From contig JAHBXR010000001.1 of NCBI GenBank assembly GCA_019636335.1, forward strand, positions 424,712-488,711: 64,000 nucleotides of DNA, read 5' to 3'. The stretch comes from Pirellulales bacterium (GTDB lineage: Bacteria > Planctomycetota > Planctomycetia > Pirellulales > JAEUIK01). Of this stretch, positions 1 to 64,000 are shown piece after piece. Both the position numbers and the translations under genes were made by a program. The stretch's first letter is position 1. Each line of letters starts with the position of its first letter. The notes under the pieces were generated by a model. The model was given only the letters and a program-made list of their open reading frames with translations, had not been told where the DNA came from and made no database searches.

Positions 1-776
1 GTCGAGAAGGGCTCGCGCCGATCGGCGAGTTTTTCGACACGGTCGGCGAGCGTCCGTTCTTCTTGTGGTACGCGCCGCTGTTGCCTCACATGCCGCACAA
101 CCCGCCGCAGCGGCTGCTCGAGAAATACTCTGCGCCCGATCGGCATCCCCAGCTGGCGGCCTACTGGGCCATGTGCGAGTGGTTCGACGAGACGATCGGT
201 GAGTTGCTCGCCCTGCTCGACGAGCGCGGGCTGGCAGAGAACACGCTGGTGGTGTTCGCGGTCGACAACGGTTGGATCCAAGAGACGGGGGAGGCCAAGA
301 CGACCCGGGGGGGCTTTGCTCCCAAGAGCAAGCTCTCGCCCTACGATGGAGGCGTGAGGACCCCCGTGATCGTGTGCTGGCCGGGGCACGTTTCGCCGAC
401 GAGCATCGCCACGCCCATCTCGACGGTCGATCTCGTGCCGACGATGCTCACCGCCTGCGGTGTCGCGCCGCCGAGCCATTTGCCTGGTACGAATCTGCTG
501 GAGGTGGCGACGGGAAGCCCCTATCCGCGGGACACGATCTGTGGCGAGATCTTCACGCACAATGCCGTCGATATCGACCGCCCGGCGGCGAACCTGACCC
601 ACCGCTGGTGTGTCGCAGGAAACAGGAAGCTGATCGTCCCGGCAAAATCTCCTGCCCTGGTGGAACTCTACGACCTTGCCAACGACCCCACCGAGACGAA
701 GAATATCGCAGCCGAAGAGCCTGAGACGGTCGCCCGGCTCCGCACGCGGCTCGACGCGTGGTGGCCGGGTAAGTAA
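1..776 (+). CDS. Sulfatase, C-terminal part (5' end outside window)
   Basis: The frame is open from base 3, so the true start lies upstream; 257 residues are visible. It belongs to the alkaline-phosphatase-like sulfatase family, which hydrolyses sulfate esters, often on sulfated polysaccharides. The visible support is the metal-binding DNG in VDNGW, followed by the family signature with GG-x-R-x-P (YDGGVRTPV). A typical C-terminal tail region follows (ELYDLANDPTETKN). The active-site Cys/Ser-x-Pro-x-Arg that becomes formylglycine would be upstream and cannot be checked. The substrate is unknown. The family is strongly expanded in marine planctomycetes. Confidence 0.88.
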   Translation, partial: REGLAPIGEFFDTVGERPFFLWYAPLLPHMPHNPPQRLLEKYSAPDRHPQLAAYWAMCEWFDETIGELLALLDERGLAENTLVVFAVDNGWIQETGEAKTTRGGFAPKSKLSPYDGGVRTPVIVCWPGHVSPTSIATPISTVDLVPTMLTACGVAPPSHLPGTNLLEVATGSPYPRDTICGEIFTHNAVDIDRPAANLTHRWCVAGNRKLIVPAKSPALVELYDLANDPTETKNIAAEEPETVARLRTRLDAWWPGK

Positions 777-814
777 TCTTTCGCGCCGCGCGATTCACGG
801 GTGACACAGCACGC

Positions 815-1441
815 ATGACCCCAGCGTCCACGCCAGAGATCATGGGTTTTACGACGGTTGCCCCCATCCGCCCGCTCGATCCCCAGCGCACCGTGCTGAC
901 CGATGGCGTCGTGGTCTTGCGCCCGGTCCGCGAAAGCGACGCCGACGATGTTTACGCCTCGGTGCGCGAGTCGCTCTCCGAGATGATCGCCTGGCTTCCC
1001 TGGGCGCATGCCGACTACACGCGCGAGGAATCGGTCTCGTGGCTCTCGCTCTGCGCCGACCACTGGCGCACTGGGCGCGAGTACAGCTTTGCCATCGGCG
1101 ATGCCACCGACGGCTCGTTTTGTGGCGCCGTGGGCCTGAACCACTTCGATCACGACACGCACCGGGCGAACTTGGGCTACTGGGTGCGCGCCAGCAAGTC
1201 GGGACGCGGCATGGCCACGCGGGCCGCCAGGTTGCTCGCTCCCTGGGGCACCGATGTATTGAATCTCCAGCGGATCGAGATCGTGGCCGCCGTGGGCAAT
1301 ACGCGCAGCGTCCGCGCGGCCGAAAAGACCGGCGCCCTGCGCGAGGGGATTCTGCGCCGTCGCTTGCGCGTCCATGGGAACCAGTTCGACGCCGTCGTCT
1401 TCTCCTTTGTCAAAGGCGATTTCTGCCAGCCGACCGAGTGA
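815..1441 (+). CDS. GNAT-family N-acetyltransferase, RimJ/RimL type
   Basis: 208 residues. The layout is that of RimJ/RimL-like acetyltransferases, which move an acetyl group from acetyl-CoA to protein N termini or small amines. An N-terminal strand (LRPVRESDADDVYASV) is followed by the acceptor-side region (GYWVRASKSGRGMATRA), whose GRGMAT corresponds to the acetyl-CoA pyrophosphate loop Q/R-x-x-G-x-G/A. Near the C terminus is the conserved N-x-x-S-x-x-x-x-E/K-G-x-x-x-E-G pattern (NTRSVRAAEKTGALREG). A weak GGGTGA lies 10 nt before the ATG at 815; an in-frame ATG at 842 is an alternative start. It stands alone between the sulfatase and the exonuclease gene. The substrate cannot be inferred. 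Confidence 0.85.
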   Translation: MTPASTPEIMGFTTVAPIRPLDPQRTVLTDGVVVLRPVRESDADDVYASVRESLSEMIAWLPWAHADYTREESVSWLSLCADHWRTGREYSFAIGDATDGSFCGAVGLNHFDHDTHRANLGYWVRASKSGRGMATRAARLLAPWGTDVLNLQRIEIVAAVGNTRSVRAAEKTGALREGILRRRLRVHGNQFDAVVFSFVKGDFCQPTE

Positions 1442-1590
1442 CGAGCGGCGTCAACGAGCGGATCGCGGGACGGTCCCTATCGCCTGTACGGTGGTTCCCC
1501 TAGAATCGTGGCACCGCGCTTCGTTTCGCCATTTCCGAGGCGATGGGCGCCCCATCCCGCATCTCTCCCCGCTTCGAGAAAGTGTTTCGC

Positions 1591-2580
1591 ATGCCACGTC
1601 GTTTCATCGCGCAGTTCGGCAACCAGGACTCGGTCGACGAGATCTTTCTCGCCGCCGACAAGCAACTGCGGCCGAACCGCAACGGCAACCTGTACCTGCA
1701 GGTCGAACTCTCGGATCGCACCGGGCGCATCGGGGCGCGCATGTGGAACGCTTCGGAGCACGTCTATCGCAGCTTCGAGAACGGCGATTACGTTCGCATC
1801 GAAGGGAGCACGCAGGTCTACCAGGGGGCCGTGCAACTGATCGTGACGAATATCACGCGTGTGCTGCCCGAGGAGGTCGACGAAACGGATTTCATGCCCC
1901 TGGCGACCCGCGAGATCGACGGGTATGTCGTACGCTTGGGAGAGTTGCTGCGGGGTCTGACGAACCCGCACCTGCGTGCCCTGGCCGAAGCGTTTCTCAT
2001 CGACGAAGAGTTCATGCGGCGCTTTTGCCGTGCCCCGGCCGGGATCAAGCACCATCACGCCTACGTGGGCGGACTGCTCGAGCACGTCGTGAATCTGCTC
2101 GAGGTGATCGTGCGGATCGCCGACCGCTACCCGATGATCGACTCCGAGCTGTTGCTGATGGGGGCGTTCATCCACGACATGGGCAAGACCGAGGAATTGG
2201 CCTACGATCGCGCCTTCAGCTACACGGACGAAGGGCAGTTGATCGGTCACGTCGTGATGGCCGTGGGCATGCTCGACCGCAAGGTTGCCGAGGCCGAGGC
2301 CCTGGCCGGCGAGCCCATCGACGAGGAGCTGGTGCTTCGGCTCAAGCACATGATCGTCAGCCATCACGGACAGTACGAGTTTGGCAGCCCGAAGCTGCCG
2401 ATGACGCTCGAAGCGGTGGCCCTCGCGCAACTCGACAACCTGGACGCGAAGATCCACGCTTTCGAGCAACAGATGCGTGACGACCCGAACACCGAGAGCA
2501 GTTGGACGATCTACCACCAGCAACTGGGTCGCAAACTGTTCAAGGGCCAGCACGCCGTTCCGGCCCAGGGCGCCCGTTGA
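1591..2580 (+). CDS. YhaM-like 3'-5' exoribonuclease (OB-fold plus HD domain)
   Basis: 329 residues from the ATG at 1591. This start was chosen because similarity to the family appears to begin at MPRRFIAQF and GAGAAAG lies upstream; an in-frame ATG at 1543 would add 16 unlikely residues. The N-terminal residues 30-95 look like an OB-fold nucleic-acid-binding domain. An HD phosphohydrolase domain follows, with HHAY (about 155), LLEH (H165) and IHDMGK (H195-D196) as metal ligands. In Bacillus, YhaM-type enzymes trim single-stranded RNA or DNA from the 3' end with manganese. The next gene is RNase R, so two 3' exonucleases sit together and suggest an RNA-decay locus. Specificity is inferred from the family. 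Confidence 0.85.
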   Translation: MPRRFIAQFGNQDSVDEIFLAADKQLRPNRNGNLYLQVELSDRTGRIGARMWNASEHVYRSFENGDYVRIEGSTQVYQGAVQLIVTNITRVLPEEVDETDFMPLATREIDGYVVRLGELLRGLTNPHLRALAEAFLIDEEFMRRFCRAPAGIKHHHAYVGGLLEHVVNLLEVIVRIADRYPMIDSELLLMGAFIHDMGKTEELAYDRAFSYTDEGQLIGHVVMAVGMLDRKVAEAEALAGEPIDEELVLRLKHMIVSHHGQYEFGSPKLPMTLEAVALAQLDNLDAKIHAFEQQMRDDPNTESSWTIYHQQLGRKLFKGQHAVPAQGAR

Positions 2581-2675
2581 GCGCGCCCCCCGCTGCGCGT
2601 GCCCAGCCAGGGCCGACGCAATGAAACACAGACAACACATTTTCCCAGGACTGCCGCCCCGCGCGGCAAGATTAC

Positions 2676-5060
2676 ATGCCCAACGAAGATCTCGAACGAG
2701 CGCTCCTTGCGCTCGTGCTTGCGCCCGGCTATCGGCCGATGAAGCCGCGAGCTTTGGCCGAGCAACTCGGTCTCTCGGACGACGACCGTCCGATGCTGAA
2801 GAAACTGATTAAACGACTCGTCAAACAAGGCAAGATTGCCTACGGGGCCAACCATCTCGTCGGTCCCGGTCGTCCCACGGGCGCCGCCGCTTCAAAAGAC
2901 GGTGGACTCATTACCGGTATCTTCCGCCGCGTGGAACGGGGCTTCGGCTTCGTCCGGCCCGCCGGCACGCTGCCTTCCGTCGGCCGCGACGCGGACATCT
3001 TCGTTCGCGAGGATCGCGCCGGCGATGCCGCCACGGGCGATACGGTCCGCGTCCGCCTCGCCCAGGGAAAAAACTGGCGTGGCAAGCCTGAGGGGACGAT
3101 CGTCGAGGTCGTCCAGCGAGAAACGCACCAGTTCGTCGGCACGTATTTCGAGACCGCCGGCACGGGCTACGTGCAGGTCGATGGCACGTTGTTCGCGCGT
3201 CCCATCTCGGTGGGAGACACCGGCGCGAAGAATGTGCAGCCCGACGACAAGGTCGTCTTCGAGATGGTCCGCTTTCCGTCGCACATCCACGATGGAGAAG
3301 GTGTGATTACGGAAGTGCTCGGCAAGCGGGGCGAGCCGGGCGTCGACACGCAGACGATCATTTACGAATACAACCTGCCCGACGCCTTTCCCGACGATGT
3401 GCTCGAAGCAGCTCGCCTCGAGGCCGATCAGTTCAATCCCGACGAGCTGCAGGATCGGCTCGACCTGACGAACGAGACGATCATCACCATCGACCCGATC
3501 GACGCGCGCGATTTCGACGATGCGATTTCGCTCGTGCGCATTGAAAAGGGACATTGGCGTCTGGGCGTACACATTGCCGATGTCTCGCACTTCGTGCGAC
3601 CGAAATCGGCCCTCGATCGCGAGGCGTACAATCGCGCGACGAGCGTCTATCTGCCCGATCGCGTGCTCCCCATGCTGCCCGAGGTCATCTCGAACGGGCT
3701 GGCAAGTCTGCAACCCGATCGCGTGCGCTATACGAAGACTTGCTACATCGAATTCACGGCCGACGGGGCTCCCGTGGCGGTCGATCTACACTCGGCGGCG
3801 ATCAAGAGCTGCCGCCGTTTCACCTACGAAGAGGTGGACGATTATCTGGCCGATCCCGAGATCTGGCGCGAGAAGCTCATCCCCGAGGTTCACGAGTTGC
3901 TCGGTCGGATGCACGAATTGGCGATGACGCTGCGTGCGCGGCGTCGCCGGCGCGGATCGCTCGAGCTGTCGATGCCCGAGGTGAAGGTCGATCTCGACAA
4001 AGATGGCCGCGTCACCGGCGCGCACGTGGTCGAGAATACGGTCAGTCATCAGATCATCGAAGAGTTCATGCTCTCGGCCAACGAAGCGGTGGCCGAGACG
4101 CTGCACGAGGCGCAGTTCGAGTTCCTGCGACGCGTCCATACGGCGCCCGACCCGCGCAAGCTCAAGGCGCTCACCGAATTTGTCAAGGAGCTGGGGTTCG
4201 AAGTCGAAAGTCTCGAGAGCCGGTTCGAATTGCAACGACTGCTCGAGGCCGTGCGCGAGTTGCCCGAGGAACGAGCGGTGAACTACGCCGTGCTGCGCAG
4301 CCTGCAGCGAGCCGTGTACAGTCCTCAGGTCGAAGGGCACTTCGCGCTGGCCAGCGACTGTTATTGCCACTTCACGTCCCCCATTCGACGTTACCCCGAT
4401 CTGACGATTCACCGGCTGATCGATGCCCTGCTCGCGAAGCGTAAGCCAACGCAGGACGCGAACGACCTGCTCATCGCGGGGGAACATTGCTCCGAGCGGG
4501 AACAGCGTGCGGAAGACGCCGAGCGCGAGTTGACTAAAATCAAGCTGCTGGCCTACCTCAGCACGCGCATCGGCGAGGCAATGGACGCCGTGGTGACCGG
4601 GGTCGAGGACTTCGGCCTCTTCGTGCAGGGGATCGAGTTGCCGGCCGAGGGGCTGATTCACATCACCTCGCTCGAAGACGATTACTACGATTTCGATCGG
4701 CGATCACACACGCTCAGCGGTCGGCGTGCCGGCAACTCGTTCCGCTTGGGGGATCGCGTGCGGGTTTCGGTAGCACGCGTCGACGTGGATCGCCGCGAAC
4801 TCGATTTCCGGCTCGTGGCGCGGCAAAAACGCCCCGCGACGCGGCCGGCTGTCGACCAGCGCCGTGGTGAAGTTAAACACAAGCCAGGCCGCGGTTCCTC
4901 ACACGTGGGACGCCCTGGCGCCGGAAAGCCGAACGACCGCACGGGCGATCGCGGCAAGCCGCACGGCGGTAAGAAGGGAAAGACGAAAGGTCAGAAGAAC
5001 GCCAGCAACGGCTCCAAGAACAAGAGCAAAGGCAAACGCAAACGCCGTCCAGGCCGCTAG
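2676..5060 (+). CDS. rnr: Ribonuclease R (RNase II/R family 3'-5' exoribonuclease)
   Basis: 794 residues, in the usual RNase R range. The order is an N-terminal winged-helix region (about 1-70), cold-shock-type RNA-binding domains (about 80-220), the RNB catalytic domain, then S1 (about 635-715). The metal-binding catalytic segment DPIDARDFDDA lies near residue 272, and HFTSPIRRYPDL is the conserved RNB motif near 565. The C-terminal 75 residues are very rich in Lys, Arg and Gly, a low-complexity basic tail seen in many RNase R proteins and thought to help on structured RNA. It degrades structured RNA processively in the cytoplasm. It lies 95 bp downstream of the YhaM-like gene on the same strand. 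Confidence 0.96.
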   Translation: MPNEDLERALLALVLAPGYRPMKPRALAEQLGLSDDDRPMLKKLIKRLVKQGKIAYGANHLVGPGRPTGAAASKDGGLITGIFRRVERGFGFVRPAGTLPSVGRDADIFVREDRAGDAATGDTVRVRLAQGKNWRGKPEGTIVEVVQRETHQFVGTYFETAGTGYVQVDGTLFARPISVGDTGAKNVQPDDKVVFEMVRFPSHIHDGEGVITEVLGKRGEPGVDTQTIIYEYNLPDAFPDDVLEAARLEADQFNPDELQDRLDLTNETIITIDPIDARDFDDAISLVRIEKGHWRLGVHIADVSHFVRPKSALDREAYNRATSVYLPDRVLPMLPEVISNGLASLQPDRVRYTKTCYIEFTADGAPVAVDLHSAAIKSCRRFTYEEVDDYLADPEIWREKLIPEVHELLGRMHELAMTLRARRRRRGSLELSMPEVKVDLDKDGRVTGAHVVENTVSHQIIEEFMLSANEAVAETLHEAQFEFLRRVHTAPDPRKLKALTEFVKELGFEVESLESRFELQRLLEAVRELPEERAVNYAVLRSLQRAVYSPQVEGHFALASDCYCHFTSPIRRYPDLTIHRLIDALLAKRKPTQDANDLLIAGEHCSEREQRAEDAERELTKIKLLAYLSTRIGEAMDAVVTGVEDFGLFVQGIELPAEGLIHITSLEDDYYDFDRRSHTLSGRRAGNSFRLGDRVRVSVARVDVDRRELDFRLVARQKRPATRPAVDQRRGEVKHKPGRGSSHVGRPGAGKPNDRTGDRGKPHGGKKGKTKGQKNASNGSKNKSKGKRKRRPGR

Positions 5061-5075
5061 GTGGAACAATTTTGC

Positions 5076-5107
5076 CACTGCCCACTGACCACTGCCCACT
5101 GACCACT
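5076..5107 (+). repeat. 14-bp tandem repeat, 2.3 copies
   Basis: The unit CACTGCCCACTGAC occurs at 5076-5089 and exactly again at 5090-5103, followed by CACT. Within the unit there is a 7-bp substructure (CACTGCC / CACTGAC). It begins 15 bp after the rnr stop codon, in the rnr-gcvT gap. No function is apparent. Confidence 0.8.
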
Positions 5108-5145
5108 CTTCCGGCGACGACCCTGGCGGTCCGGCGAGCGACCGC

Positions 5146-5151
5146 TACAAT
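5146..5151 (+). promoter_or_regulatory. Putative -10 element before gcvT
   Basis: TACAAT lies 120 bp upstream of the chosen gcvT start, in the only sizeable gap before the glycine-cleavage cluster. No convincing -35 hexamer is visible. I looked for the conserved cores of a glycine riboswitch in 5061-5271 and saw none. The same TACAAT or TATAAT form recurs before other genes in this window. Confidence 0.35.
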
Positions 5152-5271
5152 ACGGGCACGCTTGTTTGGTTTGATTGTTTTGGCAACTTGGCAATCCTCG
5201 CACGCCCCCGGGGGCTTTGGTTCCGCCGGCGGGGATTGCATTGTTTCACCACGTCGCGCCCGAGGTGCTGC

Positions 5272-6390
5272 ATGAGCTGCACGCTGGCCCAGACGCCGAT
5301 CCACGATTGGCACGCTGCGCACGGCGCCCGCATGGTCGACTTCGCCGGCTGGGCGATGCCGGTGCAGTATGGCTCGATCGTGGCGGAACATCAGGCCACG
5401 CGTCGGGCGGTGGGCCTGTTCGATATCTCGCACATGGGGCGGATCCGGTTCGATGGCCCCGGCAGCGCGCGGTTTCTCGATCGCCTGGTGACGCGCCGCG
5501 TGAGCGATCTCGCCCCCGGTCAGGTGGTCTATTCGCTCGTCACGAACGAGGCGGGAGGCATCCTCGACGACGTGCTCGTCTACCGCCTGCTCGACGCCGC
5601 GGGCAACGATTATCACCTGCTTGTGGTGAACGCGAGCAATCGCGAAAAGATCATCGCCTGGCTCGACTCGCATCACGACGCGACGTCGGACGATTGCCGC
5701 TACGCCGATCTCACGCACGATTGGGCCATGGTCGCCGTGCAGGGGCCGCGCGCACTCGAGCTCGTGCAGCCTCTTTGCGATGTCGATCTGGCAGCCATGC
5801 CCTACTATTCGGCCGCCGAAGCGCTGATCGCGCGGCACGGGGGGGTCGTCAGTCGCACCGGTTACACGGGGGAGGATGGCGTCGAGCTCATCGTCGGGGC
5901 GGCGGCCGTCTTGCCGCTGTGGGAGCGTTTGCTCGCGGCTGGCCAGCCCCTGGGCGCGCAACCGGCCGGGTTGGGCGCTCGCGATACCCTGCGGCTGGAA
6001 GCGGCGATGCCCCTCTATGGGCACGAGTTGGATGAACAGACCGATCCGTTCCAAGCGGGACTCGCCTTTGCCGTGAATCTCGACAAAGAGTTTCCGGGAC
6101 GAGACGCACTCATCGCCCTGAGACAAGACAAGTCTCGCCCGCGCCGCATTGGTCTGGAGATCGCCGGACGGCGTCCTGCCCGCGAAGGTTACGTCCTTCT
6201 GTCGGGCGGGCAAGCGGTCGGCCGCGTGACGAGCGGAACCTTCTCGCCCACGCTCGAGCGTCCCATTGCCCTGGGGTACGCGAGCCCGGGGTTGGCGGTC
6301 CCTGGCACCGAACTGCAGGTCGACTTGCGCGGTCAGGCCGCCGCGGCGCATGTCGTCAAAATGCCCTTTTATCGCCGCGCGAAAAGCTGA
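5272..6390 (+). CDS. gcvT: Aminomethyltransferase, glycine cleavage T-protein
   Basis: 372 residues from the ATG at 5272, chosen because the family N terminus (TPIHDWHAAHGARMVDFAGW) starts here; the frame is open a little further upstream. GcvT transfers the one-carbon unit from aminomethylated lipoyl-GcvH to tetrahydrofolate and releases ammonia. The folate-binding region is recognisable (FAGWAMPVQY, FDISHMG), as are the internal GYTGEDGVEL motif near 200 and ARDTLRLEAAMPLYGHEL, which carries a conserved Arg-Asp. The length matches bacterial GcvT. It leads a same-strand run gcvT-gcvH-gcvPA-gcvPB-lipM. Confidence 0.96.
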   Translation: MSCTLAQTPIHDWHAAHGARMVDFAGWAMPVQYGSIVAEHQATRRAVGLFDISHMGRIRFDGPGSARFLDRLVTRRVSDLAPGQVVYSLVTNEAGGILDDVLVYRLLDAAGNDYHLLVVNASNREKIIAWLDSHHDATSDDCRYADLTHDWAMVAVQGPRALELVQPLCDVDLAAMPYYSAAEALIARHGGVVSRTGYTGEDGVELIVGAAAVLPLWERLLAAGQPLGAQPAGLGARDTLRLEAAMPLYGHELDEQTDPFQAGLAFAVNLDKEFPGRDALIALRQDKSRPRRIGLEIAGRRPAREGYVLLSGGQAVGRVTSGTFSPTLERPIALGYASPGLAVPGTELQVDLRGQAAAAHVVKMPFYRRAKS

Positions 6391-6429
6391 TTCGCCCGGC
6401 GCGCTCGTACAGGAAAAGGAGTTCTCCGC

Positions 6430-6828
6430 GTGACACCCGATCAATTGCTGTTCGCCAAGACGCACGAATGGGTCCACGTCGCCAACGACGGCGGCGACAA
6501 GGTAGCCACGGTGGGCATCTCGGCCTTTGCCGTCGAGGCGCTCACGGATCTCGTCTTTCTCGGCCTGCCCGACGTCGGACGCCAACTCAAGGCGGGAGAA
6601 GTCTTCGGCGAAGTGGAATCGGTGAAAGCGGTGAGCGACCTGTACAGCCCCGTTACGGGCGAGGTGGTCGCCGTGAATGGCGATCTGGCCAATCATCTCG
6701 AGTGGCTTGGCGAGGATCCTTACGGTCGGAGTTGGCTCGTCAAGATTCGCATCGCCGACGAAAGCGGGCTGAAAGCATTGCTCGACCATGCCGCCTACGA
6801 GCGGCAATGTGCGGAAGAAGGACATTAG
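6430..6828 (+). CDS. gcvH: Glycine cleavage H-protein (lipoyl carrier)
   Basis: 132 residues with a GTG start at 6430, supported by a strong ribosome site AAAAGGAG 8 nt upstream. GcvH carries the aminomethyl group on a lipoyl-lysine arm between the P, T and L proteins. The lipoylation site is clear: Lys66 in GEVESVKAVSDLYSP. The N-terminal THEWV is also typical. It lies 39 bp downstream of gcvT and about 200 bp upstream of gcvPA. The intervening gap with gcvPA contains two hairpins. Confidence 0.97.
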   Translation: MTPDQLLFAKTHEWVHVANDGGDKVATVGISAFAVEALTDLVFLGLPDVGRQLKAGEVFGEVESVKAVSDLYSPVTGEVVAVNGDLANHLEWLGEDPYGRSWLVKIRIADESGLKALLDHAAYERQCAEEGH

Positions 6829-6851
6829 AGACAACGCCAGTGGTTGGCATG

Positions 6852-6931
6852 TGCGATTGACGCAATCGCAAGCGCAAAGTATGAGCGAGGGGGCACTTCA
6901 AATGGTGCTCATTCCGTGATTCCCCCTCGCT
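6852..6931 (+). promoter_or_regulatory. Two intercistronic hairpins between gcvH and gcvPA
   Basis: The first hairpin has an 8-bp perfect stem, TGCGATTG (6852-6859) with CAATCGCA (6863-6870) and a 3-nt loop. The second has a 10-bp perfect stem, AGCGAGGGGG (6884-6893) with CCCCCTCGCT (6922-6931), and GCAC/GTGC can pair inside its loop. No T-run follows either, so a classical terminator is unlikely. They may set the ratio of GcvH to the P-protein or mark an RNA processing site. The second may be an interspersed repeat. Confidence 0.5.
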
Positions 6932-7029
6932 GACGCTTCGGGTTGGGATGACGTGCCACCCGCAACTAGCGTTCGACGCAGTATGAGTCCGGCCCTCACG
7001 CCGGCTTTACAGGAGGTTTCAGCCGAACG

Positions 7030-8392
7030 ATGCCTTACGTGTTCAACACCCCCGAAGACCAGCGCCAGATGCTCGCGGCCATCGGCGTCGGCTCGATCGA
7101 CGAGCTTTTTTCGCTCGTGCCCGCCGAGCTGCGCTTGCAGCGCCCGCTCGAGATTCCGCCCGCCATGAGCGAGCTCGAACTGACGCAGCATGTATCGGCG
7201 CTAGCCGCGGCCAACCGTTCGACCGACCAACGGGTCTGCTTCCTGGGAGCCGGCAGCTACGATCACTTCATCCCCGCCGTGGTCGACTACGTCGGCTCGC
7301 GCGGAGAGTTCTACACGTCGTACACGCCCTACCAGCCCGAGGTGAGCCAGGGAAACCTGCAGGCCTTCTTCGAGTATCAGACGCTCATTTGCCAGCTCAC
7401 CGGCATGGACGTGTCGAATGCCAGCCTTTACGACGGCGGGAGCGCCGCGACCGAGGGCGTGCTCATGAGCATGTCCGCGACGCGACGTCACCGCCGCGTG
7501 GTGACCGCCGCCAGCGTACACCCGGAGTATCGCGCGGTGCTGTCGACCTACCTGCGTAGCCTGGGAGCCGAGCTGGTCACCGTCGGTACCCCGGAGGGGA
7601 CGACCGCCCCCGACGATCTGGCCGCCGCCGTCAGCGACGAGACCGCGTGCGTCCTGCTGCAACAACCGAACTTCTTCGGCTGTCTCGAAGAGATGGAGAC
7701 ACTGGTCGAGATCGCCCATCGGGCCGGGGCGTTGGTCGTCGCCTCGGTCGACCCGATCAGCCTGGGCCTGCTCAAGCGGCCGGGCGATTACGGCGCCGAC
7801 ATCGTCGTGGCCGAAGGTCAGTCGCTCGGTAGTCCGCTCTCGTACGGTGGGCCGTTTCTGGGCATCATGGCGGTGCGCGAAGAGCTGGTGCGTCGCATGC
7901 CCGGCCGCATCACGGGCGAAACGGTCGATCGCCGCGGACGCCGCTGCTGGGTACTCACCCTGCAGACGCGCGAGCAACACATTCGCCGCGAAAAGGCCAC
8001 CAGCAACATCTGCACGAACCAGGGGCTCTTCGCCCTGCGGGCCACCGTCTATCTCGCGTCGCTTGGGCCGCGCGGCCTGGGCGAAGTTGCCGAACTCTCG
8101 CTGCGCAAAGCGCACTACGCCTGCGACAAGCTCGCGGCGACCGATCGCGTCTCGCCGGTCTTCGAGCGGCCCTACTTCAAAGAGTTTGTTGTCCGCGATG
8201 TCGACGGGCATGTGGCAGAACTGCTTGCCGCGGCCGAACGAGCCGGCTTCTTCGCGGGCGTGCCGTTGGGGCGTTGGTATCCAGAACTGGCCGACTGCTT
8301 CCTCGTCGCCGTGACCGAGAAACGGACGCGCGACGAGATCGATCGACTGGCCGACTGCGTAGCTCATGCCCAGAGCGAGGCTTGTTCTCTCC

Positions 8393-8400
<8 letters not shown>
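7030..8400 (+). CDS. gcvPA: Glycine dehydrogenase (decarboxylating) subunit 1
   Basis: 456 residues; the ATG at 7030 has AGGAGG 12 nt upstream. This is the N-terminal-half subunit of the split two-subunit P-protein, which decarboxylates glycine and passes the aminomethyl group to GcvH. The N terminus MPYVFNTPEDQRQMLAAIGV and the segments GAGSYDHFIPAVVDYV and YTPYQPEVSQGNLQAFFEYQ are diagnostic. This subunit lacks the PLP-lysine, which is on subunit 2. It overlaps gcvPB by 8 nt (ATGCGTAA), which suggests translational coupling and equal production. Confidence 0.97.
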
Positions 8401-9865
<1,465 letters not shown>

Positions 9866-9904
9866 CGACTTGCTCGTTTCGGCTCGTACCGCCATCGACT
9901 CCGC

Positions 9905-10672
9905 ATGAACCTCGCTACCGCGCATCGCTGTCGCTTGCTGGTCGATCCGCCGGGGGGGGCTGCCTGGAACATGGCGGTCGATGAACTGCTGGCGATCGGG
10001 GTGGCCGAGCCGAATGAACTCGGCTGTGCCTTGCGATTCTACCAGTGGGAAAAGCCCACCTTGTCGCTAGGCTATTTCCAGTCGCTTCCGCCAGACTACC
10101 GCGACATGGTCGAGCGGGGGGAGCTGGCGCTCGTACGCCGGGCCAGCGGAGGGGGAGCGATTTTGCACGATCGCGAGCTGACTTACTCGTTCGTGGTTGG
10201 GATCGAGCATCCGCTGGCGGCCGATGCCGAGACGCTCTACCGCCACTGCCACGCGGCGCTGGTAACCGTTCTCGCGCGAAGCAAAGTGTCGGCCGAGCTG
10301 GCCGAGCACCGTGAGGCGCGCCCTCCGGCGGAACAGCCCTTTCTCTGCTTCGAACGCCGCGCGCCAGGGGATGTCGTGGTCGGGCCGTCAAAAATCGCGG
10401 GGAGCGCCCAGCGTCGACAACGGCAGGCCATTCTCCAGCACGGCAGCATCTTGTTGGCCACATCTCTCCACGCGCCACAAATCCCGGGTTTACGCGAAAT
10501 CTCGCAATTTCAAGGATCGCCCGACAGTTTGGCTCACGAATTGCAGAAGGAGTTGGCCACTCAACTGCGACTCGCGTTCGAGATGCGTCCACTGAGCTCG
10601 ACTGAACGAGCTACGGCCGGAGCATTGGTCGAGACGCGGTACGGCAACCGCGACTGGACCTTGGCACGCTAA
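9905..10672 (+). CDS. Lipoate-protein ligase / octanoyltransferase (LplA/LipM family)
   Basis: 255 residues, starting 39 bp after gcvPB. The BPL/LplA fold is marked by RRASGGGAILHDRELTYSF (78-96) and the catalytic-lysine segment SKIAGSAQRR (Lys163). Cys148 in FLCFER sits where LipM octanoyltransferases have their acyl-carrying cysteine. That favours octanoyl transfer from acyl-carrier protein over ATP-dependent lipoate ligation. Its position directly behind the gcv genes suggests it services GcvH. The final choice between LipM and LplA is inference. Confidence 0.85.
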   Translation: MNLATAHRCRLLVDPPGGAAWNMAVDELLAIGVAEPNELGCALRFYQWEKPTLSLGYFQSLPPDYRDMVERGELALVRRASGGGAILHDRELTYSFVVGIEHPLAADAETLYRHCHAALVTVLARSKVSAELAEHREARPPAEQPFLCFERRAPGDVVVGPSKIAGSAQRRQRQAILQHGSILLATSLHAPQIPGLREISQFQGSPDSLAHELQKELATQLRLAFEMRPLSSTERATAGALVETRYGNRDWTLAR

Positions 10673-10752
10673 CATCAGCGTTTGCAGAAGTGGACGGTGC
10701 GCGACCATGTCGACATCGACCGCTGAAAGAGGCTATCCCGTTGACCCTGATT

Positions 10753-10781
10753 TTGACTTGCACCCCGTCGACGGGTAGTAT
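10753..10781 (+). promoter_or_regulatory. Sigma-70-type promoter candidate
   Basis: TTGACT at 10753-10758, an exact 17-bp spacer, then TAGTAT at 10776-10781. This is one of the closest matches to the bacterial housekeeping consensus that I found in the window. Transcription from here would leave about 500 nt before the FHA start codon. Confidence 0.55.
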
Positions 10782-10979
10782 CGAAGGGCAGCCTTTGCGC
10801 GATGCGGCATTACGGAAAGTAGCCGCCTCTGGGGGGGATGCGCGACACGTCGGCTGCGTTCGATTCGGAACAGCCTATCTCTTGCAGTTGATCGGCGGCG
10901 AGGACTTGCCTGCCTCATGGCGCGCCTCGGTAAGCGTTCGCCTTGCATTTTTGTCAGCGAAGGGGGGGCATGAAAACTT

Positions 10980-11010
10980 CTCTTGCCAAGGCAAGAGGGG
11001 GGAACATAAT
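10980..11010 (+). promoter_or_regulatory. Promoter with an 18-bp palindrome over its -35 region
   Basis: The palindrome CTCTTGCCAAGGCAAGAG (10980-10997) has 8-bp arms around a 2-bp centre. It overlaps a -35-like TTGCCA (10983-10988); the -10-like CATAAT follows at 11005-11010 after 16 bp. The arrangement fits a repressor operator in front of the FHA gene. Confidence 0.45.
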
Positions 11011-11282
11011 AGGGCCGTTTAGAAAAACCGTGGAGCTTGGGCTGTTTTGCCCCGGCCCGCGTAACAATAGAAGTAGAAGTTTGAAAGCCAATTCGCCGCG
11101 ATTCCAAACCCGAATGATGCGGGTTGGTCTCGTGGGTCGACAAACCCCCTAGGGGAGTTTGCCGACGGAAGTCGAAAGCCCTTGGATTCGGAGACGTTGA
11201 ACGCAGAGGATTCGTCGAGCGCTATCGTTACCTCGTATTCCTCTATCTGTCAGATGCTTCCCCTGCGGAGCAACGCCGAACC

Positions 11283-11921
11283 ATGGACGTGAGACTGAAA
11301 GTATTGGCGGGGGCAAATAGCGGACAGGAAGTCAAACTTCCCGCGCCGAAGTTCTTTATTGGCCGAGCTGAAGACTGCCACTTGCGCCCGAAGAGCGATT
11401 TGATCAGCCGCCACCATTGCGTGGTGATGGTGGAAGATTCGCTCGTCGTGGTGCGCGATCTCGGAAGTCGCAACGGTACGTTCGTCAACGACGAGCAAAT
11501 CGTGGGTGAGCGAGAACTGCGCGCCGGCGACAAGCTGCGCGTGGGCCCGTTGCAGTTCGAACTCGTCATCGTCGAGTTGCCAGCTGCGAAGAAGCGGCCC
11601 AAGGTGACAAGTGTCAAGGATGCGGCAACCCGGACCGCCAATGGCGGCCCTGGGGCGAAAGCCGACGACGACGTCACCCAGTGGCTCAGCGAAGAGACGC
11701 AGCCCGAGATGCAGGAGACGCGCGAGATCGAGGCGGGAGACACCGAGGAGATCAATCTCCGGACGACGGTAATGCTCCCCCCCGGCGACGATTCTGCCGA
11801 GACGAAGACCGACAGCGCTCACACGGCCCCCCCCAAGCCAGCCGCGCCCCCGAAGAACGCGAGCAACGACAGCGGCAAGGCCGCGGCCGACGTGCTGCGA
11901 AAATTCTTCCAGCGACGCTAG
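11283..11921 (+). CDS. FHA-domain protein with low-complexity acidic/proline tail
   Basis: 212 residues from the ATG at 11283. Residues 1-98 form a forkhead-associated domain, which binds phosphothreonine peptides. The signature residues are present: GRAEDCHL (Gly27-Arg28), SRHH near 42 and NGTFVNDEQI. Residues 100-195 are low-complexity and rich in Thr, Glu, Lys and Pro, with several TEE/ETR stretches; no membrane segment is seen. Such proteins usually read Ser/Thr kinase signals. No kinase is adjacent; the nearest one in the window is at 50439. It lies behind a 610-bp leader with two promoter-like sites. Confidence 0.85.
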   Translation: MDVRLKVLAGANSGQEVKLPAPKFFIGRAEDCHLRPKSDLISRHHCVVMVEDSLVVVRDLGSRNGTFVNDEQIVGERELRAGDKLRVGPLQFELVIVELPAAKKRPKVTSVKDAATRTANGGPGAKADDDVTQWLSEETQPEMQETREIEAGDTEEINLRTTVMLPPGDDSAETKTDSAHTAPPKPAAPPKNASNDSGKAAADVLRKFFQRR

Positions 11922-12050
11922 CCCGGCCCTTTCTCATCTTTCCTCCGTGCGGGGCCGACGATGCCGCCCCCGCCTGGGGTTCTCTCCGCGCGCTCCCTAG
12001 ACGGATTTGCGCTTGCGACTCCACTCGCCTTGGAATAGGGTCGAAAGCTG

Positions 12051-12087
12051 GCCAGTGGTTGGCGGTTCGTCGGCGGCGGCCACTGGC
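12051..12087 (+). promoter_or_regulatory. Hairpin upstream of the small gene at 12126
   Basis: GCCAGTGG (12051-12058) pairs perfectly with CCACTGGC (12080-12087) across a 21-nt loop, ending 38 bp before the start codon. It could be a leader structure. A 13-bp string GCCAGTGGTTGGC here also occurs at 6838-6850, upstream of gcvPA. Confidence 0.3.
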
Positions 12088-12125
12088 GACGGTGGACCCA
12101 TCTTGTTGCGACCGAGGAGATTGCG

Positions 12126-12329
12126 ATGTCTGTCGACGAGGAGGCTGTCAAGCGGCGATACCGCGAGTTCCTCGACCTGATGCCATTGACGCTGGCCATT
12201 GCCGGCTTGCCCCCCAGCGAGGGCATGCGGCACTATACGACCGAACAATTGCAGGCCCGGGCGCAGATCGTCACGAACGCCTTCCGTATTGCCCGCCAGA
12301 CGGTGCGCGACTCGATCAAGTCGGCGTAA
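12126..12329 (+). CDS. Small hypothetical protein, 67 residues
   Basis: The ATG at 12126 has GAGGAGA 6 nt upstream, a good ribosome site. The protein is predicted to be mostly helical (EEAVKRRYREFLDLM, TEQLQARAQIVTNAFRIARQTVRD), with no signal peptide, membrane segment or metal motif. I do not recognise a named family. Composition and ribosome site support a real gene; the style resembles short conserved planctomycete proteins, which is an impression and not a search result. Its neighbours are the FHA gene upstream and another small protein downstream. Confidence 0.6.
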   Translation: MSVDEEAVKRRYREFLDLMPLTLAIAGLPPSEGMRHYTTEQLQARAQIVTNAFRIARQTVRDSIKSA

Positions 12330-12510
12330 GCGCACCGTGCATTGATGGAAGCACCACGATGGGTCGATGTCCATGAAAGGTGGCGCAACTTGACCCGCGC
12401 TGTCGGCCGCGCCTATAGTTCCACGTGCCATCGTCGGCGATAGAGCAGCCTCAAGAATTGGGGAGTGGGCCGGCGATATTGATGGTCTGGTGCCCCAGGG
12501 AGTAGCCGCT

Positions 12511-12765
12511 TTGAAATCGAATCAAGCCGGAAAGAAGAAGCAGCCCAAGGCGGCCTTGCTGGGGATCGGATTCGATGCCGAGGATGGCCAGACGCGCATC
12601 ACGCGCGGCGGTAATTTTCTCCTTTACGGCGGATCGGAAGACACCCACTCCGTCATGCGCGAGACGGTCATCAAGGTGAACGAAAAGCTCGAGAATCGGG
12701 GTCGCCGGCTCGAGGACGTCTCGACGAGCGACCTGCGCAAGCTTTTCGAAGACCTCTCCGGCTAA
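12511..12765 (+). CDS. Small hypothetical protein, 84 residues
   Basis: The TTG at 12511 is preferred because AGGGAG ends 8 nt before it; a GTG at 12490 in the same frame would add seven residues. The basic N terminus (KSNQAGKKKQPK) is followed by a compact segment with ALLGIGFDAEDGQTRITRG and then two probable helices (HSVMRETVIKVNEKLENRG, TSDLRKLFEDL). There is no signal peptide or known motif. The balanced composition and ribosome site argue for a real gene, and I have no functional assignment. Confidence 0.62.
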   Translation: MKSNQAGKKKQPKAALLGIGFDAEDGQTRITRGGNFLLYGGSEDTHSVMRETVIKVNEKLENRGRRLEDVSTSDLRKLFEDLSG

Positions 12766-12879
12766 GGCAGCCGTCCCACCCCCGAGCCCTGCCTATTCTG
12801 CCACCTCTAACGTCTGCGACATGTATAACCGCGGACTTTCTGGAGCGGGCCTGCCCATGGCACCGCCCAAGAGCTTGTC

Positions 12880-12885
12880 TACAAT
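12880..12885 (+). promoter_or_regulatory. Putative -10 element before the ECF sigma gene
   Basis: TACAAT lies 121 bp upstream of the TTG start at 13006 in the gap that follows the small gene. No clear -35 is visible. ECF sigma genes are often autoregulated, but no ECF-type AAC motif stands out here. Confidence 0.3.
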
Positions 12886-13005
12886 GGGCTTTCGGCGAGG
12901 TGTCGGGCCAATCCGCTCGACTGGGGGGCAGGGTGTTTGAAACTCCTGGCCCCAAGCTAGGGTAAATCTTCACAGACCGGCTCCCCGACCTCCAAAGGTG
13001 AGCGA

Positions 13006-13566
13006 TTGTCCGACGACGTCCGAGAGCTGGTCGTCCGTTGCCTGGCGGGTGAGGAGCCTGCCATGGTCGCGCTCGTCGAGCGCTTCCGCGGCGACGTTTT
13101 CGGGCTTTGTGTGCGGATGCTCGGGCATCGCGAGGACGCCGAGGACGCCACGCAGGAGACGTTCGTGCGGGTGTTGCGGCACCTGGCGCGTTGGGACCAG
13201 TCGCGCGAATTTCGGCCTTGGTTGCTGGCCATCGCCGGGAATCGTTGCCGGACGCTGCTCGCCCAGCGCTCGCAGCGTCCGCAGCCGAGCGACCTGGTAG
13301 AAGAGGTGCCCGATGAGACCCCCGACCATCAGGCAGCGAGAAACCTGGCCGAGGAGGTGGATTTGGCACTGGGCGCGTTGCGCGACGAGTATCGCCAGGC
13401 CTTCCTCCTCTTCCACGAACAACAACTGAGTTATATCGAGATCGCCGAGGTAATGGCGTGCCCCGTCGGCACGGCCAAGACCTGGGTGCATCGCGCCAGA
13501 CGTGAAATGGCGGGCCGCTTGCAGCGGCGAGGAATCACGGGAACGGTGAAACATGAAGTGCGGTGA
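13006..13566 (+). CDS. ECF-type RNA polymerase sigma factor
   Basis: 186 residues, TTG start at 13006 with AAAGGTGAG just upstream. Region 2 is seen in FGLCVRMLGHREDAEDATQETFVRV, including the DAEDATQETF core, and region 4 in SYIEIAEVMACPVGTAKTWVHRARREM, a helix-turn-helix that reads the -35. Lacking regions 1 and 3, it is an ECF (group 4) factor that directs RNA polymerase to a dedicated regulon. The downstream gene overlaps it by 14 nt and encodes a zinc-finger membrane protein, so the pair forms a standard sigma/anti-sigma unit. Confidence 0.94.
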   Translation: MSDDVRELVVRCLAGEEPAMVALVERFRGDVFGLCVRMLGHREDAEDATQETFVRVLRHLARWDQSREFRPWLLAIAGNRCRTLLAQRSQRPQPSDLVEEVPDETPDHQAARNLAEEVDLALGALRDEYRQAFLLFHEQQLSYIEIAEVMACPVGTAKTWVHRARREMAGRLQRRGITGTVKHEVR

Positions 13567-14272
13567 ATTTGAAACACGACTCAACGACCTGCTCGACGCG
13601 CGGCAACCGCTCGCAGGAGACAAGCAACTCGCGGCCCACGCCGCCGAGTGCGAAACGTGCCGCGCCGATCTGTCGGCCTATGGCGCCTTGGCAGGAGAGA
13701 TCGCTGCTCGTCCGCGGCCGTTGCCATCGGCCGATCTCGTGTCGCGCGTCATGGCAGACCTGGCGACCCCGCAGGTCGAACGTCCGGCGGATAACCGCAC
13801 TCCGTGGGTGGCTTTTGCCCTGGCTGCGGCCTTGTTGATCGCGGCGTTCCCCGTGTGGAGTTGGTGGAGCGAACGTGCCGAGGAAGGTGGCACGGCGGTG
13901 GCGGTGTTGCCGGTCGAGCAGCCTGCTGGGCTCGCCGATGCATCATCTCCGATCGAACAAGCCAGCGACGAACAGGCCAGCGATCTGCCGATTGGCGAAC
14001 TGGTGCGTCAGGTGGGAGACCGCTACTTCGACTTGGCGCAAGAAACGCAGGCCAACTATGCCGAATTGGCGTTGTTGCTGCCTGGCGTACGAGCCCCGCG
14101 CGAGCAGGAGCCGGCACCGTCCGGCGCCGTGGCCACGGCCGATGCGCGCGGCTCGCGCGGTTGGGTGAACGACATGACCGAGGGATTGAAGCCGGTGACG
14201 AACTCGACCGTGGGGGCGTTCAGCTTCCTGCTCGAGGCCCTGCCGACGGAAATTCCGGCCGAGAAGCTCTAG
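13553..14272 (+). CDS. Zinc-finger anti-sigma factor, membrane anchored
   Basis: 239 residues. The N terminus holds a ZAS-type motif, His29-x3-Cys33-x2-Cys36 (HAAECETC), which sequesters the ECF sigma in the cytoplasm. One membrane segment follows at about 82-103 (WVAFALAAALLIAAFPVW), then an extracytoplasmic domain of about 135 residues with no recognised fold. The gene overlaps the sigma gene by 14 nt, which implies coupled translation. The signal it senses is unknown. The next gene encodes a secreted protein that may belong to the same response. Confidence 0.88.
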   Translation: MKCGEFETRLNDLLDARQPLAGDKQLAAHAAECETCRADLSAYGALAGEIAARPRPLPSADLVSRVMADLATPQVERPADNRTPWVAFALAAALLIAAFPVWSWWSERAEEGGTAVAVLPVEQPAGLADASSPIEQASDEQASDLPIGELVRQVGDRYFDLAQETQANYAELALLLPGVRAPREQEPAPSGAVATADARGSRGWVNDMTEGLKPVTNSTVGAFSFLLEALPTEIPAEKL

Positions 14273-14621
14273 ACCGACGATTGTTTCGCGCGGACATTGC
14301 CACCGAGGATCCCCAGTCCGCCGGTTGGTTACCGAGGAATGGGATCGCATTTCTCGCCCCTGTCCACGCAGCAATCGAGAGGCTCCTGCCTGCCGTCCGA
14401 TTCTTCCGGTAGTGGGCCCCCAGCGTCCCTGCCGCGATTCCTGCCCCGGGACGGCCGTTCGATCGACCGATCAGAGTGCCGCGAACATTATTGTGTGGAA
14501 CGCGGTGGTTGCCGTTCGACCCCCGTCGAGCGACGATGGACCCCTGCCCAGACGTATCGGTGAATCGCGCGTACTGGTTGGGGCCGCGACAAGATACGCA
14601 GAACGAGAGAGGTGACCACGT
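14273..14621. other. 349-bp gap with one promoter-like site
   Basis: No gene is visible. CATTAT at 14486-14491 is a possible -10 for the secreted protein gene at 14622, without a clear -35. I see no terminator or repeat. Confidence 0.4.
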
Positions 14622-16481
14622 ATGAAGGCGGCTCGTGGACTCTGGCACTGGTGCGCTCCCTGGTGTGCGCTGATTCTCTTGTTCGTTGCGCTGGGGGGGC
14701 GCGCGGCCCGCGCCGCGGACGATGCTCCCTCGCTGGCCCGACTGGTGCCGGCCGACGCCGGGCTCTACATCGAATTCGATGACCTGGTCAGTCATGCAAG
14801 CGACTTCTTCGAGGGGGAGTTCCACAAGCGCTTGATCGAACTACCGCCGCTGGCCAAGTGGCGGCAAGAGAACCAGATTCCCATCGGATCGATCATCGAG
14901 GCCCTCTCGCGGCAATTGGGAGTCTCGGCCGACGAGTTCAAGCAAAAGCTGCTCGGCCGCAAGGCGGCCGTCGCGGTGTGGCCAGGAGCTGGCGCGCCGG
15001 CCGGTGGATTGTTCCTGCTCGAAGCGGCCGACCAGAAACTGCTCGAGCGCGCTATGCTGGCGCTGGCCGATGCGCATCGCCGAGTCGGCGACTTGAAGCA
15101 GGAAGGCGAATTGGAACACGCGGGGAGCAAGTACCGCGTTCGCACGCTCGATCGCGGCGAAAATAACCTGAGCATCTACGTCGCTACGCTCGGTCCCATC
15201 GGGGTGCTCACCGGCAGCGAAGCGGTGATGCACCAGGTGCTCGAGTTGCATGCCGCCACGGAAGTAAATGAAAAAAGTCTGGCGGGCACGCGCCCCTTCG
15301 CGGTAGGAAGTGCCCGCTGGAAAGAAAACGCCGCGGTGAAAAAGTTCGTCAATCCGCGATCGTTCGAGGAGCAGATGGTTGCCGAGCTCGACCGCGTGGC
15401 CGACGATGCGGGCGTGGAAAGCGAAGCGCCGTTCCTGCGCCAGGCGATCGTCGAGGCGTGGCGCGCCTCGGACTATTGGGTCACTTCGATCGAGGTCGGG
15501 CCGCGCGTGGCGGTCGATAGCTTCTTCCATCTCGACCGACAGCGCATTCCGGCGGCGCTGCAGAGGGTGATCGACAGCCTCGGGGGGGAGGCGACTTTTC
15601 TCCGCCGTGTGCCGAACCATGCGTTCTTCGCTTTTGCCGGCCGGGTGAATCTAGGGCATCTCAGCTCGCTGTTTCTCGCCGCGAGCGATCTGGAGAATTT
15701 CGAAGAAGTGCGCGACATGGCGCAGGGCCTGCTCCTGGGGCTCGACCTGTTCGACGACGTGCTGACGAGCCTCGGGCCCGACATGGGCGCCTACCTCGCC
15801 TCGCGCGAGAGTGATGCCGCCGATGGAGAGCGACAACTCGACCTGGTGCTTGGTGTCGAGGTGCAAGAACGCGAGGAGGGGGACGATCGCCCTCAAGCAT
15901 CGACCGCGCTCAAATCGGGCCTGCGCACCGTCATGACGCTGGGTGCCAACTTCATCAACCAGGATCGCGATGAAGACGAGGTGCAAGCCGAGGTGCGCAT
16001 GGTCGAGATCGAAGGCGTGAAGTTGACATCGCTCGAGGGAGCGGGCGACCGCCTGCCCGGCAGCCTGCCGGGGGGACTGATGGCGACCTATGGATTCGTC
16101 GACCGCTATCTCCTGTTTGGCTCGTCGATCGAGGCCGTGTCGCTAAGTCTGCATGATCGTGGAACGGATTCCCTGGCCGAGTCGCCGGAGATTGCCCGCG
16201 TGTTGGGGAGCACCATGTCGCCTCCCAGCCAGGTACTCTTCATTCGCTGCGATGAATTTCGCGAGTTTCTGGAGTCGAACCGCGGTTTCTTCGCTTCGGT
16301 CGTGTCGATGACGCGCGGACTCGATCGTCAAACGACGCAGCGCAGCCTCGATCAACTGGCCGACGTGCTCAAGCTGGCTGAAACAATCGCCCTGGCGGCG
16401 AGCTTCGAAGAGAACGGTCTGCACATCTCGATCGAGCTCGATACGGCAGAAGAGCTGCCCATGTCATCGCAGGGAGAGTAG
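14622..16481 (+). CDS. Secreted hypothetical protein, 619 residues
   Basis: The ATG at 14622 has GAGAGGTGA upstream. Residues 1-31 form a clear Sec signal peptide (hydrophobic core ALILLFVALGG, cleavage likely after ARA). The mature part is rich in Glu, Leu and Arg, with long predicted helices mixed with strands, and has no membrane anchor and no catalytic motif I can name. Statements such as ADAGLYIEFDDL and LPGSLPGGLMATYGFVDRYLLFGSSIEAV suggest a periplasmic domain with repeated internal halves, but I cannot prove this. It follows the ECF sigma/anti-sigma pair on the same strand and might be part of that regulon. Confidence 0.75.
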   Translation: MKAARGLWHWCAPWCALILLFVALGGRAARAADDAPSLARLVPADAGLYIEFDDLVSHASDFFEGEFHKRLIELPPLAKWRQENQIPIGSIIEALSRQLGVSADEFKQKLLGRKAAVAVWPGAGAPAGGLFLLEAADQKLLERAMLALADAHRRVGDLKQEGELEHAGSKYRVRTLDRGENNLSIYVATLGPIGVLTGSEAVMHQVLELHAATEVNEKSLAGTRPFAVGSARWKENAAVKKFVNPRSFEEQMVAELDRVADDAGVESEAPFLRQAIVEAWRASDYWVTSIEVGPRVAVDSFFHLDRQRIPAALQRVIDSLGGEATFLRRVPNHAFFAFAGRVNLGHLSSLFLAASDLENFEEVRDMAQGLLLGLDLFDDVLTSLGPDMGAYLASRESDAADGERQLDLVLGVEVQEREEGDDRPQASTALKSGLRTVMTLGANFINQDRDEDEVQAEVRMVEIEGVKLTSLEGAGDRLPGSLPGGLMATYGFVDRYLLFGSSIEAVSLSLHDRGTDSLAESPEIARVLGSTMSPPSQVLFIRCDEFREFLESNRGFFASVVSMTRGLDRQTTQRSLDQLADVLKLAETIALAASFEENGLHISIELDTAEELPMSSQGE

Positions 16482-16700
16482 GCCCCGCCCCTCCAGGCAA
16501 TGAGATAGCGATATAGCGCGAGTGCTTTGCTCGGACGTCATTTCCAAGCCGCACTGGTCGCCGCAGCCCGTCAATTCCACGTCTTGTGCCTAATCGAGCC
16601 AGGCACCACCCGACTGCAGTCGACAGGAGGGTCGTCCGATAATGTGGGTACTTGCACCGCCTTGGTAGCGGACTCTTCCGATTTTTTCGGGCAAGTTCCC

Positions 16701-17822
16701 ATGTTACGCCGCATTGACGCACAGCATTCGTTTTCGTTGGCCGAGGCCCGGGCCCTAGTCGCCGACCTGTTCGAGCCGAAGGCCTGGATCTATTGGGTCG
16801 ACTTTCTCGTCTCCGATGCGATCGCCTTCGGCAGCCTGTTGGCGATGAACTACCTGCTGCTGTTTACCGAGTTCAGTGCAGGCCAGGCCGTGCTCTGGGC
16901 GGGGCTGTACGTGGCGTGCGGCCTGGCGGCCTATCGGGCCTCGCTATTTACCCACGAGTTGTCGCATTTGCGGAGCGATTCGTTCAAGGCGTTTCGCGTG
17001 GCGTGGAACGTGGGGTTCGGCATTCCGCTGCTGATGCCCTCGTTTCTCTACCACACGCACCTGTCGCACCACTCACGGCGCGAGTTCGGCACTGCCGACG
17101 ATGGCGAGTATCTGCCGTTTGCGTATGGTTCACGGTGGAATTGGATCATGATGCTGGGCGAGCCGTTCGTGCTGCCCCTCATCGCACTCGGGCGTTTTCT
17201 GATCCTGGCGCCGCTCTCGTGGATGATTCCGCCGTTTCGCCGATGGCTGATGCGGCATGCCTCGTCGATGGTGGTGGCGCCGACCTACGTGCGGCCCGAG
17301 CCCTCGGCGGCGGAACTGCGCTGGTGGCGGATACAAGAGGTGGCCTGTTTCGTCGCGGCCTTGGGCACCGTGATGGCGGTGGCGACAGGTCGCATCCCCG
17401 TCATCGTGATCGTGCAAACCTATTCGATCGCGTTCTTCGTGCTGATGATCAATGCGATCCGCTCCTTGGGTGCCCACCGTTATCGCTATGGATACGAACC
17501 GTCGACCTTTCAGGAGCAGGTGCTCGATTCGGTGAATTTCCCCCACAACTGGCTACTGGGACCGCTCTGGGCGCCGGTGGGATTGCGCTACCATGCCACG
17601 CATCACTTGTTTCCCTCGATGCCCTACCACGCGTTGGGTGAGGCACATCGCCGGCTGATGACCCAATTACCGGCCGACCACCCCTACCGCCAGACCGAAG
17701 CCCCCGGGCTGTGGTCGGTCATCTTCGACATCTGGACCGCGCGAAATCGGCGCGAGGCCGAACCGGCCGGCCGGGACGTAGCCCCGTCGCGGTCGAATCG
17801 CGTCCCGACGCAGGCGTTCTAG
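16701..17822 (+). CDS. Fatty-acid desaturase family membrane protein
   Basis: 373 residues from the ATG at 16701; further upstream extension is possible but has no support. Three histidine boxes that bind the di-iron centre are present: HELSH (85-89), HLSHH (120-124) and HATHH near 296-300. Four or more hydrophobic segments surround them, as in integral membrane desaturases and hydroxylases that act on acyl chains or sterol/carotenoid-like lipids using oxygen. The substrate cannot be told from sequence. It is a single gene, preceded by a possible -10 GATAAT at 16639-16644. Confidence 0.88.
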   Translation: MLRRIDAQHSFSLAEARALVADLFEPKAWIYWVDFLVSDAIAFGSLLAMNYLLLFTEFSAGQAVLWAGLYVACGLAAYRASLFTHELSHLRSDSFKAFRVAWNVGFGIPLLMPSFLYHTHLSHHSRREFGTADDGEYLPFAYGSRWNWIMMLGEPFVLPLIALGRFLILAPLSWMIPPFRRWLMRHASSMVVAPTYVRPEPSAAELRWWRIQEVACFVAALGTVMAVATGRIPVIVIVQTYSIAFFVLMINAIRSLGAHRYRYGYEPSTFQEQVLDSVNFPHNWLLGPLWAPVGLRYHATHHLFPSMPYHALGEAHRRLMTQLPADHPYRQTEAPGLWSVIFDIWTARNRREAEPAGRDVAPSRSNRVPTQAF

Positions 17823-18204
17823 GCGCGCGCTAGTACTCTATCTCAGGGGTAGGTCGCCCCCTTCGAGTCGCTCCAGCGCGGCTCATTTTCTTGGATCCGC
17901 GAACCTGCAACGCGGACGCCTGACGGACCTGAACTTTTCAGGCTGGCGATTCTGTGATCGCCGACGGCTCGGGCGGGTGTCGAACTGCCCGGCGTGCGTT
18001 CCGATTCTGACGGTTGTGACGTGGGTTCTGGCTTGGCGGCCCGCAAGACCGTAAGGATTGCCTTGTAAGAAAATTCCCCGCTACGCGAAATGTTTCGCAG
18101 AACCGCCTGTTTTGCGCAAGTGGTGTATTTTATAGGGGAAACAGACCGATCCTCACTTGGCCCCCCGACGTGTCTCCCGCCTTCCCCCAGCCCCAGGTGA
18201 CCAC
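17823..18204. other. 382-bp gap with a row of hairpins and a palindrome
   Basis: No gene is visible. Three consecutive hairpins lie at 17896-17962. A palindrome GCGAAA-TG-TTTCGC lies at 18085-18098, and an AT-rich TATTTTATA near 18126-18134 may be the -10 region of the small gene at 18205. Confidence 0.5.
17896..17962 (+). ncRNA. Candidate structured RNA: three adjacent hairpins
   Basis: TCCGCG/CGCGGA (17896-17901 with 17911-17916), CCTGAA/TTCAGG (17928-17933 with 17937-17942, 3-nt loop) and GGCGAT/ATCGCC (17945-17950 with 17957-17962) are each perfect 6-bp stems within 67 bp. Each stem alone could be chance; the row is less so. No T-run follows. Function is unknown, and the strand of transcription is not certain. 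Confidence 0.3.
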
Positions 18205-18609
18205 GTGACCAAGACGACCAAGAAGAGCGGCTCGAAGGAAACTGGTTCTGTAGCGATCGATCGTCGTGCCAAGGCGTCCGCGGAACGTCGGGCGAGCAAG
18301 GATCGTCGTTCTCGTACCGAGCCGGTGGCCGTCGAGCGTCGTCAGCTCGAACGCCGCGCGAAGGTCAGCCGTCGTCGTCAGATCGACCCCACCACCTGCG
18401 AACGGGACTACTCGGTGGACGAGGTCGAATTCATGCGAGCGCTCGAACAGTACAAGCGCACCAGCGGCCGCATGTTCCCCACCTGTAGCGAGGTACTCGA
18501 GGTCCTGCGTGGCCTGGGCTACGAAAAGGTGAGCGGCGTGCAGCGTCCAGCGGCCTTGGTCGAAGGGGCGACGCCAAGCGACGCCGAAGCTGGCGAGAGC
18601 GAAGAGTAA
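18205..18609 (+). CDS. Small basic hypothetical protein, 134 residues
   Basis: A GTG start at 18205 is preferred, with AGGTGA 4 nt upstream; an in-frame start at 18157 is possible. The first 70 residues are strongly basic and low in complexity (Arg/Lys/Ser, repeated RRASKDRR and [10 protein letters not shown]). The second half has an ordered, probably helical region ([39 protein letters not shown]) that looks like a small winged or helical DNA-binding module. I do not recognise a named family. The basic tail suggests binding to nucleic acid, which is inference. Confidence 0.7.
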
Positions 18610-18767
18610 GTCTGGCCGTCATACCCGCGTGTAGTAGGGCCCGCCGCCGTTTGCCCTTCGGCGCTTTGGGCGGTGTTTGGTATATTGCCCCAGTCTACAA
18701 GTGTTCACCGCCAGAGCGGCCCCTGCGCTCCTCTGGCGCGTGAATCACCGACCCCGGGCGATGTACG

Positions 18768-19844
18768 ATGCCACGCGAGCCAATTCTCAAATCGAGTGAT
18801 TCTCTTCCCGAGGTTGCCGCGACCGCCAAGAGCTGGCGGTCGCTGGAACTCGACAGCGAGTTCGACATCAGCCTGCGTCCGCAGCGAATGCGCGACATGG
18901 TGGGGCAGCGCGAGGTCTACGCGCGGATCGAGATCGCCATCGACGCCGCGTCCAAACGAGGCGAGACGTTGGGGCACATCCTCTTCGACGGACCGCCGGG
19001 ACTGGGGAAGACCACCTTTGCCACGGTCATTCCGCGCGATCTGGGAGTCTCGTTTCAGATCGCCAGCGGCGCGGTGCTGACGGCGCCCAAGGACCTGGTG
19101 CCTTACCTCACCAACGCCGAGGAGGGCTCGGTCCTGTTCATCGACGAGATCCATCGGCTGCCGAAGGCGGTTGAAGAGTTTCTCTATCCGGCGATGGAGG
19201 ATTTCCGCATCGACATCGCGCTGGGCGAAGGGGTGAACGCCCGGACGATCAACATGCCGCTCAAGCCCTTCACGCTGATCGGGGCGACAACGCGGACCGG
19301 ACTGCTCTCGGCGCCGCTGCGCGACCGCTTCCAAATGCGGGAGCATCTCGATTTCTACACGGTCGCCGAATTAGCCGAGATCGTGCGGCGTAACGCCACC
19401 AAGCTGCGGGCACCGATCGCCGCCGACGCGAGCCTCGAGATCGCCTCGCGCAGCCGCGGCACGCCACGCCTGGCGAACAACCGGCTACGCTGGGTGCGCG
19501 ATTACGCCACGAGCAAAGCCGACGGCGCCATCACGCGCGAGCTCGCCAACGCCGCGCTCGACATGCAGGGCATCGATCAGCTTGGTCTCGACAAGCAGGA
19601 TCGCAGCCTGTTGGAGACGATTGCCCGTGTCTTTGGCGGTGGCCCCGTCGGCATCGAGGCGCTGGCGCACACACTGAATACGGCGGTAGACACGCTCTCG
19701 GACGAAGTCGAGCCGTATCTCTTGCGCAGCGAACTGGTGATTCGCACGCCCCGTGGCCGCCGCTTGACGGCCAAGGGCTACGACCATCTCGGCCTGCCCG
19801 GCACGGCACAGGCCGACGATGGTCAGCAGTTGCTCTTTGGCTGA
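18768..19844 (+). CDS. ruvB: Holliday junction ATP-dependent DNA helicase RuvB
   Basis: 358 residues. RuvB is the hexameric AAA+ motor that drives branch migration of Holliday junctions with RuvA. Walker A is GPPGLGKTT (75-83) and Walker B is LFIDEIHRL; the arginine-finger/sensor region (GATTRTGLLSAPLRDRF) and the C-terminal winged helix are all recognisable. A possible -10 TATATT lies at 18681-18686. Neither ruvA nor ruvC is adjacent. It converges with tpx, and the stop codons are only 8 bp apart. Confidence 0.97.
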   Translation: MPREPILKSSDSLPEVAATAKSWRSLELDSEFDISLRPQRMRDMVGQREVYARIEIAIDAASKRGETLGHILFDGPPGLGKTTFATVIPRDLGVSFQIASGAVLTAPKDLVPYLTNAEEGSVLFIDEIHRLPKAVEEFLYPAMEDFRIDIALGEGVNARTINMPLKPFTLIGATTRTGLLSAPLRDRFQMREHLDFYTVAELAEIVRRNATKLRAPIAADASLEIASRSRGTPRLANNRLRWVRDYATSKADGAITRELANAALDMQGIDQLGLDKQDRSLLETIARVFGGGPVGIEALAHTLNTAVDTLSDEVEPYLLRSELVIRTPRGRRLTAKGYDHLGLPGTAQADDGQQLLFG

Positions 19845-19852
19845 GGTGTGAT

Positions 19853-20371
19853 TTAGAGCAGGCCGCGCAGTGCCGTCAGAGCGGCTTCGTAGTTCGGCTC
19901 GCTGGCGACTTCTTGCACCTGCTCGGCGTAGACGACCTTGCCCTCCTTGTCGAGCACGAAGGTGCCGCGGGCGAGGATCTTCAATTCCTCGATCAGCATG
20001 CCCCAGTTCTCGCCGAAGCTGCGGGTCTGATAGTCGCTGGCCGATTGCAGGTTGGTAATGCCTTCGGCGCCGCAGAAGCGGTTTTGGGCGAAGGGGAGGT
20101 CGAGACTGACCGTCAGGGCGTTGATCTTATCGCCCAGGGCGCCCAGTTCTTGGTTGAAGCGGCGGGTCTGCGTCTGGCAGACGGGCGTGTCGAGCGAGGG
20201 GACCACGCTGATGATCGTCGGCTTCCCCTTCAGGTCGTCGGGGGTGAGGGTCTTCAGGCCGTCCTTGAAGTAGTGCAGCGTGAACGGGGGAGCGGGACTT
20301 CCCACCTTCACCGCCTCGCCGGCCAGGGTCATCGGGTTGCCTTTGAACGTGACGGCGCCAGATCGCGACAT
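19853..20371 (-). CDS. tpx: Thiol peroxidase (Tpx-type peroxiredoxin)
   Basis: 172 residues from the ATG at 20371, chosen because GAGGAAA lies upstream and the family N terminus (VTFKGNPMTLAG) begins here; the frame is open further upstream into a repeat. The peroxidatic cysteine is Cys65 in PSLDTPVCQTQTRRF and the resolving cysteine is Cys100 in FAQNRFCGAE, with spacing close to E. coli Tpx. It reduces hydrogen and lipid peroxides using thioredoxin. A promoter-like pair lies upstream at 20425-20452. Confidence 0.95.
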   Translation of the reverse strand: MSRSGAVTFKGNPMTLAGEAVKVGSPAPPFTLHYFKDGLKTLTPDDLKGKPTIISVVPSLDTPVCQTQTRRFNQELGALGDKINALTVSLDLPFAQNRFCGAEGITNLQSASDYQTRSFGENWGMLIEELKILARGTFVLDKEGKVVYAEQVQEVASEPNYEAALTALRGLL

Positions 20372-20424
20372 GGGAAATTTCCTCGCTCGATTTGCGTTGG
20401 GGGCTCGGCTCGAATCGTTGCCGT

Positions 20425-20452
20425 AGTATCGCGCATCTCGGGAAACGTGCAA
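20425..20452 (-). promoter_or_regulatory. Sigma-70-type promoter candidate for tpx
   Basis: Read on the minus strand, TTGCAC (20452-20447) and GATACT (20430-20425) are separated by 16 bp, and the -10 ends 53 bp before the tpx start codon. The match is fair, with correct direction and distance. Confidence 0.5.
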
Positions 20453-20534
20453 CCCTCTGCCATGCCCCGCCACGATTCCATCCAGGGGGCAGTTTCGGAC
20501 AGCCCCACGGTTCGTGGATGTCGAACGGCAATGG

Positions 20535-20690
20535 CTAGCAGGCTGCTGAAAAAGGTCCGTCGTGGCCTTTTTCAGCCTCGCGAAGTGCGGAGTTGAACTC
20601 CGCACCGCTCGCAAAAGAACGACTTCCGTCGCTATTTTGTGATCGCATCCAGGCGATCCTAGCAGGCTGCTGACTTTTTCAGCAGCCTGA
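20535..20690. repeat. MITE-like repetitive element with internal hairpins
   Basis: A 15-bp direct repeat CTAGCAGGCTGCTGA occurs at 20535-20549 and 20659-20673. The element ends with TCAGCAGCCTG (20679-20689), the exact inverse of CAGGCTGCTGA, so it has 11-bp terminal inverted repeats. Inside are stems CTGAAAAAGG with CCTTTTTCAG (20546-20575), and TGCGGAGT with ACTCCGCA (about 20587-20605). The last copy forms an 11-bp hairpin by itself (20663-20689). No target duplication is visible and no protein is encoded, so mobilisation in trans is possible. Confidence 0.7.
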
Positions 20691-20941
20691 CAGCTCGTCA
20701 CTGGCATTCACAACAAATCGAAGGAATTGGCGTGGGGGAATTGCCACTGGCTTTTCTGCCGCCTAAGCTGAGGGAACCTGTGGGCCTCGATACGGACAGG
20801 CTACCGGCATTCAATCACCTCTCGCCGGTTGCAGGCAGGAAGCGCACGCAGGTCGCTCCGCTTCAAAGGGGCGTGACTCGCAGGCGGTCTCATCATCGAG
20901 CGCACGTTCGTGCGTGGGGAAATTGGTTGAAGGAGCAACGT

Positions 20942-21319
20942 ATGGTCGAGTTGGCCCGAGGTTGGTTGGCGGACATTGAACGAGGCCCTGACTGGCTCTT
21001 CGTCAGGCTGCAGAAGCCGGAATTTGCAGCCGACGACGCGCCCCCTTTGGCCGATAGCGTGTGGGAACTGCTCGAGCAGCACTTCGTGCATCGAGTGGTG
21101 GTCGAGATGGACCAGATCGAGTGGCTGCAAAGCTACCTGGTCGGCCAGCTTGTGCTGCTGCATCGCCGCGCCACGCAGCATGGCGGTATCGTGCGTTTGA
21201 GCGGACTTTCGCCCGCCAATCGCGATATCCTGGCCGGCTTGCGACTCGAGAACCGTTTTCCCTACTACGCGAACCGGGACGACGCCGTGCTGGGCTATCT
21301 GCCCAAGCAGCCTCGTTGA
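20942..21319 (+). CDS. STAS-domain protein (anti-sigma-factor antagonist-like)
   Basis: 125 residues; the ATG at 20942 has AAGGAG 7 nt upstream, so longer upstream starts are not favoured. The fold pattern is that of a stand-alone STAS domain as in SpoIIAA-type regulators: strand-helix alternation, with the core VVVEMDQIEWLQSYLVGQLVLLHRR, where Ser70 is in the loop position usually phosphorylated. It ends with SPANRDILAGLRLENRFPYYANRDDAVLGY. It probably takes part in a partner-switching pathway, but no anti-sigma kinase is adjacent. Confidence 0.72.
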   Translation: MVELARGWLADIERGPDWLFVRLQKPEFAADDAPPLADSVWELLEQHFVHRVVVEMDQIEWLQSYLVGQLVLLHRRATQHGGIVRLSGLSPANRDILAGLRLENRFPYYANRDDAVLGYLPKQPR

Positions 21320-21514
21320 CCGGCTCGTCGCGCGGGGACCATTCCATCGCGGTACGACGCCCCTGCCTGACATCTGCCAGGCACGAGGGGGGGTGCGCGC
21401 AGCGATCGTGCCGAGTGCGGCGAATTCGATCCACGCACATCGTACGACGCGGTCATGACGCGCGAGCGCAGACCGCCTCGTCGCCGTGCGTGGTGGTTGT
21501 GCAATTCGCTGGGC

Positions 21515-21763
21515 TTAGCGCCAGGTTACTTCCAGACGGTTGTCGATGGCGCCCACGCCGTCGATGCCGCGAAGCATCTCCTGGGCCATCTGCTTTTGAT
21601 AGTAGGACTGCACCGTGCCACGCAGCACGACGCGCCCTTCGTGCGTCTCGATGCGCAACATACGACGCGGAAGATGAGGGTTCGATTCGAGGGCCACTAA
21701 CACGCGCTGGTTCAGTTCCGCCGAGGCTCGATGGTCGAGCAACGAATCAACGAAAGTGGTCAT
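21515..21763 (-). CDS. BON-domain small protein
   Basis: 82 residues. The whole protein fits one BON domain: helix ELNQRVLVALESNPHLP, strand RMLRIETHEGRVVLRGTV, helix QKQMAQEMLRGIDGV and final strand IDNRLEV, with the central conserved Gly in GTVQSYYQ. BON domains bind phospholipid or other periplasmic or membrane surfaces, and some are osmotic-shock proteins. No signal peptide is evident, so the location is unclear. It lies on the minus strand between the STAS gene and a peptidase gene. Confidence 0.82.
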   Translation of the reverse strand: MTTFVDSLLDHRASAELNQRVLVALESNPHLPRRMLRIETHEGRVVLRGTVQSYYQKQMAQEMLRGIDGVGAIDNRLEVTWR

Positions 21764-21985
21764 GAAATGCCCTATGAGGACGCCGCCGGGTGGGAAGGAT
21801 TACAGCGCGATCCGGAGAGGCCGCGCCGGGGGGCTTGCGCCGCGATCCGCCGTGCCGGGAAGCTGGCGTTCGCAACGCAATGCACTCTGCCGAACAAGAA
21901 ATCGGCAAAATGCTAGCTTGCTGTCTAGTGCTTCCCGTGAGAAGAGATAGGAATTCGCGGCGAGCCTGCCGGTCGTGCCGGTTGT

Positions 21986-23422
21986 TCAGATGATGCCCGC
22001 GGCCGTCGCGGCGGCGAGCGCCTGCGACAGTAAACCGCACAACACCGTGGCCAGCAGGACGATCGCCGCGGTGCGCAAACGTGCATGAAATCGGGCGGCG
22101 AAACGGGGCTCGGCGGCAGCGCGTTCGAGAAACTCGATCCGTCGCGCAATGCTCGCGTGCTGCCAACTCCGCGACGATCGAGACGTGCCGTTCAGGTAGG
22201 CCAGCTTCTCGAGCGCCGTGACGAACGGATGTACCGCCAGCGACGGTTCGCCGTGGCGATTGCACCAGGCGGCAGGCCCGCCACTGACTTCGACGGCGTA
22301 GAGATCGGCCTCGTGCTCGAGTCGTTGCGAGTAGGACCCCAAAAGCACGGCGAGGATGCCACCCAGCAGCACGATCGCCGTGAACCCGCCGGCGAGCGAA
22401 TCGTCGACGCCGAGCGTGGCCGGCACGCCGGCAATCGCCTGAGCCATGCCGGGCAACCAGTATTCGACCGACCACCACACCGCCACCGGCGCGAGCACGA
22501 TGAGCCCGCGCATCAGCAGGTGCCGGTAACGGACGTGTCCCAACTCGTGGCCGAAGACGGCGACCAATTCGTCGTCGTTGAAATGGGCCAGCAACCGGTC
22601 GCTGAGAAAGACGTAGCGCAACCGCCGCCAGATGCCGGTGACCGCGGCGTTGGCCACGGTCCCTTCGGTCCGCCACAGCAGAATCTCGGTCGGCAGGAAG
22701 CCGTTGGCCAGGGCGAGCGCTGTCAGACGCTCGCGCAAGGGGCCGGCAGGCAAGGGCTCGGTCTGCCAGACGGTGCGCAGCAAGAGCGGAAACAACAGAA
22801 ATAGGGCCGCGATCGGCAGCCCGAACAGGGCCGCACCGAGCGGTTTGTCGAGCAAGTCTGGTTCGAGCACCCGGACCGTGTCGTGCAGCGTGAGGAAGAT
22901 GAGCAGCGGTACCATCAAGAGGCCGAGCTGGTGGCGGGCCTGAAACAACAAATAGCCACCGCGGGTCCAGAGCGGAGTCGATTCGCCGGTCGCCGCGGTA
23001 CGGGCCAGACGAATGGCCCGGTCGACCTCGTAGAAGGCGGCCCACGAGAGAAACAAGGGGAGGAGCAGGGGGGCCAGGATCAGCAGTTCGTCGACCAGCA
23101 CGATATCGCCGAGCCCCCAGTCGGCGCGCACGACGCGGCTCCAGGAAAGGTAGTACTCGGTCGCCAGGGCGATGCCGAGCCACAGCATCCCATGCACCGT
23201 GCGCAAGCGACTGAAGCGCATGAGCAGTTGCCGGCGGCGATCGAAGTCGCGGCGCAGCCCGGCGGCGGTAACCCCCGCGGCGGCCGTCGCAAACAGCGAG
23301 ACCACGGCCACCCCGGCCATGACGGCGATCAGGCGATACGATGCGCCGCCAACCGCCGTTTCGGGCGCGCTTTCAGCGAGCACGATGGTCGCCAGTACGG
23401 CCAGCGCAAGGGTCCACTGCAT
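21986..23422 (-). CDS. M48-family membrane metalloprotease
   Basis: 478 residues. Zinc motif HELGH at 292-296 in AVFGHELGHVRYRH; a downstream third ligand, the Glu in EHEADLYAVE, is also present. Several hydrophobic segments lie before the motif and one at the C terminus, as in Ste24/HtpX-like M48 peptidases that cut membrane or misfolded proteins from the membrane side. An N-terminal stretch (residues 1-50) is hydrophobic. A lipoprotein gene lies upstream with about 105 bp between them. Confidence 0.9.
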   Translation of the reverse strand: MQWTLALAVLATIVLAESAPETAVGGASYRLIAVMAGVAVVSLFATAAAGVTAAGLRRDFDRRRQLLMRFSRLRTVHGMLWLGIALATEYYLSWSRVVRADWGLGDIVLVDELLILAPLLLPLFLSWAAFYEVDRAIRLARTAATGESTPLWTRGGYLLFQARHQLGLLMVPLLIFLTLHDTVRVLEPDLLDKPLGAALFGLPIAALFLLFPLLLRTVWQTEPLPAGPLRERLTALALANGFLPTEILLWRTEGTVANAAVTGIWRRLRYVFLSDRLLAHFNDDELVAVFGHELGHVRYRHLLMRGLIVLAPVAVWWSVEYWLPGMAQAIAGVPATLGVDDSLAGGFTAIVLLGGILAVLLGSYSQRLEHEADLYAVEVSGGPAAWCNRHGEPSLAVHPFVTALEKLAYLNGTSRSSRSWQHASIARRIEFLERAAAEPRFAARFHARLRTAAIVLLATVLCGLLSQALAAATAAGII

Positions 23423-23527
23423 GACGTCGTCCGCATGGGAGAAGGTCCGGGCGCAGAAGGGGCCCGGGCAGAAGTTCCATGCTAGTCAGAGAGGACGCTA
23501 CCGCCAAACAGGCTGGTGCGATGCCCC

Positions 23528-23923
23528 TTACGGCGAGGGGAGCAGGCCCCCGGCGCCCGAGGTGAGGGTCTCGATATTGCCCTGTACCGCGTCTTGAGCG
23601 GGCTGGGCAAGCAGCTTCAAAAAGACGCTCGGGCGAGGCTGTTGTGGTGGGGCTGGCTCGTCTGGAGTGCTTTCGTCCTTGGCCTCGGCTGCCGCCGTCG
23701 ACTCCTCGGCCGGCTTCTCCTTCGACGCCCCTTCGGCCGGCATTTCTTCTTCGACTTCAACCTCGACGGCAACGGCTTCGACCTCCGCGCCGGCCTCATC
23801 GGCAGGAAGCTTCTGGACCGGCTTCTTGGGCGCGCCGAGAGGCGCCTTGGGCGGTCCGCTGGAACCGCAGCCTACGAGGGTCAGCAGGGCCAACGCCGCA
23901 CACGCCAAGCCGAACGAACGCAT
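23528..23923 (-). CDS. Small lipoprotein with acidic low-complexity region
   Basis: 131 residues from the ATG at 23923, chosen because AGAGG lies upstream and the signal peptide starts properly there. A lipobox LVGC-GSSG ends the signal peptide, so the Cys would be lipidated. The middle is rich in Glu, Ala and Lys (EVEAVAVEVEVEEEMPAEG) and the end is Pro/Gln rich. There is no known domain. It lies upstream of the M48 protease gene and downstream of serA on the same strand. Confidence 0.75.
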   Translation of the reverse strand: MRSFGLACAALALLTLVGCGSSGPPKAPLGAPKKPVQKLPADEAGAEVEAVAVEVEVEEEMPAEGASKEKPAEESTAAAEAKDESTPDEPAPPQQPRPSVFLKLLAQPAQDAVQGNIETLTSGAGGLLPSP

Positions 23924-24011
23924 GATCGACCTCTTCGCGAATCCGAAAGAACAGGCTGAATTCATGACGAGCAGCGTTTGCGGCCAACTCGTCGATCCCC
24001 AGAAGCGGGGC

Positions 24012-25640
24012 TTATCCTAGCATCCATGCCGGCATCTCGCCAGCTTGCGGAAGCTGAATGACGCTGACGCTTTCGATATCGGGGTGCCCCAGCACTTCTT
24101 CGAGTGCGGCGGCCGGCGGAGCGCTATCCAGATTCAGCACGCCGATGGCCTCGCCCCCCGGGCTCTCGCTCGCGCGGCCGACGGACATTTGCGCAATGTT
24201 CACGCGGTGCTTGCCGAAGATCGTGCCGACCGAACCGATGATGCCCGGCACGTCGTGGTGGGTGAAGATCAGCAGAATACCGTCGAGATAGGCCTCGAGC
24301 CGGTAATCGCCGAGTCGCACGAGACGTGCGAGCTTGCTGCCGAACAGGGTACCCGCGGCGATGTACTTCTTCGACTCGGTCTCGACCTCGACGGTGATCA
24401 TCGAGCTGAAATCGCCGGTGTCCGAGCGCGACTCTTCGTAGAGTTTGATGCCGCGCTCGCGGAGCAGCACCTCGGCGTTGACGATGTTGATCTGTTGGGC
24501 GAGGGCATTGCGGAGCAGTCCGGCTGCGAAACTGGCGGTGATGAGCTTCGTGTCTTTGCTGGCGACTTCACCGCGGTAGATGAGGCGGCAGGCCTGCGGG
24601 GCGCCGCGTCCCATCTGGGCGTGCAGGATGCCCAGTCGATAGGCCACATCGAGAAACCCGCGCAGCCCGGCGAGCTTCTGCGGGTCGACGGGGGTCATGT
24701 TCACGGCATGGCGAATGGCGCCGGTGGTCAGGAAATCGACCAGCAGGGTGACGCCTTCGACCGCCACTTTGGCCTGAGCTTCTTCGGTGCTGGCGCCCAG
24801 GTGGGGCGTGCAGACCACCCCCGGCAGGCCGTAGAGGGGACTCTTCGTGCAGGGCTCTTCGGCGAAGACGTCGAGGGCGACACCGGCGATCCGGCCACTC
24901 TGCAGCCCCTCGACCAGCGCGGCTTCGTCGTAGATGCCCCCCCGGGCGCCGTTGATCAGACGCACGCCGGGCTTCAAGATCTCGAGCTGACGCTTGCCGA
25001 TCAGGCCGCGCGTCTCTTCGGTCAAGGGGGTATGAACCGTGAGGAAGTCGACGTGAGGCAGCATGCCGTCGACGCTGGGGAAGATCTCGATGCCCAGTTC
25101 CTTGGCACGCTCGCTCGACAGGAAGGGATCGTAGCCGAGGACGCGCATCTCGAAGGCCCTTGCCCGAGCGGCGACGGCCTGACCGATGCGTCCCAGGCCG
25201 ACGATGCCCAGGGTCTTGTCGGCCAACTGCGTGCCCATGTACTTGCCCCGGTCCCAGCGACCTTCGATCAGGCTCTGGTAGGCGGGGGCGATATTGCGCG
25301 CCATGGCCAGCATGAGGGCGATGGCGTGCTCGGCCGTGCTGAGGGTATTGCCCGTGGGCGTGTTCATCACGACGATGCCCAGCCGCGTGGCGGCGACCCC
25401 GTCGATGTTGTCGGTGCCGACTCCGGCACGGACGATCGCCTTGAGCCGCTGATTGCCTTCCAGGGCGTCGGCGGTGATCTTCACGCCGCTGCGGACGATG
25501 GCGCCGTCGAATTCGGCAAGCGCCTGGCGGAGATCATCTCCCTTGAGGCCGGTGCGCACTTCGTACTGGATGCCAGGAGCGGCATCGAGCAGATCGAGAC
25601 CCTCTTTCGACAACGGATCGAGAACGATGACACGGGGCAT
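24012..25640 (-). CDS. serA: D-3-phosphoglycerate dehydrogenase
   Basis: 542 residues, the long class with ASB and C-terminal ACT domains. SerA oxidises 3-phosphoglycerate to 3-phosphohydroxypyruvate, the first step of serine synthesis. NAD-binding GLGRIG appears in GIVGLGRIGQAVAARA, the catalytic Arg is in NGARGG, and TPHLGASTEEAQ carries the conserved His. The C-terminal part (FTHHDVPGIIGSVGTIFGKHRVNIAQM) is the ACT domain used for feedback by serine in some homologues. A class V aminotransferase gene lies upstream on the same strand, so the pair may make serine together. Confidence 0.97.
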   Translation of the reverse strand: MPRVIVLDPLSKEGLDLLDAAPGIQYEVRTGLKGDDLRQALAEFDGAIVRSGVKITADALEGNQRLKAIVRAGVGTDNIDGVAATRLGIVVMNTPTGNTLSTAEHAIALMLAMARNIAPAYQSLIEGRWDRGKYMGTQLADKTLGIVGLGRIGQAVAARARAFEMRVLGYDPFLSSERAKELGIEIFPSVDGMLPHVDFLTVHTPLTEETRGLIGKRQLEILKPGVRLINGARGGIYDEAALVEGLQSGRIAGVALDVFAEEPCTKSPLYGLPGVVCTPHLGASTEEAQAKVAVEGVTLLVDFLTTGAIRHAVNMTPVDPQKLAGLRGFLDVAYRLGILHAQMGRGAPQACRLIYRGEVASKDTKLITASFAAGLLRNALAQQINIVNAEVLLRERGIKLYEESRSDTGDFSSMITVEVETESKKYIAAGTLFGSKLARLVRLGDYRLEAYLDGILLIFTHHDVPGIIGSVGTIFGKHRVNIAQMSVGRASESPGGEAIGVLNLDSAPPAAALEEVLGHPDIESVSVIQLPQAGEMPAWMLG

Positions 25641-25761
25641 GAGGCACTACGCGCTTGTCGCGCGCCAGAAAACAGAACTGCGTTGCGCGGCTACATCACC
25701 CGCGATCGGTGGCGTCGCCCGATCCCCCGTCAGGCAGGGAGCGGCGAGCGCGGTTTGGTCG

Positions 25762-25783
25762 CCCCGGCATTCCAACGCCGGGG
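25762..25783 (-). repeat. Palindromic hairpin between aminotransferase and serA
   Basis: CCCCGGC (25762-25768) pairs perfectly with GCCGGGG (25777-25783) around an 8-nt loop, in the 220-bp gap between the two minus-strand genes. No T-run follows. It may be a leader hairpin or an interspersed repeat. The arms and loop resemble the GTTGAA-type loop in the element near 20595. Confidence 0.4.
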
Positions 25784-25860
25784 GAGCCGCTTGGAAGAAT
25801 GAAACAGTAACAGCGCGGCCGCCGAAGGCCAAGGACCCAAGTCGCGCGGTTACGGGGCAA

Positions 25861-27018
25861 CTACGAAACCGCCGCCGAGCGGGCCTCGGCTAGTACCTGG
25901 CAGGCGGCCGCGGTGCTGGCGCCGAACTCGACGGGCCGTCCCAACTCGTCGAGCACCAACTCGATTGCCGAGAGGGTCGAGAGGATGTCCAACTCGTCGA
26001 CGATGCCCATGTGGGCGATGCGGAAGATCTTGCCCTTGAGATCCCCCTGACCGCCGGCCACCTTGATGCCGAAACGGGATTCGAGCAACTTGGTGAACTT
26101 GGAACCATCGAGCCCCTCTGGGAAGCGAACGGCGGTGAGACCGTCGGCCGGACGCGCGGCGAAGGGCTCGAGACCGATCGCGGCCACCCCAGCGCGGGTG
26201 GCGCGGCTCAAGACCCGGGCACGCTCCCAGATCGCTTCCATGCCGGTGGCACGGATCAGCTTCAGGTTCTCGGCCAGCGCGGCGATCATCGTGTGCGCCG
26301 GGGTCCAAGGCGTATCGGGGCCATCCTTGATCTTCTTGCGATGCTGCTTGAGATCGAAGTAGTATGCCTGCGGCTTGATCGATTCGATCTGTTTCCAGGC
26401 GGCGTCGCTTACGGTGAGGAAGGCAAGCCCCGGGGGCATCATGAGCGCCTTTTGCGAGCCGACGACCAGAATGTCGATCCCCCAGGCCTCGGTGCGGCAT
26501 TCCATGACGCCGGCGCCGCTGATGCCATCGACGACGAAGAGTGCCTTCGACGGTGCGACGACCTGCGCGATCGCCTTGACGTCGTGGCCGACACCCGTGC
26601 TGCTCTCCATCAACGTGCCGTACACGGCGACCGCATCGGGGTGCTTCTCGAGCAAGGTGGCCACGTCATCGGCGCGGACGGCCTCGCCCCATTCGACCTC
26701 ATGCTTGACCACCTCAATGCCGTAGGCCTGGCAGATATTGACCCAGCGGTGGGCAAAGTTGCCGGCGTCGAGCACGATGGCCTTCCCGCCGCGCGGCACG
26801 ACATTCGTCACGGCGGCCTCCATGGCGCCCGTGCCCGAACTGGCCAGGACGATCACGTCGGATGACGTTTGAAACACCTCTTTGAGCCCCTCGAGCACCT
26901 CGGCGAACAAGGCGCGAAACTCGGGCGTACGGTGGTGATTCACCTGCTTGGCCAAAACGAGCAGGGCTTCCTCGGGCACCTGGGTGGGACCGGGGGTCAT
27001 CAAACGTTTCTTGAGCAT
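25861..27018 (-). CDS. Class V aminotransferase (alanine/serine-glyoxylate type)
   Basis: 385 residues from the ATG at 27018; AAGGA lies upstream and the family N terminus (KKRLMTPGPTQVPEEALL) begins here. PLP-lysine Lys190 in VVGSQKALMMPPGLAFL; other family marks are ASSGTGAMEAAVTN and HTMIAAL. Members move amino groups between alanine or serine and glyoxylate. Its place upstream of serA raises the possibility that it acts as the phosphoserine aminotransferase. No serC or serB is seen in this window. Sure of family, not of substrate. Confidence 0.9.
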   Translation of the reverse strand: MLKKRLMTPGPTQVPEEALLVLAKQVNHHRTPEFRALFAEVLEGLKEVFQTSSDVIVLASSGTGAMEAAVTNVVPRGGKAIVLDAGNFAHRWVNICQAYGIEVVKHEVEWGEAVRADDVATLLEKHPDAVAVYGTLMESSTGVGHDVKAIAQVVAPSKALFVVDGISGAGVMECRTEAWGIDILVVGSQKALMMPPGLAFLTVSDAAWKQIESIKPQAYYFDLKQHRKKIKDGPDTPWTPAHTMIAALAENLKLIRATGMEAIWERARVLSRATRAGVAAIGLEPFAARPADGLTAVRFPEGLDGSKFTKLLESRFGIKVAGGQGDLKGKIFRIAHMGIVDELDILSTLSAIELVLDELGRPVEFGASTAAACQVLAEARSAAVS

Positions 27019-27147
27019 GGACGAATCCTTGAAGGGGCTACCGCGTAGCCGGCTATTCAGCGACCGAGCGCCGGTCCGCCGATGTCTTGGGCAAGCGGGG
27101 CAATCCATCCTGACGATTGCAGCCCGCAATTCCTCTCGCCAGGGGGC

Positions 27148-27153
27148 ATTTTA
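27148..27153 (-). promoter_or_regulatory. Putative -10 element upstream of the aminotransferase
   Basis: Minus strand TAAAAT, about 130 bp before the aminotransferase start, in an AT-richer patch. No good -35 is seen. It could drive the aminotransferase-serA unit. Confidence 0.3.
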
Positions 27154-27251
27154 TCTCTGCCGTGGAACTTTGACGATGGGGTCTTGGCGAAGCAGTTCGA
27201 CGCGCACCGCTCCCCCCGGGGGACACGAAGATCAGGGGAAAAGTTCGCCCG

Positions 27252-28568
27252 CTAGGCGGTCGGCAGCTCGAAGCCGGTTCGGCGGGGACGGTCGAGCAGG
27301 GCGTTGGCTTGCTCGTCTCCCTCGAACATTTCGCGTTTGGGGTCCCACTGCAGGGGGCGACCGATCTCGCGGGTGATGTTCGCCAGGTGGCAGACGCTCA
27401 CCGAACGGTGGCCGATTTCGACGTCGGCCACGGGCAACTCGCGCGAGCGGATGCAGTCGAGCCAGTTCTGCATGTGCCAACGCGCCTGCCAGAGGGCGAG
27501 CTCGTCGCTCCACTTGCGTTCTTCTTCGGCCACGTTGACCTGCTTGTTCAACTCGGCGGCGATCTCGGGGGGATTCGAGCTGAACTTGTTGCGATTGATT
27601 TCGAGCTTGCCCTTCTCGCAGATGAAGACGGCGCCCCCCATGGGGCCGCGACCTGGCTCGATCACGAAGTTGACCGGCACGCCGCTGGCATACTTCATGG
27701 CGACCTGGCCGTGTGGGCCCTCGGAGAGGGGCTTCATTTCCACCGGACCCGTGTCGTCCATACCCAGGGCCCATTGGATCTGGTCGATGCCGTGCGCACC
27801 CCAATTGGTCATCTCGCCGCCGGAGAAGTCGCGCCAGCGCATCCAACCCATCCAGGCCTGGTTGTAGGGACGCATGGTTGATTGATTCAGCCAGACGTTC
27901 CAATCGAAGTTGGGGGGCAACTCTTGTTCGGCGGGATTCTCGGCCGGCGAGGCCTCGGGTCCGGTGTAGTTGATGGCGCGGACCTCGAGCACCTTGCCCA
28001 GCCCGCCGCTACGGACGAGCTCGCACGCCACGCGGTTCATCTCCATCGAACGCTGTTGCGAGCCGACCTGCAGCACGCGGTTGTGCTTGCGGACCGCGTC
28101 GACCAGCGCGCGACCTTCGCGCACGTAGAGGGTGAGGGGCTTTTCAGCGTAGACATCCTTGCCGGCCTGGCAAGCATGGATGCAGGGAAGGACGCGTTGA
28201 AATTCGCCCGTGGCCACGATCACGGCATCGACATCATTGCGCTCGAGCACGTGGCGATAGTCTTGATACGTGGTCCAATCGGCCCCCTTCTTCGCTTTGA
28301 ACGCCTCGGCCCGTGGCAGGTTGCAATCCGAGAGGGCCACGATCTGCCCCTCCTCGGGAAGTTGCTCGAGCAGGAGCGACGCTCGCCCACCGACGCCGAT
28401 CGCCCCGACGCGAATGCGGTCGTTCGCACCGGGCTTGCCGGGCGCCGCCAGCACGTGCCGCGGAATGATCGTGGGCATGCCCCAGGCGCCGGCGGCCAGG
28501 GCGGCCGAGGCGCCGAGGAACTGGCGACGAGTCGTGAGCTGCGAACGTACGGTGGGCGTCTTGTGCAT
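27252..28568 (-). CDS. Tat-exported Gfo/Idh/MocA-family oxidoreductase
   Basis: 438 residues from the ATG at 28568. The N terminus has a twin-arginine signal (TTRRQFLGAS followed by a hydrophobic stretch ALAAGAWG, cleavage near VLA). The NAD(P)-binding Rossmann domain follows (VGAIGVGGRAS), then the conserved EKPLTLYVREG (Lys within EKP) and the C-terminal domain (NWGAHGIDQIQWALGM). Such exported members are numerous in planctomycetes and act on sugars or cyclitols, but the substrate is unknown. It is divergent from the cytoplasmic Gfo/Idh/MocA gene, with 120 bp between. Confidence 0.93.
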   Translation of the reverse strand: MHKTPTVRSQLTTRRQFLGASAALAAGAWGMPTIIPRHVLAAPGKPGANDRIRVGAIGVGGRASLLLEQLPEEGQIVALSDCNLPRAEAFKAKKGADWTTYQDYRHVLERNDVDAVIVATGEFQRVLPCIHACQAGKDVYAEKPLTLYVREGRALVDAVRKHNRVLQVGSQQRSMEMNRVACELVRSGGLGKVLEVRAINYTGPEASPAENPAEQELPPNFDWNVWLNQSTMRPYNQAWMGWMRWRDFSGGEMTNWGAHGIDQIQWALGMDDTGPVEMKPLSEGPHGQVAMKYASGVPVNFVIEPGRGPMGGAVFICEKGKLEINRNKFSSNPPEIAAELNKQVNVAEEERKWSDELALWQARWHMQNWLDCIRSRELPVADVEIGHRSVSVCHLANITREIGRPLQWDPKREMFEGDEQANALLDRPRRTGFELPTA

Positions 28569-28688
28569 GGCGGTGGGCGATCCGAAACGAGGCGTGATTT
28601 TGCGTTCCCCCGAGTCTGCGAGTATATCAGGGGAGCGGTCGGGGGGTACCTTTTTGCCGGACGGCCGCCCCTTTCCAATGCGAGAATC

Positions 28689-29690
28689 ATGTCGCGAAGA
28701 ATTCGTTGGGGAATCCTGGGAACGGCGACCATTGCCCGTGAGGCCGTGATCCCGGCCCTGCTGCGCGAACCGCACAACGCCAACTCGCAAGTCGCGGCCA
28801 TCGCCTCGCGCGATTTGGAAAAGGCGCGCCGCGCGGCGGCGCAGTTCGGCATCGAGCGTGCGTACGGTTCTTACGAAGAACTGCTCATCGATACCTCGAT
28901 CGACGCGGTCTACGTTCCGCTGCCGAATCATTTGCACGTGCCCTATGCTCTTCGTGCGTTGGAATGTGGGAAACACGTCCTGTGCGAGAAGCCGCTGGCC
29001 TGCACGGCGGACGAAGCGGAGCGGCTCGTGGCGGCCGCACAGTGTTTTCCGCATCTGAAGGTGATGGAGGCGTTCATGTACCGCCACCATCCACAATGGC
29101 ATTGGGCGAAAGAGGTCGTGTCGAGTGGCGTGTTCGGACCGCTGCGCAGGGTCGAAATGAGCTTCACGTTCTTCGACGATAATCCGGCCAGCATTCTGCA
29201 CCATGCCGAATGGGGAGGCGGGGCGCTGCTCGATATCGGCTGCTACGGCGTGTCGCTGGCGAGGTTTCTGTTCGGCGCCGAGCCGCTCAGCGTGCGCGGA
29301 AGGGAGCAGATCGATCCGCGGTTTGGCGTGGATCGCCTCACCGAGGGCACGCTTGAATTCGCAGCCGGCAGAGCGAACCTCCGCGCGGCGACGAACGAGG
29401 AGTTTTCGCAGCGGATGATCGCGCACGGCGAACTGGGCTGGCTCGAGCTCGAGACTCCATTTCTGCCCCCCGCCGACCGGCCCTGTGTGGGGCGACTGCG
29501 CAGGGGTGATCGCGTGGAAATACGCGAGTTCGGGCCGTGCGATCAGTACGGCATTCAGGCCGATCTGTTCGTGCAGGCGATCGTTGAAGACTTGTCCGTG
29601 CCAACGCCGCTTGCCGATGGGCTGGCGAATATGCGGGTTATCGACGCAATTGTGCGCAGCGCAAGGAATGGGCAGTCGGAACAGCCGTAA
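28689..29690 (+). CDS. Gfo/Idh/MocA-family oxidoreductase (cytoplasmic)
   Basis: 333 residues. There is no signal peptide. The Rossmann GxGxxA-type motif is in IRWGILGTATIAREAVIP; the catalytic-lysine segment CEKPLACTADEAERL and the family MEAFMYRHHPQW follow. Members reduce or oxidise sugars or derivatives with NAD(P). It resembles the trans-1,2-dihydrobenzene-1,2-diol or D-xylose dehydrogenase branch. The gene is divergent from the Tat-exported paralogue, and AGTATATCAG at 28621-28630 between them may be a shared promoter region. Confidence 0.92.
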   Translation: MSRRIRWGILGTATIAREAVIPALLREPHNANSQVAAIASRDLEKARRAAAQFGIERAYGSYEELLIDTSIDAVYVPLPNHLHVPYALRALECGKHVLCEKPLACTADEAERLVAAAQCFPHLKVMEAFMYRHHPQWHWAKEVVSSGVFGPLRRVEMSFTFFDDNPASILHHAEWGGGALLDIGCYGVSLARFLFGAEPLSVRGREQIDPRFGVDRLTEGTLEFAAGRANLRAATNEEFSQRMIAHGELGWLELETPFLPPADRPCVGRLRRGDRVEIREFGPCDQYGIQADLFVQAIVEDLSVPTPLADGLANMRVIDAIVRSARNGQSEQP

Positions 29691-29736
29691 ACGGCGGAGC
29701 AGTCTTGCGTATGGCCAGTTGGCGAGTCGGTGGGAG

Positions 29737-29832
29737 CTACTTGCTCGGTCGGGACTTGCTCGGGGCGACCGTCTTTTTGTCCTTGGGCTGCTTGGGCTTC
29801 TTCTTTTCTTTACGGATGTCTTTGCTACCCAT
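29737..29832 (-). CDS. Very small basic protein, 31 residues
   Basis: ATG at 29832 to TAG at 29737. The product is MGSKDIRKEKKKPKQPKDKK followed by TVAPSKSRPSK: 13 of 31 residues are Lys or Arg. CAGGT lies 9 nt upstream as a modest ribosome site. I recall similar very short, Lys-rich proteins beginning MGSKD in other bacteria, but this is memory, not a search. It may bind nucleic acid or be a short stress protein. It lies antisense-free in the gap downstream of the oxidoreductase. Confidence 0.5.
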   Translation of the reverse strand: MGSKDIRKEKKKPKQPKDKKTVAPSKSRPSK

Positions 29833-30017
29833 GTCGGCGTGACCTGCTTGTTGATGATTTGACCTGCGTCCGAAGTGGCGCGGCAGGCGAGCGTTCCGTA
29901 ATCTAGCGTGTGGTACGATTTCGACAACACTATGTGCGCAGCATGTCCTGATGGATGACCATGCGGCACCGACTTCCAGGCGGATTGCTTACGTTGCGGA
30001 GTGCGCCGGTAGGTTGC

Positions 30018-30046
30018 TTGACGACCTCGCGCCGAATGACTCGAAT
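30018..30046 (+). promoter_or_regulatory. Promoter candidate before the 2-oxoglutarate oxygenase
   Basis: TTGACG (30018-30023) and TCGAAT (30041-30046) with a 17-bp spacer. The -10 ends 62 bp upstream of the ATG at 30109. The -35 is good and the -10 moderate. Confidence 0.35.
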
Positions 30047-30108
30047 TCAACTACGTTACTTCTCCTGTTTTCGTTGAATCGATCCTGAAACGATTGCAGC
30101 ACAACCGT

Positions 30109-31131
30109 ATGACTACTTCGAACGCGGCTGGCGAGTTTTCTCACGTCCCTATCGTCGATGTGGCGCCACTCGTGGCGAATTCTGCCGGGCAAGGGGCCGT
30201 GGCCGAGCAATTGGGCGCCGCCTGCCGCGAGTGTGGGTTCTTCTATGTCGTGGGGCATGGGATCGAGCCGCGTCTGTTTGTGCAGCTCGAGGAGTTGAGC
30301 CGGCAGTTCTTTGCGTTGCCCACGGCCCAAAAGCAGGCAATCGCCATGTCGCGTGGCGGGCGGGCGTGGCGCGGGTACTTTGCCGTGGGAGATGAGCTCA
30401 CCTCGGGCAAGCCCGATCAAAAAGAGGGGCTCTACTTCGGCGCGGAGTTGCCGGCCGATCATGCCGAAGTGTTGGCGGGCACGCCGCTGCATGGGGCGAA
30501 CCTGTTTCCCGACGTGCCGGGCTTTCGCGAGGTGGTGCTGGAGTACGTGGGGGCGCTTACGGAGTTGGGGCACGCGCTGATGACGGGCATGTCGCTGAGC
30601 CTGGGGCTCGAGGCCGATTACTTCGCGCGCCGCTACACGCGCGATCCGCTGGTGCTGTTTCGCATCTTCAACTATCCGTGGTCGCCACCGCCGGCTGGCA
30701 CGGACGAAGCCCGCTGGGGGGTCGGCGAGCATACCGACTACGGCCTGCTCACCATGCTCTGGCAGGACAGCACCGGCGGCTTGCAGGTGAAGAGCCGCAG
30801 TCGTTGGATCGACGCGCCGCCGATTCCCGGCTCGTTCATCTGCAATATCGGCGACATGCTGGATAGCCTTACGCGAGGCATCTATCGCAGCACGCCTCAT
30901 CGCGTATTGAACATGGCGCAGCGAGACCGGCTGTCGTTTCCGTTCTTCTTCGATCCGAACTTCCGCGCGGAGATCCGCCCCATCGAAGAGCTGGCCGGTC
31001 ATGAGATCGAGGATGATCGCGACGAGCGTTGGGACCGCGCGAGCGTCCACCACCTGAGCGGCACGTATGGGGACTACGTGCTGAACAAGGTGTCGAAGGT
31101 CTTTCCGCAGTTGCGCAGCGAAGTGATGTGA
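30109..31131 (+). CDS. 2-oxoglutarate/Fe(II) oxygenase, isopenicillin N synthase-like
   Basis: 340 residues from the ATG at 30109. N-terminal DIOX_N region (VPIVDVAPLV, CGFFYVVGHGI) and the C-terminal oxygenase domain. Iron ligands are His208, Asp210 (EHTDYGLLTML) and His264 (STPHRVLN); Arg274 in RLSFPFFF would bind 2-oxoglutarate. Such enzymes hydroxylate or desaturate small molecules. The substrate is unknown. It converges with the RND gene cluster, whose 3' end starts 12 bp later. Confidence 0.92.
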   Translation: MTTSNAAGEFSHVPIVDVAPLVANSAGQGAVAEQLGAACRECGFFYVVGHGIEPRLFVQLEELSRQFFALPTAQKQAIAMSRGGRAWRGYFAVGDELTSGKPDQKEGLYFGAELPADHAEVLAGTPLHGANLFPDVPGFREVVLEYVGALTELGHALMTGMSLSLGLEADYFARRYTRDPLVLFRIFNYPWSPPPAGTDEARWGVGEHTDYGLLTMLWQDSTGGLQVKSRSRWIDAPPIPGSFICNIGDMLDSLTRGIYRSTPHRVLNMAQRDRLSFPFFFDPNFRAEIRPIEELAGHEIEDDRDERWDRASVHHLSGTYGDYVLNKVSKVFPQLRSEVM

Positions 31132-31143
31132 CGGGCCGGCGCG

Positions 31144-34100
31144 TCAGTGCGGGACGTCGCCATCGTGGCCTAGCGCGGCCATGTAGGGGAGCGCATCGGG
31201 ATCTTCGTCTCCGTCATCCTCGTCTTCCGTATGCGGTCGGTGGGCGTTGATCCATTCGATCACATAGTAGAAGACCGGCGTGAGAAAGATGCCGAAGACG
31301 GTCACGCCCAGCATGCCGCCGAAGACGGCCGTGCCGAGGGTACGGCGCATCTCGGCGCCGGCGCCGTGCGAAAGGATCAGCGGCACGACGCCGATGATGA
31401 AGGCCAGCGACGTCATGACGATGGGGCGGAGGCGGAGCTTGCAGGCCTCGAGGGTGGCCTCGCGCACGCTGACCCCCCGTTCGCGCTCGGCCTTGGCGAA
31501 CTCGACAATGAGGATCGCGTTCTTGCACGCCAGGCCGATGAGCACGACGAAGCCGACCTGCGTGAAGATATTCACGTCGAGGCTGGCAAATAGCACCGCC
31601 GCGACCGAGCAGAGCAGGCACATCGGCACTACCAGAATCACGGCCAGCGGCAGGGCCCAGCTTTCGTACTGCGCGGCCAGCACGAGAAACACGAGCACGA
31701 CGGCCAGGGCGAAGACGATCATCGCCGTGTTGCCGGTCTGAAGCTGCAAGAGGGCCAGCTCGGTCCATTCGGCGCGCATCATGCGGGGCAGGTTGGCCTT
31801 GGCGACCTGTTCCATTTCGGTCAGGGCCTGACCGGTGCTCACCCCCTGTTCGGCGGCGCCGTTGATGGGGGCGGCGCGATACAGGTTGTAGCGCGTGATG
31901 ACGGTCGGCCCTTGCACGTCGCGCACGTCGCTGAACGCGGAGAGGGGGACCATGTTGCCCTCGGCGTTGCGAATCTTGAGTTGCTTGAGATCCTCGATCT
32001 GGTTGCGGAAATCGGGCCCGGCCTGGACGTTGACCTGCCAGGTGCGGCCGAAACGGTTGAAGTCGTTGACGTAGAGGGAACCGAGATAGACCTGCAGCGT
32101 GTTGAAGACGTCGGCCATGTTCAGGCCCATCCGTTTCGCCGCGGTGCGGTCGATATCGAGATAGAGCCAGGGGCTGTTCGCGCGGAAGCTGGAGAAGAGA
32201 TCGCGCAGCCCCGGCGTTTTGTCCCCCTCCTGCACGATGCGCTCGGCGACGTTTTGCAGCGTCTCGCTGCCGGCGTCGCCGCGATCTTCGATCACGATCT
32301 TGAATCCGCCCGCGGTGCCCAGGCCGTCGACCGGCGGCGCGCCGAAGACGTTGACGGTTCCTTCGCCGATGGCGTTCTTCACGGCGTCTTGCAGTTGCGC
32401 GGCGATGACGTCGCCGGTGAGTCCCTTTTCAACGCGATGCTCGAAGGTGTCGAGCATCACATACATGGCGCCGAAGTTGGGAGACGAGGCATTCAACAAG
32501 ATCGATTGACCGGCGATGGCCACGGTGTGTCGCACGCCGGGAATGGTGGCGGCGATCTTTTCGATCTGCAGCACCGTTTGCTGGGTGCGCTGCAGCGAGG
32601 CCGAGTCGGGGAGTTGCACGTTGACGAGCAGGTAGCCTTTGTCTTGCGGCGGAATGAAGCCCTTCGGCGCGGCGACGAAGCTCTGCCAGGTGAGCAGCAG
32701 CAGGCCGCCATAGACGAAGAGCACGATCAGGCTGACGCGCAAGAGTCCGCCGACGACGCGGGTGTAGACGCTGGTCGCGCGGTCGAAGACGCGATTGAAG
32801 GCGCGGAAGCCCGCCCCCAACAGACGGTTGAGCCAGGGGGCGGCGAACCATCCCACGATGGCCCCCAGGAGGACGGCAATCCAAGGCCAGTAGTCGATCC
32901 ATCCCGCGGCGACCGGGGCCTCGCCAGGGGCGTGCCCCGCGGCGAACCCGCGTGCGACGAGTTCCCAGCCCAACCAGGCGCCGGCGATGGGAAACGCGAT
33001 GCGCGGCAGAGGGGGCGTGGCCTCGTTGCCGCGCGGACGGAGCAGAATGGCGGTGAGGGCGGGGCTGAGGGTCAACGAATTGAACGCTGAAATCACGGTC
33101 GACACGGCGATCGTCAGCGCGAATTGCCGGAAGAACTGCCCGGTGATGCCGGAGATGAACGCGCAGGGGACGAACACCGCGCTCAGCACGAGTCCCACGG
33201 CGATCACCGGCCCGGAAACCTGTTGCATTGCCCGAACCGTGGCGTCGCGCGGCGAGAGTCCGTGCTCGATATGATGCTCGACCGCTTCCACGACCACGAT
33301 CGCGTCGTCCACCACGATCCCGATGGCGAGCACCAGGCCGAAAAGCGTCAGGTTATTCAGGCTGAAGCCGATGGCCGCCATGGCCGCGAACGTGCCGACC
33401 ACGGCCACGGGCACGGCCACCAACGGAATGATGGCCGAGCGCCAGTTCTGCAGGAACACGAGCACCACGATGGCCACCAGGATGATGGCGTCGCGCAGCG
33501 TCTTGAACACTTCGTTGATTGATTCCTCGATGAACGGGGTCGTGTCGTAGACGATCGAATACTCGACTCCCGTCGGAAAACGATCTTTCAACTCGGCCAT
33601 CTTCTCGCGGACCAGTTGGGCGACGTCGAGGGCGTTCGAGCCGGGCAACTGATAGATGGAGAGGGCGACGGAAGGCTGTCCGTCGAGCGTACACGATTGG
33701 TTGTAGACGAGCGCGCCCAACTCGATATTGCCGACGTCGCGCAGCCGCACGAAACGGCCTTCGGCGTCGGCCTTGAGAATGATCTCGCCGAATTGCTCGA
33801 CGTCGATCAGGCGCCCCATCGTGCTCATCGTGAACTGGAAGACCTGTCCCGACTCGACCGGGGGCTGGCCGATCTGGCCGGCGGCCACCTGGGTGTTCTG
33901 CTGCTCGATGGCGCGGACCACATCGGTGGTGGTCAGCCCGCGGTAGGCCATTTTTTCGGGATCGAGCCAGAAACGCATGCTGTAGTCGCGCTGGCCGATG
34001 TAGGTGATGTCGCCCACCCCTTCGAGGCGCGAAAGTTCATCCTTGAGCTGAATCGTGGCGTAGTTGCTCAGGTAGAGATTGTCGCGCGAATCGTCGGGCG

Positions 34101-34533
34101 AGAAGAGGTTGACGATCATCAGCACGCTGGGGGACTTCTTCTTCACCATGATGCCGCGTCGCTGCACGAGATCGGGCAACGTCGGCTGGGCCAGCGAGAC
34201 ACGGTTCTGCACCAGCACCTGGGCCATGTTCAGATCGACGCCATGCTTGAACGTGACGGTCAGCGTGTAGACGCCGTCGTTCGTACACTGCGACGACATG
34301 TACAGCATGTTCTCGACGCCGTTCACCTGCTGCTCGATCGGCGCGGCGACCGTGTCGGCCACGACCTGGGCGTTCGCGCCGGGGTAGACGGCCGAGACCT
34401 CGACCGTCGGCGGCGTGATCTCGGGATACTGCGCGATCGGCAAGGCGATGAGCGCGACGCCCCCGGCCAGGGTGATGATGATCGACAACACCGAGGCGAA
34501 GATCGGTCGGTTGATGAAGAATTGCGAGAACAA
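31144..34533 (-). CDS. RND efflux transporter, inner-membrane permease (second copy)
   Basis: 1129 residues. AcrB/HAE1-type architecture: N-terminal membrane helix (FFINRPIFASVLSIIITLAG), two large periplasmic loops and 12 predicted membrane segments. The proton-relay Asp-Asp is in GIVVDDAIVVVEAVEHHI and the TM10 Lys is in LACKNAILIVEFAK. It exports drugs or other amphiphiles with proton motive force. It follows the other RND gene with a 9-bp gap and shares one adaptor. The pair could form a mixed trimer like MdtB/MdtC, but this is inference. The C-terminal tail is acidic. Confidence 0.95.
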   Translation of the reverse strand: MFSQFFINRPIFASVLSIIITLAGGVALIALPIAQYPEITPPTVEVSAVYPGANAQVVADTVAAPIEQQVNGVENMLYMSSQCTNDGVYTLTVTFKHGVDLNMAQVLVQNRVSLAQPTLPDLVQRRGIMVKKKSPSVLMIVNLFSPDDSRDNLYLSNYATIQLKDELSRLEGVGDITYIGQRDYSMRFWLDPEKMAYRGLTTTDVVRAIEQQNTQVAAGQIGQPPVESGQVFQFTMSTMGRLIDVEQFGEIILKADAEGRFVRLRDVGNIELGALVYNQSCTLDGQPSVALSIYQLPGSNALDVAQLVREKMAELKDRFPTGVEYSIVYDTTPFIEESINEVFKTLRDAIILVAIVVLVFLQNWRSAIIPLVAVPVAVVGTFAAMAAIGFSLNNLTLFGLVLAIGIVVDDAIVVVEAVEHHIEHGLSPRDATVRAMQQVSGPVIAVGLVLSAVFVPCAFISGITGQFFRQFALTIAVSTVISAFNSLTLSPALTAILLRPRGNEATPPLPRIAFPIAGAWLGWELVARGFAAGHAPGEAPVAAGWIDYWPWIAVLLGAIVGWFAAPWLNRLLGAGFRAFNRVFDRATSVYTRVVGGLLRVSLIVLFVYGGLLLLTWQSFVAAPKGFIPPQDKGYLLVNVQLPDSASLQRTQQTVLQIEKIAATIPGVRHTVAIAGQSILLNASSPNFGAMYVMLDTFEHRVEKGLTGDVIAAQLQDAVKNAIGEGTVNVFGAPPVDGLGTAGGFKIVIEDRGDAGSETLQNVAERIVQEGDKTPGLRDLFSSFRANSPWLYLDIDRTAAKRMGLNMADVFNTLQVYLGSLYVNDFNRFGRTWQVNVQAGPDFRNQIEDLKQLKIRNAEGNMVPLSAFSDVRDVQGPTVITRYNLYRAAPINGAAEQGVSTGQALTEMEQVAKANLPRMMRAEWTELALLQLQTGNTAMIVFALAVVLVFLVLAAQYESWALPLAVILVVPMCLLCSVAAVLFASLDVNIFTQVGFVVLIGLACKNAILIVEFAKAERERGVSVREATLEACKLRLRPIVMTSLAFIIGVVPLILSHGAGAEMRRTLGTAVFGGMLGVTVFGIFLTPVFYYVIEWINAHRPHTEDEDDGDEDPDALPYMAALGHDGDVPH

Positions 34534-34542
34534 GCCGTTACC

Positions 34543-37500
34543 TCATTTGGAACGCGGCGCGGTGGAGACGCTGCTGCCGGCGTCGGCCTGCGTGGCGAAC
34601 TCTCCGGAAGAATCGCTCGCCTGCCTGGATTCGTCGTGCGACTCGTTGGCGATCCGCAGGATCTTCGGGCGCGGTAGCGTTTTGCGCCGCAGGGGCACTC
34701 GGGCCAGGCTCGCCACGCGGCGGGCCGTCGCGCCGGCCAGACGGCGGACCGGCCGCAGGCTGAGCGTGCCGAGCACCAGGGCGTTGAACTTGCGCAGCCG
34801 CGGCGAAGCAAACAGCTTCGTGTGACTCAGGTAGTCGATCGTGTAGAAGAAGACGGGGGTAAGCACGAGCCCGAACAGGGTGACGCCCAACATGCCGCTG
34901 AAGACGGCCACGCCCAGGGCTTTGCGCATCTCGGCGCCTGCGCCGTTCGAGATGATGAGGGGCACGACCCCCAGGATGAACGCCAGCGAGGTCATGACGA
35001 TCGGTCGCAAGCGCAAGCGGCAGGCGGCCAGGGTCGCCTCGAAGCGGGGCACCCCGGCGACGCGCTGTTGCTTGGCGAACTCGACGATGAGGATCGCGTT
35101 CTTGCTGGCGAGCCCCACCAGCACGACGAAGCCGATGCGCGTGAAGATATTGACGTCCAGGCGGGCGATGCTCACGCCGATCAAGGCGCTGAGCAGGCAC
35201 ATGGGCACGACGAGAATCACCGCCAGCGGCAGCGACCAGCTCTCGTACTGCGCGGCGAGCACGAGAAAGACCATCACCACGGCAAAGCCGAAGATGACGG
35301 TCGCCGTGTTGCCGGCCAGCAGCTCGAGGTAGGACATGTCGGTCCACTCGAAGCTCATGTTGCGCGGCAAGGTGTTCTTGGCCAGGGTCTCCATGATGGC
35401 GATGGCCTGGTTCGAACTGACGCCGGGGGCCGCGGCGCCGTTGATGGCGGCGGCCGGATACATGTTGTAGCGCGTCAGCACCATGGGGCCGTTCACTTCC
35501 TGCACGGTCGCCAGTGACCCGAGCGGCACCATCACCCCTTCGGCGTTGCGCACTTTTAACTTCGAGATGTACTCGGGGCGGTCGCGGAATTGGGGATCGG
35601 CCTGGATGATGACCTGCCAGGTGCGGCCGAACTTGTTGAAGTCGTTGACGTACAGCGAGCCTTGATACATGCGCAGCACGTTGGCGAAATCGGCCGCGTA
35701 GACGTGACGCAGAATCGCTTGCGAGCGATTGAATCGCACGTAGTACTGCGGCACGTTCGCCCGGAAAGAGGAGAAGAGCGTCTGCAGGCCGGGCGTCTCG
35801 TTGCCGAGCTTGACCAGCCGCTCAGTTTCTTCCTGGAGCACCTGCGGCCCGACGTCGCCGCGGTCCTCGATCATGATGCTGAAGCCGCCGGCCCGACCGA
35901 CGCCACGAATCGGGGGCGGCGGGAAGACCTGGATGTTCGCCCCCTTGATCTGCGCGCCAAACTCCTTGCGCAGGTAATTGGCCACCGCTTCGCTCGAAAG
36001 TTCAGGCGTGCGGCGGTGGTGATAATCTTGCAGGTTGACGAACATCGAACCGAAGTTCGAACCAAACGCCTGCAACACGAACGACTGGCCCGTGATCCCC
36101 GAGCAGTGCTTGACCCCTTCGTGCTGGCGGGCGATCTCGACCATCTGATCGATGACCGTCTGGGTACGCTCGAGCGAGGCGGAGTCGGGCAACTGTACGC
36201 TGCAGAGCAGATAGCCCATGTCTTGCGAGGGGATGAACCCCTTGGGAGTGGCGACAAAGCGCCACCAGGTGACGCCGAGCAGGCCCCCGTAGATCAACAG
36301 GCAGATCAGGCTGGCGCGCAAGACTCGCCGCACGACCGCGGTGTAGACGTTGGTCGTGAATTGGAAGGCGCGATTGAAGCCGCGGAAAAACCAGCTCAAC
36401 AACCGATTCGATGGTCCCGCGAGCAGGGCTCCGACGAGCGCTCCGCCGAGGACCAGGATCGTGGGTGCAAGCCACGAGGCGAAGCCCGGGCTTGCGCTGG
36501 CGCTATCGATCAGCCAGAGGCGGGTACGTTCGTCGTAAAGATACCAGGCCAACCAGGCACCACCGATCGGAAAGCAGAGCCAGGGCAGGGGGGGCGCCGC
36601 GTGCTTGTCGTGACGCTTGAGCAGCACGGCCGTCAGGGCCGGACTGAGCGTGAGCGAATTGAAGGCCGAGATGATCGTCGACACGGCGATCGTCATGGCG
36701 AACTGGCGGAAAAATTGCCCGGTGATGCCGGAGATGAACGCGCAGGGGACGAACACGGCGCTCAGCACGAGCCCCACGGCGATCACGGGTCCGGAGACTT
36801 GCTCCATGGCCTTGATCGTGGCCTGGCGCGGCGAGAGCCCATGCTCGATATGATGCTCGACCGCTTCGACCACGACGATGGCGTCATCCACCACGATGCC
36901 GATCGCCAGCACCAGGCCGAAGAGTGTCAGGTTGTTCAAGCTGAACCCGAAGACCGCCATGGCGGCGAACGTGCCGACGATCGCCACCGGCACCGCCACG
37001 AGCGGGATCAAGGCCGAACGCCAGTTCTGTAGAAAGAGCAGCACCACGAGGGCCACGAGCACGATAGCATCGCGCAGCGAGTTGATTACCTCGCGGATCG
37101 ATTCGCGTGTGTAGGGCACGGTGGTAAAGCCGACGTCGTAAGCGAGCCCCTCGGGAAAGGTCTCGCTCAGCTCCTTCATCTTGGCCATGACCAGGTCGTG
37201 CGTCTCGAGCGCGTTCGCGTCGGGACGTTGGAAAATCGCCAGGAAGACCGTCGGCTGGCCATCCATGCTGTTGTTGACGTCGACGCTCTTGGCGGCCAAT
37301 TCGACCCGGGCCACGTCGCGAATGCGGACCGTGCGCCCCTCGGAGTCCGCCTTGATGATGATCTGCTCGAAATCCTCGACCTCGTCGAGACGCCCTAGCG
37401 TGCTGAGCGTAATTTGCAGGTTTTGATCGTCGGGAGATGGCTGCTGACCGATGGCGCCGCTGGCCACCGGGGTGTTTTGCTCTCGGATGGCCGCGGCCAC

Positions 37501-38112
37501 GTCGGCCGGCGTCAGGTTGCGCGCGGCGAGTTTTTCGGGATCGAGCCAGATGCGCATGCTGTAATCGCGCTGGCCGAAGACGTTCACGTCTCCCACACCT
37601 TCGACACGGGCGATTTCGTCTTTAATCTGCAGCACGACATAATTGCTCAAATAGAGCTGATCGTAGCGGCGGTCGGGGGAGAAGACCGCCAGGCCCATCA
37701 AGATGTCGGGCGAACGCTTGCGCGTGCTGACGCCGGTCTGCTTGATGACGTCGGGCAGGGCGGGGACGGCCAGGCTGACACGGTTCTGCACCAGCACCTG
37801 CGCCATGTCGACGTCGACGCCGTTTTGGAACGTCACCGACAGGTTGTACTGCCCGTCGTTCGTGCAAGTCGACGACATGTACATCATGCCTTCGACGCCG
37901 TTGACCTGCTGCTCGATCGGCGCGGCCACGGCCTGCGCGACGTCGCGGGCACTCGCCCCGGGATAGGAACAGCTCACCGACACCGTGGGGGGCGAGACCT
38001 GTGGAAACTGTGCCACGGGCAGCGTCCACAGCGCCACGGCTCCCGCCAACGTGATCACGATCGACAGCACCGCGGCAAAGATCGGGCGATCGATGAAGAA
38101 GCGTGAAATCAC
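34543..38112 (-). CDS. RND efflux transporter, inner-membrane permease (first copy)
   Basis: 1189 residues, longer than usual because of a C-terminal basic/Ser-rich tail of about 85 residues after FFYTIDYLSHTK. AcrB/HAE1 family, beginning FFIDRPIFAAVLSIVITLAG. The relay Asp-Asp is in GIVVDDAIVVVEAVEHHI and the TM10 Lys in LASKNAILIVEFAKQQ. It lies 54 bp downstream of the adaptor gene, in the order tetR-mfp-rnd-rnd. It is clearly a paralogue of the following gene, probably by tandem duplication. No outer-membrane factor is in the window. Confidence 0.95.
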   Translation of the reverse strand: MISRFFIDRPIFAAVLSIVITLAGAVALWTLPVAQFPQVSPPTVSVSCSYPGASARDVAQAVAAPIEQQVNGVEGMMYMSSTCTNDGQYNLSVTFQNGVDVDMAQVLVQNRVSLAVPALPDVIKQTGVSTRKRSPDILMGLAVFSPDRRYDQLYLSNYVVLQIKDEIARVEGVGDVNVFGQRDYSMRIWLDPEKLAARNLTPADVAAAIREQNTPVASGAIGQQPSPDDQNLQITLSTLGRLDEVEDFEQIIIKADSEGRTVRIRDVARVELAAKSVDVNNSMDGQPTVFLAIFQRPDANALETHDLVMAKMKELSETFPEGLAYDVGFTTVPYTRESIREVINSLRDAIVLVALVVLLFLQNWRSALIPLVAVPVAIVGTFAAMAVFGFSLNNLTLFGLVLAIGIVVDDAIVVVEAVEHHIEHGLSPRQATIKAMEQVSGPVIAVGLVLSAVFVPCAFISGITGQFFRQFAMTIAVSTIISAFNSLTLSPALTAVLLKRHDKHAAPPLPWLCFPIGGAWLAWYLYDERTRLWLIDSASASPGFASWLAPTILVLGGALVGALLAGPSNRLLSWFFRGFNRAFQFTTNVYTAVVRRVLRASLICLLIYGGLLGVTWWRFVATPKGFIPSQDMGYLLCSVQLPDSASLERTQTVIDQMVEIARQHEGVKHCSGITGQSFVLQAFGSNFGSMFVNLQDYHHRRTPELSSEAVANYLRKEFGAQIKGANIQVFPPPPIRGVGRAGGFSIMIEDRGDVGPQVLQEETERLVKLGNETPGLQTLFSSFRANVPQYYVRFNRSQAILRHVYAADFANVLRMYQGSLYVNDFNKFGRTWQVIIQADPQFRDRPEYISKLKVRNAEGVMVPLGSLATVQEVNGPMVLTRYNMYPAAAINGAAAPGVSSNQAIAIMETLAKNTLPRNMSFEWTDMSYLELLAGNTATVIFGFAVVMVFLVLAAQYESWSLPLAVILVVPMCLLSALIGVSIARLDVNIFTRIGFVVLVGLASKNAILIVEFAKQQRVAGVPRFEATLAACRLRLRPIVMTSLAFILGVVPLIISNGAGAEMRKALGVAVFSGMLGVTLFGLVLTPVFFYTIDYLSHTKLFASPRLRKFNALVLGTLSLRPVRRLAGATARRVASLARVPLRRKTLPRPKILRIANESHDESRQASDSSGEFATQADAGSSVSTAPRSK

Positions 38113-38166
38113 GGCTGCAACTCGTAGCGAGAGCGGACGCGGAGCGAGGAGGGAAACGAGGTGGGG

Positions 38167-39348
38167 CTAGCGCTCGGTCGTCAAACCGGGAAGGGCCGCC
38201 TGTACGGCGGGGGGCTCCGTCAGCTTGGCGTCGACCTTGGCCCCCGGCATGACACGCTGCAGCCCCACGACCACAACTTTTTCGTTCGGAGAGAGGCCAT
38301 TCGTCACGACGCGCAGGCCCGAGTGGAGACTGCCCACATCGACGCGGCGGTAAGCGACGATCCCTTCATCATCGACGACGTAGAGGAAACGCTGTCCCTG
38401 GTCGGTGCCCAAGGCCGACTCGGGGACGAGCAAGGCGCGGTAGGGCTCGCCGATCGGCACGCGCACGCGTACGAACAGACCGGGCGAGAGCAGTCGATCG
38501 TTGTTGTCGAACACCGCACGAACGCGCAAGGTGCCCGTGCTAGGGTCGACGCGGTTGTCCTCGAAGTTGAGCTGACCCTGGTGGGGATAACCTTTTTCGT
38601 CGGCCAGCCCCATCAACACGTCGGCGTGCGTGCCGGCCATGGCGGCGACGGTTCCTTCCGATGAGGCGCGCCGCAAGCGGAGCAAGGTGCGTTCGTCGAG
38701 ATCGAAGTAGACCCACATCGGATTCTGCGACACGACCCGCGTGAGAATCGTGTCGTCGGCCTTGACGAGATTGCCCGGATCGATGAAGGGGCGGCTGACG
38801 CGACCCGCGATCGGCGAGCGAACCTTGGTATAGCCCAGGTTGACGTTGGCGATGGTCAGCGAGGCCTGCGCCGATTTCAGCGCGGCTTCGGCCTCGGCCA
38901 CGTCGCTGGTCATGAGATCATGGGCCGATTGGGTGATGACGCCGCGGGCGAGGTTCTCTTTCGAACGCTGGAAGTCGAGCTTCAATCGTTCGAGTCGCGC
39001 CTCGGCCTGGGCGACGAGCCCTTCGGCGCGCGCGGCTTCCGCCTTGTAGTAGGGGGGATCAATGTCGAACAGCACGTCGCCGGCCTGCACCTCGGCGCCG
39101 TGCTTGAAGTGGACGGCGGCCAGGTAGCCGGTAACGCGGGCGCGGACGTCGATGCTCGTCACCGCTTCGGTTTGTCCGGTGAAGTCTTCATAGTCGCGGA
39201 TGTCTTGATAGACCGGCAGTGCCACTTCGACCTGCGGCGGCAGCATCGGTGGCATGGGGGGCGGGGCCTGACCGCAGCCCGCCAAGGGGAGGGCGAGCAG
39301 GCTGAGGGGGAGGATGTACAAGTAGCTCTTCACGATGGCGCTCTTCAA
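38167..39348 (-). CDS. RND membrane-fusion protein (AcrA-type lipoprotein)
   Basis: 393 residues from the TTG at 39348; the GTG at 39333 is an attractive alternative because it gives a compact signal peptide ending at the lipobox LAGC-GQAPPP. Family order is clear: barrel and lipoyl halves around a coiled-coil hairpin (AARAEGLVAQAEARLERLKLD), and the repeated region RSPIAGRVSRPFIDPGNLV. It links the two downstream RND permeases to an outer-membrane channel, which is not encoded here. It lies 2 bp after the tetR stop, in the same operon. Confidence 0.93.
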   Translation of the reverse strand: MKSAIVKSYLYILPLSLLALPLAGCGQAPPPMPPMLPPQVEVALPVYQDIRDYEDFTGQTEAVTSIDVRARVTGYLAAVHFKHGAEVQAGDVLFDIDPPYYKAEAARAEGLVAQAEARLERLKLDFQRSKENLARGVITQSAHDLMTSDVAEAEAALKSAQASLTIANVNLGYTKVRSPIAGRVSRPFIDPGNLVKADDTILTRVVSQNPMWVYFDLDERTLLRLRRASSEGTVAAMAGTHADVLMGLADEKGYPHQGQLNFEDNRVDPSTGTLRVRAVFDNNDRLLSPGLFVRVRVPIGEPYRALLVPESALGTDQGQRFLYVVDDEGIVAYRRVDVGSLHSGLRVVTNGLSPNEKVVVVGLQRVMPGAKVDAKLTEPPAVQAALPGLTTER

Positions 39349-39350
39349 CT

Positions 39351-40034
39351 CTAGCCGTTTTGGCCGTTCCGGAGACTTGGGTCGTTTCGCGGCTGCTCTT
39401 CGGGCGGGGGATTGCGCCGGCGGCCGTGCTCGTTGAGCAGGCCATAGAACACCACGTCGATGATGTCCTGCACCTGCGCCTCGACCGAAACCTGTCGCTG
39501 CGAAAAGTGATTCGTAAACATCGTGCCGTACATCAGGTCGCCCAGCACGTCGAGGATGCGGTCGACCGGAATGTCGCGGATTTGGCCTTGGGCGATATAG
39601 CCGCGGTACAGCAGTCGCAGGCGTTCGCGGTGGGCCTCGCGATGTTCGATATAGGTGGGCTTTTTACGATCCTTGAACAGAGCCCGCTCGTGTACGAAAA
39701 GTTCGCACAGTTCGGGGTGCTCGGCGAAGAACGTGAGATAGGACCGCACGACCTGGGCAATGCGGGCGGGGGGATCCTCGATGTGCTCGATGCTGGCATC
39801 GATCGAGGCGCACAACTCGCGCATGCCACGATCGGCGGCGGCGAGAAACAGCTCGCGCTTGCTGGGGAAATAGCGGTAGAGGGTGCCTTTGCCGATGCCG
39901 AGTGCATCGGCCAGCAATTGGGTATCGGTGTCGGCATACCCACGCTCGGCGAAGAGCTTGGTGGCGACATCGAGAATCTGTTCTCGGCGATCGAGTGTTC
40001 TTACGGTGGACAAGTGGGCAAATCCTGCGGTCAA
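39351..40034 (-). CDS. TetR-family transcriptional regulator
   Basis: 227 residues with a TTG start at 40034 supported by GGGGGGTAAGC immediately upstream. The N-terminal helix-turn-helix (ILDVATKLFAERGYADTDTQLLADALGIGKGTLYRYFPSKRE, about 20-60) is typical of the AcrR group; the C-terminal ligand domain is all helical. It likely represses its own efflux operon. A perfect 32-bp palindrome lies just upstream of the start and is the probable operator. The inducer is unknown. Confidence 0.93.
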   Translation of the reverse strand: MTAGFAHLSTVRTLDRREQILDVATKLFAERGYADTDTQLLADALGIGKGTLYRYFPSKRELFLAAADRGMRELCASIDASIEHIEDPPARIAQVVRSYLTFFAEHPELCELFVHERALFKDRKKPTYIEHREAHRERLRLLYRGYIAQGQIRDIPVDRILDVLGDLMYGTMFTNHFSQRQVSVEAQVQDIIDVVFYGLLNEHGRRRNPPPEEQPRNDPSLRNGQNG

Positions 40035-40045
40035 GCTTACCCCCC

Positions 40046-40077
40046 ACGTGGCGGACTGACTGGTCAGTCCGCCACGT
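40046..40077. promoter_or_regulatory. Perfect 32-bp palindrome, probable TetR operator
   Basis: ACGTGGCGGACTGAC (40046-40060), a 2-bp centre TG, and GTCAGTCCGCCACGT (40063-40077): 15-bp arms without a mismatch. It lies 11 bp upstream of the tetR start codon. The core GACTGAC-TG-GTCAGTC has the form of TetR/AcrR operators. It would allow self-repression of the efflux operon, and might also affect the divergent transporter gene at 40301. Confidence 0.8.
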
Positions 40078-40258
40078 CAATCGTAAGTCAACCCTGTCGG
40101 ATCGTCAACGGCGAAGGGCCAGTTTTGACGGTTCGCAGGGTTGTACCGGGCCGTTTCGTGTTACCCGAGGATGCTTCGGGGGGGCGCCCCGTGGACAGAA
40201 GCACGGCCGGGGAACGCGGCGTCCAGGTGGGCGCTCGACGAGGTACCCGGGACGTTGC

Positions 40259-40264
40259 TATTAT
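40259..40264 (+). promoter_or_regulatory. Putative -10 element before the APC transporter
   Basis: TATTAT lies 36 bp upstream of the ATG at 40301 with no clear -35. It would give a short leader. Confidence 0.35.
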
Positions 40265-40300
40265 CTCAGCCGCGTCCTGCGCCTCGATTTGAGAACCTCC

Positions 40301-42325
40301 ATGACACAGCCTCCTGCCGAAGGGCAGGTACGCCAGCCCTCTGGGCCCAGCCATTCTGCTGCCCCTCCTGCCGCCGCCTCGACGGCATCTGGCAGTTCCC
40401 ACCACCAGAGTGCTTGGCTCTGGGTCATGTGCCTGACGGGGGTCGACTATTTCAGCACGCTCGGCTACCAGCCTTCGCTGGCCTTCGAGTCGGCCGGTTC
40501 GCTCGCCCCTTTGGCTACCGGCGTGCTGGTGCTGGCCACCCTTTTCGGAGCCCTGCCGGTCTACTGTTACGTGGCGGGACGTTCGCCGTTCGGGCAAGGA
40601 TCGATCCACATGCTCGAAGAGCTGGTCCACGGCTGGACCGGCAAGTTTCTCGTGCTGACGCTGCTGGGATTCGCGGCGACCGACTACGTGATCACCAAGA
40701 CCCTCTCGGCTGCCGACGCCGCCGAACATCTGTTGCACAACCCGCACTGGCGCCAGGTGGCGCCCTTCCTGCAGAGCCTGAGCGAACATCAGCAGCGGAT
40801 GGTCGTGACGCTGACGCTATTGATCCTGCTCGGCATCAGCTTCGTGCGGGGCTTCCGCGAGGTGATCTGGATCGCGGCGATCATCGTGTGCGTCTTTCTC
40901 GGCTTGAACGCCGTGGTCGTCGGGAGTGGGCTCGTCTATCTGATCGCCCATCCCGGGTTGCTCGGGCATTGGTGGAACGACGTCGTCACGGGCAATTGGC
41001 ACCTGCACCACGAGCCGATCCTCGCAGGGACCGATTTCTGGACGATCCTGGCGATCGCGCTGTTGCTCTTTCCGAAGCTGGCACTGGGCTTGAGCGGATT
41101 CGAAACCGGCGTGGCGGTGATGCCGCTGGTGCGCGGCGACGAGGACGACGATCCCGCACTACCGGCGGGACGCATCCGTAACACGCGCAAGCTGCTGACG
41201 TGTGCCGCGGTGATCATGTCGCTGTATCTGCTGGGATCGGCGATGGCAACGGCGACACTGATTCCGCCGGAGTCGCTGGGTCGCGATCAACCGGCGGAAC
41301 ATCGTGCGATGGCTTACCTGGCCCACGGGGAGAGTCCGTATTTTATCAATCCGCTGTTTGGGGTGTTCTTTGGCACGATCTACGACATCAGCACGGTGCT
41401 GATCCTGGCCTTTGCCGGCGCGAGCGCGATGGCGGGTTTGTTGAATCTCGTGCCGCAGTACCTGCCGCGTTATGGGATGGCGCCGGGTTGGGCGCGGGCG
41501 GCGCGACCGCTGATTATCTTGTTTACGCTCATCAATCTGCTGGTGACGTGGATCTTCAATGCTGATGTGAGCAAGCAAGGGGGAGCCTACGCCACCGGCG
41601 TGTTGGTGTTGATTGTCAGCGCCTGCATCGCGACGGTGATCGACACGTTCCGCCACCGCGCAGGGGCCTGGTATCGGCGTCTGGCGTGGCCCTACCTGGC
41701 AATTACGATTCTGTTTCTGTACACGATGTCGGCCAACATGTTCGAACGTCCCGACGGCATCAAGATCGCCAGTTGCTTTATCGTGGCGATCGTCGTGTCG
41801 TCGCTCTTGTCGCGCGTCATGCGGAGCAAAGAGCATCGCTTTCAGGGATTCGTGTTTGCCGATCCCGAGTCGCGATTTCTATGGGACAGCTTGAAGCACC
41901 TGGAGTTTCCGGTGCTGGTGCCGCACCGTCCCGGACGGCGTAGGCTGGAAGTCAAGGAAGCGAGCATCCGCGAGCGTCACCGGCTGGGGCCGGAGGTGCC
42001 GATCGTGTTCGTGGAAGTGCAGCTTGGCGATACGAGCGAATTCGAGCATCAGCCGGTCTTGTCGATCGAGAATGTGGGGGAACGCTTCGTCATTCGCGTG
42101 GCCGGGGCGGCGAGCATTGCCCACGTGGTGGCCTCGGTAGCGTGCGAGCTTTCGGCCGTGGGAAAGCCGCCGGAGATCCATTTCGGCTGGTCGGACGAGA
42201 GCCCGCTGTCGGCCAGCGCCAGCTTCTTTCTCTTCGGCGAGGGGAACGTTCCCTGGATCGTGCGTGAACTGATCCGCAAGACGATTTCCGATCCTGATCG
42301 ACAGCCGCGCGTCATCGTGGGATGA
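40301..42325 (+). CDS. APC-superfamily amino-acid/cation permease-like transporter
   Basis: 674 residues from the ATG at 40301. The first ~40 residues are Ala/Ser/Pro rich, then about 12 predicted membrane segments, starting WLWVMCLTGVDYFSTLGYQPSLAF. The signature FETGVAVMPLVRGD and GFAATDYVITKTLSAADA fit the APC family (amino-acid or KUP-like transport). A soluble C-terminal domain follows from about residue 500 to the end (FQGFVFADPESRFLWDSLKHLEFPVLV). The substrate is not certain. It is divergent from tetR. A convergent cytochrome gene follows. Confidence 0.85.
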   Translation: MTQPPAEGQVRQPSGPSHSAAPPAAASTASGSSHHQSAWLWVMCLTGVDYFSTLGYQPSLAFESAGSLAPLATGVLVLATLFGALPVYCYVAGRSPFGQGSIHMLEELVHGWTGKFLVLTLLGFAATDYVITKTLSAADAAEHLLHNPHWRQVAPFLQSLSEHQQRMVVTLTLLILLGISFVRGFREVIWIAAIIVCVFLGLNAVVVGSGLVYLIAHPGLLGHWWNDVVTGNWHLHHEPILAGTDFWTILAIALLLFPKLALGLSGFETGVAVMPLVRGDEDDDPALPAGRIRNTRKLLTCAAVIMSLYLLGSAMATATLIPPESLGRDQPAEHRAMAYLAHGESPYFINPLFGVFFGTIYDISTVLILAFAGASAMAGLLNLVPQYLPRYGMAPGWARAARPLIILFTLINLLVTWIFNADVSKQGGAYATGVLVLIVSACIATVIDTFRHRAGAWYRRLAWPYLAITILFLYTMSANMFERPDGIKIASCFIVAIVVSSLLSRVMRSKEHRFQGFVFADPESRFLWDSLKHLEFPVLVPHRPGRRRLEVKEASIRERHRLGPEVPIVFVEVQLGDTSEFEHQPVLSIENVGERFVIRVAGAASIAHVVASVACELSAVGKPPEIHFGWSDESPLSASASFFLFGEGNVPWIVRELIRKTISDPDRQPRVIVG

Positions 42326-42418
42326 TCTCGGACGTCGTGCGGCTCGCTGGCGTTGGAATTGGACAACGTAAGCCGCCACGTGCTCGATGGCGACAAACTG
42401 CTATCGTGCGCGATCGCT

Positions 42419-43792
42419 TTATAGCGTCTTGAGGTACTCGAGAACGGCCTGTTTTTCGGCCTCTTCGAGTTCGGCGGGGAAGATGTGTCCGGCGTTGCTC
42501 TTGCCCACGATACGGCTGTCGAAGTAGGTGCGCCGCGCGCGGGGATTGGTGACGTCGGTGGGGATGTCGTCGTAGGCGGTCACTTCGAGGCCGATCTTTT
42601 CCTGATCGTAGCCATCCTCGCTGCGCTGCCAGACGACCGGGCGCTCTTCGGGGTAGAAGAGATGGCGCAGCGTCGGGACGGAGCCATTGTGGAGATATGG
42701 CGCCGAAGCCCACACGCCGTCGAGGGGTGGCGCGAGGTAGCCCCCGGGATCGACGATCATTTTCTTCTTGCCGTAATTGCCGAACCAGGTCATTTGCGCG
42801 CCGAACCGCATGATCGGCAGAATGGAATCGAGCCGCGTGCGGTCGGTGCCGACGACGTCGATCGGGATGATCTGGTTCGGATACTCGGAGTCTTTGCCGT
42901 ACGTGCCGTGGCACTCGGCGCAGCGGTTGTTGAAGATCGTCTCCCCCTCGGCGGCCAGTGTGGCATCGATGCTCCACGGCCAGCGTGGCGTCTCGAGCGA
43001 CTCCATCCAGGCGAGGATCACCCGATAGTCGTCCTCCGCTTTGTCGAAGGCATCGCGCCCATTGGCGGGATCCATCATGAAGGCCATTAGCGCGCGATGA
43101 TCCTTCGGCGAATGGCCATCGGAGTAGAGATGCGTTTTCTTGTGGACATACCACCAGGCCGGCGCGTCGTGATCGTTGTGCAGCAGCTTGGGCACCATCT
43201 GGTTGGGTCGATAGTTGAGATCGCGGTCGCGCAGAGAACCGAGCAAGACGCCGAATACGATGGCATTGGTCGTACCGTTCGAATCTCCGAGGGGGACGTC
43301 GAGCTGCTTGGGTAAGGTGGGCACCTGCTGGCCGAGGAGGTGTTTGGTCTGGGCTACCTCGTCGTACAGCGTTTGCATGGCGATGTGCGAATTGGGCAGC
43401 CCGGGGATGACCTGCCCCGCCACCTTGCCACCGTGACAGAAGAGGCAGTTGACGGCCCAGCCAGCCGTCTCGTGGCTGGCGGCAAACTGCATGGGCACGC
43501 CCCCGGGACGTCCGGGCGCCTCGGTCAGCCCATAGCGGCGGAGGGCCATCTGGCGGCGTTGTTCGGCACTGGCCGACTCGGCCTTGGCACGGAGTGGCTC
43601 TTCCCAGACGCGCCAAAGATTGTCGAACACCTCTTGGTCCATCAGCGGCGGGATATAGTGCCGCTCGATGAGCAGGCGATAGCCAGGTTCCTGCGAGTAA
43701 TCGCGAACCCCCAGGTTGAGGTTCGCGCCAGACGCAACTCCGACGAGGGAGACGACCAGGGCAAAGAAAGCGAAACGCGAGCGCGATTCCAT
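42419..43792 (-). CDS. Di-heme cytochrome c protein, exported
   Basis: 457 residues from the ATG at 43792, chosen for the signal peptide MESRSRFAFFALVVSLVGVASG. Two c-type heme motifs are present: CLFCH (116-120) and CAECH (291-295). The C-terminal segment PPLDGVWASAPYLHNGSVPTLRHLF is typical of the MauG/cytochrome-peroxidase-like and dihaem cytochrome proteins, where the Met or His near YLHNG lies close to a heme. Likely a periplasmic redox protein; a specific enzyme activity cannot be claimed. A good promoter with a flanking 12-bp inverted repeat is upstream. Confidence 0.86.
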   Translation of the reverse strand: MESRSRFAFFALVVSLVGVASGANLNLGVRDYSQEPGYRLLIERHYIPPLMDQEVFDNLWRVWEEPLRAKAESASAEQRRQMALRRYGLTEAPGRPGGVPMQFAASHETAGWAVNCLFCHGGKVAGQVIPGLPNSHIAMQTLYDEVAQTKHLLGQQVPTLPKQLDVPLGDSNGTTNAIVFGVLLGSLRDRDLNYRPNQMVPKLLHNDHDAPAWWYVHKKTHLYSDGHSPKDHRALMAFMMDPANGRDAFDKAEDDYRVILAWMESLETPRWPWSIDATLAAEGETIFNNRCAECHGTYGKDSEYPNQIIPIDVVGTDRTRLDSILPIMRFGAQMTWFGNYGKKKMIVDPGGYLAPPLDGVWASAPYLHNGSVPTLRHLFYPEERPVVWQRSEDGYDQEKIGLEVTAYDDIPTDVTNPRARRTYFDSRIVGKSNAGHIFPAELEEAEKQAVLEYLKTL

Positions 43793-43801
43793 AGACCACA
43801 C

Positions 43802-43898
43802 CCCGATGCAGAGCGAATTGCCTGACATGCTATGCAAGCTAACGATTAGGCAGTTAACCTAACGGGCCGGTATGTGTCAAGCTTTTCTCTGCATCGGG
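43802..43898 (-). promoter_or_regulatory. Cytochrome promoter flanked by a 12-bp inverted repeat
   Basis: On the minus strand: TTGACA (43880-43875), a 17-bp spacer, TTAACT (43857-43852), ending about 60 bp before the start codon. Arms CCCGATGCAGAG (43802-43813) and CTCTGCATCGGG (43887-43898) are perfect inverse copies on either side of the promoter. This could be a pair of regulator half-sites or a DNA loop. Confidence 0.6.
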
Positions 43899-43914
43899 AT
43901 ACGTTGCGGATGGC

Positions 43915-44661
43915 TCACCGAACGCCACCCGTGATATACAACGTTTCGCCGGTTACCCAGGACGAATCGGACGAGGCGAAGTAGAGCACGGCCGGAGCAA
44001 TGTCGTCGGGCGTGCCGATGCGGCCCAATGGCGTCGAAGCGGCGGTCGCATCGCGATAGTCGGCAAAGACGCTCGCGCGGAGCCCTTCGGTGTCGACCAT
44101 GCCCGGGTTCACCGAATTGACCCGGATACCGCGCGGCGCGAGCTCTTTGCCCAGGGTGCGGGTGATGGCATCGACGGCGGCCTTCGTGGCGTTGTAGACC
44201 GCACTATTGGCCGGCGACCAGGTCGCCACCACCGAACTGATGTTGACGATGCTGCCGCCATGCTTGCCGAAGAGCTTGACTGCTTCTTGGGTGGTTTGCA
44301 GCAGGCCCAGCACGTTCAGATTGAACTGCCGGTGAAAATGCTCCTCGGTGATCTCTTCGAGGGGTGCCTGTTCGAAGATGCCGGCGTTATTCACCAGAAT
44401 ATCGACGTGGTCGAAGTGGCGTTTCGTCTCGGAAAAGAGCCGTGCGATGTCGGTGAACTTCGAGACATCGGCCTGAATGGCCACGGCCTTTCCGCCACTC
44501 TTTTCAATGTCGGCCACGACCTGTTCGGCGCCCTGCTTGCTCGACGCATAGTTGACGACCACCGACGCTCCTTCGGCGGCCAGCAGTCGGGCAATGCCCG
44601 CCCCGATCCCCTTCGAGGCGCCCGTGACGACCGCGACCTTGCCTTGCAGTTTCTGCGACAT
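43915..44661 (-). CDS. Short-chain dehydrogenase/reductase (SDR)
   Basis: 248 residues from the ATG at 44661, with AAGGA upstream; the frame is open further but this start matches the family. Classical SDR: TGASKGIG (13-20) for the coenzyme, NNAG (91-94), catalytic Ser142/143, Tyr156 and Lys160 (YNATK). The C terminus (SWVTGETLYITGGVR) is typical of FabG/glucose-dehydrogenase-like members. NADP preference is suggested by the lack of an acidic residue in the second strand, but I am not certain. Substrate unknown. Divergent from the second RND cluster. Confidence 0.94.
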   Translation of the reverse strand: MSQKLQGKVAVVTGASKGIGAGIARLLAAEGASVVVNYASSKQGAEQVVADIEKSGGKAVAIQADVSKFTDIARLFSETKRHFDHVDILVNNAGIFEQAPLEEITEEHFHRQFNLNVLGLLQTTQEAVKLFGKHGGSIVNISSVVATWSPANSAVYNATKAAVDAITRTLGKELAPRGIRVNSVNPGMVDTEGLRASVFADYRDATAASTPLGRIGTPDDIAPAVLYFASSDSSWVTGETLYITGGVR

Positions 44662-44944
44662 GAGGACGTTCCTTGTGCTTGTAAACGCTTTGTTGGGTGA
44701 ACGCTTGGACGGTGGTACTCGAGTGGCTGCCAGCCGGTTTGTGGATCGCGTCTCCGGCCCTGGCTGACGAGAGAGATTACCGGCCCCTGAACGAGAGCTT
44801 ACAGACGGGGCAAAGAAAAATTTTTTCTCCGGGCGTGAGTGCAGGATGCAAGTCCCCACGGGGCGATCGGAAACAGGGGCGTGTAAGGATTGCCCGGCTG
44901 GCTGGTAATCCCCGCTGAGCATACCCCTTGGCGGAGACCCAACC

Positions 44945-47900
44945 ATGTGGATCGTACGACTCGCCCTGCAGCGTCCTTATACGTTCGTGGTAATGGCCCT
45001 GTTGATCGTGGTGCTGGGCGCGACCTCGATCACGCAGATGCGGACCGACATTTTTCCCGAGATCGACATTCCCGTCATTACGGTCATCTGGACCTATAAG
45101 GGAATGGAGACGAGCGAGGTCGAACGGCGCATCACGACCTATAGCGAATACGCGATGTCGTCGAACGTGAACGACATCAAGCGGATGGAATCGCAGACGC
45201 TCAATGGCGTGGCGGTGATCAAGATCTACTTTCACCAGGGGGTGGACGTCAGCACGGCCATGTCTCAGGTCACCTCGGTCAGCCAGGCGATCCGGGCCGT
45301 GATGCCTCCTGGCATTCAGCCGCCGATCATCGTGCGGTTCAACGCGTCGAGCGTGCCGGTGCTGCAAGTCGGCCTGAGCAGCGAGACGATGTCGGAGGAA
45401 GAGGTCTACGACTACGGGCTCTACATCCTGCGCACTCAGCTTTCGACGGTGCAGGGACTGACGTTGCCCACACCGTACGGCGGCCGCGAGCGGCAGGTGA
45501 TGGTCGATCTCGATCCGCAATTGTTGCAGGCGAAGGGGATCTCGCCCAAAGAGGTGGCCGACGCGATCAACGCGTACAACCTGGCCTATCCGACGGGCGT
45601 AGCACGGATCGATACGCACGAGTATCCCGTCACCTTGAACAATACGCCCCCCACGCCCGATCGCTTTAACGACATTCCGCTCAAGGTGGTCGGTGGGGCA
45701 ACGATCTTTATGCGCGACGTCGCGCAGGTCCGCGATGGCAGCACCTCGCAGACGACGGTGGTGCGCCGGAACGGCAGTCGTGGGGCACTCGTAACGCTGC
45801 TGAAGAACGGCAACGCATCGACGCTCGACATCGTGAACCAAGTGAAGGGGATGATGCCCGAGATCGTGGCGGCGGCCCCGAAGGAGCTGCACATCGAATT
45901 GCTGTTCGATCAATCGTTGTTCGTCACCGCGGCAATCGAAGGGGTGGTGGTCGAGAGCATCATTGCCGGTCTGCTCACGGCGACGATGATCCTGGTCTTT
46001 CTCGGCAGTTGGCGCAGCACGCTGATCGTGGCGGTGTCGATACCACTCGCCATCCTGTCGTCGATTATCATGCTCTACGCCCTGGGACATTCGCTCAACG
46101 TGATGACCTTGGGCGGTTTAGCGCTGGCCGTCGGCATTTTGGTCGATGACGCGACGGTCGAGATCGAGAACATCCACCGCAACCTGGGGATGGGCAAACC
46201 GTTGCGGCAGGCGATTCTCGACGGGGCCATGCAGATTGCGGGACCGACGTTCGTCTCGACGCTGACGATCAGCATCGTGTTCGTCTCGGTGTTGTTTCTC
46301 GATGGACCGGCCCAGTATCTCTTCACCCCGCTGGCGCTGGCCGTGGCGTTCGCCATGCTGGCGTCGTACCTGCTGTCGCGCACGATCGTGCCGACGATGG
46401 TCGATTACCTGCTGCCGGCCGAGCTGTCTCATGGTCACCACGGTGCATCGCAAGGATGGTTTGGGCGGCTGCACGCCGGCTTCGAACGCCGTTTCGAACA
46501 GGTCCGCGACGCGTACGTGCGGGTCTTGAAATGGAATCTCGAGCACCGGGGGCGGGTCTTCCTCGCCTTCGCCCTGATCGCCGCGAGCGGCTTCATGCTG
46601 TTGCCCTGGGTGGGACGCGACTTCTTTCCCACGGTCGACACGGGCCAATTCCGCTTGCACGTGCGTGCGCCCGCCGGCAGCCGCATCGAAGAAACCGAGC
46701 GTTACTTCACGGCGGTAGAGCAGGCGATTCGCGAGATCATCCCCTCGGACGAAGTCGAGCTAGTGCTCGACAACATCGGCCTGCCGAATCGCACCTACGC
46801 GATGGCCTTTGGCGACAGCGCCACGACCGGCATGGCCGACGGCGAGATCCTGGTATCGCTTGCGCATCATCGCCAGCAGTCGACCCCCGCGTACATGGCT
46901 CGGCTGCGCGAAGAATTGCCGCGACGTTTCCCACAGTTGACGTTCTTCTTCCAGCCGGCCGACATCGTCAGCCAGATTCTGAACTTCGGCTTGCCGGCGC
47001 CGATCGATATTCAACTCGCGGGACTGAATCGGCAGGAAAACTACGCCCTGGCCAGCGAGATCGCCGAACGCATCCGCCACATCGAGGGGGTGGCCGACGT
47101 CCATCTCCACCAGGTGATGAACGTGCCGAAGTTGCACATCGACGTCGATCAGACGCGCGCCGGCGAGTTGGGCTTCACGCAGCGCGACGTCGCCGACAGC
47201 GTGCTGGTATCGTTGTCGGGCAGCGGCCAGGTACAGCCGAACTACTGGGTCGATCCCTCGATGGGAATCTCCTATCTGGTCGAGACGCGGACACCGACCT
47301 ACAAGCTCGACAACATCGACGCCTTGAACGGATTGCCGCTGGCGTCGCGCAGCAGCCAGGGGGTGCAGTTGCTCTCGAATGTGGCCAAGGTCGAACGCGG
47401 CGTGACGGCCGAAGTGGCAAATCACACGAATGTACAACCGACGTTCGATGTCTATGCCAACGTGCAGGCCCGCGATCTGGGGAGCGTGGCAGGCGAGATC
47501 AATCGTATTCTCGACGAATATCGCGCGCGGCTTGCCCCGGGCAATACGATCACCATGCGAGGGCAAGTCGAGAGCATGGAGTCGGCCTTCTGGCGATTGG
47601 GTCTGGGGCTGATCTTTGCCGCCGTGCTGGTTTACCTATTGATGGTGGTGAATTTCCAGAGCTGGCTCGACCCGTTCATCATCATCACGGCGCTGCCGGG
47701 GGCCTTCGTGGGCATCGTGTGGTCGTTGTACCTGTGGCAGACGACATTTAGCGTGCCCGCCCTGATGGGGGCGATCATGTCGATTGGCGTGGCCACGGCG
47801 AATAGCATCTTGCTGGTCACGTTTGCCAACGAGCAGCGTGAGGCGGGTTCCTCGGCCTTCGAGGCGGCACTCGAGGCGGGTCGAACCCGCATGCGGCCTG

Positions 47901-48100
47901 TGTTGATGACCGCCGCGGCGATGATCATCGGCATGCTGCCCATGTCGCTCGGCCTGGGGGAAGGGGGGGAGCAGAATGCCCCGCTGGGACGGGCCGTGAT
48001 TGGCGGTTTGGCCGTGGCCACCGTGACCACGCTGCTGTTCGTGCCGGTGGTCTACAGCTTATTGCGTCGCGACCAAGTGTCCGCCGCGCCGGTGGAATGA
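44945..48100 (+). CDS. RND efflux transporter, inner-membrane permease (third copy)
   Basis: 1051 residues. The AcrB-like fold is clear (periplasmic loops, 12 helices), but this protein is of another branch than the two at 31144-38112: Asp401-Asp402 of the TM4 relay are kept (GILVDDATVEIENIHRN), but the TM10 Lys is replaced by Ala952 in SIGVATANSILLVTFAN. This change is common to a subgroup, as far as I recall, so transport may use another relay residue. The C terminus PVVYSLLRRDQVS is normal. The gene is followed by an adaptor, the reverse of the usual order. Confidence 0.93.
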   Translation: MWIVRLALQRPYTFVVMALLIVVLGATSITQMRTDIFPEIDIPVITVIWTYKGMETSEVERRITTYSEYAMSSNVNDIKRMESQTLNGVAVIKIYFHQGVDVSTAMSQVTSVSQAIRAVMPPGIQPPIIVRFNASSVPVLQVGLSSETMSEEEVYDYGLYILRTQLSTVQGLTLPTPYGGRERQVMVDLDPQLLQAKGISPKEVADAINAYNLAYPTGVARIDTHEYPVTLNNTPPTPDRFNDIPLKVVGGATIFMRDVAQVRDGSTSQTTVVRRNGSRGALVTLLKNGNASTLDIVNQVKGMMPEIVAAAPKELHIELLFDQSLFVTAAIEGVVVESIIAGLLTATMILVFLGSWRSTLIVAVSIPLAILSSIIMLYALGHSLNVMTLGGLALAVGILVDDATVEIENIHRNLGMGKPLRQAILDGAMQIAGPTFVSTLTISIVFVSVLFLDGPAQYLFTPLALAVAFAMLASYLLSRTIVPTMVDYLLPAELSHGHHGASQGWFGRLHAGFERRFEQVRDAYVRVLKWNLEHRGRVFLAFALIAASGFMLLPWVGRDFFPTVDTGQFRLHVRAPAGSRIEETERYFTAVEQAIREIIPSDEVELVLDNIGLPNRTYAMAFGDSATTGMADGEILVSLAHHRQQSTPAYMARLREELPRRFPQLTFFFQPADIVSQILNFGLPAPIDIQLAGLNRQENYALASEIAERIRHIEGVADVHLHQVMNVPKLHIDVDQTRAGELGFTQRDVADSVLVSLSGSGQVQPNYWVDPSMGISYLVETRTPTYKLDNIDALNGLPLASRSSQGVQLLSNVAKVERGVTAEVANHTNVQPTFDVYANVQARDLGSVAGEINRILDEYRARLAPGNTITMRGQVESMESAFWRLGLGLIFAAVLVYLLMVVNFQSWLDPFIIITALPGAFVGIVWSLYLWQTTFSVPALMGAIMSIGVATANSILLVTFANEQREAGSSAFEAALEAGRTRMRPVLMTAAAMIIGMLPMSLGLGEGGEQNAPLGRAVIGGLAVATVTTLLFVPVVYSLLRRDQVSAAPVE

Positions 48101-48132
48101 TTTTCTCGGGTCACCCGTGTAAGGAACCATCG

Positions 48133-48170
48133 CGGGGTCGGTATTCCCCGGAAAGGGAAGCCGAGCCCCG
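48133..48170 (+). promoter_or_regulatory. Hairpin between the RND permease and its adaptor
   Basis: CGGGG-T-CGG (48133-48141) can pair with CCG-AG-CCCCG (48161-48170), and TTCCC/GGGAA can pair within the loop. ATTTTGAT follows. It may act as a partial terminator or lower adaptor production. The adaptor gene has its own ribosome site GGAGG further downstream. Confidence 0.35.
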
Positions 48171-48194
48171 ATTTTGATAGGAGGAGCCAGGATC

Positions 48195-49643
48195 ATGATT
48201 GCCCCCGCGAATCGCGATAGCCACACGAGAATCCCGTCGCTCGATCGTTCGCAGCGTGCCGCAGCGGTTGCCGACGCAGCCCCGGAAGTACCGTTGCCGG
48301 CAGGAAGCCCGTCCGTCGGGCGTCGTCAGGGGCGCGCCCGGCGGACGCTGCGCTGGCTGGGCGTAGCGGTACTGGTCGTGGGGATTATCGCGGTGCTGGG
48401 GCAGTCCTGGCATGGCGGCACCCACGAAACGGCGCACGCGTCGCCGCGCGGTATGCCGACGTTGCGAACCGTGACGATCGAACGCCCCACGCCGGCCACG
48501 GCGGCCAAGGTCGAGTTGCCCGCCAGCGTGCGACCGTGGCAAACGGCCACGCTCCACGCGCGTGTGAGCGGTTATCTCACCGCCTGGCATCGCGACCTCG
48601 GCGAGCGTGTCCGCGCGGGAGATCTGCTGGCCGAGATCGAGGCCCCGGAGCTCGATCAACAGTTGGCCGAAGCCGAGGCCCTGACGCGCGAAGCAATCGC
48701 CTCGAACGTACAGGCGCAGGCCGAGTTGGTCGAAGCCGAGGCTGACCTGAAAGTGACCGAAGCGCAGTTGGTGCGCGTGCAGGCCGAAGTGGCGCTCGCC
48801 AAGAGCCAACTCGCACGGCGACAAAAGCTGCTCGTCAATCGCACGGTGACGCAAGAAGAGTTCGAGACGTTCGAGCGCGAAGTCGAGGCGCGCACGGCGG
48901 ACGTGGCCGCGGCCGAAGCCGATGTCGCACGGCGCAAGTCGAATCTTTCGACCCGGGCGGCGGTGATCGAGGCGCGCGAGGCCTTTGCCAAGAGCCGGCA
49001 ATCGAACGTCGAACGCTTGCGCGAATTGCAGGGCTTCAAGCGAATCGTCGCGCCGTTCGACGGCATCGTCACGCGCCGCAGTGCCGAGGTCGGCATGCTC
49101 GTGAACGAAGGTAAGGAGCCGATCTATGTCGTCGAGGATATGCGCCGCGTGCGCGTGCAGGTGAGCGTGCCGCAAAGTTATGCCGCCCGAACGATTCCGG
49201 GGACCGCGGCCACGGTACGCGTGCCCGAGTCGGAAGGAGAATCCGTCGAGGCAACGGTGACGCGGATTGCCGAGTCGGTCGATGCCGGCAACCGAACGAT
49301 GCTCGCCGAAGTGGAACTGGACAATACGAACCGCCGCTTTCAGCCAGGGAGTTTTGCCCGGGTCGTGCTCGAACCGCAGGAGCATGCCTCGCCATGGACC
49401 ATTCCGACCAGCGCTCTTTCGATGCGAGTGGATGGGCCGCACGTGGCCGTGGTGGATGAGCGGGGCGAAATCGAGCTGCGACGGGTGCAACTGGGGCGCG
49501 ACTTGGGATCGCGCATTGTGGTGATCGAAGGCATCACGGGGATCGAACGCCTGGTGATCAATCCGACCGATGACATGACTACGGGGACTCGCGTGCAGGC
49601 GAACGTATCGGACGAACCGGCAGAGTCGATAGCACAGCGTTGA
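48195..49643 (+). CDS. RND membrane-fusion protein
   Basis: 482 residues from the ATG at 48195; AGGAGG lies 11-16 nt upstream. No lipobox; instead an N-terminal membrane segment (LGVAVLVVGIIAVLG) after a basic stretch anchors it. Lipoyl half (KVELPASVRPWQTATLHARVSGYL), a long coiled-coil hairpin (QLAEAEALTREAIASNVQAQAEL) and the second half FKRIVAPFDGIVTRRSAEVGMLV follow. It pairs with the RND permease just upstream. The outer-membrane factor is not nearby. Confidence 0.93.
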   Translation: MIAPANRDSHTRIPSLDRSQRAAAVADAAPEVPLPAGSPSVGRRQGRARRTLRWLGVAVLVVGIIAVLGQSWHGGTHETAHASPRGMPTLRTVTIERPTPATAAKVELPASVRPWQTATLHARVSGYLTAWHRDLGERVRAGDLLAEIEAPELDQQLAEAEALTREAIASNVQAQAELVEAEADLKVTEAQLVRVQAEVALAKSQLARRQKLLVNRTVTQEEFETFEREVEARTADVAAAEADVARRKSNLSTRAAVIEAREAFAKSRQSNVERLRELQGFKRIVAPFDGIVTRRSAEVGMLVNEGKEPIYVVEDMRRVRVQVSVPQSYAARTIPGTAATVRVPESEGESVEATVTRIAESVDAGNRTMLAEVELDNTNRRFQPGSFARVVLEPQEHASPWTIPTSALSMRVDGPHVAVVDERGEIELRRVQLGRDLGSRIVVIEGITGIERLVINPTDDMTTGTRVQANVSDEPAESIAQR

Positions 49644-49807
49644 GGTCGGCCGTGGGAGCCGTCCGGGGCGTGGAGCGTGAGAGACCATGAGCCACCTCAT
49701 TGCTGAGTCGCGAAAAATGGGGGCCCCTCGTCCCGCTGACTTCCAGGGCGTATCATGTGGGCTGAAGCGGTTAAGGCGGACCGCGTTCTCAGACTGGGCG
49801 AAAGCTT

Positions 49808-50437
49808 ATGGCTTCACAAGGTGCGACCCGGCCCGTGGACGATTCGCCTCTCACACGCGCCAGCCTGCTCATTCAGATCCGGGACGGAACGAATCACGCC
49901 GCGTGGCAGGAATTCGTGGCGTTGTATGGCCCGGTGGTGTATGGCTTCGCGCGGAAGCGCGGCCTGCAGGATGCCGACGCGGCCGATCTGATGCAGGACG
50001 TGATGCGTTCGATCTCGGGGGCCATCGGGCGCCTGGAGTACGACCGCAACCAGGGGACCTTCCGCGGCTGGCTCTTCACGATTACGCGGAACAAGGTTTT
50101 CAATTTTCTCTCGGCGCGGCGCCATCGCCCCCAGGGGTCGGGCGACTCGGCCACGAATCGCCTGCTGTCGAACACCGCCGAAGAGGCCGACGGTACCGAC
50201 GTGTGGGAGATGGAGTACCAGCGCCGGCTGGCTTCGATCGCCATGGATCGCGTGAAGGGCGAATTCCAGGAGAAGACCTGGCGTGCCTTCTGGCTGACCG
50301 CGGTCGAAGGGGTGACGGCGCCCGAAGCGGCCCAGCAGCTTGGTCTCTCGACCGGCGCGACCTATGTGGCCAAGAGCCGCGTGCTCGCTCGACTCAAGGA
50401 GGAAGTCGAGGCGATGCGCCGCCAGGAGGAAAGCTGA
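49808..50437 (+). CDS. ECF-type RNA polymerase sigma factor
   Basis: 209 residues. Region 2 core AWQEFVALYGPVVYGFARKRGLQDADAADLMQDVM and region 4 (SEEAAQQLGLSTGATYVAKSRVLARLKEEVE-like; APEAAQQLGLSTGATYVAKSR) are clear. This subtype is common in planctomycetes, where it is linked to a Ser/Thr kinase. The next gene, separated by a single base, encodes a zinc-finger/kinase/WD40 protein, consistent with that link. The regulon is unknown. Confidence 0.92.
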   Translation: MASQGATRPVDDSPLTRASLLIQIRDGTNHAAWQEFVALYGPVVYGFARKRGLQDADAADLMQDVMRSISGAIGRLEYDRNQGTFRGWLFTITRNKVFNFLSARRHRPQGSGDSATNRLLSNTAEEADGTDVWEMEYQRRLASIAMDRVKGEFQEKTWRAFWLTAVEGVTAPEAAQQLGLSTGATYVAKSRVLARLKEEVEAMRRQEES

Positions 50438-50438
50438 G

Positions 50439-52661
50439 ATGAAGACAGGCACCAGTTGCCCTTCGAGCACCGAGCTGCAGCAACTCCTCGACGGCTCGCT
50501 GTCGAGCGATCAGCAGGAGGTGTATACCCGGCACATGGACTCCTGCCAGTGCTGCCAGGCAAAGCTTGAGCAGATCGCCACCGAAGGCACGAATCTTTCG
50601 CAAGTGGTCGAGCACCTCGATCGCGAGCAACCGCTGGCCACGTCGGCCTATTGGCCGGCCGTCCAGGCGCTCGATACGCACAAGCACACCACGCTGGTGC
50701 AGCAGGCGACTCCCTCGGGGGCGCCGTCAACCGTGACTCGTTCGCGCGAGGTTTCGCTCTCGTTCCTGCTGCCGGCCGAAGACAGCGTCTATCTTGGACG
50801 GCTAGCGCACTTTGACGTGATGCGCATTCTGGGGCGTGGCGGGATGGGGGTCGTGCTCGAGGCGTTCGATTCGCGCCTGCAGCGCCACGTGGCGATCAAG
50901 GTGCTCGATCCCGATATCGCCGACGATGAAATTGCACGACAGCGATTTTGCCGCGAGGCGCGCTCGGCCGCGTCGATTACGCACGAGAACGTCGTGGCGG
51001 TGCATCAAGTCGAACGGGCCGGCGAGCAAGGATTGCCTTACCTGGTGATGCAGCTCATCTCGGGCGAGTCGCTCGAACAGCGGCTTTCGCGCGAAGAACG
51101 GCTCTCGTTCCGCGACGTGGTGCGCATCGGCATGCAGGCCGCGCAGGGGCTCGCCGCGGCGCATGAGCAAGGCTTGATCCACCGCGATATCAAGCCGGGC
51201 AATATCCTGCTCGAGTCTTCGCAGGACCGCGTCAAGCTGACCGACTTTGGTCTCGCCCGCGTGGCCGAGGATGTGAAACTGACGAGCACGGGATACGTCT
51301 CGGGCACGCCGCTCTACATGTCGCCCGAGCAGGCGATGGGAGAAGAAGTCGACGCGCGTTCGGACCTGTTCAGCCTGGGGGCGGTGCTGTACGAGATGTG
51401 CGCCGGGCAGCCGCCTTTCCCGGGCAATTCAGCCTTGGCCATCTTGCGGCAGATTTCGGATAGCAAGCCGCGCCCCTTGCGCGAATTGAACCCGGTGGTG
51501 CCCGACTGGTTCGCCTACACGGTGGACAAGCTGTTGGCCAAGAAGCCAGAGGATCGCATTCAATCGGCGACGCAACTCGCCGAGTTGTTCGAGTTTCACT
51601 GGGCGATCATGAAGGCCTCTTCAGAGGAGATTCCACAGGTTTGCGCGATCGAAGAGGCACGCGAGGCGCGGCGAAATCGGATCATTGCCGTGGCCCTGGC
51701 GACGTCGTTCCTGGCGATTGGCTTGCTGGGGGGCTGGATGTTGTCGAATCGAGGCGTGCCCGCTGCCGCTCCGGCGATGGTCTCGTCTGGCGAGGCGCTG
51801 GCCGTCCTGAGCGCGAACGCGGGGACGGTCTGGTCGGTGGGGTTCGATCCCACGAGTTCCACGGTGGCGATGGCGGTCGAAGATGGCGCCGTGCGGTTGT
51901 GGGATATTCCCTCGCGCAGCATCAAGTCGACGATTAGCGCCCATCGTGGCATCGTCTGGAATTCGCGCTTCTCGCACGATGGCAAGCTCGTTACTTCGGG
52001 GGACGACGGCCTCATCAAGCTGTGGGATCCGAGCAAGGACGAGCCGCTCAAGACGTTCAAGCATCCCAATGCCGTGCGTGGGCTCGATCTGGGCCACGAC
52101 GAAAAATTGATCGTGGCGGGGGATCGTGCCGGCGGTATTCGCGAATGGACGCTCGACGCCGATACTCCGTTGGTCGAGGCCGAACAGCCGGGCGCGGTCT
52201 ACGTGGTCGCCCTCTCGCCCGATGGCGAAATGCTGGCCACGGCCGGCACGGACAAGGTTGTGCGTTTGTGGAACGCGAAGACGCTCACCCTCAAGCTACC
52301 GCTCGAGGGGCACACCGGTCCGGTAAACGGGCTGGCCTTCAATCATGATGGCCACCGTGTGGCCTCGGTCAGTTGGGACAAGACGATACGCATCTGGGAT
52401 ACCGGGAGCGGCCAGTTGATCAAGTCGTGGGAAGGGCACGAAGGCGACATCTGGGGCGTGGCCTACTCGCCCGACGGCAAGAAGATCGCCACCGCCGGCC
52501 ACGACAGCGCGGTGAAAGTGTGGGACGCCGAGACGGGCGAACTGCTGGCCACGTATCTCGGCCACAAGTTCGCAGTACACACGGTCGCCTTCAACGAGGA
52601 TGGCACGCTGCTGGCCTCGGGCGGGCGCGATGGTTCGGTGCGGATTTGGAAGATTGAATGA
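50439..52661 (+). CDS. Zinc-finger / Ser-Thr protein kinase / WD40 fusion protein
   Basis: 740 residues. The N terminus has a ZAS-like His32-x3-Cys36-x2-Cys39 (HMDSCQCC), as in anti-sigma factors. A Ser/Thr kinase domain follows at about 125-400: glycine loop LGRGGMGVVLEAFD, catalytic HRDIKPGN (about 248), DFGLAR, and GTPLYMSPEQA. One membrane segment is at about 413-434 (IIAVALATSFLAIGLLGGWML). The extracytoplasmic C terminus (465-740) has seven or so WD40 repeats (KLWDPSKD, VRLWNAK, IRIWDTGS, VKVWDAET, VRIWKIE). This fits a membrane sensor kinase that controls the upstream ECF sigma. Confidence 0.94.
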   Translation: MKTGTSCPSSTELQQLLDGSLSSDQQEVYTRHMDSCQCCQAKLEQIATEGTNLSQVVEHLDREQPLATSAYWPAVQALDTHKHTTLVQQATPSGAPSTVTRSREVSLSFLLPAEDSVYLGRLAHFDVMRILGRGGMGVVLEAFDSRLQRHVAIKVLDPDIADDEIARQRFCREARSAASITHENVVAVHQVERAGEQGLPYLVMQLISGESLEQRLSREERLSFRDVVRIGMQAAQGLAAAHEQGLIHRDIKPGNILLESSQDRVKLTDFGLARVAEDVKLTSTGYVSGTPLYMSPEQAMGEEVDARSDLFSLGAVLYEMCAGQPPFPGNSALAILRQISDSKPRPLRELNPVVPDWFAYTVDKLLAKKPEDRIQSATQLAELFEFHWAIMKASSEEIPQVCAIEEAREARRNRIIAVALATSFLAIGLLGGWMLSNRGVPAAAPAMVSSGEALAVLSANAGTVWSVGFDPTSSTVAMAVEDGAVRLWDIPSRSIKSTISAHRGIVWNSRFSHDGKLVTSGDDGLIKLWDPSKDEPLKTFKHPNAVRGLDLGHDEKLIVAGDRAGGIREWTLDADTPLVEAEQPGAVYVVALSPDGEMLATAGTDKVVRLWNAKTLTLKLPLEGHTGPVNGLAFNHDGHRVASVSWDKTIRIWDTGSGQLIKSWEGHEGDIWGVAYSPDGKKIATAGHDSAVKVWDAETGELLATYLGHKFAVHTVAFNEDGTLLASGGRDGSVRIWKIE

Positions 52662-53401
52662 TGTCGAAGTCTGGTAATGGAATGGCGACTACTCGCGAAC
52701 AACTCGAGCCGGGCCGTACGGGGTTTCTCTTCGACCTCGACGGGACGCTCGTCGACAGCGTCTATCAGCATGTGGTGGCCTGGCACGAGGCGTTGTCGCA
52801 AGTCGGCATCGAGTTGCCAGTATGGAAGATCCACCGCCGTATTGGCATGAGTGGTGGTTTGATGGTACACGCGATCGCCCGCGAGACGGGGCACGCGCTC
52901 ACGCCGGCCGAGGCGAAGCGACTGGTTAAGCTGCACTCGGAAGCGTACGCGCGCCTCTCCGGGAAGATTCAGCCCTTGCCTGGGGCACGCGAGTTGCTCG
53001 CGCATCTGACACAAGTTGGCGTGCCATGGGCGATTGCCACGAGCGCGCGGCTCGAAACGGCGCGTCCAACGCTCGTGGCACTGAATGTGCCGGCGAGCGT
53101 GCCGATCGTGACGCGCGATCAGGTGGTGTATGCAAAGCCTGATCCTGATCTGTTCCTGGCGGCGGCCGATCGACTCGGCATTCCGATCGCCGGCGCCGTG
53201 GTAGTCGGTGACAGCGTGTGGGACTTGCTCGCTGCGCGGCGTGCGCGGGCGTTGGGCGTGGGATTTCTCTCCGGCGGCTACGGCAAAGAGGAGTTGGAAC
53301 GCGCTGGGGCGTACCGCGTTTACGCCGACCCCGCCGATCTGCTCGCGCATCTCGACGAAGTTGGTGTGCGCTATCCGGAGTTGGCCGCCGAAGAGTCGTA
53401 A
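52658..53401 (+). CDS. HAD-family hydrolase (phosphoglycolate phosphatase-like)
   Basis: 247 residues; its start overlaps the kinase stop (ATGA), so coupling is likely. Starts at 52658, 52661 and 52682 are all possible. HAD motifs: FDLDGTLVDS (nucleophile Asp26, Asp28), a motif II Thr/Ser near 120 in WAIATSA, Lys in AKPDPD, and the motif IV region VVVGDSVWDL. It resembles sugar or glycolate phosphatases. The linkage with the sensor kinase suggests a shared regulon or just a compact operon. Confidence 0.92.
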   Translation: MMSKSGNGMATTREQLEPGRTGFLFDLDGTLVDSVYQHVVAWHEALSQVGIELPVWKIHRRIGMSGGLMVHAIARETGHALTPAEAKRLVKLHSEAYARLSGKIQPLPGARELLAHLTQVGVPWAIATSARLETARPTLVALNVPASVPIVTRDQVVYAKPDPDLFLAAADRLGIPIAGAVVVGDSVWDLLAARRARALGVGFLSGGYGKEELERAGAYRVYADPADLLAHLDEVGVRYPELAAEES

Positions 53402-53521
53402 AGCAAAAAGCCTTCGCCGTGCCATAGAGCCGTCGTGGTACAATCCCTCGTTGAAGATCGACCACAACGACCCTACGGAAAAGTTCCGCAGGATCGTCGT
53501 GTTTGTCGCGATGGAAATTGT

Positions 53522-55045
53522 TTAGTTGGCGTTTGCCGTCACACCCGGCCAGTCGTCGGTGCGGAACGGCGTGAGGGGCAGACCGTCGCCCGTGAACATG
53601 TTCACCACGGGGTTGTCGGCCCAACCGTAGCGCACGGCGACGGGCTTCGCCACTTCGGCACTCGAGACGGCGATGCGGCCATCTTTCAGGATCTCGGCCT
53701 GGGCCGGGACGAACTTCTTGTCTTCGCCGGCGATGGTGAAGCCGCGCGGCTCGCGGACGTCGAAGGGGCGCCAGCCCGAGGCGAGATTGTCGAACGTCAG
53801 GTTCGCCTTGTCGCCGTCGACTTCCATCGACTTGTAGCGGGGGCTGGCCGCGGCGATGTTGACGCCGTACTGCTTGGCCAGGGCCCAGCGGGCGAGCCGC
53901 TTGCCGACGTCCTGTTTGTTCTTGGGATGGATATCGTAGCCTTCGCCGGCGTCGATGATGACGGCCTCGCCGGTGTTGGGCAGCTTGTCCATGGTCATGG
54001 TTTGGGCTTCGCGCAGCTCGGCCCAGGCGCTATCGCCCGGCTGCGGCGCTTCGGCCATGAAGTCGGCCAACTGGACCCAGTAGAAGGGGAAATCTCCCTG
54101 TTTCCACTCGTCGCGCCAGCTCTGGATCATGAGTGGGAAAAGGGTGCGGTACTGGTAGGCACGCCCGGCGTTCGATTCGCCCTGATACCAGATGGCGCCG
54201 CGAATGCCGTAGCCCAGGTGCGACTTGAGGACACCGTTGTAGATGTTGGCCGGGTTGTGATTGCCAGCGAGTTGGCCCTTGAGTTGGCCGAGTTGCTTCT
54301 TTTCATCTTCGGTGGGCGTGGGCTTCGCTGCGAGGGCATCGGCTTGAGACTTCATCGCGTCCCAACGCTCGAGCAGCGGCTTGTAGGCTGGGTCCGAGGC
54401 GAGCTTGTCGCGCTCGATCCAGGCCTCGCAGGCCGAGCCTCCCCAGGCGTTGTTGATCATGCCGATGGGCACGTGGATCGTGTCGTAGAGCTGCCGGGCA
54501 AAGAAGTAACCCACGGCTGAGAAGCTGCCCACGTTCTCCGGCGTGCAGACCATCCACTTGCGATCGTCGTGGCTCCAGATGGGGTCTTGCGAGCCGATCT
54601 GCGGGAAGTTGATCATGCGGATTTGCGGGTAGTTGGCCGTCAGACGTTCGAGGTCGGCATCTTTGCTGGCATTGACCGACCATTGCATGTTCGACTGGCC
54701 CGAGCAGATCCAGACCTCGCCGACGAGCACGTCGGAGATCTTGATTTCGTTGTTGCCTTTGATGGTCAGCTCGAGCGGTCCGCCGGCCGACAGGGGGGAG
54801 AGCGTCACGCTCCAGTTGCCGTCCTTGTCGGCCGTGGCTGCGTGTTTTTGATCGCCGATGGTGACGGTCACTTTCTCGCCTGCGTCGGCGCGGCCCCAGA
54901 CTTTGTTGTCCTGGTCGCGCTGCAAGACCATCGAATTGCTGAAAATGTTCGGCACGCGCACGTCGGCGATTGCGAATGGGCAGAAGTTCCACACCGCTGC
55001 CAGCGCGAGCAGCAGGACCCCGAAGCGAAAGATCGAGTGACGCAT
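53522..55045 (-). CDS. Sialate O-acetylesterase-family protein
   Basis: 507 residues. N-terminal signal peptide (MRHSIFRFGVLLLALAAVW, cleavage near AIA). SGNH-like catalytic serine Ser118 in ICSGQSNMQW; the family pattern WYQGESNAG follows later, and a His in the C-terminal block is likely part of the triad. It removes acetyl groups from carbohydrates, in line with the polysaccharide-oriented content of the segment. Extracytoplasmic location is inferred from the signal peptide. It is convergent with the HAD gene, leaving a 120-bp gap. Confidence 0.93.
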   Translation of the reverse strand: MRHSIFRFGVLLLALAAVWNFCPFAIADVRVPNIFSNSMVLQRDQDNKVWGRADAGEKVTVTIGDQKHAATADKDGNWSVTLSPLSAGGPLELTIKGNNEIKISDVLVGEVWICSGQSNMQWSVNASKDADLERLTANYPQIRMINFPQIGSQDPIWSHDDRKWMVCTPENVGSFSAVGYFFARQLYDTIHVPIGMINNAWGGSACEAWIERDKLASDPAYKPLLERWDAMKSQADALAAKPTPTEDEKKQLGQLKGQLAGNHNPANIYNGVLKSHLGYGIRGAIWYQGESNAGRAYQYRTLFPLMIQSWRDEWKQGDFPFYWVQLADFMAEAPQPGDSAWAELREAQTMTMDKLPNTGEAVIIDAGEGYDIHPKNKQDVGKRLARWALAKQYGVNIAAASPRYKSMEVDGDKANLTFDNLASGWRPFDVREPRGFTIAGEDKKFVPAQAEILKDGRIAVSSAEVAKPVAVRYGWADNPVVNMFTGDGLPLTPFRTDDWPGVTANAN

Positions 55046-55247
55046 GAGGCAAACCTTGCTTCTTGTAGTGATGTCGATTCCCTCTCAGATTGGGCAACAG
55101 TCTAACGTCGACCCGTGAGGTATGCCACTCGGCGACAGATTGAAAGGCCGGCCACGGTATTCGTACGATTCGGTTGCACGCCCCAGGAAATCGGGTGAAA
55201 CTAGCGTACCGGACAAAGATCGATTCCTGGACGAATCTCCCCTATCC

Positions 55248-56180
55248 ATGCCCCTTACCCGTCGCCAATTCACCGCGCTGTCGGCCGCGACCGCTGCCGT
55301 GGTCTGCACCGGCCCTCGATGGTCGCAGCCCGATCCTCAGCCCTTTCGGCTGAAGTACCTTCTCGGCTCGTGCCTGTACGGGTACGCGCCCCTGGCCGAG
55401 ATTTTGCCCGAGGTTCACAAGACCGGCGCGACAGCGGTCGACATCTGGCCCAAGGTGCATGGCAATCAGCGCGAGCAGCTCGACGAGCTGGGCGAGGAGC
55501 GCTTCGCTCAGTTGTTGCAACGACACGACGTGACGCTTGTCTGCATCACGCAGTATCCGCTCGGGCCGTTTGGGCTCCAGGACGAGATGCGGCTGGCCGC
55601 GCGACTAGGATGCCGCACGATCGTAACCGGTGCTAAAGGGCCGAAGGGGCTCACCGGGACGGAGTTGAAGCAGGCGGTGGGTGAGTTCGTCGAGCAGATG
55701 AAACCTCATCTGGCGGTGGCCGAGGAGACGGGCGTGACCATCGCCATCGAGAACCACGCCCACAGCCTGATCGAATCGCCCGACTCTCTGAAATGGTTGG
55801 GCGAACTGCGCCCCTCGCGCCATTTGGCCGTGGCCTTTGCTCCTTATCATCTGCCGCAAGACGAAAGGTTGCTGGCCGATCTGATCCGGGCGCTGGGCGA
55901 CTCGATGGCCGTGTTCTACGCCTGGCAACATGGTAACGGCTGCCACACGAAGCAGCCTAAAGAACAAGAGCTGCTGCAGATGCCGGGACGCGGCCCGCTC
56001 GAGTTCGCACCGCTGCTGGCTGCCCTGCGCGAGATCCGCTACCAGGGTTGGACCGAGATTTTCATGCACCCCTTTCCGCGAGGCATCCCGATCCTGGAGA
56101 CGACCGCGCAGGTCAGCGCCGAAATCAACCGCGCCCGAGCGTACCTCGGCGAGCAACTGTCGGCTGCTTCGACTCCTTAG
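55248..56180 (+). CDS. Sugar phosphate isomerase/epimerase-like TIM-barrel protein, Tat signal
   Basis: 310 residues from the ATG at 55248. N-terminal twin-arginine signal (PLTRRQFTALSAATAAVV). TIM-barrel of the AP endonuclease 2/xylose isomerase-like family: metal-binding Glu in IAIENHAHSL and His in the preceding/following strands, and WTEIFMHPFPRGIPI near the end. Such proteins are frequent among planctomycete sugar-processing genes. The catalysed reaction is not known. Confidence 0.85.
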   Translation: MPLTRRQFTALSAATAAVVCTGPRWSQPDPQPFRLKYLLGSCLYGYAPLAEILPEVHKTGATAVDIWPKVHGNQREQLDELGEERFAQLLQRHDVTLVCITQYPLGPFGLQDEMRLAARLGCRTIVTGAKGPKGLTGTELKQAVGEFVEQMKPHLAVAEETGVTIAIENHAHSLIESPDSLKWLGELRPSRHLAVAFAPYHLPQDERLLADLIRALGDSMAVFYAWQHGNGCHTKQPKEQELLQMPGRGPLEFAPLLAALREIRYQGWTEIFMHPFPRGIPILETTAQVSAEINRARAYLGEQLSAASTP

Positions 56181-56218
56181 GCCAGTTCTTTGCGCTCGAT
56201 GTGGAATGTTTACGCGCT

Positions 56219-56248
56219 ATTGCCAGGGGGGCTTACCTCTCGGGCAAT
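56219..56248 (+). terminator. Hairpin after the isomerase-like gene
   Basis: ATTGCC (56219-56224) pairs with GGCAAT (56243-56248), with further pairing AGGGG/CCTCT inside. It lies 38 bp after the stop. No T-run follows, so it is a weak terminator candidate. Confidence 0.3.
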
Positions 56249-56379
56249 GGCTCAATCTTTAGGCCAGTACGCGGCAGGGGCACCCCGCTAGCAGTCGCCG
56301 ATCTGTGCGGCGGGAGGCAGGTCGCGTTGCCAATTTCTCGTGCTCCGACTAGATTCGATGCGCGAGAAGAGGATTGGCA

Positions 56380-57642
56380 ATGATTCGATTTACCTGCCCA
56401 GGATGCGGCTACCAGTTTGCGTGTGCGGAAAAGCACGCAGGCCGCCGAGCGAAGTGTACCCAGTGCGGGGCGCCGATGGTGGTGCCCCACGGCACGCCCC
56501 CTGACGATTGCGCGATCGCCGAGCGAGATTCCTCCGTCGCGGTTGCTACTCTGGCTGCCAAACGCGAACGGGCGGCGGCCATCGTCGCGGCCATGTCGTC
56601 GCAGCGCGTTGAAATCCCACCGACCATTGCCGAGCCTGCAGCACGTGGAACGACTCCATCGACTTCTGCCGGCCCGATGGGTTCGGCCGGCTTGTTCGGC
56701 GCAATCTCGGGGGGGCTGGCACTCGTGGCGCTGGCGATGATCTTTCTGTTGCCCGTCGCCGTGTACCCGGTGGCGGCCTTGGGGATGCTCGTCGCCGCGG
56801 TGGGGATCGTCGCCGTTCGCCGACGGGAAGGGACGGGTAAATCGCTCGTCATCGCCGGCGGCGTGCTGTGCTGCGTGGTTTCGATCGGCTTTGGCATGTT
56901 GACGGCGCTGCTGAAGAATATCGAGCAGCAGGACGCGGTGCTGCGGGCCGAAGTCGCGAAGGCCGCCTCGCCCACGCCCCCAGAGGCCGACCCCCTCGAA
57001 GCGGCGGAACTGGCCATTCCCAAAACGCCGCCTCCCACGGCCGCCATCGAGGCCTTGCAGGCCACGGCGGCGTTCGCCGAGCCGAAACGCCTGGGCGAGG
57101 TAGAGGTGCGGATCGTTTCCGTGCATTTCGATGTCGCCCCCACGAAGACGGTCGCCGAGATGCGCGTGGACAGGAGCGGCACGTTCGACTATTCACTGAA
57201 GAAGCTGCGGGAGGAACAGCAATATCTCGTGCTACGACTTTGCGTGCGCAATACGAGCGCCGCGAACGATCTGGAATACAACTCGTGGGGTGGCGAACAG
57301 TCGGCGCTCTTCGGTGTGAACGCCACGTTGCACGATGAGCGAGGCCAGCGCTACGCGCGTGTCGATGCGCCAAAAGAGGATCCTTACGTCGAGCACATCG
57401 CGGCGGATTTTATTTCGCCAGGGGAGGAGATCATCGACGCCATCGTGTTCGAGAAGCCCCGGCCCGGCGTCACCAAGGTCACGGTGGAATTGCTTGGCAA
57501 GGCCGTTTCGCAGGCAGGAAGTCTGTCGATCGACATTCCCGTGGCGCAGATCGTATCAGTCGATGAATTCGGCGTTCCCGTACGCCTCGATGAGGCCAAG
57601 CGTCCGGCGGTTCCTTTCGCCGAGAACGACGACCGCATGTAA
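56380..57642 (+). CDS. Zinc-ribbon membrane protein with C-terminal DUF4352-like domain
   Basis: 420 residues from the ATG at 56380, with GAAGAGGA upstream. The N terminus has a zinc ribbon, CPGC (6-9) and CTQC (26-29). After a Ser/Pro/Ala linker, two to three membrane segments follow (LFGAISGGLALVALAMIFLLP, VYPVAALGMLVAAVGIVAV, LVIAGGVLCCVVSIGFGML). The C-terminal 180 residues (residues ~240-415) look like an immunoglobulin-like beta domain of the DUF4352 type (FAEPKRLGEVEVRIVSVHF...YLVLRLCVRNTS). Function unknown. Confidence 0.78.
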   Translation: MIRFTCPGCGYQFACAEKHAGRRAKCTQCGAPMVVPHGTPPDDCAIAERDSSVAVATLAAKRERAAAIVAAMSSQRVEIPPTIAEPAARGTTPSTSAGPMGSAGLFGAISGGLALVALAMIFLLPVAVYPVAALGMLVAAVGIVAVRRREGTGKSLVIAGGVLCCVVSIGFGMLTALLKNIEQQDAVLRAEVAKAASPTPPEADPLEAAELAIPKTPPPTAAIEALQATAAFAEPKRLGEVEVRIVSVHFDVAPTKTVAEMRVDRSGTFDYSLKKLREEQQYLVLRLCVRNTSAANDLEYNSWGGEQSALFGVNATLHDERGQRYARVDAPKEDPYVEHIAADFISPGEEIIDAIVFEKPRPGVTKVTVELLGKAVSQAGSLSIDIPVAQIVSVDEFGVPVRLDEAKRPAVPFAENDDRM

Positions 57643-57947
57643 AGACGCAGCTTTCTTGCGAGTGTGCCGAAGTGGCGCTCGAGCGTTGGGTTCGCGCGGA
57701 GTTGCGGAGTAAGGAAGAGACAGGGGGCACGCGGAGAAATCGACGTCGGAGTGTGGCGGCCTCTCTTTGCTTGAAGGAAAGCCAAGAAGATTCGGTGTAG
57801 GGTGTTTCGGTCGATCTCTTTTGCTTGAGCGGTTCCTTATCTTCTTGTCACTGCGCGACACCGACCATCTTGCGACTTGGAGTTGTTGCAGAAGGGAAGT
57901 TTTTTCCGCAAGGTGATCGGTGCTACCCCGCCACTCTTTTTGCGCGA
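57643..57947. other. 305-bp gap, nothing recognised
   Basis: Converging from the zinc-ribbon gene and ogt. I see no gene, strong hairpin or repeat. A minus-strand frame at 57556-57861 with a GTG start overlaps the preceding gene and does not look like a protein. Confidence 0.5.
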
Positions 57948-58472
57948 TCAGGCGCCCGCTCGTTCGCAGGGACGGTCACACGTCGAGGCGGCCGTCGTGC
58001 GTTCCCATGCGAGCAGCCACTGCTTGTTGGCGACTCCCCCCGCGTAGCCCGTCAGAGAGCCATTCGCGCCGACCACGCGGTGACACGGCACGAGGATGGA
58101 TACGGGATTGCGGCCATTGGCATGGCCCACGGCTCTCGAGGCCTGGGGATTACCCACGCGGAGCGCGAGCTCGGCGTATGTGATGGTCGTGCCGTAAGGA
58201 ATCTTCGCCAGTGCTTGCCAGACTCGCTGTTGAAACGGCGTGCCGACGAGTTTGAGCGGTACGTCGAATTGCTGCCGCTGGCCGTGGAAATACTCGTTCA
58301 ATTGTTCGCGCACGGTCGCGAATGCCGCGTGCGAACGTTGCCAGGCTGGATCGACCCCCGGCCATCGCTTGTGCCGGGGGAGAAACAGTCCCGTGACGAA
58401 GGCGCCATCTCCGCGAACGACCAACTCTCCCAGTGGACTGTCGATGTAGTCGAAGCAAGTGGCGTCGGGCAT
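57948..58472 (-). CDS. ogt: Methylated-DNA-protein-cysteine methyltransferase
   Basis: 174 residues. Suicide repair of O6-alkylguanine by transfer to Cys130 in LVPCHRVV. The recognition helix RAVGHANGRNP and the arginine-finger FGTPFQQRVWQALAKIPYGTT-like region are clear. AAAGGAACC upstream fits a ribosome site. It lies 15 bp downstream of the Ada-AlkA fusion gene on the same strand, so the two are probably one operon for alkylation damage. Confidence 0.95.
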   Translation of the reverse strand: MPDATCFDYIDSPLGELVVRGDGAFVTGLFLPRHKRWPGVDPAWQRSHAAFATVREQLNEYFHGQRQQFDVPLKLVGTPFQQRVWQALAKIPYGTTITYAELALRVGNPQASRAVGHANGRNPVSILVPCHRVVGANGSLTGYAGGVANKQWLLAWERTTAASTCDRPCERAGA

Positions 58473-58487
58473 GGAGCATGGTTCCTT

Positions 58488-59969
58488 TCAGGATGATGCT
58501 TTGCCGAAGGGGATGTGCGGCAACGACGGCGAGAGACTTTCCCACAAGTGCAAGGCAGCATAGGCACGCCAGGGGCGCCATCGCTCGGCGGCACGTTCGA
58601 GGGCACCGGCGGATTTCATGCGCGAGGCTTTGAGCAATCCCAAATCGCTTGCAGGAAACGCGTCGGGCCAGCGCAACGTGCGCAGGGCGATGTACTCGGC
58701 GGTCCAGACGCCGATGCCGGGCAGTTTTTTGAGTTGGGCGATTGTTGCCGGCGGATCGGAGCCAGGTTCGAGATCGATCTGACGGCGCATGACTGCGCGA
58801 GCCAGACTGCGCAGGCTGGCGGCGCGAGCACTCGGCAATCCCAGCGCGGCTAGAGTCGAAGTTCTGGCGTTGGCGAGAGTCTGGGCCGTGGGAGCAAGTC
58901 GGTTCAGACACGCCAGGGGAGTGACGATCGGTTCGCCGAATCGCGCCGCGAAGCGACCTGCCAGCGTCGAGGCGGCGCGCACCGAGATCTGTTGTCCCAG
59001 GATAGCTCGCAGGCCGAGTTCAAAAGAGTCGAACGCCCCCGGCACGCGCAATCCGGGGCGAGTGGCCACGCAGGTTGCGAGCAGCGGATCGGGTGCAAGG
59101 TGCGCAGCAATGAGGTCGGGGCGAGCATCGAGATCGAAAAGCTGGCGCAGCTTGACGAGGATGGCCGGCAATGCCGTCGCGAGCGCGGTGTCCAATTCGA
59201 CCGCGAGCAGATGACGAGCGTCGATGGGCGAGACGCAGAGCCAGCCCACTTGGCTGCCGACTCGGGCCGTACGATAGTAGGCGCCATCGCGTACGCATTC
59301 GACGCCGGGAATGGCCCGGGCGGCGAGAAAGCGCAAGAGCGCGTCCCAGGCATAGGGGGGACGATAGGTCAGCATGAGACGCAAACGATCGTTGGCGGCC
59401 GGCCGCGGTGCGGAACGGCGCAGTTCGCTCGGCGTCAGTCGATAGTGCTGGCGAAAGAGAGTATTGAAACGGCGCACGCTGGCGAATCCGGCCGCGTAAG
59501 CGACCTGGACCAAGGGCAATGGCGTGTCGGCAATCAGACGCTTGGCCAGCAACAGGCGATTCGTTTGCGCAAGTTCGACGGGAGTCACGCCCAGTTCTTC
59601 CAGCATCGAGCGGCGCAATTGTCGCGAGCTGATTTGGAGGCTGGCGGCAAGCTGTTCGAGCTTGCCCGATCCGTTCAGGGCGCCGGCTTCGATGCGGGCC
59701 GCGGCCGTTCGCGCGATCCGACGCGAGCTATCGACCGGCGCCAGTCCCGGCGCGAGTTCGGGGCGGCAACGCAAGCAGGGGCGAAATCCGGCCTGTTCGG
59801 CACGGGGAGCACTGGCGAAGAAACGACAATTGCGACGCGCCGGTGTTCTTGCCGTGCAGACGGGGCGACAGTAGATGCCGGTCGTTTGGACGCCGACGAA
59901 GAACAACCCGTCGAAGCGGCGATCGCGCGCGACGAGCGCTCGGTAGCAGGCGTCATCCTGAATGGTCAT
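58488..59969 (-). CDS. Ada-type regulator fused to AlkA-type 3-methyladenine DNA glycosylase
   Basis: 493 residues. N-terminal Ada zinc domain: Cys34, Cys38, Cys65, Cys68 (the phosphotriester methyl acceptor is normally the first). An AraC helix-turn-helix follows (about 85-185; SLQISSRQLRRSMLEELG, PLVQVAYAAGFASVRRFNTLFRQHY). The C-terminal half (about 200-490) is an AlkA/HhH-GPD glycosylase, with catalytic Asp442 after GIGVWTAEYIALR. Methyl transfer to the Ada domain would activate the protein, which then can regulate and repair. The usual Ogt domain of Ada is absent here, and a separate ogt gene follows. Confidence 0.94.
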   Translation of the reverse strand: MTIQDDACYRALVARDRRFDGLFFVGVQTTGIYCRPVCTARTPARRNCRFFASAPRAEQAGFRPCLRCRPELAPGLAPVDSSRRIARTAAARIEAGALNGSGKLEQLAASLQISSRQLRRSMLEELGVTPVELAQTNRLLLAKRLIADTPLPLVQVAYAAGFASVRRFNTLFRQHYRLTPSELRRSAPRPAANDRLRLMLTYRPPYAWDALLRFLAARAIPGVECVRDGAYYRTARVGSQVGWLCVSPIDARHLLAVELDTALATALPAILVKLRQLFDLDARPDLIAAHLAPDPLLATCVATRPGLRVPGAFDSFELGLRAILGQQISVRAASTLAGRFAARFGEPIVTPLACLNRLAPTAQTLANARTSTLAALGLPSARAASLRSLARAVMRRQIDLEPGSDPPATIAQLKKLPGIGVWTAEYIALRTLRWPDAFPASDLGLLKASRMKSAGALERAAERWRPWRAYAALHLWESLSPSLPHIPFGKASS

Positions 59970-60199
59970 ACTCGAATTGTAGCGGCGGCGCGAGGCATCG
60001 CTCGCCGTTTTCGGACACGCATCTCGGAATTCAGCGCAGGCGCGGTCCAGACACTTTACTTCACGTTTTCACAAGACTGCCGGCGTGGCAGCGCCGTCGT
60101 GCAAGGATTGGCCATCGTCCACGATCGTGCTTTCGCAGTCTACCGCATGAAGTTTCGGTGAGCGGACCGTGCCACGCTTCAAGTCGATACGGGCGACGC

Positions 60200-60205
60200 T
60201 ATAAT
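60200..60205 (+). promoter_or_regulatory. Putative -10 element before the alcohol dehydrogenase
   Basis: TATAAT, a perfect consensus hexamer, 60 bp upstream of the ATG at 60266. A clear -35 is not visible. Confidence 0.45.
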
Positions 60206-60265
60206 TGTCGCCGGCAAGCCGCGCCCGAGAGTCTTCATTCTCTCCATCGTGTCAGGAGTCTTACG

Positions 60266-61288
60266 ATGTCGAGCATGCGCGCCGTTCAGGTATCGCGTCC
60301 CGGGGGCCCTCTCGAACTGGTCGAGCGTCCCATTCCGAGTCCAGGTTCGGGGCAGGTGCGTATCAAGGTTCATGCCTGCGGCATTTGCCATAGCGATGCC
60401 TTGACGAAGGACGGCACCTGGGCCGGGCTCGAGTTTCCGCGCGTGCCGGGGCACGAAGTGATCGGCGTGATCGATGCCGTCGGAAAGGATGTCCCCACGC
60501 GTTGGACGCCTGGCCAGCGCGTCGGCGTCGGATGGCACGCCGGACACTGCGGCTACTGCGACACGTGCCGGCGCAGCGATTACTTTGCGTGCGAGACCGG
60601 CATCCAGGTCACCGGCATTTCGTTCGACGGTGGATACGCGGACTATATGGTCGCTCCCTACACCGCGCTGGCCGTGATGCCTGGGGAACTGGCGGACATC
60701 GAGGCTGCCCCGCTGATGTGTGCCGGACTGACGACGTTCAATGCGCTGCGCCATTGCGGCGCTCGCCCGGGCGATCTGGTGGCCATCCTGGGGCTGGGGG
60801 GACTGGGGCACCTGGGCGTGCAGTACGCAGCCAAGATGGGATTTCGCACGGCGGCGATTGCCCGCGGCGAGGACAAGGCGCCTCTGGCCCAGGAGTTGGG
60901 CGCCACCCATTACATCGATAGCCGATCTTCCGATCCCGCGGTGGAGTTGGCGAAGCTTGGGGGCGCCAAGGCCGTGATTGCCACCGTGACCAACGGCCCC
61001 GCGATGGCCGCGACGCTGGGGGGACTCGCCCCGCACGGTCGCTTGTTCGTGGTGGGGGCCGCCCCCGAGACCGTCGATGCGCCTCCGCTGACGCTCATCA
61101 TGGGGCGCCGCGCCATCGAGGGATGGTATTCCGGCACCTCGATCGACGCCCAAGACACGCTTTCGTTCAGCGCCCAGTCGGGCGTGCGATCGAGGAACGA
61201 GGTTTTCCCACTCGAACAAGCTGCCGAGGCGTACGAACGGATGATCAGCGGCAAGGCACGCTTTCGCGTCGTGCTGACGATGACGTAG
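60266..61288 (+). CDS. Zinc-dependent alcohol dehydrogenase (MDR family)
   Basis: 340 residues; the ATG at 60266 has AGGAGT upstream and a second ATG at 60275 is possible. Catalytic zinc ligand Cys41 in ACGICHSD, with GHEVIG for the His; structural zinc cysteines in CGYCDTCRRSDYFAC. Coenzyme motif GLGGLG in LVAILGLGGLGHLGVQY. It oxidises or reduces alcohols/aldehydes with NAD(P). It resembles AdhA-like bacterial alcohol dehydrogenases. The 3' flank has a split palindrome carrying the IS insertion. Confidence 0.95.
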   Translation: MSSMRAVQVSRPGGPLELVERPIPSPGSGQVRIKVHACGICHSDALTKDGTWAGLEFPRVPGHEVIGVIDAVGKDVPTRWTPGQRVGVGWHAGHCGYCDTCRRSDYFACETGIQVTGISFDGGYADYMVAPYTALAVMPGELADIEAAPLMCAGLTTFNALRHCGARPGDLVAILGLGGLGHLGVQYAAKMGFRTAAIARGEDKAPLAQELGATHYIDSRSSDPAVELAKLGGAKAVIATVTNGPAMAATLGGLAPHGRLFVVGAAPETVDAPPLTLIMGRRAIEGWYSGTSIDAQDTLSFSAQSGVRSRNEVFPLEQAAEAYERMISGKARFRVVLTMT

Positions 61289-61370
61289 TGGCTGCTCCCG
61301 AGCGGCAGGCGAGAGGAGGCTCGGGCTGGCCGCGGTGAGCGTGGCGCTTCTGCCGGATGCGCTTTCGCGG

Positions 61371-61380
61371 GGGGATGGGG
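61371..61380 (+). repeat. Target-site duplication, left copy
   Basis: GGGGATGGGG, identical to 62645-62654 on the other side of the insertion sequence. An exact 10-bp copy is what ISAs1-family elements produce, within the reported 8-10 bp. Confidence 0.9.
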
Positions 61381-62644
61381 CAGGGCGATTGCGCCATATT
61401 AGGTAATCTGTCATGTTCTTGGCAAGTCGGCGTTTGCACAATCGCGAGAGGGTCTTGCGTTGGCGGCGGCTGTGACTTGCCAGGAGAGTCTCAATGGTGC
61501 GGCGGAGGACTGCTCGGTTCGAGGAACATTTCGATCACCTGACCGACCCGCGACGGCGGGAAGGTGTTTATCCGCTGGTGAACATCGTGGTCATCGCCGT
61601 GTGTGCGGTGATTAGCGGCGCGGACGACTTCGTGGCGATCGCAGATTGGGCCAATCTGAAGAAGGACTGGCTGGCGAAGTTTCTCGACCTAAGCGCGGGC
61701 ATTCCCTCGCACGATCGCTTCAACGCCCTCTTCCGCGCGTTGAAGCCGGCCGAGTTCGAGCAGTGCCTGCTGAGTTGGATCACGGCGCTGCACGAGGTCA
61801 CGGACGGTCAGGTGGTGGCCATCGACGGCAAGACCTTGCGTCGCAGTTTCGACACAGCGTCGAGCAAGGCGGCCATTCACATGGTCAGTGCCTGGGCTAC
61901 GGCCAACTCGATCAGCCTGGGCCAAGTGGTCACGGACGAGAAGTCGAACGAGATCACGGCCATCCCAAAACTACTGCAAATACTGGAGATTTCGGGCTCT
62001 CTGGTGACGATCGACGCGATGGGCTGCCAGAAAGAGATCGCCCGGCAGATCGTCGAGGCGAAGGCCGACTACGTGCTGGCGGTGAAAGACAACCAGCCCA
62101 AGCTGTGCGAAGCGATCCGCGATTTCTTCAGCGAACACCTGGAAGACGATTTGCAGCAGGTGGCGCATCGCCGGCACGAAACGCACGAGAAGGGGCACGG
62201 CCGTCACGACGATCGTTATTACTATCTGGCCAAGCTGCCCGACGATTTTCCCCTGGCCGAGGAGTGGCCCGGCCTGAAAGCGATCGGCCTGGCGGTCCGC
62301 GTGACGGAACACATGGACGGACGCACGAGCGACGACGTGCGCTATTACATCACCAGTCGCTACCTGAGTGGCAAGCGCTTTGCTGAAGCAGTGCGCGGGC
62401 ACTGGGGCATTGAAAACTCGTTGCACTGGCAACTCGATGTGACGTTCGGAGAAGATCAGAGCCGGATCCGCAAAGGGCACGCCGACGCCAACTTCAGCCT
62501 GCTGCGAAGAGCCTCGCTCAGCCTGCTCAAGAACAACAAATCCAAGAAGCTCGGCGTGAAGAACAAACGACTCTCCGCCGCCTGGAGCGACGACTATCGA
62601 CTCCAAGTCCTCTGCGGAACTTGACTTTTGGTGCAATCGCCCTG
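61381..62644 (+). mobile_element. Complete ISAs1-family insertion sequence
   Basis: 1264 bp. Terminal inverted repeats: left CAGGGCGATTGCGCCA (61381-61396), right TGGTGCAATCGCCCTG (62629-62644), 15 of 16 matching in inverse orientation. Flanked by exact 10-bp duplications of GGGGATGGGG. It carries one intact transposase. The intact ends, transposase and duplication suggest a recent insertion. Confidence 0.93.
61494..62624 (+). CDS. ISAs1-family transposase
   Basis: 376 residues; ATG at 61494 with AGGAGAG 6 nt upstream. DDE-type: first Asp in VVAIDGKTLRRSFD, second in LVTIDAMGCQKEIARQI, Glu in RGHWGIENSLHWQLDVTFGED, as in ISAs1 transposases. The length and C terminus appear complete, so it may be active. 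It occupies nearly the whole insertion sequence. Confidence 0.95.
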   Translation: MVRRRTARFEEHFDHLTDPRRREGVYPLVNIVVIAVCAVISGADDFVAIADWANLKKDWLAKFLDLSAGIPSHDRFNALFRALKPAEFEQCLLSWITALHEVTDGQVVAIDGKTLRRSFDTASSKAAIHMVSAWATANSISLGQVVTDEKSNEITAIPKLLQILEISGSLVTIDAMGCQKEIARQIVEAKADYVLAVKDNQPKLCEAIRDFFSEHLEDDLQQVAHRRHETHEKGHGRHDDRYYYLAKLPDDFPLAEEWPGLKAIGLAVRVTEHMDGRTSDDVRYYITSRYLSGKRFAEAVRGHWGIENSLHWQLDVTFGEDQSRIRKGHADANFSLLRRASLSLLKNNKSKKLGVKNKRLSAAWSDDYRLQVLCGT

Positions 62645-62654
62645 GGGGATGGGG
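62645..62654 (+). repeat. Target-site duplication, right copy
   Basis: GGGGATGGGG directly after the right inverted repeat; identical to the left copy. Confidence 0.9.
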
Positions 62655-62714
62655 CCCGCGGAAAAAACGCCAAAAATTGTGGGGCATGGTGCCGCGTGTG
62701 CGCGGCGGCGTTGT

Positions 62715-62731
62715 TACAATCGTGCGATTGT
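62715..62731 (+). promoter_or_regulatory. -10 element overlapped by a palindrome
   Basis: TACAAT (62715-62720) lies about 100 bp upstream of the phosphodiesterase gene. It overlaps ACAATCG-TG-CGATTGT (62716-62731), 7-bp perfect arms. The overlap is a classical place for a repressor site. No clear -35 is seen. Confidence 0.4.
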
Positions 62732-62823
62732 GACCCTCCGCCCGCCGGAATCCGTTGGCTGAAACGAACCGTTTGGGCAGATCTTTTTTTCCCTGGTTGC
62801 CACAACTAGCGGCTCATTCGCGT

Positions 62824-64000
62824 ATGGATCCTACGCTGCTCATCGGGTTGGACGGTGCGACGTTTTCGGTGCTCGATCCGCTGATCGCCGAAGGGCATCT
62901 ACCTCACTTGGCGCGGCTGATTTCCGGAGGCGTGCGCGCCACATTGCGCACGACGCCCCATCCGCTGACGCCCCCCGCGTGGACCACGCTGATGACGGGT
63001 CGTGGTCCGGGCAGCCACGGCATCTTCGATTTCCTGCGCTCCGAGCTCCGTAGCGGCGGCGCGTACTTCACGCTGAACAACTTTCGCGACATCCGTACCG
63101 AAACGATCTGGACGATCGTCAGCCGACTCGGCGGGCGCGTGATCTCGCTCAACTTTCCCCTCATGGCGCCTCCGCCCGCCGTGAATGGCGTCATCGTGCC
63201 GGGGCTTTTGTCGTTTCGTCACCTGCGACGCAACGTCTTCCCGCTCGAGCTGTACGACGAGCTCAAAACGCTCGATGGTTTCAGCTCGCAGGCCTTGTCG
63301 TGGGACTTCGAGCACGAAAAGAAGGCGTTGCAGCTCATTCCCGAGGAAGAGTTGGAACCCTGGGTCACGTTCCACATCGAGCGCGAGAAGCAATGGTTCT
63401 CGATCCTCGAGCATTTGATGCGCACGCGCCCGGCCGATCTCACGGCGGTCATGTTCGACGGGGTCGACAAGCTGCAGCACGGTTGCTGGCGCTTTCTCGA
63501 CCCGGCGTGGTTTCCCGCGCAGCCGAATGCGTTCGAGCGCAAGATGCGCGATTTGTGTGTGCGGTATTTCCATGAGCTCGATGGTTTCATCGGGCGGATC
63601 GTGGCCCAGGCGCCGGCCGACGCCCGCGTTTTTCTCGCCTCGGATCACGGTTTCGGTCCGACGACCAAGGTGTTCCGCATCAATAAATGGCTGGAACAAT
63701 TGGGCCTGCTGCACTGGCAACAGGAAGGGGGCACGGGGGGACCGCGCACCGGCGCGCACTACGTGGCCCTCGATTGGCAAACAACCAAGGCCTACGCCCC
63801 CAGCGCCGCGACCAACGGCATCCACATCCGGGTCGAACAGCAGCCAGGGGATGGAGGCGTGCCTCGCGCGGAGTATGAGTCGTTCCGCCGTCAATTGATC
63901 GATCCATTGCTCGCCCTGCGCGATCCAGCCGACGGCACCCCACTGGTCAAAGAGGTGCTGTTGCGCGAGGAGGCCTTCCCTGGCCGAGAACTCGGGCACG
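62824..64000 (+). CDS. Type I phosphodiesterase/nucleotide pyrophosphatase-like protein (3' end outside window)
   Basis: The frame is open from the ATG at 62824 to the window end (392 codons); I translated part of it and saw no stop. Alkaline-phosphatase-superfamily metal sites: Asp10 in LIGLDGATF, nucleophile Thr54 or Thr55 in PPAWTTLMTGRGPGSHGIFDF, later Asp and His in FDGVDKLQH and SDHGFG. It would cleave phosphodiester or phosphonate bonds. No signal peptide at the N terminus. It was a gene interrupted upstream by the IS only in its leader. Substrate unknown. Confidence 0.88.
   Translation, partial: MDPTLLIGLDGATFSVLDPLIAEGHLPHLARLISGGVRATLRTTPHPLTPPAWTTLMTGRGPGSHGIFDFLRSELRSGGAYFTLNNFRDIRTETIWTIVSRLGGRVISLNFPLMAPPPAVNGVIVPGLLSFRHLRRNVFPLELYDELKTLDGFSSQALSWDFEHEKKALQLIPEEELEPWVTFHIEREKQWFSILEHLMRTRPADLTAVMFDGVDKLQHGCWRFLDPAWFPAQPNAFERKMRDLCVRYFHELDGFIGRIVAQAPADARVFLASDHGFGPTTKVFRINKWLEQLGLLHWQQEGGTGGPRTGAHYVALDWQTTKAYAPSAATNGIHIRVEQQPGDGGVPRAEYESFRRQLIDPLLALRDPADGTPLVKEVLLREEAFPGRELGH

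Follow-up and report, generated by a model that had tools for sequence, protein, structure and literature searches.

A 16-bp core within a perfect 32-bp palindrome as the very probable autoregulatory operator of a TetR-RND efflux operon in a Pirellulales bacterium

The analysed window, a stretch of 64 kb from the genome of a Pirellulales bacterium, carries a tetR-mfp-rnd-rnd operon on its minus strand, downstream of a palindrome at 40046-40077. The first gene of the operon (39351-40034, minus strand) encodes a TetR-family regulator with two domains above cut-off, the N-terminal TetR helix-turn-helix (PF00440; 66.9 bits, E = 1.3e-18) and a TetR-type C-terminal domain (PF17932, 26.8 bits; TetR_C_24, E = 6.5e-6). 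It is followed by the gene for an RND periplasmic adaptor (MFP) of the MexE/OqxA-like type (38167-39348, minus strand), recognized by domain and family profile matches, and by two tandem genes for AcrB-type RND permeases, permease 1 of the HAE1/AcrB type with 1189 aa (34543-38112, minus strand; profile matches) and permease 2 (31144-34533, minus strand), which are 62% identical to each other. On the other side of the palindrome, a divergent open reading frame of 674 aa (40301-42325, plus strand) encodes a membrane-protein-like product, by eye an amino-acid or KUP-type transporter, for which neither Pfam nor NCBIfam gave a match at E ≤ 0.001. Another pair of RND permease and adaptor genes is located at 44945-49643 on the plus strand; it runs opposite to the first efflux operon, from which it is about 5 kb away.

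The palindrome is a perfect inverted repeat of 32 bp, a strandless feature in which the arms ACGTGGCGGACTGAC (40046-40060) and GTCAGTCCGCCACGT (40063-40077), 15 nt each, are 100% complementary around a 2-bp TG centre, exactly as the earlier note had described it. A second inverted repeat with perfect 15-bp arms within 40 nt is not present in the 64-kb window. With the base composition of the window, perfect 15-bp arms with a spacer of up to 10 nt are expected about 0.0019 times per 64 kb and about 0.19 times per genome of 6.4 Mb, so that the judgement that chance is a very unlikely origin holds at about 0.002 such repeats per stretch of this length. The distance of 11 bp to the tetR start codon, on the other hand, stands only if translation starts at TTG 40034. 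A start at the in-frame TTG 40013, which has an AGGA nine bases before it and would lie 32 bp from the palindrome, is at least equally plausible. The shorter distance is uncertain because the TetR homologues are poorly conserved before about residue 12.

Within the palindrome, the conserved 16-bp core GACTGACTGGTCAGTC (40054-40069, strandless) occurs as a single exact copy in the 6.38-Mb genome. TetR relatives were gathered from genome collections and, after removal of duplicates, a stretch of 300-500 bases preceding each gene was scanned. The core as originally read was found with up to two mismatches before 48 of 68 relatives of at least 40% identity and in none of the coding regions that follow, which served as control, while inverted repeats of permuted half-sites gave a mean of 0.3 matches against the 48 of the true core, the maximum of 14 coming from a pattern partly shared with it. 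The degenerate consensus GACKGACNNGTCMGTC, i.e. GAC[T/G]GAC-NN-GTC[A/C]GTC, was present with at most one mismatch upstream of 70 of 85 tetR genes at 40% identity or above, a count that includes the window's own gene and applies a consensus derived from the same data. Of the 70, 52 belong to the 55 genes with an identity of 50% or more and 18 to the 30 in the 40-50% range; in the other 12 of these 30 homologues, more than one mismatch leaves no recognizable core, which counts against the operator reading. Some apparent non-carriers of the 300-base scan, including two Singulisphaera loci, possess an exact site slightly further upstream. The hosts of the core belong to the Planctomycetota, Omnitrophota and Melainabacteria and, at lower TetR identity, include Aliidiomarina. 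Some homologues of 39-42% identity from Melainabacteria and related Cyanobacteria bins (L043, L044, L045, L046, L053) lack the core and have a different palindrome of 28 bp, AATTAAnTGAC-N6-GTCAnTnAATT, several copies of which adjoin a TATAAT box; a switch of operator specificity is possible in these proteins.

A pattern search independent of tetR, covering 397 genomes from the order, retrieved the exact core in 25 genomes, with one site each, and 20 of these 25 sites adjoin a tetR homologue within about 700 bp. The comparison with relatives keeping the operon, which had been proposed as a check, thus places the core at the same position upstream of tetR, as expected for a TetR-family autoregulatory operator that is retained with its orthologous gene. 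Efflux genes remain neighbours of the site: the adaptor gene was found at 50 of the 70 sites, several of the loci being incomplete.

Conservation is confined to the inner part of the palindrome. Both half-sites of the core (positions 1-7 and 10-16) hardly vary, the exceptions being the outermost bases and the T/G and A/C alternatives, while the 2-bp centre is variable, with CA, TG and TA as the commonest pairs. Just outside the core, the two arms are correlated at one further pair (0.66 observed versus 0.44 expected), with little symmetry beyond it. The outer arms are already missing in an orthologue of the same family with an 81% identical TetR, where the core is extended by 2 pairs, and in the closest orthologue of the same order, where the extension is 1. 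What is kept of the 32-bp palindrome, therefore, is the 16-bp core with one correlated pair on each side. The outer arms belong to this genome only, and since their conservation fails already within the family, the length of 32 bp is lineage-specific.

Whether the whole 32 bp might nevertheless be functional, with two dimers binding cooperatively and the outer arms adding contacts, was weighed against these observations. The CgmR site of 32 bp and the QacR site of 28 bp, both of multidrug-resistance regulators, are bound by two dimers each, as dimers of dimers, and TetR-family operators in general span 15-32 bp, the longer ones carrying two dimers (PMC4150764). Long perfect arms are also over-represented, as 5 of 76 sites are extended by at least 5 pairs compared with a permutation mean of 0.8, in a test that is small and in which the sites are not independent draws. 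However, the closest same-family and same-order orthologues do without the outer pairs, and the long-armed lineages differ in their outer-arm sequence, so that a functional 32-bp unit is considered rather unlikely. In contrast to the QacR and CgmR operators of 28 and 32 bp, the conserved unit here amounts to only 16-18 bp. As known sites of the family reach 32 bp, the span is not exceptional either, and the earlier description of the arms as unusually long is at odds with the 22-32 bp of TetR-family regulators binding as two dimers (PMC4150764).

At L031, L112, L149 and L161 as well as in the window, the shared core is flanked by perfect outer arms of divergent sequence that add 6-10 pairs, namely 8 in this genome, 10 in a Melainabacterium and 6-7 in the others. 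That such arms arise repeatedly and independently, either by a template-switching-like mutational process that perfects palindromes or through a second dimer that favours symmetry without a fixed sequence, is a doubtful suggestion.

With respect to transcription, a sigma-70-like promoter is predicted for the tetR operon immediately before the palindrome, with the -35 hexamer TTGACG (40103-40108, minus strand) separated by 17 nt from the -10 hexamer TACGAT (40080-40085, minus strand). As this predicted promoter ends at 40080, transcription is expected to start inside the palindrome arm that comes first on the minus strand. The layout is the same or similar in most relatives, and a -10-like box lies not more than 19 nt upstream of the core at most of their sites. 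A core that closely follows a sigma-70-like -10 box is the arrangement expected of a repressor that blocks initiation, and the overlap with the predicted core promoter and transcription start, together with the inverted repeat beside tetR, is what characterizes TetR-family autoregulatory operators. Judged from the sequence, the palindrome is very probably the operator through which the TetR-family protein of the adjoining downstream gene (minus strand) regulates its own expression. The proposal that the repressor would block its own tetR-efflux operon from this site gains support from the core being kept in place before tetR in relatives with the operon.

Without inducer, a repressor dimer, or possibly a pair of offset dimers, would occupy GACTGAC-NN-GTCAGTC over the transcription start and stop RNA polymerase from initiating at tetR-mfp-rnd-rnd, while binding of a pump substrate to the C-terminal domain would release the repressor so that the pump is made. 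Binding, repression, dimer number and ligand release are in this scheme adopted from established TetR-family biology. The regulatory switch is almost certainly real, but of an ordinary, textbook kind.

That the operator serves the divergent transporter, alone or in addition to the tetR operon, is suggested by the location of the site within a divergent intergenic region. This is very unlikely, as the transporter gene accompanies the site in the window only and in none of 69 other loci, some of which are short, and as the transporter has its own predicted promoter at 40235-40264, about 160 bp from the palindrome.

An RNA hairpin in the 5' leader, acting as an mRNA stabilizer, attenuator or translational switch instead of the DNA being the functional entity, could be formed, since a transcript with the predicted start, within the left arm, would be able to fold into a stem of 12 bp with a 4-nt loop. 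However, at 21 of 76 sites the T/G (or A/C) alternative is present in one half-site only, which breaks a pair of the stem, and between sites the distance to the gene differs by more than 100 bases, with the -10-like box usually found just before the core. Such one-sided changes and a variable distance to the gene with a steady -10 box point therefore to a DNA-binding protein at the promoter, and with neither a poly-U tail after the repeat, nor a terminator call there, nor a match to an Rfam family, the hairpin reading is extremely unlikely. A transcription terminator is ruled out, the repeat having no T-run, and so is a structured RNA family, the sole weak Rfam match being located elsewhere and far below the gathering score. 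A mobile element, a REP-like repeat or a chance palindrome, compatible as each may be with a perfect inverted repeat located between genes, can be dismissed as next to impossible, given the single copy in the genome and a position kept across phylum-level distances.

A genome-wide regulon was rejected as, besides the one exact core, sites with one or two mismatches are no commoner in the genome than those of a reversed-pattern control, the two-mismatch sites being even fewer. The same genome encodes a second TetR of 48% identity (L115 4358-5158, minus strand), the gene of which is likewise followed by an adaptor gene; the one-mismatch core GACGGACGCGCCCGTC (G000:C3:84168-84183) lies about 160 bases ahead of the conserved domain of this TetR. 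Cross-talk between the two paralogous repressors is possible.

Literature searches retrieved no operator described for this TetR subfamily and none for planctomycete TetR-RND operons, and for the exact core sequence only unrelated matches. The consensus constitutes a well-defined motif for a TetR subfamily of Planctomycetota and several other phyla that is encoded next to RND pumps, and would allow prediction of efflux regulation in these little-studied bacteria.

As in the AcrR and MtrR TetR-RND modules, the repressor gene adjoins adaptor and RND permease genes, and the adaptor matches the MexE and OqxA models most closely; in contrast to those modules, two tandem permeases are present here. 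Compared with curated equivalogs, the TetR protein reached the cut-off of none, scoring 31.4 versus 271 bits for AcrR (PRK10668) and 30 versus 280 bits for MtrR. The likeness of the core to AcrR operators in particular, put forward in the earlier note, gained no support; the nearest published motif found is that of Thermus SbtR. The operator of Thermus thermophilus FadR, TTRNACYNRGTNYAA, which regulates fatty-acid genes, is likewise a TetR-family pseudo-palindrome with AC..GT half-sites (PMC5597230), but differs in sequence and spacing. Among the sites found, the most similar published one is the operator of the TetR-family regulator SbtR of T. thermophilus, TGACYRNNYRGTCA, with TGACTGACCGGTCA as one of the genomic SbtR sites; it gave two complexes in EMSA, ascribed by the authors to one and two dimers (PMC4948773). 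The SbtR operator shares with the site described here the palindrome of TGAC/GTCA half-sites and the overlap with promoter elements. While SbtR prefers TGAC/GTCA 6 bp apart and has a predicted regulon of many unlinked genes (PMC4948773), the Pirellulales core consists of GAC-K-GAC half-sites around a 2-bp centre and its exact site is unique in the genome.
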